In this document: positions 1-64,000 of the stretch, piece by piece
Numbering within the stretch: position 1 is the stretch's first letter
Layout: each line of letters begins with the position of its first letter
Source: Sphingobacteriales bacterium
Lineage (GTDB): Bacteria; Bacteroidota; Bacteroidia; Chitinophagales; Chitinophagaceae
Direction of reading: 5' to 3'
Length of the DNA stretch: 64,000 bases
Assembly (NCBI GenBank): GCA_004144175.1
Contig: SEFT01000001.1
Location: 1 to 64,000, forward strand
The notes under the pieces: generated by a model
What the model was told of the DNA's origin: nothing
The model's input: the letters and a program-made list of their open reading frames with translations, nothing else
The model's database searches: none
Made by a program: the position numbers and the translations under genes

Positions 1-2
1 AT

Positions 3-1589
3 GTGGCCAAGATGGATGATCAGGTAGGGCAGCAGTTCTACTACACGCCTAATACCAATATGCTGGAAAGCATATCCGACCCCAACGGCATCAGCTTTAC
101 GGGCAATCCCGAAGAATATACCGGCATACGCGATACCAGTGAATATACATATGATGAAACGGGTAACCTGGCCAAGGACCTGCGGCACAACCTGCACATT
201 AGCTGGCTGCATACGGGCAAGGTAGCCTCTATCGTAAAGCCCGCAGGTGGTGTTATATTCTTTTACGATGCTATGGGCAACCTGGTGAAAAAACTAGACG
301 GGGTTAACAGCAAGAACATCTTTTATATACGCGATGCGGGCGGCAACCTGCTGGCCGTGTACGAGGCCAGCAGCGCGGTGCCAGCACCCGGCATAGGCAT
401 AGGTGGTGGCGATGCGCATATAGTGGAGCGCTACCTGTATGGCCGCGAGCGTGTAGGTATGATACATAACGAGAATCTGGTGACAGGGCCTACGCCTGGC
501 TTTAAGATAGTAGACTTTGAGCTGACCGACCACCTGGGTAATGTGCGTGCTACGATAGAGCACCGCCCGGGGCAGCAGGGGCATCCTGAGCCTATTGTAA
601 AATCGTACTTTAACCACTATGCCTTTGGTGGTCCGCATCCCGATCGCGTATACAATGGCCTAGACTCTCGCTTCGGCTTTAATGGGCAGGAAAAGCATGA
701 TGAGTTCATGGGCATGGGTTATTTGAATATTGCGAAATACTGGGTGTATGATACACGTACAGGCCGAAGGTGGAATTTGGATCCTGTAGATCAGTTGCCA
801 TTTAGTAGTTACTCTACTTTCAGGGATAATCCAATATACTATGTAGATCCTGAGGGTGCCGATCCCCGAGATAGAGCTATGGAATATGCTAAAGAGCACG
901 GCATTAAAAAATTTGATCTCATTGAAGATAAATCTGGATCGGTTTGGCTTAGCTGGAAGGACGGAAAGTCCCACTGCTTTCGAAAGAAATTTGAGCAAAC
1001 TTTCGCTGAAAAAGCCGTTGACTTCCTTTCAAATTCTCTTATCCTTGAAGGATCAGGAAAAGTCGACATAGGTGTTCAGGTTGGCGCTAACGGAAATCCA
1101 TTCGGCATAGATTTAAAAGCTGAAGCAATATTAGCTAAATTTGACCTCATTTCAGCAAAGGGCAATTTGAATCCATTTTCCAAGCCTTCTTATCAATATG
1201 ATTATGCAGGTAAAGACGGAATAAAAGTTACTCAAAGAGTTGAAATTAGTGCAACAGCCCCGACTTCAGGTAAAGCTGCGAAAGTTGGAGGTTCTATTAA
1301 AGCAGAGCGGACATTCACAGGACATGAAGGGTACTTTACGGATGAAAAAATCGATATAGCCGCCAATGTTGGAGCGCAAGTAGAATTGGGGTCTGGCAAC
1401 ACTAACCGCACCCAGTCGAGACTTAATGAAGCGTTAGACCGTAGTGGTTTGGTAAGAAATCCAGAAATCAAATCAGAAAAAAAGGTAGCAGGTCTTGAAG
1501 AAAACAACGAAACTACTTGGGAATTCGGTGTTGGAGGTGCGTTTATATTAGGTTGGGAACTACAGGTAAAAGTTGGGTATAAAAATTAA
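3..1589 (+). CDS. RHS-repeat protein with polymorphic toxin tip (5' end outside window)
   Basis: The frame is open from the first bases, so the true start lies to the left and only the last 528 codons are seen. Residues 1 to about 280 are the end of an RHS/YD shell: YD-type motifs (YTYDETGNL, FFYDAMGNLVKK), the DHLGNVRA signature near residue 178, and the closing core motif ending in NPIYYVDPEG near residue 284. In RHS proteins this core marks the junction with a variable toxin domain. The tip (285-528) is visibly more AT-rich than the shell, rich in Gly and alternating hydrophobic residues, and matches no toxin family I recognise. A lipoprotein gene starts 10 bases after the stop and is the likely immunity gene. 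Known of the family: contact-dependent or secreted toxins; the activity here is unknown. Confidence 0.85.
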   Translation: MAKMDDQVGQQFYYTPNTNMLESISDPNGISFTGNPEEYTGIRDTSEYTYDETGNLAKDLRHNLHISWLHTGKVASIVKPAGGVIFFYDAMGNLVKKLDGVNSKNIFYIRDAGGNLLAVYEASSAVPAPGIGIGGGDAHIVERYLYGRERVGMIHNENLVTGPTPGFKIVDFELTDHLGNVRATIEHRPGQQGHPEPIVKSYFNHYAFGGPHPDRVYNGLDSRFGFNGQEKHDEFMGMGYLNIAKYWVYDTRTGRRWNLDPVDQLPFSSYSTFRDNPIYYVDPEGADPRDRAMEYAKEHGIKKFDLIEDKSGSVWLSWKDGKSHCFRKKFEQTFAEKAVDFLSNSLILEGSGKVDIGVQVGANGNPFGIDLKAEAILAKFDLISAKGNLNPFSKPSYQYDYAGKDGIKVTQRVEISATAPTSGKAAKVGGSIKAERTFTGHEGYFTDEKIDIAANVGAQVELGSGNTNRTQSRLNEALDRSGLVRNPEIKSEKKVAGLEENNETTWEFGVGGAFILGWELQVKVGYKN

Positions 1590-1599
1590 TATTAATTAT

Positions 1600-2376
1600 A
1601 TGAAATGCTACGGTTTAATTATTCTATTCTATTTTTTATCTCTTGGATGTGGTTCGAGTGCATCAAACTCGCAAAATTATATTACACAAAAAGATTCCAT
1701 TCTCGAAACGCATTACAGTGACGGTGAAATAATGACTAGGAAGATTAGGACAGATGAAGACAGTATATTGATTTATCAGCATTATTCAAATAGTGGTAAT
1801 TTAGATACTCAGGGGTTACTAATATCAGGAATGAAAACTGGCGTATGGAAATTCTATAATAATGATAACATTGTGGGATGTGCATACTATTTTAATGACA
1901 CAATCACATTCAACCTTGATAAAGATGATTTCATAACAAAGCATATTTGTTTTGAGGGCACAAATATGTGTATATCCGCTCCGTTAAGCTGGGAAATTGG
2001 AAACATAGACAAAAAGCTCCATTATGTAAAAAAAGAATGCAGAGATAGCTTTTGTCCCAATTTAGGTATAACTGTAGATACTGTCAATGGGGATTTGGAA
2101 AGCAGAGTTAATCGAGATCTTAGTGCATTTGAGAAGCGCTATCCTCAAATTAAGTTTATAGACAAAAAGAGACTTCTAATTGATAGTAAGGAGAGTATCC
2201 GAATCGGATATATATTTTCTTCTCAGGGTAACAACTTGGGTGCATTATCTACTTGGATAAAAAATGGGAAAACTGTCTATATAATAACGGGTATCGCAAT
2301 AAATGAGCCAGCAGGTGAGTTTTTAAAGCTGAGAGGAGCTTTTGAAGAAATGTCTACTTCGTTTAGAATAAAGTAA
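1600..2376 (+). CDS. Putative immunity lipoprotein, MORN-like and PsbP/DUF1795-like
   Basis: 258-aa protein. I chose ATG 1600 over TTG 1573 because TTG overlaps the RHS gene and the ATG gives a clean lipoprotein signal ending LSLGC (Cys near residue 17, slightly atypical lipobox). The first half has a stretch (GLLISGMKTGVWKFYNND) like the MORN-type repeats of YwqK-family antitoxins. The second half (about 130-258) has the rhythm of a PsbP/DcrB (DUF1795) fold: short strands, then GNNLGALSTWIKNGKTVYII. Its position 10 bp behind the RHS tip and its AT-rich composition match the tip, so I infer that it protects the producer from that toxin in the periplasm. The domain calls are by eye only. Confidence 0.6.
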   Translation: MKCYGLIILFYFLSLGCGSSASNSQNYITQKDSILETHYSDGEIMTRKIRTDEDSILIYQHYSNSGNLDTQGLLISGMKTGVWKFYNNDNIVGCAYYFNDTITFNLDKDDFITKHICFEGTNMCISAPLSWEIGNIDKKLHYVKKECRDSFCPNLGITVDTVNGDLESRVNRDLSAFEKRYPQIKFIDKKRLLIDSKESIRIGYIFSSQGNNLGALSTWIKNGKTVYIITGIAINEPAGEFLKLRGAFEEMSTSFRIK

Positions 2377-2396
2377 AATTGTAAACAGAAATCAAG

Positions 2397-2442
2397 GCAG
2401 ATATCTCATTATTTCGGGTTCCAAGAGGTATCTGCTTTTTTT
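2397..2442 (+). terminator. Hairpin with T-tract after the first toxin/immunity pair
   Basis: An 11-bp arm GCAGATATCTC (2397-2407) pairs, with one G-T wobble, to GAGGTATCTGC (2425-2435) and is followed by seven T. It lies just downstream of the putative immunity gene. Its 3' arm falls inside the end of the reverse-strand gene. The 17-base loop makes it weaker than other terminators here. Confidence 0.45.
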
Positions 2443-2948
2443 AGTTCTTTTCCAGAGTACCCCATGTAGAAATATATCGGCTCTAGACCTGTAAAGTCAA
2501 ATTCATAAGCGGTTATCATTGAGCAAATTACTAGAGGGTTAAGCCCATTGTCTACAGTGACAGTAAGGAATTCAGAACTCAAAAAAGCCTTTTTTGACCT
2601 TTTATACATACCAACTTGTACATTGTTTTTGAAAATTGAGACACAGAAGCCTTTATGCATGAAGGCTTCATATAAGTCATTTTGATGTCGACAGAAATAT
2701 TTGCCGTCCTCATGTTCGATTGCTGAAGTACGACCATCAATTTCCATCTCATGGTAACTGGTGTTAAAGAATCCTCGAGATTTCCACTTCATTATGGATA
2801 GAGGTTCTTTTCGATCCAAATCTCTGTAAATAGCTTTTTTCCCATTGTGGAATATCCAACGACCATAAAGCGTAGCATAAAATAGATGATGGCCGTTCTC
2901 GTCTGCAAAAGCAAAATAATTATATTCCCTAATTACTGTTATTTCCAT
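2409..2948 (-). CDS. Hypothetical protein, possible tubby-like/LURP-one fold
   Basis: 179 aa from ATG 2948; a GTG at 2969 would add seven residues. There is no signal peptide, so the protein is probably cytoplasmic. It is rich in aromatic and charged residues in a repeated strand-turn pattern (FAFADENGHHLFYATLYGRW, then NNVQVGMYKRSKKAF) that recalls tubby-like or LURP-one proteins, but I cannot confirm this by eye. It is the only reverse-strand gene inside the RHS locus and is AT-rich like the toxin tips, so it may be an immunity gene or cargo stranded by rearrangement. Function unknown. Confidence 0.5.
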   Translation of the reverse strand: MEITVIREYNYFAFADENGHHLFYATLYGRWIFHNGKKAIYRDLDRKEPLSIMKWKSRGFFNTSYHEMEIDGRTSAIEHEDGKYFCRHQNDLYEAFMHKGFCVSIFKNNVQVGMYKRSKKAFLSSEFLTVTVDNGLNPLVICSMITAYEFDFTGLEPIYFYMGYSGKELKKADTSWNPK

Positions 2949-3062
2949 TTCAAAATGTGAACATAGCACATGCTATTTAATTATGCCAATTTTTTGAGTA
3001 ATAATATATATGTATGGCGAGATGAGTATAGCGAGCTTAGAATAAGAACTTCTTTAATTGTG

Positions 3063-3085
3063 GTGTTGAGTGTCTCACCGGACAC
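3063..3085 (+). repeat. Degenerate copy of the RHS-boundary palindrome
   Basis: GTGTTGAGTG, TCT, CACCGGACAC: the same 10-3-10 layout as the perfect palindromes at 3191-3213 and 4786-4808, but with two mispaired positions in the stem. It is followed by a T-run (3088-3094). The stretch from here to 3187 holds no gene and may be the scar of an older cassette. Confidence 0.4.
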
Positions 3086-3187
3086 TATTTTTTTAGTGAT
3101 ATGCGCACAATGTAGGCGTTACCCGGCCGTTCCTTAATAAGAGCCTGTACAATGGCAATATGTCGGCCATATAGGAGTTAGTTTAGA

Positions 3188-3222
3188 GTGGTGTCAGGTG
3201 TTTCACCTGACACTTTTCTTTT
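3188..3222 (+). repeat. 35-bp palindromic direct repeat, copy 1
   Basis: Identical over 35 bp to 4783-4817. The core is a perfect 10-bp stem (GTGTCAGGTG, 3191-3200) with a TTT loop and its complement (3204-3213), followed by a TTTTCTTTT tract, so as RNA it would also act as an intrinsic terminator. It lies 9 bp before the second RHS piece. Both perfect copies stand directly in front of a beheaded RHS fragment. Confidence 0.85.
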
Positions 3223-3231
3223 AGTGGGTAT

Positions 3232-4329
3232 ATGCGCTATCTGTATGGTAGCGGTCGGGTAGGTGTAATACATAATGAGAACAAACTGACGGGCACGCCG
3301 GGCTTTAAAATAGTGGACTTTGAGATAACCGACTACCTGGGCAATGTACGCGCCACTGTAGAGCACCGCCCGGGTCAGCAGGGGCATCCCGAGCCTATCG
3401 TAAAATCATACTCCAACCACTATGCATTTGGCGCCCCGCACCCCGACCGTTTGTATAATGCACTGGACGTGCGGCATGGCTTTAACGGCAAAGAGAAGCA
3501 TGATGAATTTATGGGTGTAGGTAAACTGATAAACTTCGGTGCGAGAATGTATGACCCCATAACGGGTAGATGGTGGGCAAGGGACCCACTAGGAGCAAAG
3601 ATGCCAGGTTGGAGTTCCTACTCTTTTTCATTCAATAACCCAATTTTATTCATCGATCCAGATGGCGAATATCCGGTTATAACAATTACTAAGCAGAAAG
3701 CGGGGAGCGCGTTACAAAGGGTGATCGGATTTACGGGATCAAGGAAAGAGCAATATACGAAGGTAGATTTATACAAAGTTGTGGTCACTGACACCGAAGA
3801 CAGAAACTTTAAAATGTCTTTTACTGTAACACGAGATGCTCTTGCTGTTAGAAAAGGTGACGCGAAAAATGGACGTATGGTAATGACAAATGTAGCTTTC
3901 GAGCCCAAAGACGGCAGGATAAATCATTATACTGGCAAACCAATAGTCTATCCAGTGAACGACGGTACTAAAGCACTGAAGCTAACACAGTACAGTTCGG
4001 AGGTGATACATGCAGAACCGAACAATGCCTCTGTTGAACTAGGATATAGAACCAAGGCGGATGTCGCTGCTGGAATAATGATACATGTAGGCGGTGTGTA
4101 TGAACATGCTGATGGATCTACGTCTTGTGCAGCTTCCGAGGGTTGTTTTGGAATTACAGATGGTAATAGTTCAGATGAAAATCCTTCAAATGAGTATTCT
4201 AATGGAATATTAACTACCATTGTTAAAAAAGCAAATCAAAGTAAGACTAACAAGGGGAAGATTGAAGTGGTTATCGAGAAAAGAGATGAGTCAGAACGAG
4301 TAGAAACTAAAACTGAAAAACAACAATAA
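3232..4329 (+). CDS. Beheaded RHS tip cassette with L,D-transpeptidase-like motif
   Basis: 365 codons. Homology to the first RHS gene begins at RYLYG (residue 2), so the upstream shell is missing and the ATG at 3232 is probably only the first Met after a recombination junction. Residues 1-140 repeat the RHS core (LGNVRATVEHRPG, then NPILFIDPDGEYP). The tip is AT-rich and different from the first one. It holds His285, Ser302, Gly304 and Cys305 spaced as in the HxG(14-17)S-x-GC site of YkuD-type L,D-transpeptidases, but without the second His of the canonical SHGC. A peptidoglycan-directed toxin is therefore possible. Lacking signal and shell, it is likely a silent cassette that becomes active only if recombined onto a full-length RHS gene. 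A lipoprotein gene follows after 1 bp. Confidence 0.7.
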   Translation: MRYLYGSGRVGVIHNENKLTGTPGFKIVDFEITDYLGNVRATVEHRPGQQGHPEPIVKSYSNHYAFGAPHPDRLYNALDVRHGFNGKEKHDEFMGVGKLINFGARMYDPITGRWWARDPLGAKMPGWSSYSFSFNNPILFIDPDGEYPVITITKQKAGSALQRVIGFTGSRKEQYTKVDLYKVVVTDTEDRNFKMSFTVTRDALAVRKGDAKNGRMVMTNVAFEPKDGRINHYTGKPIVYPVNDGTKALKLTQYSSEVIHAEPNNASVELGYRTKADVAAGIMIHVGGVYEHADGSTSCAASEGCFGITDGNSSDENPSNEYSNGILTTIVKKANQSKTNKGKIEVVIEKRDESERVETKTEKQQ

Positions 4330-4330
4330 G

Positions 4331-4756
4331 ATGAGGTACATTATTAAGTTAGGTATGCTTAGTGTCTTTGTTTCCTGCACATCTACTACTAAGAACACGT
4401 CCCAAAAATATATAATTACTCGATATGTCAAGGCTGAATCAAGCTATCGTTATTCAGATGATACAATAAATTACCGCTCTAATAACTATAAGCCTCTCTT
4501 AAGCGCTGAGTATCATGATGATACACTTGCTTCTATCAAATTATTTAAGGCAGAAGGAGCTATTTTCTATAGCATTGATAATCTGAGAGATGACTCGACG
4601 TTTTTAAATACGCTTGATATTCCCACAAAAAGAACTATTGAGTTTATTGGCGGGAAGATTAAGGATAATGAAGTGATTTATGAGATAACTGAACAGGTTA
4701 ATGACAGTGTTTATTCCTTACGCCAAGATACACTGATATTATATTATATAAACTAA
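4331..4756 (+). CDS. Putative immunity lipoprotein for the second RHS tip
   Basis: 141 aa, starting one base after the stop of the RHS tip, so translation is probably coupled. The N-terminus is a short lipoprotein signal with the lipid-acceptor Cys in FVSCTS (Cys16). The rest is a small AT-rich, strand-rich domain without a family I recognise. Its position, size and predicted outer-membrane or periplasmic anchoring fit an immunity protein against a periplasm-acting toxin, which agrees with the transpeptidase-like motif in the tip before it. The role is inferred from context only. Confidence 0.6.
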   Translation: MRYIIKLGMLSVFVSCTSTTKNTSQKYIITRYVKAESSYRYSDDTINYRSNNYKPLLSAEYHDDTLASIKLFKAEGAIFYSIDNLRDDSTFLNTLDIPTKRTIEFIGGKIKDNEVIYEITEQVNDSVYSLRQDTLILYYIN

Positions 4757-4782
4757 ATTCCTCCGTGTAATATTTTATATTT

Positions 4783-4817
4783 GTGGTGTCAGGTGTTTCA
4801 CCTGACACTTTTCTTTT
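4783..4817 (+). repeat. 35-bp palindromic direct repeat, copy 2
   Basis: Perfect copy of 3188-3222, with stem arms at 4786-4795 and 4799-4808 and T-tract 4809-4817. It lies 27 bp after the second immunity gene and directly before the third RHS fragment, so it could terminate the cassette on its left while marking the boundary of the one on its right. Confidence 0.85.
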
Positions 4818-4822
4818 GTAGT

Positions 4823-5153
4823 AACGTGCGTGCAACGGTAGAGCACCTCTGCTGGCCATCTATGAGGCCAGCAGCACGGTGGGCGTCCCTGGGATAGGCC
4901 TGGGTGGTGGCGACATACATATAGTAGATCGCTACTTGTATGGCAGCGAGCGTGTGGTTGTGATACATAATGAAAACAAGCTGACGGGTACGCCGGGCTG
5001 CAAATGGTAGACTTTGAGATAACAGACCATTTGGGGAATGTACGTGCCACTGTAGAGCACCGCCCAGGGCAGCAAGCACACCCCGAGCCGATTGTAAAAT
5101 CATACTTCAGCCACTATGCCTTTGGTTCCCCGCACCCCGGCCGTGTATACTAA
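4823..5153 (+). pseudogene. RHS core remnant, frameshifted and rearranged
   Basis: The scrap reads NVRATVEH (4823-4846), then jumps to LLAIYEASSTVG, which in the first RHS gene lies upstream of NVRATIEH (residues about 116-124 against 180-186). The segments are therefore in reversed order across a junction at 4847. It continues through RYLYGSER and NENKLTGTPG, then loses bases near 5000-5010, which shifts the frame onto VDFEITDHLGNVRATVEH, and stops at 5151-5153 with no toxin tip. This is a dead fragment of a third core copy. Confidence 0.8.
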
Positions 5154-5663
5154 AGGTCGAATGCTATACCGATGATTCTCCTGTAAAAGCTCAAGGCAGA
5201 ATGATATTGGGAAGCTATTATTAGCACACTTGTCGCGCCTCCTTTAAATGAAAAGGAGGTGTGCAAACCCCGCTCTTCTTCGCTTATTCCTCATCTTTAC
5301 ACAAACCCCATCATACGATGATCAACACTATTCTTCATTTCTTTTCAAGAAACGGCAGCTGCTATATCCACTCCCGTGCTAATACAGAGATAATACATCA
5401 TTACCGGGCGTGTTTTTTAGCAGCACAGCATCCACGTACCGTCAGCGCAGGAGCCAGGCAAGAGCCGCACAACAGCAGCTATGCAGCAGCATTACAACAG
5501 CATTGCAACAGCGTACGCACGCATCATACAAGCATGAATAATATATTAACCGATTAGTGAAACTGTTTTTTTGATATTGTACGTGTTAATCTTGTTTATA
5601 AGCTATAAAAGGAGCCAATAACCTCAGGTAAACATACAGCATAAACAGAGCGAGCATAAAAAA
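5154..5663. other. Non-coding stretch after the RHS locus
   Basis: I find no credible gene. An open frame at 5261-5557 encodes a His/Ser/Ala-rich peptide without a recognisable domain or start context and is probably chance. The stretch may be decayed sequence from lost toxin cassettes. Confidence 0.5.
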
Positions 5664-5686
5664 GGGTCTCGCATAAGCGGAGACCC
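5664..5686 (-). terminator. Intrinsic terminator of the T9SS protein gene
   Basis: GGGTCTC pairs with GAGACCC, and further GC and CG pairs extend the stem. An A-run on the left and T/A-rich bases on the right let it work for the reverse-strand gene ending at 5711. Confidence 0.75.
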
Positions 5687-5710
5687 ATTTTAAAAAAGGT
5701 GAGCTGCTAT

Positions 5711-7726
5711 TTACCAGTCTATATTTAACCTCATTGTCATAGTGTTTCCTGCGGCTTCTATTCGCACCATATATATCCCCCGGGCCAATTGGGTGTCTAC
5801 ACGGATGGCGCCATTTGCAGGGTACAGAGTGCCATTGTAAACTACCTGGCCAAGTGTATTTATTATTTGCACATTTGCAGTCGCCGATTCAATACCTGCA
5901 ATAGTGAATGAACCGGTATTAGGGTTCGGGTATAGCGTCAGCAGCTGTTTGTCTCCTTTGGCAATACCGGCAGGGAATTGCATCCATACAGTGTCAGAGG
6001 CATTTTTGTTCTGTGCGCAAGGGTCTTCGCTAATGATATCCACATGTACCATGTCGCCAAACGAAAGCCCGGAAGTAGCCCATGTTGCATAGATGGCACC
6101 TGTTTGTAGCACGCTGTTCTTATACCATTGGTATTTGGGAGTGGTGCCGCCGTGTAGCGTATTAGCAGTAAAGGTAACAAGGGTGCCAGGATTGACATTT
6201 AATCCGGGGTTGGCACTAATATCTACTTGTGGCACAGTAACGATCGGCAGTACGGTCATGTTAAATGTATCGGTACTTGGCCCAGGCCCAGATCCGGTGC
6301 AGGTACCGCTTGTAGTAAGGATACAGTGCACTTCATCACCGGAATTGAGCCCTGCGGCAGTATATGTCGCAGATGCAGCAGAAGGTACGGGTACGCCGTT
6401 AAGATACCATTGGAATGTGGCGCTGGCGTTTGGTATAGTTGGAAAGGCAACAAATGTAGCTGTAGAGCCAAGGCATATGGTATCGTTAGGGCTTACATAA
6501 GCCTTGATGCCAGGCGCCGGGGTTACAACAACATTTACTGTTTGCGGTGCAGACGTGCATCCTCCAGATGAGGCCCGAACGGTATACGCTCCTGCGTTCA
6601 CAGGTTGCACTGATGCTATTGATGGGTTTTGAAGGGTTGAGCTAAAACTTGCCGGTCCTGCCCAAGTGTAAGTTGCACCTGCAATCGATGATGCAGTAAG
6701 GCTAAGTGTGCTATGCTGGCATGCAGGGCTGTTTGACGAAGCTGTTACAGAAATAGTTTTTACCCTGATATTTTTGCTGCTGGCTACCGACTCATCAAAA
6801 GGATTGCTTACCCTAATGCGTACACGGTAACCATTGCCAGCTGGTGTATTGAACGGAACAAAGCCCTTCATGGAACCTGAAGTAGAAGAACCTGCTATAC
6901 TTGCGATTACCGTAGGGGCAGCAAAGCTACCAGTTGCATTCGATAGCTCTAATGAGAAAACAGAAGAAGATGTAAACGGTGCTCCCAACTCGATTGCGTA
7001 GCTTACACTAATGCTGTCTCCACCGCAAACCAAAGTATCGGTTTGTAGTATCTGGATACGCGGTGCAAGCTTAATAACTACGGAATCAAGTAAGTAATAA
7101 GCATCACTGCCATTAACAGCAAATGGCTGCCTTGGTGTTGTTGCATCAGGTAAAAAATTACCTATTACAATATTGTCGTAATTTGAGTCTGCTACAAAGT
7201 ATTCTGAAACCCTTGTCCAGTTTGTCTGGTCCATGATCTTGCCAGCAGCGACAAATGTGATTTGCGGAATCTGAGATATGTCATTAGTAGTATTGACAAA
7301 GTTTGCGCCATTGTCAAATAGAAGGATGCTGGGAGCAAATGTACCTTGATCTGAAACATCAGCCAATGATACAGACATTGAAACTTCATACCGGCCACCT
7401 TTCTGCAATGGTGTAATAGCTGCTGTTATATATTCACGAAAGTTTGGAGTGCCGTTATATGTTACAAGTCCCATATAAGCAGAGCCATGTGCCGGAACCT
7501 GATAACCATTCCAATTAGTAGGAACGCCTACCTGAATGCCCGTATAGCAAACGTTGTAATAATCGGGGCTTGCAGCCGAATAATTACTCCAACTTTGACA
7601 ATTTCCTACTTGGCCATACATAGTAGGGCATGTAGTGTAGGTTTCAAAACTACCGTTCGGCACATGGTTTACTTGGGCAAAATTGGTGAGCGGCAATAGA
7701 AGTAAGAATAGAAAAAGATTTCTCAT
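5711..7726 (-). CDS. T9SS type A sorting-domain surface protein with Ig/PKD-like repeats
   Basis: 671 aa. A signal peptide (residues 1-17, cleavage near NFAQ) is followed by a conserved Bacteroidota N-terminal domain starting VPNGSFETYTTCP (about 20-215), where GSFE and scattered Cys suggest a carbohydrate-binding-like jelly roll. Several Ig/PKD-like modules follow (about 220-590, for example YTWAGPASF and FQWYLNGVPV). A T9SS type A sorting domain closes the protein (LYPNPNTGSFTI, GIYMVRIEA). By family knowledge the protein crosses the outer membrane through T9SS and is released or attached to the surface. It is a single gene with its own terminator. Ligand unknown. Confidence 0.85.
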   Translation of the reverse strand: MRNLFLFLLLLPLTNFAQVNHVPNGSFETYTTCPTMYGQVGNCQSWSNYSAASPDYYNVCYTGIQVGVPTNWNGYQVPAHGSAYMGLVTYNGTPNFREYITAAITPLQKGGRYEVSMSVSLADVSDQGTFAPSILLFDNGANFVNTTNDISQIPQITFVAAGKIMDQTNWTRVSEYFVADSNYDNIVIGNFLPDATTPRQPFAVNGSDAYYLLDSVVIKLAPRIQILQTDTLVCGGDSISVSYAIELGAPFTSSSVFSLELSNATGSFAAPTVIASIAGSSTSGSMKGFVPFNTPAGNGYRVRIRVSNPFDESVASSKNIRVKTISVTASSNSPACQHSTLSLTASSIAGATYTWAGPASFSSTLQNPSIASVQPVNAGAYTVRASSGGCTSAPQTVNVVVTPAPGIKAYVSPNDTICLGSTATFVAFPTIPNASATFQWYLNGVPVPSAASATYTAAGLNSGDEVHCILTTSGTCTGSGPGPSTDTFNMTVLPIVTVPQVDISANPGLNVNPGTLVTFTANTLHGGTTPKYQWYKNSVLQTGAIYATWATSGLSFGDMVHVDIISEDPCAQNKNASDTVWMQFPAGIAKGDKQLLTLYPNPNTGSFTIAGIESATANVQIINTLGQVVYNGTLYPANGAIRVDTQLARGIYMVRIEAAGNTMTMRLNIDW

Positions 7727-8534
7727 GCGTGAAAGATATAAAAAAGCAAATAAATAGACTAGTCTAAAATAATGATAAGTAGTGATTTGTAAGGCTTTTT
7801 GTGCGTAGCGAATATAACAAAATGGTGTAGCCTATTTAAGGTTGGTAAACACTACAGTGAGTATCACTATGCATTGTAGACTAAATTTAATTAAATACAA
7901 ATGGTTAATAGTTGCGTTGGTCTATGCTGCATCTACGGACTGAAATAGAATGAGCGACAATTACTGCTAGGATCACATTTTTGCGCTAGCTGTAAGCCCC
8001 TTTAAGCAGAAAGTTTTGAGCTATAAGATTTCCGCTAATTTTCGATAGTATGTTATTGCCTTTGGAATATGCGCGCCGTGATATCGTCACTGGGTAAATC
8101 TGGAAATCTACATTTGTTCATGTATTTGCCAATAAGCGTTTTGCCAGTATTCTACTGTCTGAACAAAAAGTAAATTACCATGTTTCAAGGACTGTACTCG
8201 CCTTCTATGGCTTCGCGAGTCCGGTGTATGAAGCTGTTATTGGCTCAGCAGTAATTACTATATCTCCTTTCGTATTAAACGACAAGATCCAAAACGAATA
8301 GAAGCATAAGCTGCTTCTTTAGATAAAAATATTTATATAAGATTTCCAGACGGTCTAATGTGTGCGAATTCGTACGCTGACGGTGTGCTCGCCATAACAT
8401 TAGGAATATTTGACAAAAGACAAATTGTCAACGACGGGAAGCAAACATTAGTGTTGTTTAAAGTCTATTATCTGGATTCATGAAAGCTTGACTAAAACTT
8501 CATAACAGACTATTGTCGGAAAATGTTCCAGTAG
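7727..8534. other. 808-bp gene-free stretch beside the integrase
   Basis: Neither strand shows an open frame with recognisable protein features. The only small structure I see is a 7-bp hairpin TTGACAA/TTGTCAA at 8410-8431. The position between a cargo gene and a solitary recombinase suggests the eroded interior of an integrated element, but nothing here proves it. Confidence 0.5.
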
Positions 8535-9668
8535 CTAACTCTGATTGCTAAAGTCTATTTTGATCGAATTGGCTGCAATCTGCTTTTTCTCGTCAATTAT
8601 CTTAGCATATACCTGTGTAGTTTTGAGGTTTTTATGCCCGAGCATCTTTTGCACTGTATAAATGTCTATACCGTTAGTAAGTAGCAACGTGGCGTAGGTG
8701 TGCCTGAAATTGTGAAAGGTAATATTCTTAGCTATCCCCGCTTTAGCCATCCATTTTACCAGATGAGTATTCATGTAAGCTGAATATTTCAAACCCGCGA
8801 AAACCCTGTCAGATGGTTTCCCCCTTTCCCCTAATAGTCCAAATGCTTGTTCTGAAATAGGTAATGTCTCTACTCCTTTAGTCTTTTGCTGCCTAAATTG
8901 TATGAAGTATCCCCTTTCCCGGCTATGTTGTATTTCACCCCAAATCAGTTTTTCTATATCTGAAAACCGTAACCCAGTAAGCGCAGAAAAGATAGCGGCC
9001 TGTTTTAGTATAGGCATCCCGCAGTCTGTCTGTACAAGCTTATTCAATTCTTCAATAATAAGGTAGTCTCTTTTTGTTTCTTCAGTTCTCGGATTCGATA
9101 GTTTAGCATTGATATCAGTTTCCAGATACCCATCCTTATATGCTTGTTTAAGAGCGACCTTGATCTTGTTGAAGTATGAAACCACTGAGTTCTGTGACAA
9201 TGTAGCCTTATTGCTTCTTTTGCTCTTTACTGTTTCCAGATATTCTTTGAACTTGTTACAACCTTGAACGGTCAAATCACTGAATGATAGTGTGCCTCCT
9301 GTAAAGTCAACCAGATAATTTAGAGCGCTTCTCCAATTGTCAGAATTTGTCCCTTTTCTCTTCTCAGCAAGCGCTTTGAAATATGCAACGAAATCAGATT
9401 TCTTCTTTCTATCCGACAAGAACCCGAAATCACCTTTTTGTATGTCTAACTGCCTTTGTGCTTTAATGCTTTCAGCAAGTTGTAAGGTTTCTTTATTGGT
9501 CTGCCTGTCAATAGCTATTTTGGCTTTATCGTAAACGTATAGACCCAAAAACTCCCTGCGTGTAAGTTTCCCTGTATCCGGGTGAACGATCTCAGGATAG
9601 AAATCTAGATATAGGCTATGCCTGTCTCCAGAAATCGGTTTCTGCCTAAGTGTGACTTTCGTTGCCAT
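8535..9668 (-). CDS. Tyrosine recombinase / site-specific integrase
   Basis: 377 aa. The N-terminal 90 residues resemble the arm-type DNA-binding domain of Bacteroidota transposon integrases. A SAM-like core-binding domain follows (about 105-200), then the catalytic domain with the expected residues: Arg in TGLRFSD (about 230), His319 and Arg322 in HNFRHT, His345 in LGHKN and the nucleophile Tyr354 in VYAKI. All five are present, so it looks active. It stands alone, with no excisionase, relaxase or mobilisation genes, close to the 3' end of mnmE. Phased GGTACAA repeats lie 23-72 bp upstream of its start. It could be a remnant or the mobile tool of a small genomic island. Confidence 0.9.
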   Translation of the reverse strand: MATKVTLRQKPISGDRHSLYLDFYPEIVHPDTGKLTRREFLGLYVYDKAKIAIDRQTNKETLQLAESIKAQRQLDIQKGDFGFLSDRKKKSDFVAYFKALAEKRKGTNSDNWRSALNYLVDFTGGTLSFSDLTVQGCNKFKEYLETVKSKRSNKATLSQNSVVSYFNKIKVALKQAYKDGYLETDINAKLSNPRTEETKRDYLIIEELNKLVQTDCGMPILKQAAIFSALTGLRFSDIEKLIWGEIQHSRERGYFIQFRQQKTKGVETLPISEQAFGLLGERGKPSDRVFAGLKYSAYMNTHLVKWMAKAGIAKNITFHNFRHTYATLLLTNGIDIYTVQKMLGHKNLKTTQVYAKIIDEKKQIAANSIKIDFSNQS

Positions 9669-9690
9669 TTATGCCTTTTTATTGATCTGA

Positions 9691-9740
9691 GGTACAAATT
9701 TGTACTTCAGGTACAATAAAGGTACAAAAAGGTACAAAAC
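9691..9740. repeat. Phased GGTACAA repeats and palindrome upstream of the integrase
   Basis: GGTACAA occurs at 9691, 9710, 9721 and 9731; the last three are spaced 11 and 10 bp, one helical turn. The first copy is part of a perfect 14-bp palindrome GTACAAATTTGTAC (9692-9705). Such arrays are typical of arm-type binding sites of tyrosine recombinases, or of an operator controlling integrase expression. Confidence 0.7.
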
Positions 9741-9848
9741 ATCACAAAATAACGCGCAATAAATGAAGGTTGTGTGAAGTGGTCTAATGCATGTAATAGG
9801 CTACAGTGCCGGTTTTCTTGTATTTTATGGTCGTTTGTTTTGCACTGG

Positions 9849-11207
9849 TTACTTTCCGATACAGAACTTACTAAAGATATAATCCAGCTTGTCTTCGGTG
9901 GTGATCTCGCCGGTAATTTCGCCGAGATAGTGGAGGGCGCGGCGGATGTCGAGGGCTACGAGGTCGCCGGGGAGGCCGGTGTCCATAGCCTGCCTGATGT
10001 CTTGCAGCGACTGTAGTACTTCTTGCAGGCTGGCGTAGTGGCGGGCATTGGTAATGATGGTGCCTTCGGTGCGTACGTTGCCCTCTGCAACAAGGTCGTA
10101 TAGTGACTGGCGCAGCTGCTGTATGTTTTCCTTGTTCTTTGCAGAGAGTAGCAGCACATCGCGGCGCTGCATGGGTGTGGCCAGGAGGTCGGCCTTGTTG
10201 CCTGCCAGTATGTACTTAATACCCTGCGCTTCGAAGGCCTGCTGCTGTGCGTTCAGCTCCTCATCAGTCGTAGTGCTGGCGTCGAAGAGGTATACGACGA
10301 TGTTGGCGCGGGTCATGGCCTCGCGGCTGCGCTCCATGCCTATCTGCTCGATGGCGTCGGCAGTGTGCTCGCGTATGCCCGCCGTGTCTATCAGGCGGAA
10401 GAGCAGGCCGTTGATGTTAAGCGTCTCTTCGATGGTGTCGCGGGTGGTGCCTGCTATCTCGCTTACGATAGCGCGCTCTTCGTTGAGCAGGGCATTCAGC
10501 AGTGTGCTCTTGCCTGCATTGGGCTTACCAATGATGGCCACGCTGATGCCATTGCGTATCACATTGCCCAGGCTGAAGGAGTTGACGAGGCTCTGCGTAG
10601 CTTCGGTGAGCCGCTGTATGAGCGCGTAGAACTGTGTGCGGTCGGCAAACTCCACATCTTCCTGGCTGAAGTCGAGCTCCAGCTCTATAAGGGCAGAGAA
10701 GGTAATAAGCTGATCGCGCATCTGCTTCAGGTCATCGCTGAAGCCACCGCGCAGGTTGTGCATGGCCGCCTTATGTGCCATACCCGATTGCGATGCGATA
10801 AGGTCGGCCACGGCTTCAGCCTGCGTCAGGTCGAGCTTACCATTGAGGAAGGCCCGCTGCGTGAACTCACCCGGCTTTGCCATAGCGGCGCCGTTCTTCA
10901 CACAGAGGTCGATGACCTGCTGGAGGATATAGTTAGAGCCATGGCAGGATAGCTCCACCACGTCTTCGCCCGTATAGCTCTTAGGTGCCTTGTAAAGTGA
11001 TGCTACCACCTCGTCGATGGCAGTGCCATTACTATCAACAACGCGGCCGAAGTGGATGGTATGCGTAGGCTGGCTAGCCAGGTTCTTGCCTTTAAATATC
11101 TTATCGGCAATAGTCACGGCGTCGGTACCGCTGAGGCGGATGATGCCTAGTGCGCCTTCGCCGGGGGGCGTGGCCAGGGCCACAATGGTTTCGTTGATTG
11201 CATACAT
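9849..11207 (-). CDS. mnmE: tRNA modification GTPase MnmE
   Basis: 452 aa. With MnmG, MnmE installs 5-carboxymethylaminomethyl on wobble uridine of tRNAs. I chose ATG 11207 (MYAINETIVALATPPGEGA), which matches the conserved MnmE N-terminus; the upstream extension to 11294 has no family similarity. Visible parts are the tetrahydrofolate-binding N-terminal domain (1 to about 118), the helical domain, the GTPase with GKPNAGKST (G1), DTAGIR (G3) and GNKAD (G4), and the C-terminal CIGK with the catalytic Cys. It is divergent from dtd with 69 bp between the starts. Confidence 0.96.
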   Translation of the reverse strand: MYAINETIVALATPPGEGALGIIRLSGTDAVTIADKIFKGKNLASQPTHTIHFGRVVDSNGTAIDEVVASLYKAPKSYTGEDVVELSCHGSNYILQQVIDLCVKNGAAMAKPGEFTQRAFLNGKLDLTQAEAVADLIASQSGMAHKAAMHNLRGGFSDDLKQMRDQLITFSALIELELDFSQEDVEFADRTQFYALIQRLTEATQSLVNSFSLGNVIRNGISVAIIGKPNAGKSTLLNALLNEERAIVSEIAGTTRDTIEETLNINGLLFRLIDTAGIREHTADAIEQIGMERSREAMTRANIVVYLFDASTTTDEELNAQQQAFEAQGIKYILAGNKADLLATPMQRRDVLLLSAKNKENIQQLRQSLYDLVAEGNVRTEGTIITNARHYASLQEVLQSLQDIRQAMDTGLPGDLVALDIRRALHYLGEITGEITTEDKLDYIFSKFCIGK

Positions 11208-11276
11208 GCGGTGCAAAAGTACCTCAATAGCCCAAGCCCTCAAAAAATGGTAAATCCTTTGCACATTTGCAGGTAT

Positions 11277-11729
11277 ATGAGAGCAGTGATACAACGCGTA
11301 ACCAATGCCAGCGTAAACATAAACAGCGAACTAAAGAGCGCCATAGGGCATGGCTATATGATACTGCTGGGCATAGAAGCTGCCGACACGCAGGAAGATG
11401 CCGAATGGCTGGTTAAGAAGATAGCGCAGCTGCGCGTGTTTGCCGACGAAGCGGGGCTGATGAACAAAGACTTGAAAGATGTAGATGGCGAGGTGCTGGT
11501 GGTAAGCCAGTTTACGCTGCATGCATCGTACAAGAAGGGCAATAGGCCGTCGTTCATCAAAGCAGCAAGGCCCGAGCAGGCCATACCGTTGTATGAGTAC
11601 TTTATAAAACAAATGGGAGCAGCCATTGGCAAGCACGTAGCAACGGGTACCTTTGGCGCCGATATGAAGGTAGCGCTGGTGAATGACGGTCCGGTAACGA
11701 TACTGATGGATACACAGAACAAAGAATAA
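11277..11729 (+). CDS. dtd: D-aminoacyl-tRNA deacylase
   Basis: 150 aa, the usual family length. It hydrolyses D-aminoacyl-tRNA (and Gly-tRNA-Ala), preventing D-amino acid incorporation. The start at ATG 11277 (MRAVIQRVTNASV) is the conserved one. Active-site signatures are SQFTLHA, GNRPSF and the C-terminal GPVTI (Gly-cisPro-type loop). A weak -7-like CACATTTG lies a few bases upstream. A strong bidirectional terminator follows. Confidence 0.96.
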   Translation: MRAVIQRVTNASVNINSELKSAIGHGYMILLGIEAADTQEDAEWLVKKIAQLRVFADEAGLMNKDLKDVDGEVLVVSQFTLHASYKKGNRPSFIKAARPEQAIPLYEYFIKQMGAAIGKHVATGTFGADMKVALVNDGPVTILMDTQNKE

Positions 11730-11734
11730 AAAAC

Positions 11735-11754
11735 GGGCTGCCGAACGGCAGCCC
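11735..11754. terminator. Bidirectional terminator between dtd and a T9SS gene
   Basis: A perfect 9-bp stem (GGGCTGCCG/CGGCAGCCC) with a 2-base loop has an A-run on its left and a pyrimidine-rich right side, placed between convergent genes. Confidence 0.85.
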
Positions 11755-11777
11755 TTCTTCATGTCAAGTATCTCGAC

Positions 11778-13061
11778 TTACCGGAGGATATTAAACGGCC
11801 TAGATACTACGCCTGCTGCTGTAGCAACTCTTATGACATAAGTTCCCGCTGGGATAGAGGAAACATCAGTTGTCTCTTTGTATTGTGTGCCGTCTGTAGG
11901 CTGTGTCCAGCTGCGTACCATGCGGCCGTCGGTATGGCAGATGGCTATGGATAGTGGTTGCTGCTGTGTTGTTTCGACTGAGATGGTGAGTGTATTGTTT
12001 GCAGGGATAGGATAGAGCTTTAGCCTGGTGCCATTGTCTATTTTTTCAGGCACGCCGAGGTTGAACTCGAAGTACGTCCATTCTGTTTCTTCATCATGGT
12101 CGTCCCATGTGCCCAGTTGCGGTATCCAATCTATGAACATCCGGTAAAGAGGCTGGTGATGCCTGTTGTAGGTTGTAACAGTTTTTAGGTACGGTGTATC
12201 TACTCCGTTTTTTACCCGGTAGCTAATGGTCGTATCGGGGTCGCCGTTTGCATCAAAGTGATTTTCATGCCTGGTAGTGTCCGGGGCAATTGTAAAGGCA
12301 ATACGGGGTTTATCGCCAACATAAGACTGGTATAGCTCTCTCCTGTTCACCTGCCATACTCCGCTATTGTAATAATAGTATATGTGTTCCGATTTTTTTC
12401 CGTTGTCGTACACCAAATCCTCACGGGTAAAATAGGTGAATAGCCTCTTATCCAATCCGCTGTATTCTTTCGTCACCAAACGGCCGTCGGTCGAATAATG
12501 GAAAGTCTCTTTCTGCAACATAGCACCCGTTGATTCGTCAAATACTGTTTTGTCGGCAACCTGCCCTGCAGCATTATAGGTATAGATAAGTTTTTTGAAA
12601 GCACCAGGGACGCCATTGCTGATGTATTCAGACCTCATCTCCGACAGCTTGTTGTTTTGATAGCTGTAGTATTCGCGGGTATGTATATTCTTGTTTGCCT
12701 CGTATACTTTCATTACAAGGCGTCCTTTATTATCAAATGTATTGATCGTGCGGAAACCCGGGTCGGACGTTGATGTCCAGGAATCGTACTTCCAGTCCTG
12801 AAAAACATCATCCCAGCAATTATCGCCGCTGTAGGAATAAGAAAAGGAATAATTTCTATTGCCACCCGGGTGTACCCTGTAATAGTGGTTTTCTTGTACC
12901 AGGCGTGATAAATTACCTGTAGTCTTATTTGCTGTTTTGGCAGGGCCGGACTTTACGATAAAGTCTGAAGGCAATAGCGAAGATGGATCCTGCTGTTGTG
13001 CAAAAATGCCGTTAGCAGCTAACATAAAAGCGGCAGCGAGTATAGATTTCGTAGTGCGCAT
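11778..13061 (-). CDS. Secreted YD-repeat-like protein with T9SS type A sorting domain
   Basis: 427 aa. The signal peptide ends near IFAQQ (residue 22). The middle carries YD/RHS-like strand repeats (for example IYTYNAAGQVADKTVFDE and FHYSTDGRLVTKEYS), common in Bacteroidota surface proteins. The last 80 residues are a T9SS sorting domain (LKLYPIPANNTLTI, then IPAGTYVIRV). By analogy it is exported by T9SS. It is monocistronic and shares a terminator with dtd. Function unknown. The YD repeats are unrelated in detail to the RHS locus at the left end. Confidence 0.8.
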   Translation of the reverse strand: MRTTKSILAAAFMLAANGIFAQQQDPSSLLPSDFIVKSGPAKTANKTTGNLSRLVQENHYYRVHPGGNRNYSFSYSYSGDNCWDDVFQDWKYDSWTSTSDPGFRTINTFDNKGRLVMKVYEANKNIHTREYYSYQNNKLSEMRSEYISNGVPGAFKKLIYTYNAAGQVADKTVFDESTGAMLQKETFHYSTDGRLVTKEYSGLDKRLFTYFTREDLVYDNGKKSEHIYYYYNSGVWQVNRRELYQSYVGDKPRIAFTIAPDTTRHENHFDANGDPDTTISYRVKNGVDTPYLKTVTTYNRHHQPLYRMFIDWIPQLGTWDDHDEETEWTYFEFNLGVPEKIDNGTRLKLYPIPANNTLTISVETTQQQPLSIAICHTDGRMVRSWTQPTDGTQYKETTDVSSIPAGTYVIRVATAAGVVSRPFNILR

Positions 13062-13179
13062 AGGAGGGGGGGTTAGGATATTAATACAAGTTAAACATAA
13101 TATATGTGCTTGTTAGATACTGATGCCGCTTTTACATTGGGGTGACATAAAGCTGATTTGTCCTTTCTTTGCATGAGTT

Positions 13180-13623
13180 ATGATATTCGACGATGAATAC
13201 TTTATGCGGGAGGCGCTGAGGGAAGCCAAGCGTGCATACGAAAGCGAAGAGATACCCGTAGGTGCCGTAGTAGTATGGGGTACTAAAATAATAGCGCGCG
13301 GGCACAACCAAGTGGAGCAACTGAATGACAGCACCGCACATGCCGAGATCATAGCAATGACATCAGCCTTCAATGCGCTGGGCAGTAAGTACCTGCCGGA
13401 GGCTACATTGTATGTAACGCTGGAGCCCTGCCTTATGTGCTGCGGCGCTATGTACTGGGCCAAGGTTGGGCGCATTGTGTACGGTGCGTCGGATGTAAAG
13501 AATGGCTACCGCAAGACCACGGGCGAGAACTGGCCCTTCCACCCAAAGACGGAACTGATGAATGGCATACTGGCCGATGAGTGCGCGCAGTTGATGAAAG
13601 ATTTTTTTGCAGCAAGAAGATAA
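13180..13623 (+). CDS. tadA: tRNA-specific adenosine deaminase (TadA family)
   Basis: 147 aa zinc deaminase. The HAE motif (His54, catalytic Glu56) and PCLMC (Cys84, Cys87) form the Zn site; TadA converts A34 to inosine in tRNA-Arg. The length and the EEIPVGAVVV start are typical of TadA, although close relatives act on free guanine. A start six bases earlier would be out of frame, so ATG 13180 is used. A Rieske gene begins 7 bp after the stop, suggesting an operon. Confidence 0.9.
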   Translation: MIFDDEYFMREALREAKRAYESEEIPVGAVVVWGTKIIARGHNQVEQLNDSTAHAEIIAMTSAFNALGSKYLPEATLYVTLEPCLMCCGAMYWAKVGRIVYGASDVKNGYRKTTGENWPFHPKTELMNGILADECAQLMKDFFAARR

Positions 13624-13629
13624 GCGAAG

Positions 13630-13947
13630 ATGTATAACTGGTTACAGGCAGAGGGAATTACTATACATACGTTAGAAGAAAATAAACCGACGGAAACTAT
13701 TGCCGGCGAAAAGCGAATAGGGCTTTTAAAGAAGGGAGATATGGTATATGCCTTCTCCGCCACCTGCCCGCACGCAAGTGCGCCGCTCTGCGATGGCTGG
13801 CTGGATGCTCAGGGGCGTATCGTATGCCCGCTGCACAAGTACCGCTTCGACCTTGCGAACGGGCGAAACACCAGCGGCGAGGGCTATAAGCTAAAAACCT
13901 ATCCTGTTGAGGTAAGAGAGGAGTATATTTACATCGGCTTTATTTAA
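13630..13947 (+). CDS. Rieske [2Fe-2S] ferredoxin-like protein
   Basis: 105 aa. The Rieske cluster ligands are Cys46-x-His48 and Cys66-x2-His69 (ATCPHASAPL and VCPLHKYRFD), with the usual fold end KTYPVEVRE. There is no membrane anchor, so it is a soluble small Rieske protein like NirD or dioxygenase ferredoxins. The partner enzyme is not nearby: the neighbours are tadA (7 bp upstream) and an LD-carboxypeptidase (20 bp downstream), probably a shared transcript without functional link. Confidence 0.88.
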   Translation: MYNWLQAEGITIHTLEENKPTETIAGEKRIGLLKKGDMVYAFSATCPHASAPLCDGWLDAQGRIVCPLHKYRFDLANGRNTSGEGYKLKTYPVEVREEYIYIGFI

Positions 13948-13967
13948 ACAACAACTACTAACCAGAC

Positions 13968-14888
13968 ATGATAGCACAACCCGCATACCTGAAATATGGC
14001 AGTACCATAGGCATTACCTGCCCCGCAGGCTATGTATCGGCCGATAGGGTAAGCTTTGCCATAGAGACCTTTAAGCTGTGGGGCTTCAAGGTGAAGGTTG
14101 GGAAGACGGTTGGTAACGAGTTCAACTACTTCTCGGGCGATGACGATATGCGGCTGCAAGACCTGCAAGCGCTAATGGACGACCCGGAAGTGGATGCTAT
14201 TGTAATGGGGCGTGGCGGCTATGGTGTCAGCCGCATCATCGATCGGCTGGACTTTGCTGCATTTACTAAAAAGCCAAAGTGGATATGCGGGTTCAGCGAC
14301 ATCACTGTACTGCATAGCCATATTCATGTGCTATTGCAAACGCCTACGATGCACAGTCCTATGTGTGGCGCCTTTAAGCCCGATACAGTCAATTCAGACC
14401 ATATCAAGAACTTCTATGCGGCGCTTACCGGCGAGTCGCTATACTATCATGCGCCTGCATCGCCCTATAATAAATTGGGTGCTGCTGAAGGATTGCTGGT
14501 GGGCGGGAATCTTGCTATACTGGCGCATCTCACAGGCTCGGTGTCGGATATAGATACATCGGGTAAGATCCTCTTTATAGAGGATATAGGTGAACACCTG
14601 TATAATATAGACCGGCTGATGCTGAACCTGAAGCGTGCAGGAAAGCTGATAAAGATAAAAGGGCTGGTCGTTGGCGGGCTTACCGATATGCAGGATACCG
14701 AAAGGCCATTCGGGCAGGAGATAGAAGATATTATACTGGATAAGGTAAAGGAATACGACTACCCGGTATGTTTCGGATTCCCCGTAGGGCATGATGATAT
14801 CAACTATACACTATGCCTGGGCAGGCAGCATAAGCTGATCGTAACAGCGCAGGGTACGCAACTGGAGCTGGTGAAGAACCTTGCTTAG
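13968..14888 (+). CDS. Peptidase S66, LD-carboxypeptidase
   Basis: 306 aa, full length for the family. By homology it removes the terminal D-Ala from tetrapeptide muropeptides in cytoplasmic murein recycling. The catalytic triad can be placed at Ser110 in CGFSDIT, Glu205 in LFIEDIGE and His275 in VGHDDIN, and GRGGYG (81-86) is the oxyanion region. No signal peptide is seen. Its stop overlaps the stop of the convergent rhodanese gene by 4 bp, with no terminator between. Confidence 0.92.
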   Translation: MIAQPAYLKYGSTIGITCPAGYVSADRVSFAIETFKLWGFKVKVGKTVGNEFNYFSGDDDMRLQDLQALMDDPEVDAIVMGRGGYGVSRIIDRLDFAAFTKKPKWICGFSDITVLHSHIHVLLQTPTMHSPMCGAFKPDTVNSDHIKNFYAALTGESLYYHAPASPYNKLGAAEGLLVGGNLAILAHLTGSVSDIDTSGKILFIEDIGEHLYNIDRLMLNLKRAGKLIKIKGLVVGGLTDMQDTERPFGQEIEDIILDKVKEYDYPVCFGFPVGHDDINYTLCLGRQHKLIVTAQGTQLELVKNLA

Positions 14889-15181
14889 TTTATCATAGCA
14901 CGCCAGGCAGTCATGCCGCCGGTAAGGTTATACAGGTTATGATAACCAAAGCCTTCCAGCCGCTGTATGACGATGGAGCTGCGGATTCCTTTTTCGCAAT
15001 ACACTACTACATCGCCCGTCTGAGGTATCTCGTGGCGCAACAGCATTACTTCTCCTACGGGTATATTGCGTCCGCCGATGTTGAAGGCGGTATGTTCCCA
15101 TGTTTCGCGTACATCTATCAGAATGAATGACTTATCTTTCTTCTGCCATTCTTTCAGCTCTTCTGGTGTGATTTTTTTCAT
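14885..15181 (-). CDS. Single-domain rhodanese
   Basis: 98 aa, one rhodanese domain with the active-site Cys62 in the loop YCEKGIRSS and the closing motif NLTGGMTAWR. By family it is a sulfurtransferase or persulfide carrier (GlpE/PspE type) without signal peptide, so cytoplasmic. Convergent with and overlapping the LD-carboxypeptidase gene. Confidence 0.9.
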   Translation of the reverse strand: MKKITPEELKEWQKKDKSFILIDVRETWEHTAFNIGGRNIPVGEVMLLRHEIPQTGDVVVYCEKGIRSSIVIQRLEGFGYHNLYNLTGGMTAWRAMIN

Positions 15182-15214
15182 AACGGATGTAAAGCAAAGT
15201 TAAAACATAACTGT

Positions 15215-15883
15215 ATGAAAAGACTCTTATTGCCAATAGCGGCATGCGCCCTGCTATTGGCCTCATGCACAGATGCACCCGACGCCGAAAAAGCAGATGC
15301 CACCGATGCCAAACAAGTAGAGCAAGCCGCTGCTACTGATGCCAGCTATACCGTAGATGCGGCACAAAGCACGGTAGAGTGGGTAGGCACTAAGCCAACG
15401 GGCCGCCACCATGGTACGTTCAAGATCAAGGAAGGTAACCTGATGGTTGCTAACGGCAACATCACCGGCGGCAAGTTCATCATCGATGTGGCATCGATAA
15501 AAGCCGACGACCAGGATGCGGAAGGAAACAAAAAACTGGAAGGACACTTGGCAAGCGCAGATTTCTTCGATGTGCAGAAATTCCCGAACGGAACATTTGA
15601 GATAACATCGGTAACGCCGGCAAGCGGCACTGCTAATGTAGGCGATACCAGCAAGATCGTTGCTACACATACCATTACCGGCAACCTTACGCTGAAGGAT
15701 GTAACTAAGAGCATCAGCTTCCCTGCTGCTGTTACTATGACAGACAATCAGGTAAACGCAGATGCAAACTTCAACATCGACCGTACACAGTGGAATATGA
15801 ACTACGGCAGCGATAAATCGCTGGGAGATAAATTTATAAGGCCAGAGGTGAATCTGAAGATACACCTGGTAGCTACTAAATAA
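15215..15883 (+). CDS. YceI-family lipoprotein
   Basis: 222 aa. A lipoprotein signal with LLASC (Cys18) leads into a short Asp/Ala-rich linker and a YceI lipocalin-like domain (about 43-222: STVEWVGTKPTGRHHGTF, then the conserved end with DKFIRPEVNLKIHL). YceI proteins bind isoprenoid-type lipids in the periplasm; the ligand here is unknown. Single gene with a strong downstream terminator shared with obgE. Confidence 0.9.
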   Translation: MKRLLLPIAACALLLASCTDAPDAEKADATDAKQVEQAAATDASYTVDAAQSTVEWVGTKPTGRHHGTFKIKEGNLMVANGNITGGKFIIDVASIKADDQDAEGNKKLEGHLASADFFDVQKFPNGTFEITSVTPASGTANVGDTSKIVATHTITGNLTLKDVTKSISFPAAVTMTDNQVNADANFNIDRTQWNMNYGSDKSLGDKFIRPEVNLKIHLVATK

Positions 15884-15900
15884 TAACGGTAAACTGAGTA

Positions 15901-15933
15901 AAAAGAAAGGAACCATTATGGTTCCTTTCTTTT
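15901..15933. terminator. Bidirectional terminator between yceI-like gene and obgE
   Basis: Perfect 16-bp inverted repeat (AAAAGAAAGGAACCAT and its complement) around one central base; A- and T-rich outer arms serve both strands. Confidence 0.9.
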
Positions 15934-15934
15934 G

Positions 15935-16939
15935 TTATTGTTCGTTCGATTCATTTAGCGCCAGCCACAGCTTGTCCTTCAGCTCTTGTATACCCATATT
16001 GGAGGCTGAGGAGATGAAGATATGCGGAATGTTTTTTGGCAACGTTTCTGCAATTGCCTGCTTCAGCTCATCATCCAGCATATCGCTTTTGCTGATGGCG
16101 ATGAGTATATTCTTATCCAGCAATTCCGGATTGTACTGCTCCAGCTCATTCAGCAGTATCTCAAATTCTTTTGCATGGTCGTTGCTATCGGCAGGTATCA
16201 AAAAGAGCAGTACCGAGTTCCGCTCGATATGGCGCAGGAAACGGTGCCCTAGGCCCTTCCCTTCCGCAGCACCTTCGATGATGCCCGGAAGATCGGCCAT
16301 GGCAAACGACTTGTTGTCGCGGTAGGGTACGATGCCCAGCTGCGGCGTAAGCGTTGTAAACGCATAGTCAGCAATCTTTGGCTTCGCAGCGCTCACGGTA
16401 GACAATAGTGTTGACTTACCTGCATTCGGGAAGCCTACCAGCCCTACATCGGCCAGTATCTTCAGCTCCAGGTATTTCCAGCCTTCTATACCCATCTCGC
16501 CGGGTTGCGCATACTCAGGCGCCTGATTGGTAGCTGTAGCAAAGTTGGCATTGCCCAGTCCACCTCGGCCGCCCGGCAGCCATATTACTTCCTGGCCTTC
16601 CTCCAGTATCTCGGCCTGTATCTCGCGTGTCTCCTCATCTATGGCTATGGTACCCAGCGGTACTTCAATGATGATATCTTCACCATCGGCACCGGAAGAG
16701 TTGTTTTTGCTGCCCTTCTCACCATCCTCGGCATGTACATTCTTGAAGTAACGCAGATGCAGCAGCGTCCATAGCTGCCTGTTTCCGCGGAGTATAATGT
16801 GGCCACCGCGGCCTCCATTTCCACCATCGGGCCCGGCTTGCGGGTTGAACTTAGTGCGCGCAAAATGCGAGCTGCCTGCGCCTCCTTTACCCGAGCGGCA
16901 GAATATCCGTATATAATCTACAAAGTTTCCTCTTTCCAC
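15935..16939 (-). CDS. obgE: GTPase Obg/CgtA
   Basis: 334 aa. Essential GTPase of 50S ribosome assembly. The N-terminal Gly-rich Obg fold ([18 protein letters not shown] to about residue 160) is followed by the G domain with [18 protein letters not shown] and ISKSD. The start is a GTG whose first base is the last base of the adk stop codon TAG, giving a one-base overlap and likely translational coupling. The C-terminal OCT/TGS extension of some Obg proteins is absent, as is common. Confidence 0.96.
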
Positions 16940-17520
16940 TAGGCCGGTAAAAGGTAGTTATCTATTTCTTTTGACAATAGCTTGAATGTATCGTCGATAC
17001 CACCATCACCCTTGATGCGCTCCAGCTTACCCTGCGTATGGTAGTAGCCTGCAACAGGTTCTGTTTTGCTATGGTATTCTTTAATGCGCTTGATGATCAC
17101 TTCCTCGTTATCGTCGCTGCGGCCCGACGACTGGCCACGGCCTACCAGGCGTGTTATCAGTTGCGGCTCGGGTACTTCCAATGCCAGCACCAGGTCTATC
17201 TGCGTTTGCTTGAACTCAAGCAGTTTATCCAGCGCCTCGGCCTGCGCGCGTGTACGGGGAAAGCCGTCGAACACGAAACCGCGTGCTTCGGGTGACTCAT
17301 CTATCTTGCTGCTGATCATACCTATCACTACTTCGTCAGGCACCAGCAAACCTTGATCCATGTATTTTTTTGCTTCTACGCCAAGGGGAGTCTGACGACT
17401 AACCTCATCGCGCAGGAGGTCTCCGGTAGAGATGTGCTGCAACTGGTAGGTAGTAACAATGTTTGCCGATTGTGTGCCTTTACCACTGCCCGGAGGACCA
17501 AACAAAACTAAATTGAACAT
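16939..17520 (-). CDS. adk: Adenylate kinase
   Basis: 193 aa. Interconverts ATP+AMP and 2 ADP. P-loop GPPGSGKGT near residue 8, AMP-binding TGDLLRDEV and DGFPRT, then [14 protein letters not shown] with a short LID and no zinc Cys. First gene of an adk-obgE operon, preceded by a TATTTTTG -7 box 25 bp upstream. Confidence 0.96.
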
Positions 17521-17544
17521 ATAATATATAATGTTTTAACGCCA

Positions 17545-17552
17545 CAAAAATA
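17545..17552 (-). promoter_or_regulatory. -7 box (TATTTTTG) of adk-obgE
   Basis: On the reverse strand TATTTTTG matches the Bacteroidota -7 consensus TAnnTTTG, 24 bases before the adk ATG. No clear TTG at -33. Confidence 0.5.
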
Positions 17553-17692
17553 AGTATCCGTTTGGATAAGCCATGAAAAGAATATGCCCGGGGTAGTATT
17601 ATGCTATAATATAGCGCCTATTTTAAGTATAAACGGGCATGATCTGCAACTATTAGCAGCAGATAGCCATGAAGGGATATATCGGGAGATTG

Positions 17693-18610
17693 TTACCTGA
17701 TTACGGTAATATTTCCTTTTTTACTCACTTTCGATCCGTCTTTTAAAACTGCTTGCAGTGTGTAGGCAACAATGCCCGTTTGTATACTTCCGCCATTGTT
17801 AGTGCCATCCCATCCTGCTTTAGCGTCGCTTGTTTCGAATACAAGCTGCCCCCATCTGTTGTAGATGCGAAAATGCAGTTCAGAAACCTCTTGTGACCCA
17901 TAGATATACAGGATATCATTAGCACCATCGCCATTGGGGCTGAAACCCGTTGGCAGATATAATCGAAAGCTGTCACAGTTTACGTCGACATTAACGCCAT
18001 CATGATCCTGGCAGTGTGGTAAACCAGCTAAGGCGAAATAGGAACCTATATGCGAAGTATTCGCATTCGGTATCATTATATCCAGTCCATCGGCCCGCAA
18101 ACCGGGGCCGTGCCATTCCACAGGATAGTTCCAGTTCACCACAGCATGAAGCCTGATTTCTTCGCCGCACGCAGGCTTGTTTACAAACGCTTCTACCTCT
18201 GCCTGCGGATAAATATGGATAGGCCGGCTGTAGTAACTGGTATCATAAGGATCGGTGGTAATGATCCGCAATTTGTAAATGCCCGCAATAAACTCCTTTG
18301 GTATCTTCCAAATAATGGTGCCTGAAGTCGTGTCTTTCCGGATTGGAAGCAGAAAGGTCGTGTCATCAGGACCGATTAGGGCAGGATGAAACTCATTATC
18401 TGCTCCAATATCTGCAGAATCCGAAACGATATATCCTATTACAAGGGTATCACCTAAACAATGCGGTCCGCCATCGGGTCCGTTGGATTCGGGAAATATT
18501 AGTAGTAGAGAGATAGAGACGCGTTTAGCTATTGCACCTCTAAAATTTTGTCCGGAGGAAACGTATATCTGTAACAGACTGTCTTCTATTAAGTAGCGAT
18601 AGAGGAACGA
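17693..18610 (-). pseudogene. Start-less T9SS type B (gliding-motility C-terminal) protein fragment
   Basis: The frame is open from the stop at 18611-18613 down to 17693, yet holds no ATG or GTG start; the first possible start is a TTG at 18271, in the middle of a domain. The translation upstream of it is protein-like (ISLLLIFPESNG, then SGTIIWKIPKEFIAGIYKL), so coding sequence continues left of any start. The C-terminus is a good type B sorting domain (LPTGFSPNGDGANDIL, FRIYNRWGQLVFET, NITVIR). Most likely the decapitated remnant of a longer T9SS-exported protein, although a CTG start or a sequencing error is possible. Confidence 0.7.
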
Positions 18611-18718
18611 TCAAACTATGCAATCGAATAACTTGACGCTGTTGATGTACCTTCAGCAATAGATTGTTTATGTGTTTATATACTCAGTTGATCTTTTGCA
18701 GAACAAATCATCTAAGCA

Positions 18719-19309
18719 TCAGCTCTTAGATAATAGCAAGCTCCTGATGCTGCTATCGTATTCTTTAAACATTCCCGGCTGCAGATCATCTATCGTTATC
18801 TTACCGATGCTGTATCTTATCAAACGAAGGGTAGGGAAACCAACAGCTGCGGTCATACGCCTTACCTGCCTGTTCTTGCCTTCTGTTAGTGTAAGCGCTA
18901 TCCACGATGTAGGTATGTTCTTACGATAACGGATAGGTGGATTGCGTTCGGGTACATCCGGTTCCTGCTCTATCAATGTAGCAACGGCAGGTTTTGTTTT
19001 GTAAGGTTTGCCATCTACCTGTATCACTACACCTTTCTTCAAATTGCTTAACGCTTCTTCCGTTACGGCGCCATCAACCTGCACATAGTATGTACGCTTG
19101 TGTGCATATGCAGGATCGAGCAACTGATGGTTCAGTGCTTTATCATTCGTAAGTAATAGCAAACCTTCGCTATCATAATCGAGACGGCCAACAGGATAAA
19201 TATCTGTTGATAAGCGCGGAAAAAAATCTTTCAACGTTTTTTTATCACCCTCGGGCGAAAACTGAGAAAGTACGTGGTATGGCTTATAAAAGATGATGTA
19301 CTGAAACAT
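18719..19309 (-). CDS. rRNA pseudouridine synthase, RluE/RsuA type
   Basis: 196 aa from ATG 19309 (MFQYIIFYKPYHVLSQF), chosen because the RsuA-family fold begins there; an upstream start at 19345 adds 12 unrelated residues. The catalytic Asp lies in GRLDYDSEGLLLLTND, and GKNRQVRRM is the second signature. The short length and absence of an S4 domain fit RluE, which modifies 23S rRNA near the peptidyl transferase centre. Which uridine is modified here is not shown by the sequence. Confidence 0.88.
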   Translation of the reverse strand: MFQYIIFYKPYHVLSQFSPEGDKKTLKDFFPRLSTDIYPVGRLDYDSEGLLLLTNDKALNHQLLDPAYAHKRTYYVQVDGAVTEEALSNLKKGVVIQVDGKPYKTKPAVATLIEQEPDVPERNPPIRYRKNIPTSWIALTLTEGKNRQVRRMTAAVGFPTLRLIRYSIGKITIDDLQPGMFKEYDSSIRSLLLSKS

Positions 19310-19368
19310 AAAAAATGATGACTGGCTGAAACATGCTGCCTGCAAGGCTTTCAGGCTATATAAAAGAA

Positions 19369-19401
19369 AAAGTCCGGCTTGTTTTTCAACCGCCGGACTT
19401 T
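19369..19401 (-). terminator. Terminator of the bat genes
   Basis: 10-bp perfect stem AAAGTCCGGC/GCCGGACTTT with a 13-base loop and an A-rich left flank (T-rich on the reverse transcript), about 170 bp past the batC stop. Confidence 0.7.
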
Positions 19402-19569
19402 ATAAGGATGGGTTAGTAAGTACAATCCTATCACAATATTAAAAAGAAATTTTTCTACTAAAAAAAAATATTGAAAATATTTTTTCGCGATGTTGAAAAG
19501 CTGTTGACAACTATGATGGCATTACAAACATTTAATGCTTAAAACGTGATGCAAATAGCAGTGATGATA

Positions 19570-20304
19570 CTACCAGTCTTTATCAATTTTCACAGGAGAT
19601 CCTTTTGTTTTTTGCATCTTGTCCTGTAAGTTTTTTTCTTCCTGTTGCAATGCATTCAGCAACTGTTCCGCCTGCTGCTCCGATAGCTTGCTGGGTTGTG
19701 GTTTGCGCTGCTGGTCTTGTTTCTCTTCTTCTTTCTGATCTTGGTTTTGATCCTGTTGTTTATCCTGGTCTTGCTTCTTCTGATCTTGTTTGTCTTTATT
19801 ATCCTGGTTCTTCGGATCTTTATTCTGATCCTTCTGGTCTTTGTTATCTTTCTTACCATTCTTGCCACCGCCGCCACCGCCTTCTTTTTTCATCATGGCC
19901 AGTGCATAAGACAGGTTGTATTTAGCATCGGGGTCTTGCGGATTATTTCTTAACGCCTGCTTATAAGCCTTTACGGCATCTTCCCATTTGCGTTCCTGCA
20001 TATAGGTGTTGCCTATGTTGTAGCTGGCAGCGCTCTTGCTGTTCTTATCGGGTGCCACCTGCGTGGTAGCGCCCATCACTTTGCGCGCTGCTTCGTACTG
20101 CTTTTGCTGGTACAGTGCATTGCCCATGTTGTGCATGCCGGTAACATTCTTCGGGTCTTTGGCAATGGCTTCCTGGTAGGCTTTAGTTGCCTCCTGGTAG
20201 TTGCCTTTCTCGTACAGGTTATTCCCTTTCTTCAGTTCCTTCTTCTGTGCTGTGGCCAATATGCTAACAGATACCATTAGCAATGTTATTATACTCCTTA
20301 TCAT
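19570..20304 (-). CDS. batC: BatC-like TPR protein
   Basis: 244 aa from ATG 20304, whose ATG overlaps the batB stop (ATGA). Signal peptide to about residue 20 (ILATAQ), three or four TPR motifs (about 24-130: GNNLYEKGNYQEATKAYQEA and similar), then a Gly run and a long Lys/Asp/Gln/Asn low-complexity linker (about 138-200), then a short Gln/Leu helix. In Bacteroides the bat genes are linked to aerotolerance; mechanism unknown. It probably acts in the periplasm with BatB. The charged linker is unusually repetitive (KDQ/DQK units). Confidence 0.82.
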   Translation of the reverse strand: MIRSIITLLMVSVSILATAQKKELKKGNNLYEKGNYQEATKAYQEAIAKDPKNVTGMHNMGNALYQQKQYEAARKVMGATTQVAPDKNSKSAASYNIGNTYMQERKWEDAVKAYKQALRNNPQDPDAKYNLSYALAMMKKEGGGGGGKNGKKDNKDQKDQNKDPKNQDNKDKQDQKKQDQDKQQDQNQDQKEEEKQDQQRKPQPSKLSEQQAEQLLNALQQEEKNLQDKMQKTKGSPVKIDKDW

Positions 20305-21311
20305 ATAGCACGTGTTTTTGCTTTCTGGTTTGCCCCCGGCAAAAACCATTCGATCATTATTAATACTAAACCTGCCAGTAGAAAATACTGGAAGTAACTT
20401 TTATAGTCGGTGAAGATAACAGCGCCCAGGCTTTTCTGCTCCATGCCATCTATCTCTTCTATTAATCGGCCTGCCGCATCTTCGGTATTGTTCAGCAGTG
20501 TATAAGTGCCTTTACCTGCGCCTGCTATGCTTTTCAGTTCATCTTCATTCAGCTTACTTACTACGGGGTCGCCATTCTCATCCAGCTTCATCGATTTTGT
20601 TTCAGGGTCGTATATGGTAGTGCCCTGTGGTGAGCCAATGCCAATGGTATGTATCACTACGCCCGATTCGCTGGCCTCTTTTGCTTTCTTTATGGTCTCT
20701 TCATCGTGGTCTTCACCATCAGAAATGATAACCAGCGATTTATATTTCCGCTCCTTTTGAGAGAAGCTGCGTAGCGACAGGTCAATAGCCTCACCTATTA
20801 CGGTGCCTTGTGTAGGTACCATATCGGGCTTTACGGTTTGCATCATCATCTTCATAGCACTGTAGTCGATGGTGAGCGGCACTTGTAAGTAAGAGCGGCC
20901 CGCGAATACAATCAATGCTACACGGTCGTTCGTCATCTTATCGAGCATGTGCATAATGAGTTGCTTGGCCCTTGCCAGCCTGTCGGGTTGTATGTCTTTT
21001 GCCAGCATGCTTTTACTTACGTCCAGCGCTATGATCACGTCTACACCCTTGCGCTGTACCTTATCGGTCTTAGCCCCCATCTGCAGGTTGGCCCAGCCAA
21101 TAATGAGACATGCAAGTGCGATGGTGAGCAGTATAAAACGAGAAGTACTGCGGCCTTGAATGTAACCGCGTATCTGCTGAACGATCAGGTACTCATCTCC
21201 CAGTTTTTTCAGCTTCTTCCTGCCCCAAAGCACCTTGAGGATAAAAAACAGGATAAGCAGCGGTATGACACCGAGGGCTAACAAATGTAATATGTGCTGA
21301 AAGCGAAGCAT
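20301..21311 (-). CDS. batB: BatB-like von Willebrand A membrane protein
   Basis: 336 aa. Two N-terminal membrane segments (about 7-28 and 60-78), then a VWA domain with the MIDAS motif DVSKS (DxSxS) near residue 95, TQGT and ISDGEDHD, and a C-terminal membrane segment (about 310-325). Family role: a Bat complex component at the inner membrane linked to oxygen or stress tolerance. Normally batA and a moxR ATPase lie upstream. Here the next gene is the divergent helicase, so the operon starts at batB. Confidence 0.87.
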   Translation of the reverse strand: MLRFQHILHLLALGVIPLLILFFILKVLWGRKKLKKLGDEYLIVQQIRGYIQGRSTSRFILLTIALACLIIGWANLQMGAKTDKVQRKGVDVIIALDVSKSMLAKDIQPDRLARAKQLIMHMLDKMTNDRVALIVFAGRSYLQVPLTIDYSAMKMMMQTVKPDMVPTQGTVIGEAIDLSLRSFSQKERKYKSLVIISDGEDHDEETIKKAKEASESGVVIHTIGIGSPQGTTIYDPETKSMKLDENGDPVVSKLNEDELKSIAGAGKGTYTLLNNTEDAAGRLIEEIDGMEQKSLGAVIFTDYKSYFQYFLLAGLVLIMIEWFLPGANQKAKTRAI

Positions 21312-21330
21312 AAGTATGGTTGACGAACTA

Positions 21331-21338
21331 CAAATTTA
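21331..21338 (-). promoter_or_regulatory. -7 box (TAAATTTG) of batB-batC
   Basis: Reverse-strand TAAATTTG, 19 bases before the batB ATG; matches TAnnTTTG. No convincing -33 TTG at normal spacing. Confidence 0.5.
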
Positions 21339-21431
21339 ATCGGAGCGCACAATTTATCGATAAATAGAAATTATGAATTTTAAATTCTTTAACAGGAATT
21401 TCCGGCCTCTGATAATTAGCCGTTCAAAGCG

Positions 21432-21439
21432 TAAATTTG
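21432..21439 (+). promoter_or_regulatory. -7 box (TAAATTTG) directly before the helicase gene
   Basis: TAAATTTG ends only 4 bases before the ATG. If it is the -7 element, transcription would begin at or next to the start codon, giving a leaderless message. Confidence 0.5.
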
Positions 21440-21443
21440 TGCC

Positions 21444-23741
21444 ATGCAAGAATACCTGAAGGGGTTGAACGAACAACAACGTGAAGCTGTAGAACATTTA
21501 CAAGGCCCGCTAATGATAGTAGCGGGTGCCGGAAGCGGAAAAACAAAAGTACTGACTACCCGTATTGCCCACCTGATGCACAATGGGGTGGACTCATTTA
21601 ATATACTGGCGCTTACCTTTACCAATAAGGCTGCGGCGGAGATGAAGGAGCGTATTGAGAAGATACTGGGCAACTCTGAAGCGCGTAATCTATATATAGG
21701 TACCTTCCACTCGGTGTTTGCACGCATACTGCGCGCCGAGGCGCCAAAGCTGGGCTATCCGAGCAACTTTACCATATATGATACCGATGATGCCAAGAGT
21801 GTAATAAAAGGCATCGTATCGGACCTGAATCTGGACGACAAACACTACAAGCCTGCCTACATCTACAACCGTATATCGGCAGCGAAGAATGCGCTGATAG
21901 ACCCGGCGATGTATAAGCAGGACAACTACATACAGCAGGAAGATGCAAAAAGCAGTCGCCCGCTGATAGGAGATATATATGATGCTTACAGTAAACGCTG
22001 CTTCCGCAACGGGGCTATGGACTTTGATGACCTGCTGTTTAAGATGTATCTATTGCTGACGCACTTCCCCGATGTGCTGGCGAAGTACCAGCATAAGTTT
22101 AAGTATGTGCTGATAGATGAGTACCAGGATACCAACGTAGCGCAGTATCAGATCATCAAGATGCTGGGTGCGGTGCATGAGAACATATGTGTGGTAGGTG
22201 ATGATGCGCAGAGTATCTACTCGTTCCGCGGGGCTACGGTGCAGAACATCCTCCAGTTTCAGGATGACTATGAGGATGTAAAGGTGGTGAAGCTGGAACA
22301 GAACTACCGCAGTACACAATCGATACTTAATGTTGCCAATAAGATCATATCGAACAACCAGAACCAGATACCTAAAAACCTGTGGACAGATAACAGCGAG
22401 GGTGAGCGCATAAAATTGGTACGCACGCTGACCGATAATGACGAAGGCCGATTTGTAGCAGATGCCATCACCGAGATGAAGCTGCGCAATCACTATCATA
22501 ACAAAGACTTCGTTATCCTCTACCGTACCAATGCGCAGAGCCGATCGTTTGAAGAAAGCCTGCGGAGGATGAACATACCTTACAAACTGGTGGGTGGTGT
22601 ATCATTCTATCAGCGTAAGGAGATAAAGGATTACCTGGCCTACCTGCGCCTGATCGTAAACCAGCAGGACGAAGAGAACCTGAAGCGTATCATTAACTAC
22701 CCTGCACGTGGCATTGGCAAGACCAGCCTCGAGCGCGCTATGGTGGCTGCCAACCATTATGACAAACCCCTGTGGGAGATGCTACAGTTCCCGGATACAG
22801 CGGGACTGAAAGGTGCGGCTGCATCTGCTATAGAGCAGTTCACTACGATGATCAAAAGCTTCCAGACGATGCTGGAGAAAGGCAATGCCTATGATGTAGC
22901 TTTTGCCGTAGGTAAGCATACAGGGCTGGTGGCAGAGCTGTATAACGACAAGTCGGTAGAAGGGCTGGCGCGTTACGAGAACGTGCAAGAGCTATTGAAC
23001 TCGATAAAAGAATTTACAGAGACGCCTGATGAAGAGGGAGAACTGAGAGATAAAAGCCTCGGCAGCTACCTGCAGCAGATAACCTTGCTGACTGATGCTG
23101 ATAACAATAATGACGAAGACCAGGATGTAGTGAAGCTGATGACCATACACGCCGCAAAGGGCCTGGAATTTCCTTGCGTTTTCTCAGTAGGGTTGGAAGA
23201 GAATCTGTTCCCGAGCTCTATGAGCCTGTACGACAGGTCGGACTTGGAAGAAGAGCGCAGGTTGTTCTATGTGTCTATCACGCGTGCTAAGGAGCGTCTT
23301 TGGGTAACGTATGCAAACAGCCGCTACCGCTTCGGCAACCTGATACAAAACGAACCAAGTCGCTTTATAGAAGAGATACCGGACGAACATCTGGACAGGA
23401 CCTTTACAGGATCGGCACATAAGGCTACAGGCTCGGTAAATGCCTTTGGTAATATGATGAACCAATCGTTCGACCGGGTGCCATCGCTGAAGAAACTGGC
23501 CGATAAGCTGCAACAGAAGCAAGCACCTGCCGCCAGCCATACACCATCGGCCGACTTCAAAGCCGATAACCCGATGGCTATGGAAGTAGGTATGGAGGTA
23601 GAGCATCAGAAGTTTGGCTTGGGGAAGATCGTATCGCTGGAAGGCGGCGCGAACAACCGCATTGCCACTATAGAATTCCAGGGAGGACATGGGCAAAAGA
23701 AGATCATGCTAAACTATGCAAAGCTGAAGATCATTAAATAG
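21444..23741 (+). CDS. UvrD/PcrA-type superfamily 1 DNA helicase
   Basis: 765 aa. The Q motif LNEQQREAV, Walker A GAGSGKT (near residue 28), TFTNKAA (Ia), DEYQDTN (II), GDDAQSIYSFRGA (III), QNYRST (IV), TIHAAKGLEFP (V) and VSITRAKERL (VI) are all present, followed by a variable tail with a PcrA-like C-terminal Tudor domain (KFGLGKIVSLEG). A 3'-5' helicase acting in nucleotide excision and mismatch repair and replication-transcription conflict resolution. pcrA or uvrD would fit; I cannot separate them. Convergent with the next gene over a strong terminator. Confidence 0.94.
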   Translation: MQEYLKGLNEQQREAVEHLQGPLMIVAGAGSGKTKVLTTRIAHLMHNGVDSFNILALTFTNKAAAEMKERIEKILGNSEARNLYIGTFHSVFARILRAEAPKLGYPSNFTIYDTDDAKSVIKGIVSDLNLDDKHYKPAYIYNRISAAKNALIDPAMYKQDNYIQQEDAKSSRPLIGDIYDAYSKRCFRNGAMDFDDLLFKMYLLLTHFPDVLAKYQHKFKYVLIDEYQDTNVAQYQIIKMLGAVHENICVVGDDAQSIYSFRGATVQNILQFQDDYEDVKVVKLEQNYRSTQSILNVANKIISNNQNQIPKNLWTDNSEGERIKLVRTLTDNDEGRFVADAITEMKLRNHYHNKDFVILYRTNAQSRSFEESLRRMNIPYKLVGGVSFYQRKEIKDYLAYLRLIVNQQDEENLKRIINYPARGIGKTSLERAMVAANHYDKPLWEMLQFPDTAGLKGAAASAIEQFTTMIKSFQTMLEKGNAYDVAFAVGKHTGLVAELYNDKSVEGLARYENVQELLNSIKEFTETPDEEGELRDKSLGSYLQQITLLTDADNNNDEDQDVVKLMTIHAAKGLEFPCVFSVGLEENLFPSSMSLYDRSDLEEERRLFYVSITRAKERLWVTYANSRYRFGNLIQNEPSRFIEEIPDEHLDRTFTGSAHKATGSVNAFGNMMNQSFDRVPSLKKLADKLQQKQAPAASHTPSADFKADNPMAMEVGMEVEHQKFGLGKIVSLEGGANNRIATIEFQGGHGQKKIMLNYAKLKIIK

Positions 23742-23743
23742 AG

Positions 23744-23766
23744 AAAGGGAGCTAATAGCTCCCTTT
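23744..23766. terminator. Bidirectional terminator after the helicase gene
   Basis: Perfect 11-bp stem AAAGGGAGCTA/TAGCTCCCTTT around one base, followed by T-rich sequence. Confidence 0.9.
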
Positions 23767-23785
23767 TTTAATAGCATAATATCGT

Positions 23786-25141
23786 TTAATCGCCTCCGCC
23801 GCAACCGCCACAGCTGCTGCAAGAACTACCACCGGATGAACTGCCACCATCGCCCCCTGAGCCATCACGGCTGTTGAGGTTTTCTACCACGGGTATAAAG
23901 TACATGGAGAGCGCTGTTGTGCCAAGGAAATAATACCTCCAGTCCCAGCGGTCATGTTCTATCTCATTGGTTGCTACCTTGGCCTGGTAGAGTTTCAGTA
24001 TGGGACCTACCGCTACCTGATGGGTAAGTCTGCGTAAAAAAATGACCGATACAATTACCATCACTACTACCACAAAGCAGATGATGTCTACCGGCTTTTC
24101 GCGCTGTGTACCCGTAATAACCCGGACAATACCCAAATTAAGTAGGAATAACAGCCATCCGAAGTTGAGGTAGAACAGCTTGCCAAATACTTTGGAATTG
24201 ATAAGATGGTCTTTAAGTGTATCCATTGTACGATAGGTAGTTGTAAACGTGGGTTTACTTATAAGCATTGGCAACAACTTTTCATAACTTATGGTTCCGT
24301 ATTCTTTCAGTGTTTGTAGTATAGTAAATTCTTCCGGCGAGTGGGTTCCTCTATCATTATCGAATTCCAGCTTTTGAGGATACGGTGTAACATTGATGTG
24401 GCCCTTTTCTACAAGCCTGTTTACCAACACATGTATTACTTCTTCCCGTTTTTGAGATTTCAGGTAAGTTAGCTCTATGGGTAGTAGATTATTCAAAACG
24501 AATACGTTGTTCCAGGAGCCTGTAAGTTTTATGAGGTAGGATGTATTATAGACATCCAGCAGTGCTAAGCTAACCACGAATAGCAGCAAAAGTGTCATTA
24601 CGAAATCCGGATTACCGATGTTGACATAAAGTGGGCGCAGCAGATAGTAGAATAGCAGCAGGATCAGCGGAGAGACAAATATCGTTCGTGCAATTAGTGG
24701 TATCAACTCCACTTTTGCCTGCTTCATTTGTAGCGAAGAGAGCATATTGTTGTAAGCCCATATCTCATCAGGTAGTTCTCCAAATACCTGCGTGTACAGA
24801 TTTCTTGTCCGCTGACTCGCCAGTAAAAATTTTTCTGACTCGTCTTTGTTGTGGGTAGATGGTATGTGTTGTATAAACTTGCCGATGATGCTGCATAAGC
24901 GTGAGTAGGATTCAGAAAATATCAGGTGCTGGTGCCATACCTGGTCTACTATTTCGGAGGGCGATACCATCGTAGCGGAGGTGCCGGCCAGATACATAAA
25001 TTTTTTGTACTCGAGTATCGCTTTTTGGGTGAATGCTTTTGTCCAGTTTTGTTCGTGGGACAGCCTGGTGGAGAAGCCGTATTCGCTTACAGGGCCTTCC
25101 AAATCGAAGTTGAGGATGTTTTGCCAGAGGGTTGTATTCAT
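23786..25141 (-). CDS. TIGR04222-like membrane protein with Gly/Cys/Ser-rich tail
   Basis: 451 aa. The N-terminal part carries VDQVWHQHLIFSESY, the VWHxH motif of glycine-rich-domain (DUF1399-like) proteins. Then come about four membrane helices (near 155-172, 182-200, 325-340, 350-370), a cytoplasmic segment with a winged-helix look (about 240-300) and a tail of Gly, Ser and Cys ending CGGCGGGD. The architecture fits TIGR04222 membrane proteins of unknown role. The Cys/Gly tail is typical of this family and may bind metal or act in export. Single gene. Confidence 0.65.
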   Translation of the reverse strand: MNTTLWQNILNFDLEGPVSEYGFSTRLSHEQNWTKAFTQKAILEYKKFMYLAGTSATMVSPSEIVDQVWHQHLIFSESYSRLCSIIGKFIQHIPSTHNKDESEKFLLASQRTRNLYTQVFGELPDEIWAYNNMLSSLQMKQAKVELIPLIARTIFVSPLILLLFYYLLRPLYVNIGNPDFVMTLLLLFVVSLALLDVYNTSYLIKLTGSWNNVFVLNNLLPIELTYLKSQKREEVIHVLVNRLVEKGHINVTPYPQKLEFDNDRGTHSPEEFTILQTLKEYGTISYEKLLPMLISKPTFTTTYRTMDTLKDHLINSKVFGKLFYLNFGWLLFLLNLGIVRVITGTQREKPVDIICFVVVVMVIVSVIFLRRLTHQVAVGPILKLYQAKVATNEIEHDRWDWRYYFLGTTALSMYFIPVVENLNSRDGSGGDGGSSSGGSSCSSCGGCGGGD

Positions 25142-25228
25142 AAATCAGGGTTATTTGTGGCAGTGGTCTTAGTAATTTCTATTATTTCAGTTTCAAATGT
25201 TCCGTTTTAAAAAGAGCCATAAACAAAA

Positions 25229-25249
25229 AAACCGGCGTTCAGCCGGTTT
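25229..25249 (-). terminator. Terminator of the DUF4783 gene
   Basis: 8-bp stem AAACCGGC/GCCGGTTT with GTTCA loop; A-run on the left serves the reverse-strand gene, which ends at the T-rich right side. Confidence 0.8.
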
Positions 25250-25250
25250 C

Positions 25251-25643
25251 TTATTTTTCAAATCTCATTTCGTGTAGCATGTACTTTTCGTCTTTCATCT
25301 TTAGCACGATGTACAGCTGATATGTACCGGCGGTTGTGGTAAGCTTACCGATAACGTATTTAGAATTGCTGCCTGATACGCCGCTCTGCATGATCACAAA
25401 GTCTTTTACAGTATTCTTACTATAAAAGTCTTTCAGCACCATTTCGGCCTGGGCACCACTATAGGTAGCCTGATTGTTGTTCATTGTTATGGCAACAATC
25501 TTATCGAAATACTTCGTTAAGCCGGGTACGTTAGCACTCCTTATATTGTTAGCCACGTCTTCCAGTACCTGTGCCTTGGCTGACACAAGCAGGAGGGTAC
25601 TAAGCAATATGGTTAAAAAAGTTCGTTTGTAAAGTTTTTCCAT
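25251..25643 (-). CDS. DUF4783 exported protein
   Basis: 130 aa. ATG 25643 (MEKLYKRTF) is preferred to the TTG at 25652. A signal peptide to about residue 25 (SAKAQ) is followed by a compact alpha/beta domain resembling NTF2-like DUF4783 proteins of Bacteroidota (VLKDFYSKNTVKDFVI, GKLTTTAGTYQLYIVLK). Function unknown; presumably periplasmic. Single gene with its own terminator. Confidence 0.75.
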   Translation of the reverse strand: MEKLYKRTFLTILLSTLLLVSAKAQVLEDVANNIRSANVPGLTKYFDKIVAITMNNNQATYSGAQAEMVLKDFYSKNTVKDFVIMQSGVSGSNSKYVIGKLTTTAGTYQLYIVLKMKDEKYMLHEMRFEK

Positions 25644-25858
25644 CCAGCGCAATTACAGTAACAAATACTATTGCATCAAAAAACCTGCCAAAAAAGCGGA
25701 TTCTTTAACTTTCTCTTACAATTTACACAAAAATGCTGATTGTAAGTATTGAAGGTAACAAAAATATAACTAATTCTCTCAATTTAATATTAAGTCTTTG
25801 TAAAGCAGCAGTCTAAAATATCATAAATAAGCTCTTACGATGAGCAATAGCAATATCG

Positions 25859-25866
25859 TATTTTTG
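25859..25866 (+). promoter_or_regulatory. -7 box (TATTTTTG) directly before gpmI
   Basis: TATTTTTG ends 5 bases before the gpmI ATG, again pointing to a message with almost no 5' leader. Confidence 0.5.
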
Positions 25867-25871
25867 CGCCC

Positions 25872-27398
25872 ATGTCGAAAAAAGCAATGCTGATCATTAT
25901 GGACGGGTGGGGCCACGGACAAGTTGCCGGTGCCGATGCCATAGCTAATGCTAACGTTCCGTTCGTTTCTTCTCTATACAATAAGTACCCTCATTCAGAA
26001 TTGATTACCTGCGGTGAGCTGGTTGGTTTGCCGGACGGGCAAATGGGTAACTCAGAAGTAGGCCACCTGAACCTGGGTGCAGGCCGCATTGTGTATCAAG
26101 AGCTGCAGCGCATAAATGTAGCAGTACGCGAAGGTGAGCTGGAAGCAAACCAGGTATTGCAGGCAGCATTTAATGTAGCAAAGACTAGTAGTAAGACGCT
26201 GCACCTGATAGGGCTGGTGAGCGATGGTGGCGTACACTCGCATATAGACCATGTAAAGGCACTCTGTGACCTGGCTAGGAAGGCAGGCGTTACGGATGTT
26301 GCTATACATGCCTTTACCGATGGCCGTGATACCGATCCTAAGAGTGGCCTTGGCTACCTTACAGAACTTCAAGAGCATATTAATAATACAGGAGCATATA
26401 TTGCATCGGTATGCGGGCGCTACTACGCTATGGACCGCGATAAGCGCTGGGAACGCGTGAAGCTGGCTTACGAGGCACTAACGCATGCTACAGGTGCACA
26501 TGCTACCGATGCATTACAAGCTATAGCAGCTTCTTATGAGGCAGGCGTAACGGATGAGTTCATCAAGCCGATCATCATTTGCGATGGGTATGACAAGCCA
26601 TTGACTACCATCAAAGAGGACGATGTGGTGCTGTGCTTCAACTTCCGTACCGACAGATGCCGTGAGATAACGGTGGCGCTGACGCAGGAGGCATTCCCCG
26701 AGCAAGGCATGCAGCCGCTGAACCTGCACTATGTAACCATGACAGAATATGATAAGAGGTATAAAAACGTTGGTATCATCTTCAGCAACGACAACCTGAA
26801 CAACACGCTGGGCGAGGTGCTGGAGCAGCATGGCAAAACGCAGATACGCATAGCCGAGACCGAAAAATACCCGCACGTAACTTTCTTCTTCTCGGGTGGT
26901 AGGGAAAAACCTTTCGAAGGGGAGCGCCGTATCATGGCACCATCACCTAAGGATGTAGCTACTTACGACCTGAAGCCGGAAATGAGTGCGCCTGAATTGA
27001 CTGCGTTGATACTACCGGAGATAGAAGGTGAGACAGCGGACTTCATTTGCCTGAACTTTGCCAACGCCGACATGGTAGGCCATACCGGAGTGTGGGAAGC
27101 TGCTGTAAAGGCTGTAGAGACCGTAGACCACTGTGTATCGCGTATTGTACCGATGGCGCTGGAGCACGGATATACGATCTTCCTGACGGCAGATCATGGC
27201 AACTCTGACTATATGAAGAATGCCGATGGCTCACCTAATACAGCACATACGCTGAACCCTGTGCCGCTGTTCGTAATATCGAACGACTATCAAGGCCCGG
27301 TGCGGAATGGTAAGCTTGGTGATTTAGCGCCGACTATACTGAAGACAATGGGCATTACTATACCCGTAGAGATGACCGGTGAAGTATTGACGGATTAA
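25872..27398 (+). CDS. gpmI: 2,3-bisphosphoglycerate-independent phosphoglycerate mutase
   Basis: 508 aa, the usual length. Interconverts 3- and 2-phosphoglycerate in glycolysis. Metal and nucleophile sites: DGWGH (Asp11) and Ser61 in GNSEVGHLNLGAGR; the phosphatase-like domain closes with LTADHGNSD and the metal-binding HT in NTAHTLNPVP. Single gene with a bidirectional terminator behind it. Confidence 0.97.
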   Translation: MSKKAMLIIMDGWGHGQVAGADAIANANVPFVSSLYNKYPHSELITCGELVGLPDGQMGNSEVGHLNLGAGRIVYQELQRINVAVREGELEANQVLQAAFNVAKTSSKTLHLIGLVSDGGVHSHIDHVKALCDLARKAGVTDVAIHAFTDGRDTDPKSGLGYLTELQEHINNTGAYIASVCGRYYAMDRDKRWERVKLAYEALTHATGAHATDALQAIAASYEAGVTDEFIKPIIICDGYDKPLTTIKEDDVVLCFNFRTDRCREITVALTQEAFPEQGMQPLNLHYVTMTEYDKRYKNVGIIFSNDNLNNTLGEVLEQHGKTQIRIAETEKYPHVTFFFSGGREKPFEGERRIMAPSPKDVATYDLKPEMSAPELTALILPEIEGETADFICLNFANADMVGHTGVWEAAVKAVETVDHCVSRIVPMALEHGYTIFLTADHGNSDYMKNADGSPNTAHTLNPVPLFVISNDYQGPVRNGKLGDLAPTILKTMGITIPVEMTGEVLTD

Positions 27399-27420
27399 AC
27401 TACTTGTTTAATAGAAATAA

Positions 27421-27448
27421 AAAATGGCTGCCTAAAGGCAGCCATTTT
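27421..27448. terminator. Bidirectional terminator after gpmI
   Basis: 13-bp perfect stem AAAATGGCTGCCT/AGGCAGCCATTTT with 2-base loop; A-rich left and T-rich right flanks between convergent genes. Confidence 0.92.
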
Positions 27449-27465
27449 TCGTATCGTTATGTCCA

Positions 27466-28887
27466 TTACTTCTTCTTGGTCTTATACTTCGCAATCAGGT
27501 CTGTTACTGCTGTGCGCCTCATGTTCTCGGGGTTCAGCTCTGTAAATATCTTCAGCCTGCTGGGTGAGCCTTTCAGGGCCTTTTCCAATTGCAACGCAGC
27601 TTCTTTAGTCTTACCCAGCTCGAACAGCGCAGCTGATTGATAATACCTAAAGTCCGGCTTATCGCCGCAATGCTCACGGGCTATTTCCAGTTGGGTCAAA
27701 GCCTCGTCGTAGTAGCCTGCAATGTACAGTCCCTTTATCAGCGCCATCCAGGTTGTTTTATTGCCCGGCTTCAGCCTAACTGCGTTCAGGTAACATACCA
27801 ATGCTTCGCTCTTTACATCCAGTTCCATCAGGCAATTGCCGATGGCCATGCAGTATGATGCATTCTCTTTATCGAGGTGCAACGCCACAGAATAGGCCTT
27901 TACAGCCTTTTCCCACTGCTTTTCACGTGCGTAGGTCTCACCTATTTTAAAGAAGATAGAATCATCTTGCGGGCTTAGTTGCGATGCCTGGCGGTAGTAG
28001 TACCGTGCCTGCTGAAAGTTTTTCTTCTTCTCCCAGCAATAGCCCATCGCTTCGAAGATCACATCTTCGGGTTTGGCTATCTCCAGATGCTTCTCCAGCA
28101 CTTCTATAGCTTTCTCATACCACTTCATGCGCATATAGGCATCCGCAAGGTTGCGGTAGGCAAACTCAAATTTCTCATCAATGGCTACACAATACTCGTA
28201 AGCGTCGATCGCTTTTTCATACAGCTTCAGTCCCTGGTAAGCAGCACCAAGGTTGAACCATGCAAGTGCATTGTATGGGTCTTCTTCGGTAAGCTGGGTG
28301 TGCAGTGTTGCACTTTCTTCCAGCCTTTCAGTAAACTCGGCCCAAAAGCATATTTTCTGCAGCGCCTCTTCGTTACGCCTGTCTATCTTTATTACGCGCT
28401 TCAGGGTGTCAAATACGGCATCAAACTCTTCACACTCGTCGTATACATCAGATAGCTCCAGCAATAATTCAATCTTTTCCTTACCGCTGAATTCGTTTGA
28501 CTGTTGTTCGAGCCATACAGCGGCCTGATCATATTTGAACTGTCCCAACAATATATCCGAACGGAGTAATGCCGCATCCAGATTGTGGTTATCGTATTGC
28601 TCCATTTCATCGAGCGCCTTTAGCGCCTGACCGTATTTCTGCGCCTGGGTAAGTATCTCTGCTTTTAAAAGTAGTATAGAGGCGGAGAACGGGTAGTACG
28701 TTCTGCCGATATCGCAAGCGAGCAGTGCCTGCTCTTCATTGCTATTCTGTAAAAAATATTCTATTACCTGTTCGAACTCTTCTTCATCCATCATGCTGGC
28801 TGCCTCTCCCTTCTTTATCAGTTCGTAGCGCTGCAGCAATTCGTCAAGTGAGCTCCATTCCTCATCAAAGTAGTCGTCATCAAACAT
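27466..28887 (-). CDS. Cytoplasmic TPR-array protein
   Basis: 473 aa with about ten tetratricopeptide repeats (for example ALAWFNLGAAYQGLKLYEKAIDAYEYCVAID and similar units roughly every 34 residues) from about residue 60 to 450. There is no signal peptide or enzyme domain. The N-terminus is very acidic (DDDYFDEEW). TPR arrays of this size are protein-binding scaffolds; the partner is unknown. Single gene. Confidence 0.8.
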   Translation of the reverse strand: MFDDDYFDEEWSSLDELLQRYELIKKGEAASMMDEEEFEQVIEYFLQNSNEEQALLACDIGRTYYPFSASILLLKAEILTQAQKYGQALKALDEMEQYDNHNLDAALLRSDILLGQFKYDQAAVWLEQQSNEFSGKEKIELLLELSDVYDECEEFDAVFDTLKRVIKIDRRNEEALQKICFWAEFTERLEESATLHTQLTEEDPYNALAWFNLGAAYQGLKLYEKAIDAYEYCVAIDEKFEFAYRNLADAYMRMKWYEKAIEVLEKHLEIAKPEDVIFEAMGYCWEKKKNFQQARYYYRQASQLSPQDDSIFFKIGETYAREKQWEKAVKAYSVALHLDKENASYCMAIGNCLMELDVKSEALVCYLNAVRLKPGNKTTWMALIKGLYIAGYYDEALTQLEIAREHCGDKPDFRYYQSAALFELGKTKEAALQLEKALKGSPSRLKIFTELNPENMRRTAVTDLIAKYKTKKK

Positions 28888-28988
28888 AGCATCATCCTTT
28901 ATCCAAAAATAGTCAAATTATGTGCCATTGCCTATAGGTAATTGTTAACATAATATCATAATTCACATGCAACTAACACTAATAAAAA

Positions 28989-29018
28989 AAGCCGCTTATC
29001 TGACTGGATAAGCGGCTT
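28989..29018 (-). terminator. Terminator of the small lipoprotein gene
   Basis: 12-bp perfect stem AAGCCGCTTATC/GATAAGCGGCTT, 6-base loop, A-run on the left. Confidence 0.85.
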
Positions 29019-29045
29019 GTATAAATGAATTATAATATTATATTA

Positions 29046-29465
29046 CTATTGCTGTACGCGTTGTTCCAGTTTGATGGTGTGGTATACCATAGTGTCGGTA
29101 ATGACATGGTACAGGTAGCCAAATGTCTTCTGTGAGCGCACCACATCCCAGCCTTTTGCATAGATGAAGTAGTTACCTCGCTTCAGGCCCGGGAACAATG
29201 CCCGGTACTGTGTGCCATCCCATGTGCAGTACACAGAGTCGTCGAACGACGATGGCATATCCAGCGAATTATATTTCAGGTATACCGTGCAGCTATCGAT
29301 GTTGATGCTGTCGTGTATCGGCACAATACGCAAAGTTGTCATGCCACCTTTACCGGCCACGATCGGCTCTTGTGGTGTAGGGGTAGGATCATCCTTATCG
29401 CAACTATATATAGAAACAGATAAAACAGCCAGTAAAAGCACGCGGCTCAGCCATGAAAATTTCAT
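29046..29465 (-). CDS. Small lipoprotein of unknown function
   Basis: 139 aa from ATG 29465 (a TTG nine bases upstream is less likely). Lipobox IYSC with Cys22, followed by an Asp/Pro/Thr linker (DKDDPTPTPQEP), as is common for surface-exposed Bacteroidota lipoproteins. The remaining beta-rich domain (about 45-139, with TVYLKYNSLDMP and GLKRGNYFIYAKGWD) resembles small carboxypeptidase-regulatory-like or Ig-like modules, but I do not recognise a family. Confidence 0.7.
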   Translation of the reverse strand: MKFSWLSRVLLLAVLSVSIYSCDKDDPTPTPQEPIVAGKGGMTTLRIVPIHDSINIDSCTVYLKYNSLDMPSSFDDSVYCTWDGTQYRALFPGLKRGNYFIYAKGWDVVRSQKTFGYLYHVITDTMVYHTIKLEQRVQQ

Positions 29466-29552
29466 GCAAAACAATTTTATGGAAGTTGAAGATACAAAAC
29501 GATTGTAAAATATTATAGTATCTCTATAAAACTGTTATTAAGGATTTTATAC

Positions 29553-31058
29553 CTACTCATACTTCGTGGTAACTGTGTTGCTCGGGGCGCTTTCGTTCCA
29601 CAGCCTGTCGAGAGCTGTAACTACGTATTTGGCCTGTTTAAACTTAGCAGCGTCGGGGTCGATGTACTCCTTGCCCGAGGCAATGGTTACAATACGGTCG
29701 GCACGCTCCAGGTTAATGGCTTCGCCGACAGCGAAACGGTATACAACAAAGCGTATAGCAGGGTCTTTGCTGCTACTTGCTTCCCAGCGCAGTACAGTGC
29801 CTTTTGGTGATGGATTGGCCTTCACTACAGGTGCAGGTGGCGGAGTGCTGTCTATCCACTTCATCTGCGGTGGCAGTGCAGGGAAGGCATTCAGTTTTGC
29901 AATACTGTCGGATATGGCGCTGCTCAGTTTGTCGAAATTGGAAGAACTATAAAAGGCGTAGCCCGGGTTTTTCGTCCGGGTGCGGATGTCGCGCATTTGC
30001 CAAAGCAGCTCTTTGGTACCGGCCCAGGGGCCTTTTGTGGCGTTCAGCATACGATATACACCCAGTCCGTAATACATATGGCGGGCATAGGCATGTTCGT
30101 CCCACCAGGGCATTAGGATTTCGAAAGCTACGAGGCGGTGTTCGTGCTCCCAATAGAGCTGGGGCAGCAGATAATCTATCCAGCCATTGCGCTGCCAGAG
30201 CAGTACATCGGCATACAGGTCGTCGTAGTTGGTTTGGCCGCCACGGGTTGGCGATCCTTCGGGGTCTTTGCTGGCATTGCGCCATACGCCAAACGGGCTT
30301 ACACCAAATTTTACCCAGTATTTTTCTCGTTTGATATTGGTATTGAGCAGGGATATGAACAGACTCACGTTATCGCGGCGCCATTCGTCGCGGGGCTTGC
30401 CTTTGCCGTACTTGGCATAGCTGCGGGCATCGCCAAACTCCACGCCTGCTATGCGGTAGGGGTAGAAGTAGTCATCCAGGTGTACCGCATCTATATCGTA
30501 GCGTTTTACCACATCCATGATGATGCGCAATACATACTCCCTGGCTTCGGGTAGTCCCGGGTCTAGCTGGCCTTTGCCGCCGTAGTTGATCAGCCAGTCG
30601 GGGTGGCGGCGTGTAACGTGTTCGGGCGGGTTAGGGTTCTTTTTGCTATCTGTCAGTGCGCGGAAGGGATTGAACCATGCATGGAACTCCATGTTGCGCT
30701 TATGCGCCTCTTCTATCATGAAGGTAAGCGGATCGTAATATGGAAAAGGCGGCTGGCCCTGTTTGCCGGTCAGGTAGCGGCTCCATGGCTCTTCTTTCGA
30801 TTCGTAGAAGGCATCGCATGCGGGGCGCACCTGTACTATTACGGCATTACAACCCAGCTCCTTTAGCTTATCGAGCCTTGCGATAAACTCGTGCTGCTGC
30901 TGGTAAGACGGCAGGCCGGGCTTAGAAGGCCAGTCGATATTAGATACCGTGGCTATCCACGCCGCCCTGAACTCGCGCTTCGGGTATTGTGCACGGGTAT
31001 GGACTGAAAAAAGAATACAGGCAAGCGCTAAAAAGCAATAACGATCAATAATGTGCAT
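29553..31058 (-). CDS. Family 10 glycosylhydrolase-like (YngK/DUF187) exported enzyme
   Basis: 501 aa. Signal peptide ending near TRAQ (residue 23), then a TIM-barrel domain beginning REFRAAWIATVSNIDWPSKPG, the hallmark of DUF187/YngK proteins, with DIDAVHLDDYFYP (acidic residues in the likely active site) and GVSPFGVWRN. The C-terminal 90 residues form a fibronectin III-like module. Relatives act on cell-wall or polysaccharide glycosides; some cleave denuded peptidoglycan glycan strands. Substrate here unknown. Monocistronic. Confidence 0.85.
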   Translation of the reverse strand: MHIIDRYCFLALACILFSVHTRAQYPKREFRAAWIATVSNIDWPSKPGLPSYQQQHEFIARLDKLKELGCNAVIVQVRPACDAFYESKEEPWSRYLTGKQGQPPFPYYDPLTFMIEEAHKRNMEFHAWFNPFRALTDSKKNPNPPEHVTRRHPDWLINYGGKGQLDPGLPEAREYVLRIIMDVVKRYDIDAVHLDDYFYPYRIAGVEFGDARSYAKYGKGKPRDEWRRDNVSLFISLLNTNIKREKYWVKFGVSPFGVWRNASKDPEGSPTRGGQTNYDDLYADVLLWQRNGWIDYLLPQLYWEHEHRLVAFEILMPWWDEHAYARHMYYGLGVYRMLNATKGPWAGTKELLWQMRDIRTRTKNPGYAFYSSSNFDKLSSAISDSIAKLNAFPALPPQMKWIDSTPPPAPVVKANPSPKGTVLRWEASSSKDPAIRFVVYRFAVGEAINLERADRIVTIASGKEYIDPDAAKFKQAKYVVTALDRLWNESAPSNTVTTKYE

Positions 31059-31139
31059 ATGGGTTGGATGAAAAGGAGAATCAAAGATAAACTATACTGC
31101 TACGATGGTAAAAACGGCAAAAAAACTAAGCCAAAAAAA

Positions 31140-31157
31140 GACCGGCGAAAGCCGGTC
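31140..31157 (-). terminator. Terminator of the DUF5606 gene
   Basis: 7-bp stem GACCGGC/GCCGGTC with a GAAA tetraloop and an A-rich run on the left, T-rich for the reverse transcript. Confidence 0.8.
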
Positions 31158-31181
31158 TCCAGTATATTATTAAATAGAAAC

Positions 31182-31814
31182 TTACTCGTCTTCCACTTTT
31201 TTCTTCTTAGCTGTTTTCTTAGGCTTTTCTTCGCCCTCGGCAGTTGGCTCGGCTGCTTTCTTAGCTTTGGTAACTTTTTTAGCAGGTTTTTCTTCGCCGC
31301 TTGTTTCTTCTTCAGTTGCTGCTTTTTTGGCTTTAGTAGCTTTTTTAGCAGGTTTTTCTTCTTCAGAAGTTTCCGCATCAGGCGCTGCGTCTTGTGCTTC
31401 TTCGGCCTGTGGAGCTACTAAGTTCTCAAAATTCAGCAGGTCGTTCGATTTCAGCAGCTCATACCACTTTACCATCTTCTTCATATCGCTTACATACACG
31501 CGATCTTCGTCGAAGGTAGGGTACACGCTTTTGAAGTAGGCTTTAACAGCGTTGTTATCGGCCTTTTTAGTGTCGATAATGCTGATAGAACCCTCTTTTT
31601 CCTTCATTTGCTGGAACACCTCGTGCAGGCGTACGTTGTCGCCGGTAGTGTATACTTCTATACTCTCCAGTGGCGTTACGTTGTGCAAACGGGCCGAGAT
31701 GAACTTCGTGCTCTTGTCCGAAAGGTTACGAACGATAGCGCCATCACTTTTGGTGGCCAACAATTGGTAAAGACCGCCCAAACCGGTCACTGCGACAATT
31801 TCTCTGTATTCCAT
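31182..31814 (-). CDS. DUF5606 protein with histone H1-like Lys/Ala tail
   Basis: 210 aa from ATG 31814 (MEYREIVAVTGLGGLYQL); seven residues from an upstream start are dropped. The first 135 residues form a conserved Bacteroidota domain (DUF5606), apparently cytoplasmic. The last 75 are low complexity, with an imperfect tandem repeat of EEKPAKKATKAKKAA and EEKPAKKVTKAKKAA, then KKTAKKKK. Such tails bind DNA or RNA in bacterial H1-like proteins, so nucleic-acid binding is plausible but inferred. A TATTTTTG -7 box lies 18 bases upstream of the start. Confidence 0.75.
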   Translation of the reverse strand: MEYREIVAVTGLGGLYQLLATKSDGAIVRNLSDKSTKFISARLHNVTPLESIEVYTTGDNVRLHEVFQQMKEKEGSISIIDTKKADNNAVKAYFKSVYPTFDEDRVYVSDMKKMVKWYELLKSNDLLNFENLVAPQAEEAQDAAPDAETSEEEKPAKKATKAKKAATEEETSGEEKPAKKVTKAKKAAEPTAEGEEKPKKTAKKKKVEDE

Positions 31815-31832
31815 ACTATACTTTGAGGGGAG

Positions 31833-31840
31833 CAAAAATA
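31833..31840 (-). promoter_or_regulatory. -7 box (TATTTTTG) of the DUF5606 gene
   Basis: Reverse-strand TATTTTTG ending 18 bases before ATG 31814; matches TAnnTTTG. Confidence 0.45.
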
Positions 31841-31912
31841 AACCTTTTCGCTTAACCTGTGTATTTATCTTTTTTAATTATTATTTGTTTTTCAAAATTC
31901 GTGCCCTGTGGC

Positions 31913-34900
31913 TTAGCGTACCAGTATGATAGTCCCTTTGTATTCAACCTCTTTGTTGCCGCCATTGCCGCAGATACCGGTCATATAATAGAAATAAGTA
32001 CCCAGGTCCTGTGGCTCGCCGTTATGGTAGCCATCCCAGCCTGCCTTAGGGTCGGTAGTTTCAAATACCATTTGCCCGTAGCGGTCGTATATGGCGAAAC
32101 GCTTTACTAAAAGGTCTCCTTTATAAAGGACTTTTGCACGGTCGTTCTTGCCATCGTTGTTGGGCGTAAAGGCATCGGGTATGAATATCTTGCAACAGTT
32201 ATCGTAGTTGACGGCTGCTCTGGCGCTATTCGTACAGTTGTTGGCATCGGTTATCAACACCGTATATTCTCCATTCGCAAGCCCGGCGATGCTGCCCTCT
32301 GTGCGTGGCGTCGGGGTGTTCCATAAATACTTGTACGGAGCTGTACCACCTTCTACTGCCAAAGAGATAGCACCACTATTGTCGTAGTTTTCGCAGTCGT
32401 TGTTCGATAGCGTTTTTGCCTCGGCCATCAGCATAGGTGGCGCCGATATGGTAAGGCTGGTGTCCACCGAGCAATTAAAACTATCGGTAATGCTCATTGT
32501 ATAAGTGCCAGGTGCAAGACCGGTCCAGATGGCGTCGGCTTGAGGGCTGCTGCCGTTAACGCTGAAAGAAAAAGGCTGGAGACCTCCATCGGGCGCAATT
32601 CTCAGCTCTCCATTGCGCGAATCGTGGCAGCTTACATTTTTGGCAGCGGCATAGCCAATTTGAAGATCCGATTTCCCGACAAGCGATATCAGTGTATCAA
32701 TGGTACAGCCATTGGCATCCTTCATAAAGAAGTTGTACGTGCCCTGCGGTATCCCGCTCAGATCAGGATTGCTGCCCGACGGGCCGTTTACCCAGCCATA
32801 GCTATATGGCGGCGTACCACCTTTACCATCCATATTAAACCTTCCATCGGCTTTGGTCTTGCAGGTAGGGTGCTCAAAGGAAAGGCTTGTGAGCTCCATT
32901 AGGGTAGGCTGAGTCAGGACAATGAGTGTGTCCTTGGTGCAACCAAACTGGTCTTTCAGGTGGATGGCGCGTGTGCCCACACCCAGCCCGGTGAGCACAT
33001 TGCTGGTCTGGCCCAGGTTATTGTCCCATGAGTACATATAAGCAGGTGTACCGCCTGTACCGTTTACGACTACCTGTCCCGATTTTTCTCCGAAGCACAA
33101 TACATTGGTCACGGCCAGTGTAAATGCGAGCGCCGGCGGCTCGGTGAGGGTGAGTGTCGTATCGAACTGGCAGTTATTAGCGTCCTTTACCCGGAAGGTA
33201 AATGTACCGGCTTTAATAAAGTTCAAGGTAGATGATGCCACGAATGCACCTGCACCAACGGCATATGTATGCGGTGTAACCCCGCCTGTGCTGAACATAT
33301 TGACAATGCCGCTGGCCGCACCATTACAGGTGGGGTTGGTGACTGAAACACTGCTGGTAAGCTTGGAGGGCTGTGTGAGCGTTACCGTAGTATCTCTTTT
33401 GCAGCCGTTCACATCCTGAATTTTTACCACATAGGTGCCTGTCTTTAAACCAGAGAACGTATTGCCGGCGCCATAGGAGCCGGTGCCCAAAGCATAGTCA
33501 TATGGATTGATGCCTCCGCTTGGCGTTGCGGTGATGGAACCCGTGCTCTGTCCGAAGCAAGGAACATTTGTAGCTGTCAACGTTGGTCTTATTATCAGCG
33601 AGTCAACAATATCTATCAGGGTGTCCTTGATGCAGTTCTTGCTATCTCGTACGCGGAAGGTATAAAAACCTGAGGGTAAGGGAGTGAAAGTAGCCGAAGA
33701 AACAAAACCGGAAGTATTATAATTATAAGTATAGCCGGGAACTCCGCCTGCCCCGGTTAATGTAACAACACCATTGGCAAGCGTGCTGCAGGTTGACTGC
33801 TTTACAGCGGCTGATATTCGTAGCGGCGTTGGCTCGGTCATGGTCATGACCGAATCCCTGGTGCATCCGCGCACGTCTTTTACATTGATAGTGTAAGTGC
33901 CTGCATTCAATCCTGTAAGGGCATTGCTAGTTTGGAAAGTACCTGAGTTTATTGCGTATGTATAGGGTATGGTGCCGCCTGTGGGTGTTACCGTAAAAAT
34001 GCCATTTGCGTCACCATTGCAGTTGGGCTGCGTGGCTGTAATGTTGGCGATCTTCAGTATGGCAGGTTCTATAATGGTGATGGTAGTGTCTTTAATGCAG
34101 TTATTGGCATCTTTTATATGCACTACATGTGCGCCTTTCGTAAGGCCGCTAAATGTATTAGCAGCACTGTAAGTGCCCGCATTGATTGCGTAAGTATATG
34201 ATGGCGTACCACCTGTAGCATTCGTATTTATGACACCATCGACCTGGCCAAAGCAGGATATGTGTGTGATAACTGAAGGCGTGGTAATAGCTGTAGGCTG
34301 GGTGATGATTACATTGGTATCGAGATAGCAGAAGTTGCTGTCCTCGATATGGAAGGTATGCGTACCGGCAGGCAGGCCTGTAAAAGTATTGATGGTACCC
34401 AGCGTGCCTGTGCCCAGCTTGTATTTATAAGGCGACTTTGCGCCAAACGCAGTAAGCGTGACCGCACCCGTAGTGGCACCATTACAAAGCACATCCGTCA
34501 CAACGGCATTGGCATGTACCGATACTTTATTCGGCAGTTCTATTAGTGTATCGCGGGTGCAATTGTTGTCGTCTTTGATGTGCAGCGTATAGCTGCCGCC
34601 AAACAAGCCGCTAAATACATTAGTGGTGCCGAATGTGCCTGCATCCAGTGCGTATTGATAGGGTGTTTTTCCGTTCAATCCATTGACGGTTATTACGCCA
34701 CTATTATAATAGTTGCATGGAGGCTGTACGAATGTAACGTTGGCGGCAAGTGGCAGAGGGTCGAGAAGCGATACAGTTGTGTCTTTGACACATTGGTTAG
34801 TGTCTTTGATGTGCAGTGTGTATGTTCCCGAAGATAGCCCTGTAAAGGTATTGGTACTGCTATAGCTGCCGGTGCCAAGTGCATAAGTGAAGGGTGGTCC

Positions 34901-36469
34901 GCCGTTGGCACCACTTATAGTGATACTACCATCGTTACCTCCATGGCAGGTTGGCTTTACCATTGCTACCGAAGGAATGATAGCAGGAGGTGGAGCTATA
35001 GTAATGGTGGTGTCTTTATAACAGCCATTATTATTGATGAGCCTTATAACATAAGTTCCGGGGTCGAGGCTGTCGTATTGCGTGCCCGTGACACCTGTAA
35101 ATGTATGGAGTGTTGTTGATCCCTGTAGTATATTGATGGTCCATGGAGAAGAGGCATCGGTTGGTGTTATCGTAAATCGCCCGGGCCTTACGCATGTGGC
35201 TTTGCCGGTAAGTGCAAATGACAACGTAGGCAAGGGTAATACCGTTATGGTGTAGGCCTTGGTTTGTTTGCTGGACAGCGGACAGCCTGCGTCCGTAAAA
35301 GTGATAAAGAATGTATAATTACCCGGCGTCACGCTACCGATATTCCAGTTAAAGGTACCAATAGGAGTGGCTGTGTTATTGCCCGAAACCGTGTAAGTGG
35401 CACCGGTTGGCAATCCTGTTGCCTGTACATTAATGGCATCCAGGTCGGGGTCTGTAGGGTTTACATTAAAGCTGATGTTGCCCGCCGAGCGGCAAGCTTT
35501 TACGGTTACGGTATCTACTATAGTGCCGCCTACTATACTGCTTACATTACCGTTAGGCGCGCTATTGGAGCAGTTATTAAGCACCACGAAAGTCATTTCG
35601 CGCATGCTGGAACCTACCAGAGTGGTGCCTCGGTATTCTTCTACTTTAGTTACCACAAGGCTTCTTTGCACCGCATTGGGTGTAAAGTTGAGTTGGCCGT
35701 TAGTAGTGCTGAAGCTAAAGGTACCCGTTGCTACTGCCAGTGGCGATGTGGCTGAATAACCGGTAACATAGCCTACTGAACTGCCTGTAGTGGCATCCAG
35801 GCCAGGTACCAGGCTGTAGGTAAGCGCGTCGCTGTTGGGATCGACCGTGCCGGGGTTGTAGCCTGCGGCCTTATTGATACAGAAGAACGGCGTAGGAATG
35901 GTAGTATAGGTAGGGGAAGAATTGGCACCCGACAGATTGTTGAGGGTAGCCTCTAATCGCATAGTGGTAGATGTAGAAGGCGGCGGAGCAGTGATATTGG
36001 TAATGCTGGCGCTGCGGCCTGCCTGCACCGTGCTGGACATCATGCCATTAAATACGAATTTCCAGTTAGCCGATGTAGTACCCAGATTTACATTGCTCGA
36101 GTAGGTGAACTTCTTAACACCCGGTACGGTACCGGTGGTGCTGACACACGTGGTGCTGCCGAGCTGCGCGGCGCAAACAGGGGTAACTTCTACACCTGCG
36201 CTGGGCGCCTGTATGGTAAGGCTGGTGGTAGTTACGAGTGTTGTACCATTATATATCTCAACAATGGGGCTCGATGAAGAGAGCGTATTAAAGGTGCTCC
36301 CAAAAGTGATGTTACAATCTCCATACACCACCATCGTAATGTTGTATGTGTTACCACTAACATGCGTATAAATAAAATCGGCACCATATATATGCGATGC
36401 ATACAGCCTGGCAAAATTGCCGAGCAGTATCAGCACAGTAAAAAGGACTATGCGTAAACTTCTTTTCAT
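31913..36469 (-). CDS. Giant SprB-repeat adhesin with T9SS type B sorting domain
   Basis: 1518 aa. Signal peptide to about residue 24 (RLYAS), then a conserved N-terminal region (HIYGADFIYTHVSGNTYNIT, about 25-340) and a PKD/Ig-like part (about 340-430). About 12 tandem SprB repeats of 70-75 residues follow, each beginning near a Cys with a CxGxxxG pattern (CHGGNDGS, CNGATTGA, CFGQVDGV, CFGQSTGS and others) and closing with GxYTxxIKDxNxCxxDT; a divergent unit stands before them. The C-terminus is the gliding-motility-associated sorting domain (IPDAFTPNNDGKNDR, YDRYGQMVFETTD). In Flavobacterium SprB is the mobile gliding adhesin. Here a surface adhesin is likely, gliding not proven. Confidence 0.9.
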   Translation of the reverse strand: MKRSLRIVLFTVLILLGNFARLYASHIYGADFIYTHVSGNTYNITMVVYGDCNITFGSTFNTLSSSSPIVEIYNGTTLVTTTSLTIQAPSAGVEVTPVCAAQLGSTTCVSTTGTVPGVKKFTYSSNVNLGTTSANWKFVFNGMMSSTVQAGRSASITNITAPPPSTSTTMRLEATLNNLSGANSSPTYTTIPTPFFCINKAAGYNPGTVDPNSDALTYSLVPGLDATTGSSVGYVTGYSATSPLAVATGTFSFSTTNGQLNFTPNAVQRSLVVTKVEEYRGTTLVGSSMREMTFVVLNNCSNSAPNGNVSSIVGGTIVDTVTVKACRSAGNISFNVNPTDPDLDAINVQATGLPTGATYTVSGNNTATPIGTFNWNIGSVTPGNYTFFITFTDAGCPLSSKQTKAYTITVLPLPTLSFALTGKATCVRPGRFTITPTDASSPWTINILQGSTTLHTFTGVTGTQYDSLDPGTYVIRLINNNGCYKDTTITIAPPPAIIPSVAMVKPTCHGGNDGSITISGANGGPPFTYALGTGSYSSTNTFTGLSSGTYTLHIKDTNQCVKDTTVSLLDPLPLAANVTFVQPPCNYYNSGVITVNGLNGKTPYQYALDAGTFGTTNVFSGLFGGSYTLHIKDDNNCTRDTLIELPNKVSVHANAVVTDVLCNGATTGAVTLTAFGAKSPYKYKLGTGTLGTINTFTGLPAGTHTFHIEDSNFCYLDTNVIITQPTAITTPSVITHISCFGQVDGVINTNATGGTPSYTYAINAGTYSAANTFSGLTKGAHVVHIKDANNCIKDTTITIIEPAILKIANITATQPNCNGDANGIFTVTPTGGTIPYTYAINSGTFQTSNALTGLNAGTYTINVKDVRGCTRDSVMTMTEPTPLRISAAVKQSTCSTLANGVVTLTGAGGVPGYTYNYNTSGFVSSATFTPLPSGFYTFRVRDSKNCIKDTLIDIVDSLIIRPTLTATNVPCFGQSTGSITATPSGGINPYDYALGTGSYGAGNTFSGLKTGTYVVKIQDVNGCKRDTTVTLTQPSKLTSSVSVTNPTCNGAASGIVNMFSTGGVTPHTYAVGAGAFVASSTLNFIKAGTFTFRVKDANNCQFDTTLTLTEPPALAFTLAVTNVLCFGEKSGQVVVNGTGGTPAYMYSWDNNLGQTSNVLTGLGVGTRAIHLKDQFGCTKDTLIVLTQPTLMELTSLSFEHPTCKTKADGRFNMDGKGGTPPYSYGWVNGPSGSNPDLSGIPQGTYNFFMKDANGCTIDTLISLVGKSDLQIGYAAAKNVSCHDSRNGELRIAPDGGLQPFSFSVNGSSPQADAIWTGLAPGTYTMSITDSFNCSVDTSLTISAPPMLMAEAKTLSNNDCENYDNSGAISLAVEGGTAPYKYLWNTPTPRTEGSIAGLANGEYTVLITDANNCTNSARAAVNYDNCCKIFIPDAFTPNNDGKNDRAKVLYKGDLLVKRFAIYDRYGQMVFETTDPKAGWDGYHNGEPQDLGTYFYYMTGICGNGGNKEVEYKGTIILVR

Positions 36470-36727
36470 ATCAACACTTTATATCTATTAGGACGAGCTT
36501 TTTTCTACTATCCTTCAACTACAGGCAAAAAGACACGAAATACTGTTAAATTATCGGGATAATGACTGGCCTCATTACCAACAACTTAAATATTTCAGTT
36601 TTATGACAAAATTAATGAATAGTAATTATCTCTAATTAAAAATTGTTGGGCAAAGCTAGGCTGGTTGCGGATAGAGCCCTTATGAAAATAGACGGAAACG
36701 GAAAACTAATAGACGGACGTGAAAACA

Positions 36728-38275
36728 TCAGAATAGCCTCTTATTCTTAATAACAGAACTGACATATACTGCAAGGTCGGGTGATGGCTTCAGTATCAGT
36801 ATCATACCGCCATAAATAACTATGGCAATAGCAGAACGGACGATCGCGTCGGCGCCTGCGGCCAGGTACTGAGATACGGTCGACGGAATAAATTGATAAG
36901 TTAGCAGAAACTGGTGCGCACTATTGTAGAGTGAGGGAATAAAGTGAATAATGGCAATCGTGATGATACCACTGAAAAGTATAGAAAGCGTACCTCTGGT
37001 AAATGTTTGCAATCCCATCTTCCTCCACAGATAGCCGTATTTAATCAGGTTGACGATAATGAGGCTGATAGAGGTGCTACAGGCAGCGCCTACTATTCCA
37101 TACCGGGGTATCAGCGCCAGGTTAAGCGCGATGGTACAAATAACAAGTCCTATAGTGAGATAGAAGTTGAACCTGTAATGCTTGGAAATACTCAACATCT
37201 GGTCGTTGAGTCCTGTGGCGGCTTCGACCAGCCTGCCCGCGATCAGCACCAACACGATCGCCCCCGCAGCTTCGTACCTCGGGCCAAGGACCGACAGATT
37301 CTGAAGATTGCCGATAACGATTGCCGCCATACCTACGCAAACCAACTGGATATTAACACCCGAGCGATCAAACAGATCTTTTACCTTTTTCAGGTCTTTT
37401 TCCTCAAAAGCCTTTATAAGTAGTGGAGTGGCCGCGGTAGCCATCGCACGGTATGGTATCTGGTATATGGATATGATAAAGCTGGCGGCACTATATACTG
37501 CTACTGCCACCATTCCATTTTTATCCATGGCTCCTACCATTAGCACGTCGACATAGGCCAGCAGATTGAGGGAAGCATTAAGAAGCGAATGGAAGAATGC
37601 AAAATCGGAAATGGACTTATATTCCTCGCGGCTGAGGCGAGAGAAATCGAGCGAAAATTTAAAACCACCTGTATTGCGGGCCAGTATAAAAAGGCAAAGC
37701 ACGGGTATAGCATGTACCAATATGCCCGCTATAATGAAGAAATCGACGCTGATGGACCCGATCGCAAAAAGGATGATGAGCAGAATATTCAATATCCTCA
37801 ATACCACCTCGCGCATGAATGTAGCCACCGCCACCTTCATTTGCGAAATAAGGAACTGCTCCAGCAGGGCAAGCCATCCCCACAGCAGGGTATAAAACGG
37901 CAGCCACAAGAAATACCGGCTTACCAGTTCAATATCTTCTTTTTGATACAGCGGTACGATGATGGGTTTGAGCGCCACAAAGGCCATACCGAGTATGATA
38001 GAAAGTATAAACGGAGCAAGTACGCTGATCGTAATGAGCAGCGGCCGGCCTTTGCTTTGGGGCGGATATTTTTCGATATAGACGAGTAAGGTTGAGTGCA
38101 TACCCATGAGTACGAACTGCGACCCCACCAGCGCCTGGTTCTGGAGATTGCGCGAAAAGCCGAATAGCTGCGGGGGTAATAAACGCGTCGACAGCAGGAT
38201 GACCACAGCACCCAGCAGCGCACCCAGAAAGGTTACAAGCGTAGTTTTTATAGACTGGCGAAAAACGATCCCCAT
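36728..38275 (-). CDS. Polysaccharide flippase (Wzx/MATE-like)
   Basis: 515 aa, about 12-14 predicted membrane helices along the whole length, with the N-terminal GIVFRQSIKTTLVTFLGALLG pattern typical of oligosaccharide flippases. By family it moves undecaprenyl-linked sugar units across the inner membrane. It starts a cluster of glycan genes that share the region but not one strand. No Wzy polymerase or ligase is seen nearby. Confidence 0.85.
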   Translation of the reverse strand: MGIVFRQSIKTTLVTFLGALLGAVVILLSTRLLPPQLFGFSRNLQNQALVGSQFVLMGMHSTLLVYIEKYPPQSKGRPLLITISVLAPFILSIILGMAFVALKPIIVPLYQKEDIELVSRYFLWLPFYTLLWGWLALLEQFLISQMKVAVATFMREVVLRILNILLIILFAIGSISVDFFIIAGILVHAIPVLCLFILARNTGGFKFSLDFSRLSREEYKSISDFAFFHSLLNASLNLLAYVDVLMVGAMDKNGMVAVAVYSAASFIISIYQIPYRAMATAATPLLIKAFEEKDLKKVKDLFDRSGVNIQLVCVGMAAIVIGNLQNLSVLGPRYEAAGAIVLVLIAGRLVEAATGLNDQMLSISKHYRFNFYLTIGLVICTIALNLALIPRYGIVGAACSTSISLIIVNLIKYGYLWRKMGLQTFTRGTLSILFSGIITIAIIHFIPSLYNSAHQFLLTYQFIPSTVSQYLAAGADAIVRSAIAIVIYGGMILILKPSPDLAVYVSSVIKNKRLF

Positions 38276-38352
38276 CGCTCAAAAATAGCTAATTGCCTGT
38301 GTTTTAGCGGGTGAAAAAGCTGTAAGCCTTTATCAATCTCTGTGTGAAGCAT

Positions 38353-38360
38353 TATATTTG
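38353..38360 (+). promoter_or_regulatory. -7 box (TATATTTG) of the first FkbM gene
   Basis: TATATTTG ends 17 bases before ATG 38378; matches TAnnTTTG. No TTG at the -33 position. Confidence 0.45.
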
Positions 38361-38377
38361 GCGACGAAAGAACCACG

Positions 38378-39214
38378 ATGAATAAAAATCTTGTATTTGA
38401 TATAGGTACGAATAACGGTGATGATGCCCTATTTTATGCTCATTTGGGCTACGAGGTCATTGCAATAGATGCCGACCCTACCATTATAAAGAACAATACT
38501 AAGAAAATAAACGACCCTAAAATCCAGTTCCTGAATTGTGCCATAAGCTACAACGACAATGAGATACTGGATTTTTATATAGATGAAGACGACACCAAGA
38601 ACTCGCTGATAAGCAAAAATGTAGCAGGCAATAACACCCTGAAAGAAGTAGTAAAGGTGACGACCCGCACACTGAAATCGCTGATGGAAGAGCGCGGGGT
38701 GCCTTATTACTGCAAGATAGATATAGAAGGATATGACCCCGTAGCTATACGCTCCTTAAAGGGCATCAATGAACTACCGCCCTTTATGTCGGCCGAGGGT
38801 GAATGCAAGCCCGATAGCGAAAAATTCTCGGAAGACGGGGTACTGGATGTGCTGGAAGCATTTAAGGAGGTAGGTTATAAAAAATTCAAGCTGGTAGACC
38901 AGACGACGCTGACCGTACTAAAAAAGGATGATTTCTACATAAAAAGAACGCAGCTGAGCTACCACCTGATGCGCAAGCTGCAAAAGATGACCGGTGCATA
39001 CTCGCGTACCTATACCAATATGCAAAGGCTGACAAAAGAATATAATTATCCATTCAAGTTTGCTGCCTCAGGACCTTTTGCTGAAAAACTGGAAGGAGAA
39101 TGGATAAGGTATGAAGAAGCCAAGGCGCTATACCTGCATCACCGCAGGGCTTTTTTCTCGAAAGAGGTGAATAAGCCATTTACCTTTTGGGTAGATTGGC
39201 ACGTGGCCAGGTAG
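38378..39214 (+). CDS. FkbM-family methyltransferase
   Basis: 278 aa. SAM-binding motif DIGTNNGDDALFYAHLGYEVIAIDAD at residues 8-33, then CKIDIEGYDP near 110, the FkbM core. FkbM enzymes O-methylate sugars or other small groups; placed among glycan genes it probably caps or decorates a surface polysaccharide. The C-terminal 80 residues are an extension (RTYTNMQRLTKEYN and so on) not usual in the minimal domain. Confidence 0.85.
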   Translation: MNKNLVFDIGTNNGDDALFYAHLGYEVIAIDADPTIIKNNTKKINDPKIQFLNCAISYNDNEILDFYIDEDDTKNSLISKNVAGNNTLKEVVKVTTRTLKSLMEERGVPYYCKIDIEGYDPVAIRSLKGINELPPFMSAEGECKPDSEKFSEDGVLDVLEAFKEVGYKKFKLVDQTTLTVLKKDDFYIKRTQLSYHLMRKLQKMTGAYSRTYTNMQRLTKEYNYPFKFAASGPFAEKLEGEWIRYEEAKALYLHHRRAFFSKEVNKPFTFWVDWHVAR

Positions 39215-39222
39215 GTTATGAG

Positions 39223-40107
39223 TTATCGTATCTGCTTACCCAATAAGCGGAGTGCAAGTACTTTTATATAATATCTCGCCATTTCCTTAGCAGTGAAGAT
39301 GACCTTAAAGAATTGATAATAGAGGCCAGTACCCTTGCGTTCGGCCATTATTGTCAACTCGTGCTTTAGCATGGTTTGCAGTAGTTTCTGGCGTTTACCC
39401 GGGTCGGTGCTGGCGTTGGCTATATGCACTGCCGTAGTATCGGCCAGGAAATAGTTTCCGTAACCTGCGGCTTGCACCTGGTAGCCCCAGAGGTGATCCT
39501 CACCATACATAAAGAAGCGCTCATCGAGTTTTTGCCCCGGCAGCTTGTCCAGTATATCGCGCGGGAACATCAGGAAGGCTCCGCTTAGCCAGTCGCAGGT
39601 TGTATTAAAATCGCCCTTAAAATATTGGTTGAGCATCAGTCTCGCACGTTTGCGGTAAGACATAAGCATTAAGACCGGACGCGCCAAGTCCAGCAACTCG
39701 TTCCTAATGCTGCGGAATTTCCGGGCATTGCTCTGGTATTTTCCGTCTTCGTACACCAGCCTTGCGCTTACAAAACCTGCCTTCGGGTTATTCTTTATAT
39801 AGTTGGCTGTAATGCTAATGCTGTCTTCTTTAAGGTAAGCATCCGAATTGAGCAGCAGAATCATGTCCCCTGTTGCCCGGCTGATACCGAGATTATTTCC
39901 TTTGGCAAAGCCGCTATTCTCGGGGTTCCGTACAAGCTTAACGTCCGGGAATTTTTGCAGGAACATGGATGCATCGTCTTTTGTCGAGGCATTATCCACC
40001 ACTATGATCTCATAGGCTACACCTTTGGTATACCTGATGATACTATCGATACAAGCGCAGGTGAGTGCAAACGTATTGTAGTTGACTATGACGACCGATA
40101 CAAGCAT
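39223..40107 (-). CDS. Glycosyltransferase family 2 (rhamnosyltransferase-like)
   Basis: 294 aa. GT-A fold: VVIVNYNTFALTCACIDSI, then NSGFAKGNNLGI and LLLNSDAYL (DxD-like), then CDWLSGAFLMFPR and the acidic EDHLWGYQV. This set is typical of dTDP-rhamnosyl or related surface-glycan transferases, but the donor is unknown. It is convergent with the FkbM gene (8 bp between) and divergent from gmd. Confidence 0.88.
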   Translation of the reverse strand: MLVSVVIVNYNTFALTCACIDSIIRYTKGVAYEIIVVDNASTKDDASMFLQKFPDVKLVRNPENSGFAKGNNLGISRATGDMILLLNSDAYLKEDSISITANYIKNNPKAGFVSARLVYEDGKYQSNARKFRSIRNELLDLARPVLMLMSYRKRARLMLNQYFKGDFNTTCDWLSGAFLMFPRDILDKLPGQKLDERFFMYGEDHLWGYQVQAAGYGNYFLADTTAVHIANASTDPGKRQKLLQTMLKHELTIMAERKGTGLYYQFFKVIFTAKEMARYYIKVLALRLLGKQIR

Positions 40108-40197
40108 GGTTCAGAAGCGGATAAAGTATGGTCCGCACGATGGAGTGCTAAGATAAGGCCTAATGAGGAGCGACAAACGGTTAAGGGCAAAATCGTT

Positions 40198-40205
40198 TAC
40201 ATTTG
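40198..40205 (+). promoter_or_regulatory. -7 box (TACATTTG) of gmd-fcl
   Basis: TACATTTG ends 18 bases before the gmd ATG; matches TAnnTTTG. Confidence 0.45.
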
Positions 40206-40223
40206 TGAAAACAAAAAGGATTA

Positions 40224-41336
40224 ATGAAGAAAGCATTAATTACGGGTATTACAGGGCAGGATGGAGCATACCTGGCGGAGCTATTGCTGTCGAAAGGATA
40301 TGAAGTGCATGGCATCAAAAGAAGAACATCGCTAATAAATACACAACGAATAGATAAACTATACCAGGACCCGCACGAGAAGAACATCCGGATGACCCTG
40401 CATTACGGGGACTTATCCGACTCTACCAATATCATACGCATCATACAGCAGGTGCAGCCTGATGAAATATATAACCTGGGTGCCATGAGCCATGTGCAGG
40501 TAAGCTTCGACGAGCCGGAGTATGTGGCGAATGTAGATGGCGTAGGTACGTTGCGCATCCTCGAAGCTATACGTATACTGGGACTGGAAAAGAAGACAAG
40601 GATATACCAGGCATCTACATCGGAGCTTTATGGCCTGGTACAGGCAGTGCCGCAGTCGGAAACGACTCCATTCTATCCGCGCTCGCCCTATGGTGTAGCA
40701 AAGCTGTATGCTTACTGGATAACCGTGAACTACCGCGAAGCTTATGGTATGTACGCCTGCAACGGTATCCTCTTCAACCACGAAAGCCCGCTACGCGGCG
40801 AGACTTTCGTTACCCGGAAGATAACCAGAGGTGTAGCAGAGATAGTACTGGGCCTGAAGAAAAAAGTATGGCTGGGAAACCTGGACGCGCAGCGCGACTG
40901 GGGCCATGCTAAAGATTATGTAGAGGCTATGTGGCTGATACTGCAGCAGGACAAACCTGAAGACTATGTGATAGCTACCGGCAAGACAACAACGGTGCGT
41001 GAGTTTGTACGCATGGCCTTTGCACACGCAGGTGTGGAGCTGGAGTTTAAAGGAGAGGGCGCTAAAGAAGTAAGTATTGTGACCAAAATAACCGGCGATG
41101 TAGTAGGTGTGAACGTGGGAGATACGGTAGTCGAGGTGGATGAGCGCTACTTCAGGCCTACGGAAGTGGACCTGCTGCTGGGCGATCCTGCAAAGGCTAA
41201 AGAAAAGCTGGGCTGGGAGGCAAAGTACTCGCTTGATGAACTGGTAAAGGAAATGGTAGATTCCGATATAGACCATTTCAGGAAAGAAGTATTGTTGAGA
41301 GATTCCGGTTACCAAACCTTAAATCAGTACGAATAA
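40224..41336 (+). CDS. gmd: GDP-mannose 4,6-dehydratase
   Basis: 370 aa extended SDR. NAD(P) motif [15 protein letters not shown] near residue 7, catalytic YxxxK in [12 protein letters not shown], and the substrate loop [16 protein letters not shown]. Converts GDP-D-mannose to GDP-4-keto-6-deoxymannose, the first step to GDP-L-fucose. Its stop overlaps the fcl start (TAATG), so the two are translationally coupled. Confidence 0.97.
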
Positions 41337-42283
41337 TGGAACATGGCAGTAAGATATATGTAGCCGGGCACAGAGGTATGGTAGGTTCGGCAATCGTTAG
41401 GAATCTGAAGGAGAAAGGCTTTGATAATATCGTTACCCGTACGTCGGCAGAGTTGGACCTGAGGAGCCAAGAGCAGGTAAACGCCTTCTTTGAGCAGGAG
41501 CAGCCGGAATATGTTTTCCTTGCAGCCGCCAAAGTGGGCGGTATTATGGCTAATAATACCTACCGTGCCGAATTTCTGTACGACAACCTGATGCTGGAGG
41601 CCAATATCATCCATGCATCTTATGTACATAAAGTAAAGAAACTGCTCTTCCTGGGTAGCTCCTGCATATACCCAAAGATGGCACCGCAGCCATTGAAGGA
41701 AGAGCACCTGCTAACCGGGCTGCTGGAACCTACCAATGAACCGTATGCTATTGCTAAAATAGCCGGTATAAAGCTTTGTGAATCTTACCGCGACCAGTAC
41801 GGCTGCAACTTTATAGCCGCAATGCCAACAAACCTGTATGGCCCCGGCGATAATTACCACCTGCAAAATTCGCATGTGATACCGGCCATGCTGCGCAAAT
41901 TTCACGAAGCGAAGGAGTCGGGTGCAGGCCAGGTAGAGATATGGGGTTCGGGTACGCCGCTACGCGAGTTTATGTATGTAGACGACCTGGCAGAAGGATG
42001 TGTGTACCTGATGCAGCACTATAACGATAAGCTGTTCATGAACATAGGTACAGGCGAAGAAATAACGATCGGTGACCTGGCAGCTACCATTAAAGAGGTA
42101 GTGGGCTATGAAGGGGAGATCGTATTCGACCGCAGCAAACCGGATGGCACTCCACGCAAGCTGATGGACACCGGCCGCCTGCATGCCGCAGGTTGGCAGC
42201 ACCGGGTGAGCCTCAAAGAGGGCTTGAAGATGACTTACGAATATTTCAGATCGGAGATACTGGCCAATACTGCTAAGGTGTAA
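41336..42283 (+). CDS. fcl: GDP-L-fucose synthase
   Basis: 315 aa SDR epimerase/reductase. NADPH-binding [15 protein letters not shown] at residue 9, SSCIYPK and the catalytic [18 protein letters not shown]. Converts the Gmd product to GDP-L-fucose. With gmd it supplies activated fucose, probably for the glycan made by the neighbouring transferases. Start ATG 41336 overlaps the gmd stop by one base. Confidence 0.97.
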
Positions 42284-42286
42284 GGA

Positions 42287-43033
42287 TCACTTTATCAGCT
42301 TTAGCTTGTTTTTGAAAAGATCGATAAACGGAACTGCAAAGACCGCATACAGGTAGTAGGGCAATGAATAATATTGCCACACGAGCCAGGTGCGGTCTTT
42401 TTTTAGCTGCTCATCGCGACGTGTGCTGGATAATCCTTCCTCTCCGAACGAGGCAACGACTATGTCGACATACTTTAGTTTCAGGTCGTTTTGAGCGAAT
42501 ATTTTGAGGTTGAATACGTAATCGGCCATTATCTTATACGTCATATCATACACACCCAACCGATCGAAGAGCGCCTTTTTATAGATGATGGCCTGGTGAG
42601 AAATATTCTTCCAGAAGATCTCTTTACGCGTAAAAGGGCCGCCCGATATTTTTTTCTGCTCCGTTAGCCAGATGTTGCCATACACCATATCAGCTTCAAC
42701 GGTGCCGGGCTTGCTAAAGATGTCTTTAAAGACTTCATTATTATACAGCTCATCGTCGCCGCCCAGGAAGTAAACCCACTCGCCGGTGGCAGCGACAATG
42801 CCTTTGTTCATAGCATCATAAACGCCCTTGTCTTTTTCCGAGATCACCTTGAACGGTCTCACATGTTGCAGCTCCGACAGTATTTGTAAAGTATTGTCTT
42901 TAGACAATCCATCCACAACTATCAACTCTACGCTTGGGTAGGTTTGATGCAGAACGCTTAAAACTGCAGTTTTTATGGTTTTACCGGCATTATAGGCCGG
43001 TATTATCACCGTTATCAGGGGCGCATTGCTCAT
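42287..43033 (-). CDS. Glycosyltransferase family 2 (WcaA-like)
   Basis: 248 aa. VIIPAYNAGKTIKTAVLSVL near the N-terminus, VDGLSKDNT, DKGVYDAMNKGI and FLGGDDE (DxD-like) are the usual GT2 motifs of colanic-acid-type transferases. A C-terminal hydrophobic stretch may associate with the membrane. Its start overlaps the stop of the FkbM gene upstream by 4 bp (ATGA), so the two form a two-gene operon on the reverse strand. Donor sugar not determined; fucose is a candidate because gmd-fcl end 3 bp away. Confidence 0.87.
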   Translation of the reverse strand: MSNAPLITVIIPAYNAGKTIKTAVLSVLHQTYPSVELIVVDGLSKDNTLQILSELQHVRPFKVISEKDKGVYDAMNKGIVAATGEWVYFLGGDDELYNNEVFKDIFSKPGTVEADMVYGNIWLTEQKKISGGPFTRKEIFWKNISHQAIIYKKALFDRLGVYDMTYKIMADYVFNLKIFAQNDLKLKYVDIVVASFGEEGLSSTRRDEQLKKDRTWLVWQYYSLPYYLYAVFAVPFIDLFKNKLKLIK

Positions 43034-43743
43034 TTGGCAGATGGGTTTCTTCTTACAAAAATGGCATCTGCCTGTAGCACTTCGTTGGTAACGGGTGAAT
43101 GGAGCTGCTCATAGTTGCCATGATAGGCAAATCCTAGTCCCTTAAGCATGTAGTATATATCGTCAAATAGCTTTTGGTCTTCGTACAGGGTCTTGAAGGA
43201 AACCTCGCACATAATAAGGTCGGCCTGTTTGATGACCTCCATCCCACCGTTTATTACCCGGTCTTCAAACCCCTGCACATCCAGCTTTACAAATAGCGGC
43301 CTTTTTATGTCGGCAGGCTTCACTACGTCATCCAGCCTGTCGATATTAATAGTGATCTCTTTACCGGACGACGCTTTGTCAAAATGATCCATATGATCGC
43401 CCAGCTTTAGCATCGATGACGAGGCACTGTAATCGTTCAGGAAAAAGCTGGATGTTTCTTTTTTTTCGCCCAGCCCCAGGCAATGGGCCTTAAAACCTGA
43501 GTCTCCAGCAAAGTTTTCGTTTAGCTTATTATATATATCAGGTATCGGTTCGAAAGAGATGATTTGAGCGGCAGGGAAAAAGCGGCGCATTTTCATGGCA
43601 AATTGCCCTTCATTAGCCCCTACGTCTACAATGGTTTTAAAGTTATAGTCGATCAGCCACTTATTGTCTTTGCGCCAGTTGCCTCTATATCGTGCTTCAA
43701 TATTAAAATATTTGTATACCAGCCTGGCCAGAGTCTTAAGCAT
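43030..43743 (-). CDS. FkbM-family methyltransferase
   Basis: 237 aa from ATG 43743 (an upstream TTG would add four residues). SAM motif IVDVGANEGQFAMKMRRFFP, then FEPIPD and the FkbM signature LFVKLDVQGFEDRVI. It is the second FkbM enzyme of the cluster and differs clearly from the one at 38378, so it probably methylates another position or sugar. Upstream gene of the overlapping pair with the GT2. Confidence 0.87.
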   Translation of the reverse strand: MLKTLARLVYKYFNIEARYRGNWRKDNKWLIDYNFKTIVDVGANEGQFAMKMRRFFPAAQIISFEPIPDIYNKLNENFAGDSGFKAHCLGLGEKKETSSFFLNDYSASSSMLKLGDHMDHFDKASSGKEITINIDRLDDVVKPADIKRPLFVKLDVQGFEDRVINGGMEVIKQADLIMCEVSFKTLYEDQKLFDDIYYMLKGLGFAYHGNYEQLHSPVTNEVLQADAIFVRRNPSAK

Positions 43744-43878
43744 ATATGCGGGCAATATGGTGTATTAAGAAAATATACTTGATATGGTTGTAAAAATACT
43801 CGAAAGATGCTGATTATGTGCGATTAAATGAATATTCCGGGAAGTATAAAACAATATCGGAGATAAAACATAGGGGAC

Positions 43879-43908
43879 TTGTATTTTCCTGCGATACCGT
43901 TACCTTTG
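43879..43908 (+). promoter_or_regulatory. Promoter of the nuo operon
   Basis: TTG (43879-43881), 19 bases, then TACCTTTG (43901-43908): a full match to the Bacteroidota TTG / TAnnTTTG promoter, 40 bases upstream of the nuoA ATG. Best promoter in the window. Confidence 0.7.
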
Positions 43909-43948
43909 TACATTCCTAAAAAAGCGCTTGAAACATAGCTATTAGTTT

Positions 43949-44341
43949 ATGAACTTTTTATTGTTGGCAGTAGATCAGCAGACGCCATACAGCTATTTAC
44001 CGGTAGCCCTTCAGGTTTTGGTGGCTATAGGTTTCGTTGTCGTTATGATGATCGTGACCCACTTGCTGGGCCCTAAACGTAGAACAACGGATAAGCTTAT
44101 CAACTTCGAGAGCGGTATACCTTCTGTGGGTAATGCCCGCCAGCCGATGGCTATCAAGTACTTCCTGGTGGCTATCCTTTTCGTACTGTTCGATGTAGAG
44201 GTGATCTTCTTCTACCCTTATGCGATTAACTTCCGGGAGCTGGGTACGGAGGGATTCTTTGCTGTACTGATGTTCGTAGCCTTTTTCCTATGTGGATTCA
44301 TATATATAGTAAAGAAAGGGGCGCTGGATTGGGAAGACTAA
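43949..44341 (+). CDS. nuoA: NADH-quinone oxidoreductase subunit A
   Basis: 130 aa, three membrane helices (about 20-42, 70-92, 103-122). The loop FESGIPSVGNARQPMAIKYF is the conserved quinone-proximal loop of NuoA, and FDVEVIFFYPYA is the second signature. First gene of a nuoA-N operon, preceded by a well-formed promoter. Confidence 0.95.
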   Translation: MNFLLLAVDQQTPYSYLPVALQVLVAIGFVVVMMIVTHLLGPKRRTTDKLINFESGIPSVGNARQPMAIKYFLVAILFVLFDVEVIFFYPYAINFRELGTEGFFAVLMFVAFFLCGFIYIVKKGALDWED

Positions 44342-44414
44342 TATTGATGATTATTTAAGAGTTAGGGGCATATTTTTTTGACTAGTACTTATTTAATGAT
44401 TAAAATTTTGATTT

Positions 44415-44978
44415 ATGGGTCGTCCGGTTCAATATAATACGAATGTGAAGTTGGCAGAAATACCGGAAGGGTATTCGGGAGAAGGCTTTATGGCCACCTC
44501 TTTTGATAAAGTGATAGGTTTAGCTCGTAAGAACTCGCTCTGGCCTTTACCATTTGCCACATCTTGCTGCGGTATCGAGTTTATGGCTACCATGGGTGCC
44601 AACTACGACCTGGCCCGTTTCGGCTCGGAGCGTATGGGCTTTACCCCCCGCCAGTGCGATATGTTGCTGGTAGCAGGTACCATTGCTAAAAAGATGGCTC
44701 CGATACTTCGCCAGGTATACCTGCAAATGGCTGAGCCCCGTTGGGTTGTAGCCATAGGCGCATGTGCATCGAGCGGCGGTATATTCGATTCTTATTCAGT
44801 ACTACAAGGCATCGATCAGGTAATACCTGTAGATGTGTACGTTTCAGGATGTCCTCCGCGCCCTGAGGCGATACTGGATGGTATTATGAAAATACAGGAT
44901 CTGGTGCAGAACGAGAGTGTGAGAAGAAGAAATAGTGACCATTATAAAGGCCTGCTGAACAGCTACGGCATACAATAA
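44415..44978 (+). CDS. nuoB: NADH-quinone oxidoreductase subunit B
   Basis: 187 aa. Carries the terminal N2 [4Fe-4S] cluster: TSCCGIEF gives two adjacent Cys, with further ligands in GACASSGG and VSGCPPRPEAI. Peripheral arm, next to the quinone site. A solo copy of the TTTTGACTT repeat stands between it and nuoC. Confidence 0.96.
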   Translation: MGRPVQYNTNVKLAEIPEGYSGEGFMATSFDKVIGLARKNSLWPLPFATSCCGIEFMATMGANYDLARFGSERMGFTPRQCDMLLVAGTIAKKMAPILRQVYLQMAEPRWVVAIGACASSGGIFDSYSVLQGIDQVIPVDVYVSGCPPRPEAILDGIMKIQDLVQNESVRRRNSDHYKGLLNSYGIQ

Positions 44979-45005
44979 TATCAAAGGCTAAAATCCGGTT
45001 TGAGG

Positions 45006-45032
45006 TTTTGACTTTTTGACTTTTGACTTTAT
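45006..45032 (+). repeat. Solo TTTTGACTT-type repeat between nuoB and nuoC
   Basis: TTTTGACTTTTTGACTTTTGACTTTAT-like sequence, the same repeat type and orientation as the right arm (49621-49644) of the four-helix-bundle cassette. It ends 6 bp before the nuoC ATG, just as the other ends 6 bp before the nuoG ATG. It may be a solo scar. Confidence 0.7.
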
Positions 45033-45038
45033 ACAGTT

Positions 45039-45557
45039 ATGGCTTTGACCAACGAAAGAATAAAAGAACGTATAACAGAAAAGTTCGGTGAGCAGATAAC
45101 CGAGTGGGAAGAAAGCTATGGAATGCTTTCTTTTCGTGTGCCTGCTACGAAGAACTTGGAAATAGTACAGTTCCTCTATCAAGACGAGGAGCTGGGCTTC
45201 CGCTTTCTGACTGATCTTACCGGGAATCATTTCCCCGAACGTAAGGATGAAGAGCTGTGCGTAGTATGTCACCTACACAATATGGTGGCTAACGCAAGGA
45301 TACGTGTTAGAGCTTATGTGCCGGTAGCGCAGCCGGATATTCATTCGCTGACGCCGGTATTCTCCGGCGCCAACTGGATGGAGCGTGAGACTTATGATTT
45401 CTTTGGGATAAACTTTGTAGGCCATCCGAACCTGACGCGTATACTGAATGTGGATGATATGGATTACTTCCCGATGCGTAAGGAATATGCAATGGAAGAT
45501 CCTACACGTGTAGATAAGGATGATGAAATGTTTGGCCGCGGCGGAACTGTGGTTTAA
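45039..45557 (+). CDS. nuoC: NADH-quinone oxidoreductase subunit C
   Basis: 172 aa. NuoC domain with FLTDLTGNHFPER, SANWMERETYDFFGINFVGH-type core and LTRILNVDDMDYFPMRKEY. Peripheral-arm subunit without cofactors. Separate from nuoD here, unlike the fused NuoCD of enterobacteria. Confidence 0.95.
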   Translation: MALTNERIKERITEKFGEQITEWEESYGMLSFRVPATKNLEIVQFLYQDEELGFRFLTDLTGNHFPERKDEELCVVCHLHNMVANARIRVRAYVPVAQPDIHSLTPVFSGANWMERETYDFFGINFVGHPNLTRILNVDDMDYFPMRKEYAMEDPTRVDKDDEMFGRGGTVV

Positions 45558-45584
45558 TTAATAAATATCGACAGAGGACTTGCA

Positions 45585-46823
45585 ATGTCTGACCAAAAAC
45601 ATATACAGCTGGCCGACGAATCGTTGGCAAAGCAAAGCACTACGCTAAACCTGGGGCCTACGCACCCGGCCACGCATGGTGTGTTTCAAAACATACTGGA
45701 GATAGATGGTGAGAAGGTGCTGAGTGCAGTGCCTACGATCGGGTATATACACCGCGCATTCGAAAAGATTGCTGAACGCCGTCCGTACTACCAGATCACA
45801 CCGCTTACCGACCGTCTTAACTATTGCTCGGCACCTATTAATAATATGGGCTGGCACCTGACGATAGAAAAGCTGTTGGGTATTAAAACGCCAAAGCGTG
45901 TTGACTATTTGCGTGTGCTGATAATGGAACTGGCGCGTATCGCCGACCACCTGATATGCAACTCGGTTGTGGCGGTGGATACCGGTGCACTTACCGGCTT
46001 TACCTATGTGTTCCAGTGGCGTGAGCTTATTTATGAGATATATGAAGAAGTGTGCGGCAGCCGCCTGACTACCAACATAGGCCGTGTGGGTGGGTTCGAG
46101 CGCAACTTCTCTGAGGTAGCTTTCCAAAAAGTTCAGAAGTTCCTAGATACCTTCCCGAAGGTGATGAAGGAATTTGAAACCCTCCTTACCCGCAACCGTA
46201 TCTTCATGGAGCGTTGCATAGGAGCAGGACCAATAAATGCGGAGCGCGCGCTGAACTATAGCTTTACAGGGCCGAACCTGCGTGCTGCCGGTGTAGACTA
46301 TGATGTACGCGTAGCGCAGCCATACTGCTCTTACGAAGATTTTGACTTTAAAGTGCCTGTAGGTACTACCGGCGATGTGTACGACCGCTACCTGGTACGT
46401 AATGCCGAAATATGGGAGAGCTACAGCATAGTGCAGCAGGCAATGAATAAACTGGCACAACTGGAGAAAGAAGATCCATCGCAGAAGGAAGTATTCTATG
46501 CAAAGGAAGCAGACAAGTTCCACCTGCCGCCTAAAGAGGATGTGTATACGAAGATGGAAGCATTGATCTTCCACTTTAAGATGATAATGGGTGAGATAGA
46601 CGTGCTGCCGGGTGAGATATACAACGCAGTAGAAGGTGCGAACGGAGAGGTAGGTTACTACCTGATAAGTGACGGAGGCCGTACACCATACCGCCTGCAC
46701 TTCCGCAGACCATGCTTTATTTATTACCAGGCATATCCTGAGATAATTAAAGACGGTCTCCTAAGTGATGCGGTTATTACTTTGAGTAGTCTCAATGTAA
46801 TTGCAGGAGAATTGGACGCTTAA
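45585..46823 (+). CDS. nuoD: NADH-quinone oxidoreductase subunit D
   Basis: 412 aa, the 49-kDa-type subunit that forms the quinone cavity with NuoB: LGPTHPATHGVFQN (His loop), GYIHRAFEKIAERR, RVGGFERNF, and GEVGYYLISDGGRTPYRLHFR near the C-terminus. Starts 28 bp after nuoC. Confidence 0.96.
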   Translation: MSDQKHIQLADESLAKQSTTLNLGPTHPATHGVFQNILEIDGEKVLSAVPTIGYIHRAFEKIAERRPYYQITPLTDRLNYCSAPINNMGWHLTIEKLLGIKTPKRVDYLRVLIMELARIADHLICNSVVAVDTGALTGFTYVFQWRELIYEIYEEVCGSRLTTNIGRVGGFERNFSEVAFQKVQKFLDTFPKVMKEFETLLTRNRIFMERCIGAGPINAERALNYSFTGPNLRAAGVDYDVRVAQPYCSYEDFDFKVPVGTTGDVYDRYLVRNAEIWESYSIVQQAMNKLAQLEKEDPSQKEVFYAKEADKFHLPPKEDVYTKMEALIFHFKMIMGEIDVLPGEIYNAVEGANGEVGYYLISDGGRTPYRLHFRRPCFIYYQAYPEIIKDGLLSDAVITLSSLNVIAGELDA

Positions 46824-46844
46824 TTAACAACTCTAAATAAAAAA

Positions 46845-46867
46845 GGCCCCTTTAGGGGTTGGGGTTT
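46845..46867 (+). repeat. GGGG-hairpin element before nuoE
   Basis: GGCCCCTTTAGGGGTTGGGG then TTT and the nuoE ATG. CCCC pairs with GGGG across TTTA. Same family as the elements before nuoK and nuoL. Confidence 0.7.
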
Positions 46868-47365
46868 ATGAAATTTTCGCAAGAGAAATTAGATAAGGCA
46901 AAAGAGATCATGGCACGCTACCCGGAAGGGAAGCAAAAAAGTGCGCTGATACCTTTGCTGCACATAGCTCAGGAAGAGAACAACGGCTGGCTGGACATCG
47001 CTACCATGGATTATGTAGCAGAGATACTTTCTATCAAGCCGATAGAAGTATATGAGGTAGCTACCTTTTACACGATGTTCAACCTGAAGCCTGTTGGTAA
47101 ATATGTATTTGAAGTATGCCGTACGGGGCCTTGTATGCTCAACGGCAGCGATCATATCATAGATTATATAAAAGACAAGCTGGGCATCAAAGAAGGTGAA
47201 ACTACTCCCGATGGAATGTTTACCCTGAAACCGGCAGAGTGCCTGGGCGCTTGTGGTTATGCACCTATGATGCAGTTGGGTAAGTTCTACCGCGAGCACC
47301 TGACGAAAGAAAAAGTAGACCAGATAATAGACGAATGCAGAAGAGGCGTAGCAATTGTTAACTAA
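46868..47365 (+). CDS. nuoE: NADH-quinone oxidoreductase subunit E
   Basis: 165 aa thioredoxin-like [2Fe-2S] protein. The cluster ligands are seen in VCRTGPCML and CLGACGYAP (C-x4-C and C-x3-C). ATG 46868 is preferred over the TTG three codons earlier. It works with NuoF at the NADH end. Preceded by a GGGG hairpin element; the next gene is a non-nuo gene starting 4 bp after the stop. Confidence 0.94.
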   Translation: MKFSQEKLDKAKEIMARYPEGKQKSALIPLLHIAQEENNGWLDIATMDYVAEILSIKPIEVYEVATFYTMFNLKPVGKYVFEVCRTGPCMLNGSDHIIDYIKDKLGIKEGETTPDGMFTLKPAECLGACGYAPMMQLGKFYREHLTKEKVDQIIDECRRGVAIVN

Positions 47366-47369
47366 GCCG

Positions 47370-47792
47370 ATGCGTACTGTTGTAACTATATTATTGCTCT
47401 TTATTTACAGTACTGTAATGACGCAAGCCGGAGCAGACGACGTTAGAAAGGCAATCACAGAATTGAATAAGGCATTACTGCAAAAGGATTCTGTGACGCT
47501 GAAGAAACTATCGCATGAGAACCTGACTTATGGCCACTCCAATGGGTGGATTGAGACAAGGCAGGACGTGATAGGTAATCTGTATAACGGTAAGCTGACC
47601 TATACTAAAATAGAACAGCAGGAACCGAAAATATGGATGGAAGGCAAAACGGCAACGGTAAGAAAGGATGCAACGGCGGCAATACTGCTCGATGGCAAAC
47701 CGATGGAACTGAAGCTACATGTGCTACAGGTTTGGGTGAAGACAAAGAAAGGCTGGCAACTGGTAAGCAGGCAGAGTGTGAAGTTGGGATAG
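47370..47792 (+). CDS. Exported NTF2-like (DUF4440-type) protein inside the nuo operon
   Basis: 140 aa from ATG 47370; a TTG upstream overlaps nuoE. Signal peptide to about residue 20 (STVMTQA), then an NTF2-like domain: AITELNKALLQKDSVTLKKL, ENLTYGHSNGWIETRQDVI, and the end VWVKTKKGWQLVSRQSVKL. Members are small periplasmic or catalytic scaffolds of varied role. It lies between nuoE and nuoF, which are normally adjacent, on the same strand. No functional link to complex I is known to me; probably an inserted passenger. Confidence 0.82.
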   Translation: MRTVVTILLLFIYSTVMTQAGADDVRKAITELNKALLQKDSVTLKKLSHENLTYGHSNGWIETRQDVIGNLYNGKLTYTKIEQQEPKIWMEGKTATVRKDATAAILLDGKPMELKLHVLQVWVKTKKGWQLVSRQSVKLG

Positions 47793-47852
47793 AAAATTAG
47801 AAGTTCATTAAAATTCAATAACAACCGAAGCATAAGCTTGGGTAATTATAAA

Positions 47853-47880
47853 AGAGCCCTGTTGGGTTTGGGATTGTTTT
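47853..47880 (+). repeat. Degenerate GGGG-hairpin element before nuoF
   Basis: GAGCCCTGTTGGGTTTGGGATT followed by GTTTT and the nuoF ATG: a weaker copy of the CCCC/GGGG-TTGGGG element seen before nuoE, nuoK and nuoL. Confidence 0.5.
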
Positions 47881-49233
47881 ATGGCGATCAAATTATTATT
47901 AGAGAACGCACACATTGAGGGAATTCGTTATTACGAGGCCTATCGCAAGAACGGTGGTTACCGTGCAGTGGAGAAGGCCTTCAAGATGACGCCCGATGAG
48001 ATAGTGGAAGAAGTGAAGAAGAGCGGCCTGCGTGGTCGCGGTGGTGCAGGTTTCCCTACCGGTATGAAGTGGAGCTTCCTGGCTAAGCCGGAAGGCGTTC
48101 CGCGTCACCTGGTATGTAATGCGGACGAATCAGAGCCGGGTACTTTTAAGGACCGCTACCTGATGGAGTTCCTGCCGCACCTGTTTATAGAAGGTCTTAT
48201 CATCAGCAGCTTTGCGCTGGGCAGCAATCTTACGTATATCTACATCCGTGGCGAGTATTCATGGATACCGGATATACTGGAGCAGGCCATACAGGAAGCA
48301 AAGAACAATGGCTGGCTGGGTAAGAACATACTAGGTAGTGGATTTGACTGTGAAATATATGTGCAACGCGGTGGTGGTGCCTACATATGTGGCGAGGAAA
48401 CAGCCCTGATCGAGAGCCTGGAGGGTAAGCGCGGTAACCCGCGTATCAAGCCGCCATTCCCGGCCATACAGGGTGTGTGGATGAGGCCAACCGTGGTAAA
48501 CAACGTAGAAACGATTGCCGCCGTAGTGCCGATCATCAATATGACCGGTGAGGAATACGCCAAAATAGGCATAGGCCGATCAACCGGTACCAAGTTGCTT
48601 TCGGTTTGCGGTAACGTAAATAAGCCGGGCGTGTACGAAATAGATATGACCATCTCGGTAGAGGAGTTTATCTATTCGGACGAGTACTGTGGCGGCATAC
48701 CCAATGGCAAACGCCTGAAGGCATGTATCCCTGGTGGTTCGTCCGTACCGATAGTACCGGCTAACCTACTATTTAAGACGGCTAAGGGTGAAACGCGCTA
48801 CATGAATTACGAAAGCCTGTCGGACGGTGGATTTGCTACCGGTACGATGATGGGTTCGGGTGGTTTTATCGTATTGGACGAAGACCAGTGCGTAGTGCGC
48901 CATACCATGACGCTGGCGCGCTTCTACAACCACGAAAGCTGTGGACAGTGCAGCCCATGCCGCGAAGGTACCGGCTGGATGTACAAAATACTGAAGAACA
49001 TAGAATACGGAAAAGGTAAGATAAGCGATATAGACCTGCTTTGGGATATCCAGCGCAAGATAGAAGGTAACACCATCTGTCCGCTGGGCGATGCCGCTGC
49101 ATGGCCCGTAGCCGCAGCCATCCGCCACTTCCGCGATGAGTTTGAATGGCACGTGCTGCATCCTGATGAGGCGCAGAAAAGGAATTTTGGGTTAGCGCAT
49201 TATGCAGATCCGCTACCAGTAGTGACTGCCTAA
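47881..49233 (+). CDS. nuoF: NADH-quinone oxidoreductase subunit F
   Basis: 450 aa, the NADH- and FMN-binding subunit: GRGGAGFPTGMKW, NADESEPGTFKDR (FMN/NADH site), RGGGAYICGEETAL, and the [4Fe-4S] motif ESCGQCSPCREGT with NTICPLGDA. Its stop codon TAA is the first three bases of the left inverted repeat of the following cassette. Confidence 0.97.
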   Translation: MAIKLLLENAHIEGIRYYEAYRKNGGYRAVEKAFKMTPDEIVEEVKKSGLRGRGGAGFPTGMKWSFLAKPEGVPRHLVCNADESEPGTFKDRYLMEFLPHLFIEGLIISSFALGSNLTYIYIRGEYSWIPDILEQAIQEAKNNGWLGKNILGSGFDCEIYVQRGGGAYICGEETALIESLEGKRGNPRIKPPFPAIQGVWMRPTVVNNVETIAAVVPIINMTGEEYAKIGIGRSTGTKLLSVCGNVNKPGVYEIDMTISVEEFIYSDEYCGGIPNGKRLKACIPGGSSVPIVPANLLFKTAKGETRYMNYESLSDGGFATGTMMGSGGFIVLDEDQCVVRHTMTLARFYNHESCGQCSPCREGTGWMYKILKNIEYGKGKISDIDLLWDIQRKIEGNTICPLGDAAAWPVAAAIRHFRDEFEWHVLHPDEAQKRNFGLAHYADPLPVVTA

Positions 49234-49644
49234 GTCAAAACTCAAAAGTGAAAAGCTAAAAGTGGGTAATGACATCAAATACCGCTGTTATCAGTTTTCA
49301 ATAAAAATGATAAGGTATTTGAAAAGCAAGAACTGGGATACTTTTAGCATGGTGGCTGCAAAACAAGTAATGCGTTCTGCAATGTCTGTAGGTGCAAATG
49401 TGGTGGAAGCTGCTAATAGTTCTTCGAGGATTGAGTTTAAACGGTATTATGAAATAGCCTTAAAATCCAGTAATGAGACGAAATACTGGTTTTGCATCAT
49501 AAGGGATGGATTTGAAGTGAAAGATGAAGTTTTAAAGGAGTTGTTGAAGGAATGCGACGAGATATCTAAAATATTGGCATCCTCCATTCTGACAATTAAA
49601 GCGAGTAAATAATTTTTTGGTTTTGACTTTTAACTTTTGACTTA
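49231..49644. mobile_element. Candidate 414-bp insertion cassette with inverted repeats
   Basis: The arms 49231-49254 and 49621-49644 are inverted repeats of 24 bp matching at 21 positions (TAAGTCAAAA.T.AAAAGT.AAAA). Between them lies only one gene, for a four-helix-bundle protein. A further copy of the arm is found alone before nuoC. No transposase is encoded, so movement would need something in trans, or the four-helix protein itself. Calling it mobile is inference from the repeats and the operon context. Confidence 0.5.
49262..49612 (+). CDS. Four helix bundle protein (23S rRNA IVS/S23 family)
   Basis: 116 aa, all helical. The pattern VAAKQVMRSAMSVGANVVEAANSSSRIEFKRYYEIALKSSNETKYW is the family core (RSAxSxGANxxEA, then IALKxxxETxYW). 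The start is a GTG at 49262; the next in-frame ATG (49307) would cut helix 1. Relatives are encoded in intervening sequences of 23S rRNA genes and resemble the Avd accessory proteins of diversity-generating retroelements. No function in complex I is known. It sits between nuoF and nuoG inside inverted repeats. Confidence 0.88.
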   Translation: MGNDIKYRCYQFSIKMIRYLKSKNWDTFSMVAAKQVMRSAMSVGANVVEAANSSSRIEFKRYYEIALKSSNETKYWFCIIRDGFEVKDEVLKELLKECDEISKILASSILTIKASK

Positions 49645-49650
49645 TATATC

Positions 49651-50736
49651 ATGTCTGAAGTACAGAATTTTAAAGTAACGATTGATAATATAACGCTCGA
49701 GGTACCACCCGGTACTACGATACTGAATGCGGCGCGCATGATAGGTGGTGAGGTGACTCCCCCTGCCATGTGCTATTATAGCAAGCTACAGGGCAGCGGT
49801 GGTAAATGCCGTACCTGCCTGGTAGAGGTAAGCAAGGGTTCGGAAAAAGACCCCCGCCCGATGCCGAAGTTGGTAGCCAGCTGCCGCACTACCGTGATGG
49901 ATGGAATGGAAGTGAAGAACATCACTTCGGAGAAGGTGCTGGACGCACGTAAAGGTGTAGTGGAGATGTTGCTGATAAACCACCCGCTGGATTGCCCTGT
50001 TTGCGACCAGGCCGGTGAGTGCCATCTGCAAGACTTGAGCTACGAGCACGGAGGCTCGGGTACACGCTACGAATTTGACCGCCGCACGTTTGAGAAGGAA
50101 GACATAGGTGAGTATATATCCCTGCACATGACCCGCTGTATCCTTTGCTACCGCTGTGTGTACACAGCCGAGCAACTTACGGAGCGCCGTGAGCATGGTG
50201 TGCTGGAGCGTGGCGATCATGCCGAGATCAGCACACTGCTGGGCAAGTCGCTGGATAACGAGTTCATAGGCAACGTAATAGACGTATGTCCCGTAGGTGC
50301 GCTTACCGATAAGACATTCCGCTTTAAGAACCGTGTATGGTTTACCAAGCCGGTAGATGCACATTGCAACTGCACCAAATGCAGCGGTAAAGTAAGGCTG
50401 TGGATGCGCGGAGATGAAGTGTTCCGCGTGACGGCCCGCAAAGACAAATGGGGCGAGGTGGAAGAATGGATCTGTAACGACTGTCGCTTCCACAAAAAAG
50501 ATGTGAAAGACTGGACTATAGAAGGTCCATCGAAGATAGACCGCCACAGTGTAATAGGTCAAGGCCACTACGTAGGGCTTAAGAAGACGCCTATACTGAT
50601 AGATAAAGTGATAGGTAAGAACCCTAAAATGCTGATGGATATACACGATGTGAGTGACGTGAACAAGCCTGAGATACACCTGTCTCAGATACAAGGCCCG
50701 GCTCATTCGGATGATTTCCAGAAGAAAGACAAGTAA
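49651..50736 (+). CDS. nuoG: Short NADH-quinone oxidoreductase subunit G
   Basis: 361 aa, far shorter than the 700-900 aa of proteobacterial NuoG. Present are the N-terminal [2Fe-2S] domain (MCYYSKLQGSGGKCRTCLVEV), the His/Cys [4Fe-4S] motif (HPLDCPVCDQAGECHLQD), a second [4Fe-4S] (CILCYRC and DVCPVGALT), and only the first part of the molybdopterin-type domain (CNCTKCSGKVR, CNDCRF), which ends soon after. The large catalysis-like domain is missing. A short NuoG appears usual in Bacteroidota, so it is probably functional. Confidence 0.93.
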   Translation: MSEVQNFKVTIDNITLEVPPGTTILNAARMIGGEVTPPAMCYYSKLQGSGGKCRTCLVEVSKGSEKDPRPMPKLVASCRTTVMDGMEVKNITSEKVLDARKGVVEMLLINHPLDCPVCDQAGECHLQDLSYEHGGSGTRYEFDRRTFEKEDIGEYISLHMTRCILCYRCVYTAEQLTERREHGVLERGDHAEISTLLGKSLDNEFIGNVIDVCPVGALTDKTFRFKNRVWFTKPVDAHCNCTKCSGKVRLWMRGDEVFRVTARKDKWGEVEEWICNDCRFHKKDVKDWTIEGPSKIDRHSVIGQGHYVGLKKTPILIDKVIGKNPKMLMDIHDVSDVNKPEIHLSQIQGPAHSDDFQKKDK

Positions 50737-50753
50737 AAATTTAACGAACTAAT

Positions 50754-50761
50754 TACTTTTG
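50754..50761 (+). promoter_or_regulatory. -7 box (TACTTTTG) directly before nuoH
   Basis: TACTTTTG ends 7 bases before the nuoH ATG, inside the 32-bp gap after nuoG. A possible internal nuo promoter giving a leaderless or near-leaderless message. Confidence 0.4.
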
Positions 50762-50768
50762 CGCCGTT

Positions 50769-51839
50769 ATGCTGCTACTGCAAATAGATTGGCCTTTTAT
50801 CATAGAGAAACTTATTCTCATATCTGTGATCCTCGGAGCATCGCTTGGCATTGCCATGTATGCTACCTGGGGCGAAAGGAAAGTTGCTGCTATTATGCAG
50901 GATCGTCTCGGCCCTAACCGTGCCGGCTTTATGGGTCTGTTGCAGCCACTGGCCGATGGGGTAAAGCTCTTCTTTAAAGAAGAGATCATCCCTGACCAGT
51001 CTACACGTGTGCTGTTTATCCTCGGGCCATGCCTGGCAATGCTTACAGCGCTTATGACCAGCGCTGTAATACCTTGGGGACCTGATGTTGAAATTGGGGA
51101 CCGTATCGTTTCGCTGCAGGTGGCAGATGTAAATATTGGTATCCTGTTCGTATTTGCCGTGGTGAGCCTTGGTGTATATGGTGTGATGCTGGGTGGCTGG
51201 GCTTCTAACAACAAGTTCTCGCTCCTTAGTAGTATCCGTGCGGCATCGCAGGCTATCTCTTACGAGCTGGCTATGGGCCTCAGCCTTATTGCGCTGCTGA
51301 TGATGACCAACTCGCTGAGCCTGCGCGACATCGTTGCACAGCAGCATGGCTTTTGGGAAGGCAACTACTTTACCTGGAACTTCTTCAAGCAACCTTTAGG
51401 CTTCATCATATTCCTTACCTGCTCTTTTGCAGAATTGAACCGTGCTCCGTTTGACCTACCGGAGTCGGAAAGTGAACTGAACATGGGCTATCACCTGGAG
51501 TACTCTTCTATGAAGTTGGGCTTCTACCTGTTCGCTGAGTACATCAACCTTTTTGTAAGCTCGGCTATACTGGCTACGCTGTTCTTCGGCGGTTACAACT
51601 TCCCGTTCATGGATGAGGTAGCGGGCGCCGTGCCGTCGGTGGTATTTGCCCTTATTTGTGTACTAGTACTTTTGACAAAAATTATTGCTTTCATACTGTT
51701 CTTCATGTTTGTACGCTGGACGCTGCCACGCTTCCGCTACGACCAGCTCATGAAACTGGGATGGAAATCCCTGATTCCGCTGGCGCTTATAAACATGATC
51801 ATAACAGCAGTAGTAATACTTTATGTATTTAATAGATAA
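50769..51839 (+). CDS. nuoH: NADH-quinone oxidoreductase subunit H
   Basis: 356 aa, eight membrane helices. Signatures of the quinone-channel subunit: GERKVAAIMQDRLGPNRAG near residue 37, AELNRAPFDLPESESELNMGYHLEYSS, and RWTLPRFRYDQLMKLGWK. Joins the membrane and peripheral arms. Confidence 0.96.
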   Translation: MLLLQIDWPFIIEKLILISVILGASLGIAMYATWGERKVAAIMQDRLGPNRAGFMGLLQPLADGVKLFFKEEIIPDQSTRVLFILGPCLAMLTALMTSAVIPWGPDVEIGDRIVSLQVADVNIGILFVFAVVSLGVYGVMLGGWASNNKFSLLSSIRAASQAISYELAMGLSLIALLMMTNSLSLRDIVAQQHGFWEGNYFTWNFFKQPLGFIIFLTCSFAELNRAPFDLPESESELNMGYHLEYSSMKLGFYLFAEYINLFVSSAILATLFFGGYNFPFMDEVAGAVPSVVFALICVLVLLTKIIAFILFFMFVRWTLPRFRYDQLMKLGWKSLIPLALINMIITAVVILYVFNR

Positions 51840-51898
51840 TAGAGTCAGAACGAATAGTGATGATTGATTTTTGACCGGACTTTATAATTAAAAAGAAA

Positions 51899-52411
51899 AT
51901 GCAAAAACTAACTAACAGATCAGCTGCCGTTGACCGGAGTCCGATGACTTTCAGTGAACGCATCTACATACCTTCTATCATGAAAGGTATGGCCATCACT
52001 GTTGGCCATATCTTTAAGAAAAAAGTTACCGTAAGCTACCCGGAAGAAAAACGTCCGTTTAGCCCGGTATTCCGCGGCCTGCACATCCTGAACCGTGATG
52101 AAGCGGGACGTGAGCGTTGCACAGCCTGCGGCCTTTGCGCACTTGCCTGCCCTGCCGAAGCCATTACGATGGAAGCAGCAGAACGCAAACCCGGAGAAGA
52201 AAACCTGTACCGCGAAGAAAAGTATGCAGCAAAATACGAGATTAACATGCTGCGCTGCATCTTCTGCGGATATTGCGAAGAGGCCTGCCCGAAAGATGCC
52301 GTGTACCTGAGTGAGACGCTGATGCCTTCGAACTACAGCCGTAAGAGCTTTATATATAAGAAAGAAGACCTGCTGATCCCTCACCCTAAAACGCAAGACG
52401 GCGCTAAGTAA
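51899..52411 (+). CDS. nuoI: NADH-quinone oxidoreductase subunit I
   Basis: 170 aa ferredoxin-type subunit with two CxxCxxCxxxC motifs, CTACGLCALACP and CIFCGYCEEACP, for clusters N6a and N6b. nuoJ begins 4 bp after its stop. Confidence 0.96.
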   Translation: MQKLTNRSAAVDRSPMTFSERIYIPSIMKGMAITVGHIFKKKVTVSYPEEKRPFSPVFRGLHILNRDEAGRERCTACGLCALACPAEAITMEAAERKPGEENLYREEKYAAKYEINMLRCIFCGYCEEACPKDAVYLSETLMPSNYSRKSFIYKKEDLLIPHPKTQDGAK

Positions 52412-52415
52412 TATT

Positions 52416-52910
52416 ATGAGCATCTACGAGGTATTATTCTGGTTTCTTACCGCTATGGCTATCGGTTGCGCACTTGGGGTTATCCTCAGCCGCAACCCGA
52501 TCAACAGCGTATTGTTCCTGATCGCTACATTCTTTGCCGTTTCAGGCCACTATCTTTTAATGAATGCCCAGTTCCTGGCCATCGTAAATATTATAGTTTA
52601 TGCCGGTGCCATCATGGTACTCTTCCTGTTTGTGATCATGCTCATGAACCTGAACGCGGACACAGAGCCGCAGAAGAACCGGTTGGTGCAGTTTGCGGGT
52701 ATCATATCGGGTGGAGTACTCTTCCTGGTAGTGTTGGCAGCGCTTAGCTCTAGCACACGTGGGTTCGTAGAAGAAACTTCGACAGACATTGGATTGATAA
52801 AAAATCTTGGTAAGACGCTGTTTACGCAGTATGTGTTACCATTCGAGATAAGCAGTGTGCTCTTTTTGAGTGCGATGATAGGTGCGGTGGTGATTGGTAG
52901 GAAGGAATAA
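52416..52910 (+). CDS. nuoJ: NADH-quinone oxidoreductase subunit J
   Basis: 164 aa, five membrane helices. Conserved NAQFLAIVNIIVYAGAIMVLFLFVIMLMN, including the pi-bulge helix TMH3 typical of NuoJ. The gap to nuoK carries two facing GGGG elements. Confidence 0.95.
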   Translation: MSIYEVLFWFLTAMAIGCALGVILSRNPINSVLFLIATFFAVSGHYLLMNAQFLAIVNIIVYAGAIMVLFLFVIMLMNLNADTEPQKNRLVQFAGIISGGVLFLVVLAALSSSTRGFVEETSTDIGLIKNLGKTLFTQYVLPFEISSVLFLSAMIGAVVIGRKE

Positions 52911-52934
52911 ATCCAGCCCTGGCCTAGAGGGAAA

Positions 52935-53037
52935 GCCCCCTAGCCCCTAAAGGGGGAATCAGGTAGAAAATAAATTTGATAACCTTCTTAGTCAATATAA
53001 CTAAGAAACAAAAAAAGCCCCTCTAGGGGTTTGGGGT
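52935..53037. repeat. Pair of facing GGGG-hairpin elements before nuoK
   Basis: GCCCCCTAGCCCCTAAAGGGGG (52935-52956) is an inverted version of GCCCCTCTAGGGGTTTGGGG (53017-53036), which abuts the nuoK ATG after one T. The AT-rich 60-bp spacer between them has no gene. The pair looks like a small MITE-like unit and could fold into a long hairpin. Confidence 0.65.
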
Positions 53038-53337
53038 ATGCCGATACAGTATTATTTGTTTTTGAGTCTTGCGTTGTTTTGCATTGGTATTGCAGGTACG
53101 CTGATGCGCCGCAACGCCATTATCATATTTATGTGTATCGAGCTGATGCTGAATGCGGTGAACTTGCTGCTGGTAGCGTTCTCCAAAATGCATAACGATG
53201 CGGCTGCGCAAATATTCGTGTTCTTTAGTATGGTGGTAGCTGCCGCAGAAGTAGCGGTTGGTCTTGCGATCATCGTGATGATGTACCGCAAAGTGCATTC
53301 GGTAGATATTAATATCCTGAACAGATTGAAACACTAG
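53038..53337 (+). CDS. nuoK: NADH-quinone oxidoreductase subunit K
   Basis: 99 aa, three membrane helices. The proton-channel Glu lies in [17 protein letters not shown] and the second in [18 protein letters not shown]. Start ATG 53038 directly follows a GGGG element. Confidence 0.95.
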
Positions 53338-53410
53338 GCTGCTGTTCTTGCAAAAGAGAATCGGTCCTTGTATATATTATTAACCGCGCTGCCGTAAGGC
53401 GGTAAAATTT

Positions 53411-53436
53411 AAAAGCTCCCTAAAAGGGGTTTGGGT
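53411..53436 (+). repeat. GGGG-hairpin element before nuoL
   Basis: AAAAGCTCCCTAAAAGGGGTTTGGGT abutting the nuoL ATG at 53437; the left arm is partly decayed (CTCCC against GGGG). Confidence 0.6.
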
Positions 53437-55326
53437 ATGACCAACTTAGTTTACTTAGTTCCATTATTTCCGCTGATCGGGTTTCTGATCAACGGCTTAG
53501 GCTGGAGAACCATACCAAAAGGTGTAGCCGGTGCTATCGGCAGCCTTACAGTACTGGGTTCTTTTATCGTATCGCTTCTTATTTTCTTCGAAGTAAAGAG
53601 CAGCGGCAGCACTACTGTCGTTCACCTGTTCGATTTTATCCAGTCGGGTAAATTATACATACCGTTCAGCTTCCAGGTAGATGCACTTTCGTCGCTCTTC
53701 CTGCTGATCATTACAGGTATTGGTTTCCTGATACACGTATATTCTACTTCTTACATGCACGATGACGAGGGAATGGTGAAGTATTTCGCCTATCTCAACC
53801 TCTTCGTATTCTCGATGTTGCTGTTGGTATTGGGTGCTAACTATCTTATCATGTTCATCGGCTGGGAAGGCGTAGGGCTTTGCTCCTACCTGCTTATCGG
53901 TTTCTGGTTCAAGAACAGGGATTATACCAATGCTGCTAAGAAAGCCTTCGTAATGAACCGCATCGGTGACCTTGGCTTTTTAGTGGGTATGCTGATGGTA
54001 CTGTACAATTTTGGCACACTTTCTTACCAGGAGTTCTTTGGCAAAATAGGCAGTATCGATGCTCCCGGTGCAGTAGGCGATAGCCTTTATACCTGGATCG
54101 CTGTTTGCTTCTTTATAGGTGCTATGGGTAAGAGTGCTCAGATACCTTTATATACGTGGCTGCCCGATGCGATGGCGGGTCCTACCCCGGTATCTGCACT
54201 TATCCACGCCGCTACGATGGTAACTGCCGGTATCTATATGATAGCCCGCAGCAGTGCCCTGTATAACCTGGCACCGACAGCGCAGGCCTTTATCGCCATC
54301 ATTGGTGTGGCTACGGCTTTACTAGCAGCAACTATCGCCATCAAACAATATGATATTAAGAAAGTACTTGCCTACTCTACGGTGAGCCAGCTGGGCTTTA
54401 TGTTCCTGGCGCTTGGTGTAGGTGCTTACACTACTGCCGTGTTCCACGTAATGACGCACGCCTTCTTCAAAGCCCTGATGTTCCTTGGCTCGGGTAGTGT
54501 GATACATGCGATGGGCGGCGAGCAGGACATCCGCAAAATGGGCGGACTAGGTAAGAAGATGCGTATCACGCAGATCACCTTCCTGATTGGTTGTCTCGCA
54601 ATCGCAGGTATCCCCGGTTTTTCCGGCTTCTTCTCTAAAGATGAGATACTGGCTGCTGCATTCTCGCATAACCCGATATTATTCTACCTCGCGCTGGCAG
54701 GTGCCATGATGACCGCATTCTATATGTTCCGCCTGTACTTCCTCACCTTTACAGGCCCGTTCCGTGGTACACACGAGCAAGAGCATCATCTGCATGAAAG
54801 CCCTGCGGCTATGACCATTCCACTCGTAGTGCTTGCAGTGCTTTCTATCGTTGGCGGTTATGTTGGTCTGCCTCCGGTTATCAGCGAGCATCACACGCTG
54901 GAGCATTATCTGAGCCCTGTGGTAACTAACTTCCGTATGCATCATCTGTCGCACGCCACCGAGTGGATGCTGATGGGACTGTCTACGGGTTTGGTTGTCG
55001 TAATGATCGTTGTTGCGTACACCATTACCAAGAAGCCAAACTTCATCCCGAATACCGGACTTGCCAGCGTGCTGGAAAACAAATGGTATGTGGATGAACT
55101 GTATAATGCTATTATCGTACGTCCGCTGGAAGGTCTGTCGAATGTGATGTACCGTTTTGTAGAGAAGCTTGGCATCGACGGACTTGTGAACGGTGTAGGC
55201 CGTAGCGTACGCTGGGGTAGCGACCGTGTACGCCTGCTGCAAAGCGGCCAGGTGGGCTTCTACATATTTGTAATGGTTATAGGCATGACCGTCGTTTTCG
55301 CCCTTAGCTATTTCTGGATTCAATAA
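53437..55326 (+). CDS. nuoL: NADH-quinone oxidoreductase subunit L
   Basis: 629 aa, about 16 membrane helices. Proton-pump (Mrp/antiporter-type) domain with GWEGVGLCSYLLIGFW, GAMGKSAQIPLYTWLPDAM-type segment (catalytic Lys) and HAATMVTAGIYMIAR, plus the long lateral helix at the C-terminus. ATG 53437 is preferred to a TTG two codons upstream. Confidence 0.96.
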   Translation: MTNLVYLVPLFPLIGFLINGLGWRTIPKGVAGAIGSLTVLGSFIVSLLIFFEVKSSGSTTVVHLFDFIQSGKLYIPFSFQVDALSSLFLLIITGIGFLIHVYSTSYMHDDEGMVKYFAYLNLFVFSMLLLVLGANYLIMFIGWEGVGLCSYLLIGFWFKNRDYTNAAKKAFVMNRIGDLGFLVGMLMVLYNFGTLSYQEFFGKIGSIDAPGAVGDSLYTWIAVCFFIGAMGKSAQIPLYTWLPDAMAGPTPVSALIHAATMVTAGIYMIARSSALYNLAPTAQAFIAIIGVATALLAATIAIKQYDIKKVLAYSTVSQLGFMFLALGVGAYTTAVFHVMTHAFFKALMFLGSGSVIHAMGGEQDIRKMGGLGKKMRITQITFLIGCLAIAGIPGFSGFFSKDEILAAAFSHNPILFYLALAGAMMTAFYMFRLYFLTFTGPFRGTHEQEHHLHESPAAMTIPLVVLAVLSIVGGYVGLPPVISEHHTLEHYLSPVVTNFRMHHLSHATEWMLMGLSTGLVVVMIVVAYTITKKPNFIPNTGLASVLENKWYVDELYNAIIVRPLEGLSNVMYRFVEKLGIDGLVNGVGRSVRWGSDRVRLLQSGQVGFYIFVMVIGMTVVFALSYFWIQ

Positions 55327-55365
55327 GATATACAACAGCAAACTGCAAACACTGCAATTAGCACT

Positions 55366-56799
55366 ATGTTACTAACACTACTCATACTCATACCATTACT
55401 GGCCGGTGCGGTAAGTTTTGCGATAAATGGAAACGGAGCGAAGGGATTGGCGCTTGTCAGCTCACTGGCTACGCTGGCTATCTCGGGTATCATCTGCGAT
55501 GCGGATGTAACATCCTTCAGCACACCATGGATACCACGCCTTGGCACACAATTCAGCCTGCTGGGCGATGGCATGAGCAGTATGCTCTGTCTGCTAACAG
55601 GTATTGTAATGACAGTGGTTATCATCGCCATCTGGAATAAAGAAGTAGAACGCCCGGGCGCTTTCTACGGACTGATGCTCCTGTCACAAGCGGGTATTAC
55701 AGGTGTGTTCCTGGCTTATGATGCTCTGTTATTCTATTTCTTCTGGGAGCTGGCGCTGATACCTGTTTACTTCCTGTGTTCTCAGTGGGGCGGCGAAAAA
55801 CGTATTCCGGTTACCTTTAAGTTCTTCGTTTATACATTCGTAGGTAGCCTTATTATGCTGGCTGCCTTGATCTACTTGTCGCTGCAAAGCCCGGGTGCAG
55901 ATGCTTATTCGTGGCAGAACATTGTTCGTGCCGGTTCTTCATTACCGGCCAGCGAACAGAAATGGCTGTTCTGGATGATCTTTATCGCATTTGCCATTAA
56001 GATGCCAATCTTCCCGTTCCACACCTGGCAGCCCGATGCTTACGAGCAGTCGCCTACACCGGTAACGATCATCCTAAGCGCCCTGATGGTGAAGATGGGT
56101 ATGTTCGCGGTGATACGCTGGCTGCTGCCGGTAGTGCCCGAGGGTGTTGCCTTCTGGTCGGATACGGTAATTACACTTTCTATTGTAGGTATTGTCTACG
56201 CTTCGTTGCTGGCGATTGTGCAAACAGATATTAAACGCCTCGTTGCCTATTCATCCATAGCCCACATGGGCCTGATGTGTGCTGCAGCTTTCGCGAATAC
56301 ACATTCGGGCATGCACGGGCTGATGGTGCAGATGTTCAACCACGGTATCAACATCACAGGTATGTGGCTGCTGGTACATATGGTAGAACAACGCTGGGGC
56401 ACGCGTGATATGACCCGCCTGGGTGGTATGGCCAGTACAGCTCCACAAATGGCAATTGCTTTAGTAATTATATCTGTAGCGAATGTGGCACTGCCGCTGA
56501 CCAACGGATTTATAGGTGAGTTCATGCTGTTTAACGGCCTGTTCGAGAGCCAGTCGCCTTATCATATTACATTTATGGTAGTAGCGGGTCTGGGTATCAT
56601 CCTGGGTGCTGTTTACACCCTTAACATGGTGCAGCGTACGGCTTACGGCAATGCTACTGAAATGGTAGTGGCAAAAGACCTGACGGCAAACGAATATCTT
56701 GGGCTGGGCGTGATCATAGCGCTGATACTTTTCCTGGGCGTATATCCTAAACCGCTACTGGAACTGACAGCAGGCGCAGTGAACCAAATAATACCTTAA
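55366..56799 (+). CDS. nuoM: NADH-quinone oxidoreductase subunit M
   Basis: 477 aa antiporter-type subunit, about 14 helices. FFWELALIPVYFLCSQWGG, KMPIFPFHTWQPDAYEQSPTP, and AYSSIAHMGLMC are the NuoM core motifs with the channel Lys and Glu. Starts 40 bp after nuoL. Confidence 0.96.
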   Translation: MLLTLLILIPLLAGAVSFAINGNGAKGLALVSSLATLAISGIICDADVTSFSTPWIPRLGTQFSLLGDGMSSMLCLLTGIVMTVVIIAIWNKEVERPGAFYGLMLLSQAGITGVFLAYDALLFYFFWELALIPVYFLCSQWGGEKRIPVTFKFFVYTFVGSLIMLAALIYLSLQSPGADAYSWQNIVRAGSSLPASEQKWLFWMIFIAFAIKMPIFPFHTWQPDAYEQSPTPVTIILSALMVKMGMFAVIRWLLPVVPEGVAFWSDTVITLSIVGIVYASLLAIVQTDIKRLVAYSSIAHMGLMCAAAFANTHSGMHGLMVQMFNHGINITGMWLLVHMVEQRWGTRDMTRLGGMASTAPQMAIALVIISVANVALPLTNGFIGEFMLFNGLFESQSPYHITFMVVAGLGIILGAVYTLNMVQRTAYGNATEMVVAKDLTANEYLGLGVIIALILFLGVYPKPLLELTAGAVNQIIP

Positions 56800-56821
56800 T
56801 AACAGAACTTATTTATACAAC

Positions 56822-58201
56822 ATGAAGGCAATTATTGCTGCTACTCTTATAGGTGTCGTGCTCATGTTTACCGGGATACTGGTAAAAGAGAAGAAATCGG
56901 CGGTGACCATAGCAACCGTGCTGCTGTTCCTGTTGCTCGGCGTCAATGTATGGGAACTTGTGTCGGCGGACGTGAATGCACCGCAGATGTACTTCAACAA
57001 CATGCTGCGCATCGATAGCTATGCCTTGTGGTTCAACACCATGATGACCGGCTGCACCTTTCTGTATGCCTTGCTGGTAGGTAAAGAGGTAGCTAAAGTG
57101 GGTACGCATGTAGCTGATTATTTTGCGCTTATCAGTTTTATCCTTTGCGGTATTTATCTGCTGTCGGGCTATAATAATATGTTGATCCTGTTCATAGGTA
57201 TCGAAATACTTTCTATACCTCAATACATACTGGCAGGTAGCGACAAGAAGAACCTGAAAAGTAGTGAGGCTTCACTCAAATACTTCCTGATGGGTGCTTT
57301 CTCCACAGGTATTCTGCTGATGGGCATTACGCTGCTGTACGGTGCCACGGGATCATTTGATATTATCGGGTTTACCTTTCTTCAGTCCGCTGAGTTAAAT
57401 CCACTGGCACTGGCAGGTATTTTGTTTTTGATGGTGGCTCTATCATTCAAGGTTTCAGCCGCGCCGTTCCATATCTGGACACCTGACGTATACGATGGTA
57501 CACCTACACCTTTCACCGCCTTTATGGCCACGGTTGTAAAGGCCGGTGCCTTTATTGCCTTCCTTCGTTTGTTCAGCGTAGCATTTGGCTCGCTCAGCAG
57601 TCATTGGATGATGATACTGGCCATTATTACGGCACTTACACTGCTTATTGGTAACATCACCGCTGTATTCCAGCAGAGTGTAAAACGTATGCTGGCTTAT
57701 TCATCTATCGCTCAGGCAGGCTTTATGCTGTTTGCCATCATAGCTGTAAATGCTACGGCGTGGCAGGGCATGATCATCTATGCAGTGGCCTATAGCGTGG
57801 CTACTATAGGTGTGTTTGCTGTGCTCATGAAGCTGAAAGACTACACCTACGACGGCTTTAACGGCCTGGCGCGTAAAGAGCCTGCGTTGGCTTTCTTTAC
57901 TACTATATTCCTGCTGTCGCTGGCAGGTATACCGCTTACGGGCGGCTTTATGGCTAAGTTCTTTGTACTACAGGCAGCAGTAGAGCAGGGTAGCCTGCTT
58001 TGGCTGGTAATATTCGGTCTGCTGATGGCGGCGGTAAGTGCTTACTACTACTTCCGCGTTATCATCGCTATGTACTTCAAAGAAGGTACGCCCGAGCTAC
58101 ATGCAGAGGTGAGCGGCGGAGAAAAATTCCTGCTAGCTATGACCTGTGTTCTGGTGATACTGATAGGTGTTGCACCACAACTTTTCCTGAATAATATATA
58201 A
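56822..58201 (+). CDS. nuoN: NADH-quinone oxidoreductase subunit N
   Basis: 459 aa antiporter-type subunit, about 14 helices. FIGIEILSIPQYILAG, FKVSAAPFHIWTPDVYDGTPTP and YSSIAQAGFML are the core motifs. Last gene of the operon; a strong terminator follows 26 bp later. Confidence 0.96.
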   Translation: MKAIIAATLIGVVLMFTGILVKEKKSAVTIATVLLFLLLGVNVWELVSADVNAPQMYFNNMLRIDSYALWFNTMMTGCTFLYALLVGKEVAKVGTHVADYFALISFILCGIYLLSGYNNMLILFIGIEILSIPQYILAGSDKKNLKSSEASLKYFLMGAFSTGILLMGITLLYGATGSFDIIGFTFLQSAELNPLALAGILFLMVALSFKVSAAPFHIWTPDVYDGTPTPFTAFMATVVKAGAFIAFLRLFSVAFGSLSSHWMMILAIITALTLLIGNITAVFQQSVKRMLAYSSIAQAGFMLFAIIAVNATAWQGMIIYAVAYSVATIGVFAVLMKLKDYTYDGFNGLARKEPALAFFTTIFLLSLAGIPLTGGFMAKFFVLQAAVEQGSLLWLVIFGLLMAAVSAYYYFRVIIAMYFKEGTPELHAEVSGGEKFLLAMTCVLVILIGVAPQLFLNNI

Positions 58202-58227
58202 TACTCAATAGCTTCTTTTCGTTATAG

Positions 58228-58253
58228 ATGGCCGGATATTCCGGCCATTTTTT
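58228..58253 (+). terminator. Terminator of the nuo operon
   Basis: 9-bp perfect stem ATGGCCGGA/TCCGGCCAT, TAT loop, then six T (58248-58253). The T-tract runs directly into the ATG of the next gene. Confidence 0.9.
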
Positions 58254-58538
58254 ATGAAATATATTGCCCTTGCCTCCCTTGCCGTACCTCCCTGCCTGTT
58301 TTCTATTTCGTCGGGTGTGAACTTGTATAAAATACAACCCATAGGCGTATTTACGCTTTTATGCGAATTCTGCTTCTTTATCGGATTGCAAATAGCTGCG
58401 GGCGTGGTTTTGGGAAGGCTACTCTGCTGGTTGTTTGGCGAGCATCCTTTATCATCGTATTATGGGTTCTTGTTTATCGCCTTGTCTTACACATTCGGCT
58501 ACTTTTTTAAACTCTATCAGATCCATCAATGTTGTTAG
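58254..58538 (+). CDS. Small unknown membrane protein
   Basis: 94 aa with three hydrophobic stretches (about 2-20, 28-57, 67-82), so an inner-membrane protein. I do not recognise a family. The ATG is the base after the T-tract of the nuo terminator, so it must be made by read-through or as a nearly leaderless message. It overlaps the next gene by 10 bp, suggesting a coupled pair. Confidence 0.55.
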   Translation: MKYIALASLAVPPCLFSISSGVNLYKIQPIGVFTLLCEFCFFIGLQIAAGVVLGRLLCWLFGEHPLSSYYGFLFIALSYTFGYFFKLYQIHQCC

Positions 58539-58900
58539 AAAAGATTTTGGTAAAGAGCTTTGCTGCTTTTGGTGCTACATCACTTTTGCTCATTCCTTAC
58601 TTTGCAGCCATGTTCGCATTAGGAGAGAGCTATGATCCTTTCAGGCCGGATATAGATACCAAATTTGCTCCCGGATTCAGCCAACTGAAATTTGACTCGA
58701 TCCACCCGGGAATGGATAGCACAGTAGTGCTTAATATTTTAGGCAAGCCAATTTATACATATGGAGATAGTGTAACGACACAATGGAGTTATTCATCGGA
58801 TGCAAAATGCAAATGCTATGATTTAGCATGGCTTACCAAGGTCATTATATTACAGGATGGAAAAGTTATTGACAAGTTGGATGGCGTTGCGTTCGACTAG
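58529..58900 (+). CDS. Unknown protein with BamE/SmpA-like domain
   Basis: 123 aa. One N-terminal membrane anchor (about 10-32), then a domain with SIHPGMDSTVVLNILGKP, WSYSSDAK and TKVIILQDGKVIDK, the layout of SmpA/OmlA (BamE-like) domains: GM, then VxxxLGxP, then W-Y, then dG-V. It is probably anchored in the inner membrane, facing the periplasm. BamE proper is a lipoprotein; no lipobox is visible here. Overlaps the preceding small membrane gene by 10 bp. Confidence 0.6.
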   Translation: MLLEKILVKSFAAFGATSLLLIPYFAAMFALGESYDPFRPDIDTKFAPGFSQLKFDSIHPGMDSTVVLNILGKPIYTYGDSVTTQWSYSSDAKCKCYDLAWLTKVIILQDGKVIDKLDGVAFD

Positions 58901-59067
58901 CATTTCTGTTAAAACCCTTTAACGCCTGCGTTCTATGATTATGCGTAATTTTGTGCAGTAGTGGCCGGTGGATAACGTGCACGATTTACCCACATCTGTG
59001 TATTTCTTTCCGCCTGCAAATTGACAACCTGCACTACTTTCGGTGTGAACAGGAAAACGAGGAACGT

Positions 59068-59706
59068 ATGGATATCGAACAACTCATGCCACATGTTGAA
59101 GCGCTGATATTTGCCAGCGAGCGTCCCCTTACTCAACTAGAGATGGTAGAGATGGTGAGCGCTGCATTGGAAGAATCTGTAGAGGCTGAGCGTATCGCTA
59201 CTTGTATAGAAGCCATCCGTGAAAAGTATGACGCTTCTTACTATCCTTTCCAGCTGCGCGAAGCGGGTGGCGGATACCAATTTTTGACCAAGAAGGCGTA
59301 CCATAAAACTGTATTGCAGCTTAACGGCGACAAACATATTAAAAAGCTGTCTTCTGCTGCCATGGAAACCCTGGCGATCATTGCTTACAAGCAGCCGATC
59401 ACCAAATCTGAAGTAGAATTTATACGCGGGGTGAGTGCCGATTACTCTATCCAGAAACTGCTGGAAAAAGAACTGATCGTTATCACAGGCCGTAATGAGA
59501 ATATGGTAGGTAAGCCCCTTACCTATGCTACGTCTAAGAACTTTATGGATTACCTGGGCATCAACGGTCCTAAGGAACTTCCTCAGCTTAAAGACATTAG
59601 CAATATAGAGATCGTAATGCCTACAAACGGCAGCGAGGCGATACCGGATGAAAATACTAACCTGCTGGTAACAGCTGATGGTAGTCTGGAAGAATCGCCG
59701 GAATAA
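59068..59706 (+). CDS. scpB: Segregation and condensation protein B
   Basis: 212 aa from ATG 59068 (MDIEQLMPHVEALIFASERPL), which matches the ScpB N-terminus; an upstream start at 58951 adds 39 unrelated residues. Two winged-helix domains: the ALIFASERPLT motif and then SSAAMETLAIIAYKQPITKSEVEFIRGVS. ScpB forms the SMC-ScpAB condensin complex. scpA and smc are not in the window. Confidence 0.94.
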   Translation: MDIEQLMPHVEALIFASERPLTQLEMVEMVSAALEESVEAERIATCIEAIREKYDASYYPFQLREAGGGYQFLTKKAYHKTVLQLNGDKHIKKLSSAAMETLAIIAYKQPITKSEVEFIRGVSADYSIQKLLEKELIVITGRNENMVGKPLTYATSKNFMDYLGINGPKELPQLKDISNIEIVMPTNGSEAIPDENTNLLVTADGSLEESPE

Positions 59707-59730
59707 GTCTTTTTTCATAGTGTTGATAGA

Positions 59731-59760
59731 CCCGTCCGGTTCGTCCGGACGGGTTTTTTT
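59731..59760 (+). terminator. Terminator of scpB
   Basis: 9-bp perfect stem CCCGTCCGG/CCGGACGGG, TTCGT loop, then seven T. Confidence 0.93.
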
Positions 59761-59788
59761 GTTTGGCGGGCGCCACTGCTTATTTTTG
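59759..59788 (+). promoter_or_regulatory. Promoter of the M28 peptidase gene
   Basis: TTG (59759-59761), 19 bases, TATTTTTG (59781-59788), the Bacteroidota promoter layout, 14 bases before ATG 59803. The TTG is formed by the last T bases of the scpB terminator. Confidence 0.6.
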
Positions 59789-59802
59789 CGCAAACGCCAT
59801 TC

Positions 59803-61461
59803 ATGAACGTCCGTGCCTTTGCCTGCTTACTTCCGCTTACTGTTATACTCCAGACATACCAGGCAGATGCCCAAAGCCGTGCAGACCGCAGAGTAATAGA
59901 GCAACTGAAAAAGGACATCGGCTACCTGGCGTCGGACGAACTGGAAGGGCGCGGTACTGGTACCGAAGGGGAACGTAAAGCCGCAGCCTACATAGAAAAG
60001 GCATACAAAGAAGCACAGATAGCGGGTTACAACAACAACTATATCTATCCATTCACCTTCTCTACAGGTAAAGAGATAGCCAATATCGCGCACATTACAG
60101 TAAACAGCGATCGTATCAAGATGCCGGAGGAAGGTTTTTTGTTACCTTTTAGCGCTAATAAGCGTGCGTATAGCGAAGTGATACCCGATGTGCTGGAACG
60201 TGGCAATGTGTGGCTGATGCCGCTATACGAAGAAAAAGAAGACGCGCAGGATGCGCACTTTGACTGGGAAAAAGCAGCTTACGAGAAATGCAAAAGTGCC
60301 ATTTCGCATGGTGCCAGCGGGGTACTGCTATATGACAACTATGGCGCAAAGTTCCCACCGGAGTTCAACCCGAAATCGGAGTACGATGTCCTGGATATAC
60401 CGGTAGGCTATATCAGCTTCAAGGCCTACCAACAACGCTTTAATGAGAACCAGCAGCGCACCACTATGCCGAACTTGTCGGTAGAGCTAAACAGCTATCT
60501 GAAGAAGGCTGAAATAACAGGCCACAACGTGGCAGCATTCATCGACAATAAAGCCCCATATACGGTAGTACTGGGTGCACACTACGACCACCTGGGCTAC
60601 GGCGAAGATGGCAACAGCCTGAACGCCAAGAAAGACAGGCAAATACACAACGGTGCCGATGATAATGCCAGCGGTACGGCTGCGTTGCTGCAACTGGCTG
60701 CGCAGATAAAGACGGCGAAACTGAAACATTACAACTACTTGTTTATCAACTTCTCGGGCGAAGAGATGGGGCTAATTGGCTCAAAGGCAATTGTGAAAGA
60801 TGCCAAGCTCGATAGCACGAAGATCGCATACATGATAAATATGGATATGCTGGGCAGGCTGAATGACAGCACGCACAAGCTGACCGTAGGCGGTATAGGC
60901 ACCTCGCCGGTGTGGGGTGGCGTTATCAACAATAAACTGAGCAAGAACTTCAAGATGGTGATTGATAGCTCTGGTGTAGGGCCGTCGGACCATTCTTCTT
61001 TCTATTATGCAGGTGTGCCGGTGCTGTTTTTCTTCACCGGTATACATAGCGACTACCACAAGCCCAGCGACGATGCCGATAAGATCAACTACGCAGGCGA
61101 GGCGCAGGTGATAAAGTACATTTACAGCGTAATAGAAAAGATGGACAAACAATCTAAGCCGGTATTTACTGCTACCAAGCAAAACTCAGTAGGCAAGGTG
61201 CGCTTTAAAGTTACGCTAGGCATTATGCCCGACTACTCATTTGCAGATGGCGGTGTGCGGGTAGATGGTGTAACGGAAGGCAAGCCGGCCATAAAAGCAG
61301 GTATAAAAGGTGGCGACATCATTACCCAAATGGGTGAGCATAAAATAAACGGCATGCAGGGGTATATGGAAGCATTAAGCAATTTTGCAAAAGATGATAC
61401 GGTAGATGTCACTATCATGCGCGATGGCAAGCCAATGCAGGTTAAGGTAACTTTTGAATAA
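59803..61461 (+). CDS. M28-family metallopeptidase with C-terminal PDZ domain
   Basis: 552 aa. Signal peptide to about residue 24 (QADAQS), a PA-like insert (about 100-225), and the M28 zinc domain: GAHYDHLGYG, HNGADDNASGTA, FINFSGEEMGLIGS, NMDMLGRL, then HSDYHKPSDD. A PDZ domain closes the protein (about 475-552: GGVRVDGVTEGKPAIKAG, GGDIITQMGEHKI). All metal ligands are visible (His/Asp, Asp, Glu-Glu, Asp, His). Exported aminopeptidase; the PDZ domain may recruit substrate. Single gene with a clear promoter. Confidence 0.92.
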   Translation: MNVRAFACLLPLTVILQTYQADAQSRADRRVIEQLKKDIGYLASDELEGRGTGTEGERKAAAYIEKAYKEAQIAGYNNNYIYPFTFSTGKEIANIAHITVNSDRIKMPEEGFLLPFSANKRAYSEVIPDVLERGNVWLMPLYEEKEDAQDAHFDWEKAAYEKCKSAISHGASGVLLYDNYGAKFPPEFNPKSEYDVLDIPVGYISFKAYQQRFNENQQRTTMPNLSVELNSYLKKAEITGHNVAAFIDNKAPYTVVLGAHYDHLGYGEDGNSLNAKKDRQIHNGADDNASGTAALLQLAAQIKTAKLKHYNYLFINFSGEEMGLIGSKAIVKDAKLDSTKIAYMINMDMLGRLNDSTHKLTVGGIGTSPVWGGVINNKLSKNFKMVIDSSGVGPSDHSSFYYAGVPVLFFFTGIHSDYHKPSDDADKINYAGEAQVIKYIYSVIEKMDKQSKPVFTATKQNSVGKVRFKVTLGIMPDYSFADGGVRVDGVTEGKPAIKAGIKGGDIITQMGEHKINGMQGYMEALSNFAKDDTVDVTIMRDGKPMQVKVTFE

Positions 61462-61500
61462 CGTATATAGCAGGTACAATATTTTTACTCAAACAATCAT

Positions 61501-62304
61501 ATGAATCTTCTTGTTGCAATGCCCGATTTATCCAGCCCGGGTGTCTGGATCAGCTTATTAACACTAACGTTCCTTGAGATCGTACTGGGTGTCGACAATA
61601 TCATTTTTATATCAATAGTGGCAGGTAAACTGCCCAAAGAAGAGCAAAAGAAAGCAAGGAATATTGGTCTGACTATGGCCATGGTATTCCGTATTTTGCT
61701 GCTATTGGGTATCAACTGGATCATTGGCATGAAAGATCCTGTGATACATATACCTTTCATAAATGAAGAAGGCCAGCCGCTGGGCCTCAGCATCAAAGAC
61801 CTGATACTGATAGCAGGAGGTATCTTCCTTATCGTAAAAAGCACGCTGGAAATACACCATAAGCTACAAGCGGTTGAAGACCATGGCAGCGGTAAGGCAA
61901 AAGCCGGTGCTGCCCTGAGTTCAGTTATCGTTCAGATCATACTAGTGGATGCTGTATTCTCCTTCGACTCGATACTCACCGCCATTGGCCTTGTGGATGA
62001 AGTAGCGATCATGATCGCTGCCGTTATCATCTCAATGGGTATTATGATGGCTTTCTCCGGCCCCGTATCGCGTATCATCAATGCGCAGCCTACGCTACAA
62101 ATGCTGGCGCTGAGCTTCCTGGTAGTAATAGGCGTAATGCTGGTTGCCGGTGGTATACACGAAGAGATCAGCAAAGGCATAATCTACTCTTGCCTGGCTT
62201 TCTCACTGGTCGTTGAGATGCTCAACATACGCCTGCGCAAAAAGAAAAGCTATGTAGAGCTGCACGACAATAAGATAGACGATGAAGTAATGAACAAAAA
62301 ATAG
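61501..62304 (+). CDS. TerC-family membrane protein
   Basis: 267 aa with about seven membrane helices. The TerC core is ending FLEIVLGVDNIIFISIVAGKLP, with the second DAVFSFDSILTAIGLVDEVAI, where Asp residues in the membrane probably bind a metal ion. TerC proteins are linked to metal-ion (Mn) export or tellurite resistance. No ter genes surround it, so the metal-homeostasis role is the likelier. Confidence 0.88.
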   Translation: MNLLVAMPDLSSPGVWISLLTLTFLEIVLGVDNIIFISIVAGKLPKEEQKKARNIGLTMAMVFRILLLLGINWIIGMKDPVIHIPFINEEGQPLGLSIKDLILIAGGIFLIVKSTLEIHHKLQAVEDHGSGKAKAGAALSSVIVQIILVDAVFSFDSILTAIGLVDEVAIMIAAVIISMGIMMAFSGPVSRIINAQPTLQMLALSFLVVIGVMLVAGGIHEEISKGIIYSCLAFSLVVEMLNIRLRKKKSYVELHDNKIDDEVMNKK

Positions 62305-62306
62305 TT

Positions 62307-64000
62307 CTAATTACTTTCTGCCGTTTCGGTCTGGTGGCGGTATAGTGCTGCGTATTTGCCATTGAGCTGCATGAGCTCTGCATGTGTGCCTTGCTCGGCT
62401 ATCTGGCCATGATCCAGCACTATTATCTTGTCGAAGTTCCACAAGGTAAAGATGCGGTGCGTGATGACGATGGTCGTCTTGTCTTTCTGGTAGGTATTTA
62501 GGTTTTCCAGAATTCTCTTTTCGGTCTGTGTATCTACAGCCGATAGCGATTCGTCCATCAGCAGGATGTTGCTGTTCTTAAGCAGTGCTCGTGCAAGCAC
62601 CATGCGCTGCTTTTGTCCTCCCGATAGCATTACGCCGCGTTCGCCTATTACGGTCTCATAGCCTTTGGGCAAACCGGCAATGTCTTTTTCCAGGTCGGCC
62701 AGATGTGCAGCGTGTTTTACATCGCGCTCAGTCGCGTCTTTGCCGCTGAAGCGTATGTTGTTGAAAATACTGTCGGAGAAAAGAAAAGCCTCCTGCGGTG
62801 CGTAGGCTATCTGTGTGCGGAGGTGTTGCAGATCATAGTTCTTTACCGGCACACCATCAACCAATACTGCACCCTGCTGAGGATCGTACATACGCAACAA
62901 TAGCTGGGCTATTGTAGACTTGCCCGAGCCGGTACGGCCAATGATAGCTACCCGATCGCCTGATTTGATGTGTAGTGAGAAATCTTTGAGCGCCGTAATG
63001 CCGGTATGCTGAAAGGTGAAAGTGACCTTATCGAAACGTATTTCTCCTTTTACTTCATTTTTTATAGCATCTGCAGGGCTCACAATTTCCGGCTTCGTAT
63101 GCAGGAACTCGTTGATACGCTTTTGCGATGCGCTGGCGCGCTGTATCATAGAAGCTACCCAGCCAATGCTGGATATGGGGAACATAAGCAGGTTGATGTA
63201 AATAACAAATTCGGCAATATTACCCGCGCTTATCTTTCCCTGTATAGCCAGGTATCCGCCTATCAGCACGGTGCTCAGCATACTCAGGCCAATGAACAGG
63301 TTCATTGCCGGGAAGTAGATAGCCTCGGTAAGCGACAGGTTGATGGCGCTTTTGCGGTAGTCTTCGGATGTTTTGGTAAAGAAGCGCAGCATATTATGCT
63401 CCTGCACAAATGATTTTATGACGCGTATGCCTGAATAGGACTCCTGGGCAGTAGTGGTAAGGTCAGATAGCTGCGATTGTATCTTTTCGCTCTTCTTAAA
63501 TATCAGTCGGTTGACGATGTAGATAGACAGCGCCAGCAAGGGCAAGGGTACCACTACATATATGGTTAGCAAGGGATTTACGCGCAGCATACCCCATATG
63601 CACATGATGGATAGCACGATAAGGTTGGTGCTGTACATGATGGCAGGGCCGGTGTACATACGCACCCGCGAAACGTCTTCCGACATACGGTTCATCAGGT
63701 CGCCGGTAAAGTGTGTTTTATAGAAGTGTGTATGCAGTTCCTGGTAGTGGGTGTATATCTCATTCTTTTGGTCGTACTCTATAAGGCGCGACATTACGAT
63801 GATCGTCTGGCGCATAAAGAACATAAACACGCCGCGCATCAATGCTAGGCCCAATAACAATAATCCATTCCAAAGTACGAGCTTAAAAACATAGGAATTC
63901 ATATCGCTTTTCAGCGCTGTACCGTCCAGCATGTGATAGGTATCTATGTTAGACTGTACCTGGTCGAGCACATTACGGATGATGACCGGCGGTATTACCG
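62307..64000 (-). CDS. MsbA-like ABC exporter, 5' end outside window
   Basis: Half-transporter of at least 560 codons; the frame runs off the right edge (the residues before the GTG at 63971 continue as VIPPVIIRN), so the start lies beyond 64000. The membrane domain has six helices (visible through about residue 300), the ATPase has GRTGSGKST (Walker A), LSGGQKQRMVLARAL (signature) and ILLMDESLSAVDTQTEK (Walker B and D-loop), then TTIVITHRI. Exports lipids, drugs or peptides; substrate unknown. It is convergent with the TerC gene at 2 bp distance. Confidence 0.9.
   Translation of the reverse strand, partial: VIPPVIIRNVLDQVQSNIDTYHMLDGTALKSDMNSYVFKLVLWNGLLLLGLALMRGVFMFFMRQTIIVMSRLIEYDQKNEIYTHYQELHTHFYKTHFTGDLMNRMSEDVSRVRMYTGPAIMYSTNLIVLSIMCIWGMLRVNPLLTIYVVVPLPLLALSIYIVNRLIFKKSEKIQSQLSDLTTTAQESYSGIRVIKSFVQEHNMLRFFTKTSEDYRKSAINLSLTEAIYFPAMNLFIGLSMLSTVLIGGYLAIQGKISAGNIAEFVIYINLLMFPISSIGWVASMIQRASASQKRINEFLHTKPEIVSPADAIKNEVKGEIRFDKVTFTFQHTGITALKDFSLHIKSGDRVAIIGRTGSGKSTIAQLLLRMYDPQQGAVLVDGVPVKNYDLQHLRTQIAYAPQEAFLFSDSIFNNIRFSGKDATERDVKHAAHLADLEKDIAGLPKGYETVIGERGVMLSGGQKQRMVLARALLKNSNILLMDESLSAVDTQTEKRILENLNTYQKDKTTIVITHRIFTLWNFDKIIVLDHGQIAEQGTHAELMQLNGKYAALYRHQTETAESN

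Follow-up and report, generated by a model that had tools for sequence, protein, structure and literature searches.

A nuoF-nuoG spacer element with an S23 gene between inverted heptad arrays resembles 23S rRNA intervening sequences

Introduction

To our knowledge, S23 proteins are widespread and structurally solved, with no function assigned to them. We likewise know of no accepted origin for the 23S rRNA intervening sequences (IVSs), nor of a partner protein for the intergenic heptamer repeats that have been reported several times.

The sections of PMC4990558 that describe the Coxiella burnetii IVS give it a 28-bp terminal stem, with three GACAGAT heptamers and one degenerate copy ahead of the ORF, and have RNase III cleaving at the first of these repeats. 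Earlier proposals, that the IVS transposes or that its ORF is required for mobility, are cited there by the authors. The same sections describe the ORF as decaying and the S23 crystals as pentamer rings. A resemblance between PF05635 and Avd is noted in a passage of PMC10053308. In the relevant parts of PMC2817692, a RAYT gene lies between two cognate inverted REPs, and repeat and protein co-evolve; REPs are more abundant where a RAYT is present, and orthologous genes keep inverted but changed repeats. Intergenic heptamers, often in about four units, are reported in the passages of PMC4692102 on Xanthomonas (GGGAATC) and Nostoc (GGGGA(C/T)T), with 70 and 75 cases of inverted pairs for the Xanthomonas heptamers. 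TAACTGA heptamers of Beggiatoaceae are described in part of PMC4679880.

Here, we describe an element in a respiratory operon that shares with the Coxiella IVS an S23 ORF in sense and a terminal inverted repeat. The two are close in size, with 414 nt for our element and 428-444 nt for the IVS. The GACAGAT heptamers occupy the inner side of the left IVS stem and read AGATGAC in the register used here.

Results

Layout of the Element

The window, the whole 64,000-nt stretch of DNA analysed, contains the following features at and near the nuoF-nuoG junction.

49231..49644, plus strand: whole element, consisting of left arm, S23 gene and right arm (direct reading)
49231..49261, plus strand: left arm, tandem heptads in AGTCAAA register (sequence comparison)
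49262..49612, plus strand: S23 (23S rRNA intervening-sequence-protein) gene, 116 aa (profiles and fold; putative start)
49614..49644, minus strand: right arm, heptad array in inverted orientation (sequence comparison)
44999..45029, minus strand: weaker arm of AGTCAAA type in the nuoB-nuoC spacer (arm model, E 1.7e-4)
47881..49233, plus strand: nuoF, left flank, intact (named by nuo operon position and similarity)
49651..50736, plus strand: nuoG, right flank, intact (ORF reading)

The element is 414 nt long, and the spacer between nuoF and nuoG is otherwise only 6 nt. nuoF terminates with TAA at 49233, nuoG begins at 49651, and the S23 ORF probably opens with the GTG that directly adjoins the left arm. 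The two arms, 49231-49261 and 49614-49644, are 84% complementary across 31 nt, with the consensus AAGTCAAAAGTnAAAAGTnAAAAGCTAAAAGT of AGTCAAA-like units. The first-pass annotation had described a four-helix-bundle gene in a 414-bp unit with inverted repeats, a nuoF stop codon made by the repeat, and an insertion that breaks no nuo gene. Rereading bears this out: the outer 24 positions match at 21, the TAA is formed by the first three bases of the left arm, and nuoF and nuoG are both intact. A DUF4440/SnoaL-like ORF lies elsewhere in the operon, at window positions 47355-47792 between nuoE and nuoF.

The inverted-repeat score around the S23 gene was 18.5. Arm-like sites were absent from all five first-order Markov resamples of the 64-kb window. 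The arms pair with each other in the predicted RNA fold; folding of the whole element was not better than that of shuffles (z -0.51), and Rfam gave no match within 47800-50000. The insertion site lies between nuoF and nuoG, outside any 23S rRNA gene, and no transposase, nuclease or reverse transcriptase (RT) is encoded inside the element. Its ends resemble TTAA/TAA, which in the diverged and short spacers of the 14 genomes compared is indistinguishable from the arm or the stop codon, and a target-site duplication was not demonstrable in these spacers.

Identity of the S23 Protein

The ORF product matched PF05635 (S23) with 67.4 bits against a cut-off of 33.8 and TIGR02436 with 76.7 bits against a cut-off of 24. 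Its AlphaFold model (pLDDT 93.9) had the S23-family structures 2rld and 2gsc as top PDB matches. Profile scores over the curated cut-offs and the fold together place the protein in the S23 family. It is a four-helix bundle with no HUH/Y1 domain or recognisable nuclease.

The model also resembled Avd, a protein of diversity-generating retroelements (DGRs), in 4dwl_E (TM 0.77/0.81, but E 0.18) and Avd in the DGR ribonucleoprotein structures 8ub7 and 8ube. This likeness favors reading the locus as a DGR relic or satellite with S23 as its Avd, a reading made extremely improbable by its surroundings, as the gene adjoins nuoF and nuoG and no RT. Both RT matches in this genome lie on contigs C6 and C7, away from the element, and 8 of the 14 genus genomes lack a PF00078 match, including the arm-rich G003, G009 and G006. 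An RT as the driver of the element was rejected on the same distribution.

Matched Inverted Arrays around S23 Genes

From the order, 63 S23 loci were taken, and 59 remained after removal of two at contig ends and two duplicates. In 47 of the 59, left and right arms matched better than the 95th percentile for arms exchanged between elements, and in 21 better than the 99th. The named sample comprised the best 80 of 569 confirmed S23 loci, with 78 usable; by record titles, these were mostly Bacteroidota, joined by Ignavibacteriae, Planctomycetes, Acidobacteria, Lentisphaerota, Nitrospirae, SAR324 and others. In this sample, 54/78 loci were above the 95th percentile and 21/78 above the 99th. Each element's inverted array has its own unit. 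Both flanks of S23 genes peaked at lags of 7, 14 and 21 nt, and the 7-nt periodicity was absent from windows 800-900 nt away. About one-quarter of the S23 genes had no clear inverted repeat. On these comparisons, the layout of matched inverted arrays is general among S23 loci.

The same nuo spacers commonly contain arrays with no gene as well as other hairpins (CCCCTTTAGGGG), as if the arrays were spontaneous AT-rich tandem repeats of operon spacers in which S23 is merely located. This explanation is very improbable. The arm match within elements is far above that of arms swapped between elements, the period depends on the S23 clade, and GC-rich cyanobacterial arrays such as AGGGAGT exist. Controls are near zero as well: scores above 13 were found in none of the 52 other window genes and, among 58 further ORFs from the S23 loci, in two, one being a second S23 gene and the other lying inside a different repeat.

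S23 was present in 45 plasmid records, and five of these were inspected, which gave three distinct cyanobacterial elements with arrays. One, with an AGGGTGT array, is found on both plasmid 1 and plasmid 2 of Calothrix NIES-22, in a shared segment that is near-identical over about 1.9 kb and similar over about 3 kb. The pair was rejected as a case of recent transposition, the element lying within this longer shared segment. A Nostoc edaphicum plasmid has an S23 gene with an AGGGAGT array between nrdB and nrdA, and the Anabaena sp. 90 plasmid (L306:1486-1854) one with AGGTGAC arms between cas6 and cas4 of a type I-D CRISPR operon. The S23 gene of plasmid L304 showed no clear array. The functions of S23 neighbors across loci include nuo, fad, sdh, met, nrd, cas and rfb-like genes. 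A recurrent home site was observed in one context cluster of about 26 loci together with L159, L150, L163 and L195, where S23 lies in fatty-acid-oxidation-like neighborhoods; in the four annotated cases it lies between 3-hydroxyacyl-CoA dehydrogenase and thiolase or between thiolase and acyl-CoA dehydrogenase.

Orientation was scored in the 148 of 163 elements with both neighbors at most 400 nt away. The left gene, S23 and the right gene were co-stranded in 135 of them, and S23 was antisense between co-directional genes in 3. Either insertion proceeds via transcripts, or sense insertions alone are expressed and survive.

The Repeat Unit Follows the S23 Lineage

A FastTree phylogeny was built from the 116 S23 proteins whose arms have a clear period, which is seven in 83 and eight in 33. 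Unit length changed 7 times on this tree against 28.7 times when shuffled, and none of 500 shuffles was as low. In the 'IATSK' clade, whose proteins end in ...IIATSK-like motifs, 8-mers were present in 24 of the 27 elements that have an inverted repeat (7 more elements have none), compared with 9 of 91 for other S23s (Fisher 1e-14). Period-7 left arms have units starting with AG in 68 of 83 cases and with CT in 13, most 8-mer units are AATNNGNN-like, and arms contain 4.1 units on average. Arm similarity was correlated with protein identity in pairs below 75% identity, with Spearman values of 0.25 overall, 0.27 for period 7 and 0.37 for period 8, reached by none of 1000 permutations in each class. 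The S23 elements as a set thus show co-evolution of the protein with its flanking repeats, as is characteristic of RAYT/REP.

Concerted change of arms at orthologous sites was also considered. The arms of one element were more alike than those of orthologs in 85 of 102 pairs, a result given little weight because of matched-arm selection, dependent pairs, doubtful orthology and a reverse trend in the closest pairs: from about 76% identity upward, own-arm likeness was mostly reversed.

There is strong comparative support for the view that S23 and the flanking arrays form one system. The arms are very probably cognate to S23. Repeat units vary with the S23 lineage in both length and sequence, a correlation of the kind that recognition of the repeats by the protein would be expected to leave. 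On this basis, the arms would be recognised by the protein, and we predict with some assurance that S23 binds them.

Gene-less Arms in This Genome and Genus

A sequence-only arm model gave at least 22 matches in this genome (G000), of which two belong to the element and 20 are further sites. Arms of this type are thus present elsewhere in the genome. PF05635 detected a single S23 gene among the matches listed, the one in the window. The first-pass annotation had proposed to ask whether other four-helix-bundle genes of the genome are flanked by the repeat; no second S23 gene was there to ask it of, and in relatives most S23 genes do have arms, with a unit specific to each. Five arm sites are inverted pairs: the window element, C15:107334-107540, C24:217617-217817, C24:298603-299254 and C70:57324-57419. 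The remaining sites are single or have a decayed partner. By inspection, the interiors of the paired sites look unrelated. Arm sites are intergenic and often a few bases from a start or stop codon. The pair at C24:298603-299254 (L010:1004-1655) is a 652-nt unit with GTCAAAA arms around a 168-aa ORF, perhaps another cargo, for which no Pfam family was found.

Arm numbers were compared across 15 genomes of the genus, scoring the best 150 candidates per genome. GTCAAAA arms numbered at least 22 in G000, 10 in G009, 9 in G003 and 5 in G014, the genomes with an S23 gene in such arms. The other genomes had at least 12, 4, 3 and 1, with 0 in seven. Only 8 of 1365 relabelings were as extreme as this split, a statistic that ignores kinship among genomes of one genus, which are not independent. 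For AATGCGG 8-mer arms, the three genomes with S23 in such arms had at least 13, 11 and 5 and the other twelve 0-2, with 1 of 455 relabelings as extreme; 8 of the 13 matches of G009 fall within 14 kb of one contig. Both arm models were built partly from the tested genomes, and the elements' own arms are included in the counts. With this reading of the numbers, arm copy number is higher in genomes of the genus that hold the cognate S23. G006 has 12 GTCAAAA arms and no cognate S23 among the matches listed, and S23 is missing from 4 of the 15 genomes, including G004, which retains 3 arms. Of the seven nuo spacers of G023 that contain hairpins, six match an S23 encoded in G023 itself. G018 has 14 S23 genes, and the arms of the seven compared matched none of its three nuo hairpins.

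Terminal inverted repeats and MITE-like gene-less copies are what a passive DNA cassette would have if it were moved in trans by an ordinary transposase, such as a Y1/REP-associated one, with S23 as cargo that does not touch the arms. Y1 transposase genes occur in 10 of 14 searched genomes. We consider this improbable: cargo would not explain why unit length and sequence track the S23 lineage, the sense bias (135 vs 3) also argues against it, and GTCAAAA arms occur in G004 and G011, where Y1 had no match. A Y1 transposase as the driver was rejected, being missing from 4 of the 14 genomes, two of them with arms.

History and Mobility

The nuoF-nuoG junction was resolved in 14 genomes of the genus. 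The S23 gene is intact in G000 and G009 and broken in G003, the right arm stands alone in eight genomes, G007 and G012 lack any arm, and G013 has just TTTTGACTT, the last bases of the arm. Fixation in all relatives, which the first-pass annotation had named as evidence against its cassette, was not observed, with the gene in 3 of 14 genomes and one copy broken. At the same junction in other genera, G017 has an S23 gene and G021 a broken one. A related S23 lies between nuoK and nuoL in G003 and G014. The near-sisters G009 and G014, with 91-93% identity across six nuo genes, differ at both junctions: G009 has S23 at nuoF-nuoG and 3 nt at nuoK-nuoL, and G014 has a 29-nt solo arm at nuoF-nuoG and S23 at nuoK-nuoL. 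Array pairs that lack a gene are gained and lost as well: in G003 the nuoD-nuoE spacer measures 73 nt and contains such a pair, and in G002, G005, G007, G009, G012 and G014 it measures 11-14 nt. The nuo-operon S23s formed a single clade with a weak tree support of 0.76, from seven rows of which two are short pieces.

In orthologous S23 pairs, dN/dS was 0.04-0.16 in 8 of 13, the other 5 being saturated at synonymous sites, and the nuoF-nuoG pair of G000 and G009 had pN 0.15 and pS 0.78. By this measure, the S23 coding sequence is under purifying selection, and the gene at the nuo site is probably old. At least one neighbor was common to 39 of 48 S23 pairs with at least 70% identity and to 17 of 18 with at least 80%. 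Sequence comparison shows a clear move: the S23 at the fadB-fadA junction of Pedobacter terrae (L150) has a 79%-identical counterpart at the sdhA-sdhB junction of a Mucilaginibacter (L153). No recent near-identical multi-copy element was found among the S23 loci compared. Purifying selection and the neighbors common to close S23 pairs suggest that the elements are slow. The mobile cassette of the first-pass annotation stands as an S23 unit that lacks a transposase and ends in matched inverted repeats. It does not stand as one that is recent or moves freely, given S23 in the nuo operons of other genera, purifying selection and close pairs sharing neighbors. We regard the unit as probably mobile on an evolutionary scale.

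The same selection, together with long vertical persistence at one site, would suit a host post-transcriptional regulator of the TRAP/CsrA kind, with the heptads as RNA binding sites, its own gene autoregulated and apparent mobility being gain and loss of sites. Sense orientation (135/148) and the solo right arms retained just upstream of nuoG in 8/14 genomes fit this as well, as do the pentamer rings of S23 crystals in the section cited above (PMC4990558) and the proposal, in the part of PMC4679880 on Beggiatoaceae, that TAACTGA heptamers ahead of start codons have a translational role. Against it, related genomes show fast turnover of units and target sites, S23 is missing from 4/15 genomes of the genus including one with 3 arms, and the neighbors seen (nuo, fad, sdh, met, nrd, cas, rfb-like) show no common function. 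A regulator is rather unlikely.

Other Repeats in the Same Spacers

In G015 and G023, the nuoF-nuoG junction holds a GxxExxY gene with a different inverted repeat (L045, L040). GxxExxY/PDDEXK_3 genes (L040, L045, L084-L113) have inverted repeats of their own, of ACACAGAT, ACACAGAG and ACGCAAAG types, and 19 of 32 loci were above the 95th percentile of swapped arms. They were rejected as part of the S23 system and kept apart because they show no 7-nt period and a weaker sense bias (14/26). They may represent a parallel class of elements whose protein is nuclease-like. Hairpins similar to CCCCTTTAGGGGTTTGGGGT lie directly upstream of many nuo start codons in the genus, for example in the window nuoJ-nuoK spacer (52911-53037). 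A further repeat, ACAAGAGTGCGACGCAAC, brackets an ORF in L167:3641-4157 and recurs in the nuoG-nuoH spacers of G018 and G023.

Discussion

Our findings point, with a probability of roughly 0.6, to an S23 element of the IVS class that sits in an mRNA spacer, not in 23S rRNA, and has a RAYT/REP-like organisation. The S23 protein would recognise the arms flanking its own gene, as the lineage-linked arrays suggest. Recognition might occur at the RNA level, to which the near-exclusive sense orientation in operons and the pairing of the arms into a terminal stem point less firmly. Host RNase III would cut the terminal stem as in rRNA IVSs, leaving the nuoF and nuoG mRNA whole. Most tentatively, the arms could spread slowly in trans to other intergenic sites and so yield gene-less arm pairs and solo arms, in the manner of RAYT transposases and REPs. 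That movement or function goes via RNA falls a little short of even odds. RNA-mediated movement of the S23 element is compatible with the data, which support any particular mechanism of movement weakly.

A bolder proposal, which we think unlikely, puts S23 at the heart of an RNA-level mobile class. A pentameric ring would clamp four to five units, AGNNNNN or, for the 8-mer clade, AATNNGNN, on the arms of the transcribed element, and the RNA shielded in this way, or its DNA copy, would be inserted in sense into the spacers of other transcripts or into rRNA. IVSs, the heptamers of Xanthomonas, Nostoc and Beggiatoaceae, and the operon-spacer hairpins of Bacteroidota would then all be products of one kind of element.

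If the arms are cognate to S23, the orphan protein, the origin of IVSs and the intergenic heptamers become one testable system, consisting of a protein with a known ring, a predicted binding unit and a 7- or 8-nt rule for each lineage. IVS-like insertions would then be general in bacterial mRNA and not a curiosity of rRNA.

Comparison with Known Systems

The first-pass annotation had suggested an undescribed class of element. A link of intergenic S23 genes with heptad inverted repeats was indeed not found in the open literature, as distinct from subscription papers and preprints; the claim of a new class is tempered by an architecture that matches that of 23S rRNA IVSs. The IVS sits in 23S rRNA, whereas our element lies in a respiratory-operon mRNA spacer, where excision by RNase III is a prediction. 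The Coxiella ORF is described in the cited part of PMC4990558 as decaying, in contrast to the S23 gene of the window, which is under purifying selection.

The Xanthomonas, Nostoc and Beggiatoaceae heptamers fit the pattern of S23 arms and, by analogy, may be such arms; the passages of PMC4692102 and PMC4679880 that describe them make no mention of S23. Avd of DGRs has the four-helix-bundle fold in common with the window S23 but adjoins an RT, whereas the window gene has nuo genes as neighbors. The likeness to MITEs lies in the gene-less arm pairs of varied length; unlike MITEs, these end in heptad arrays, the interiors of the copies look unrelated, and no parent transposase is known.

RAYT has a Y1 (HUH) transposase, whereas S23 is a four-helix bundle with no recognisable catalytic domain. 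REPs are single palindromes and RAYT evolves fast, whereas S23 repeats are tandem heptads around a constrained coding sequence. RAYT/REP is nevertheless the closest to the S23 elements in its way of working, with a protein gene between cognate inverted repeats.
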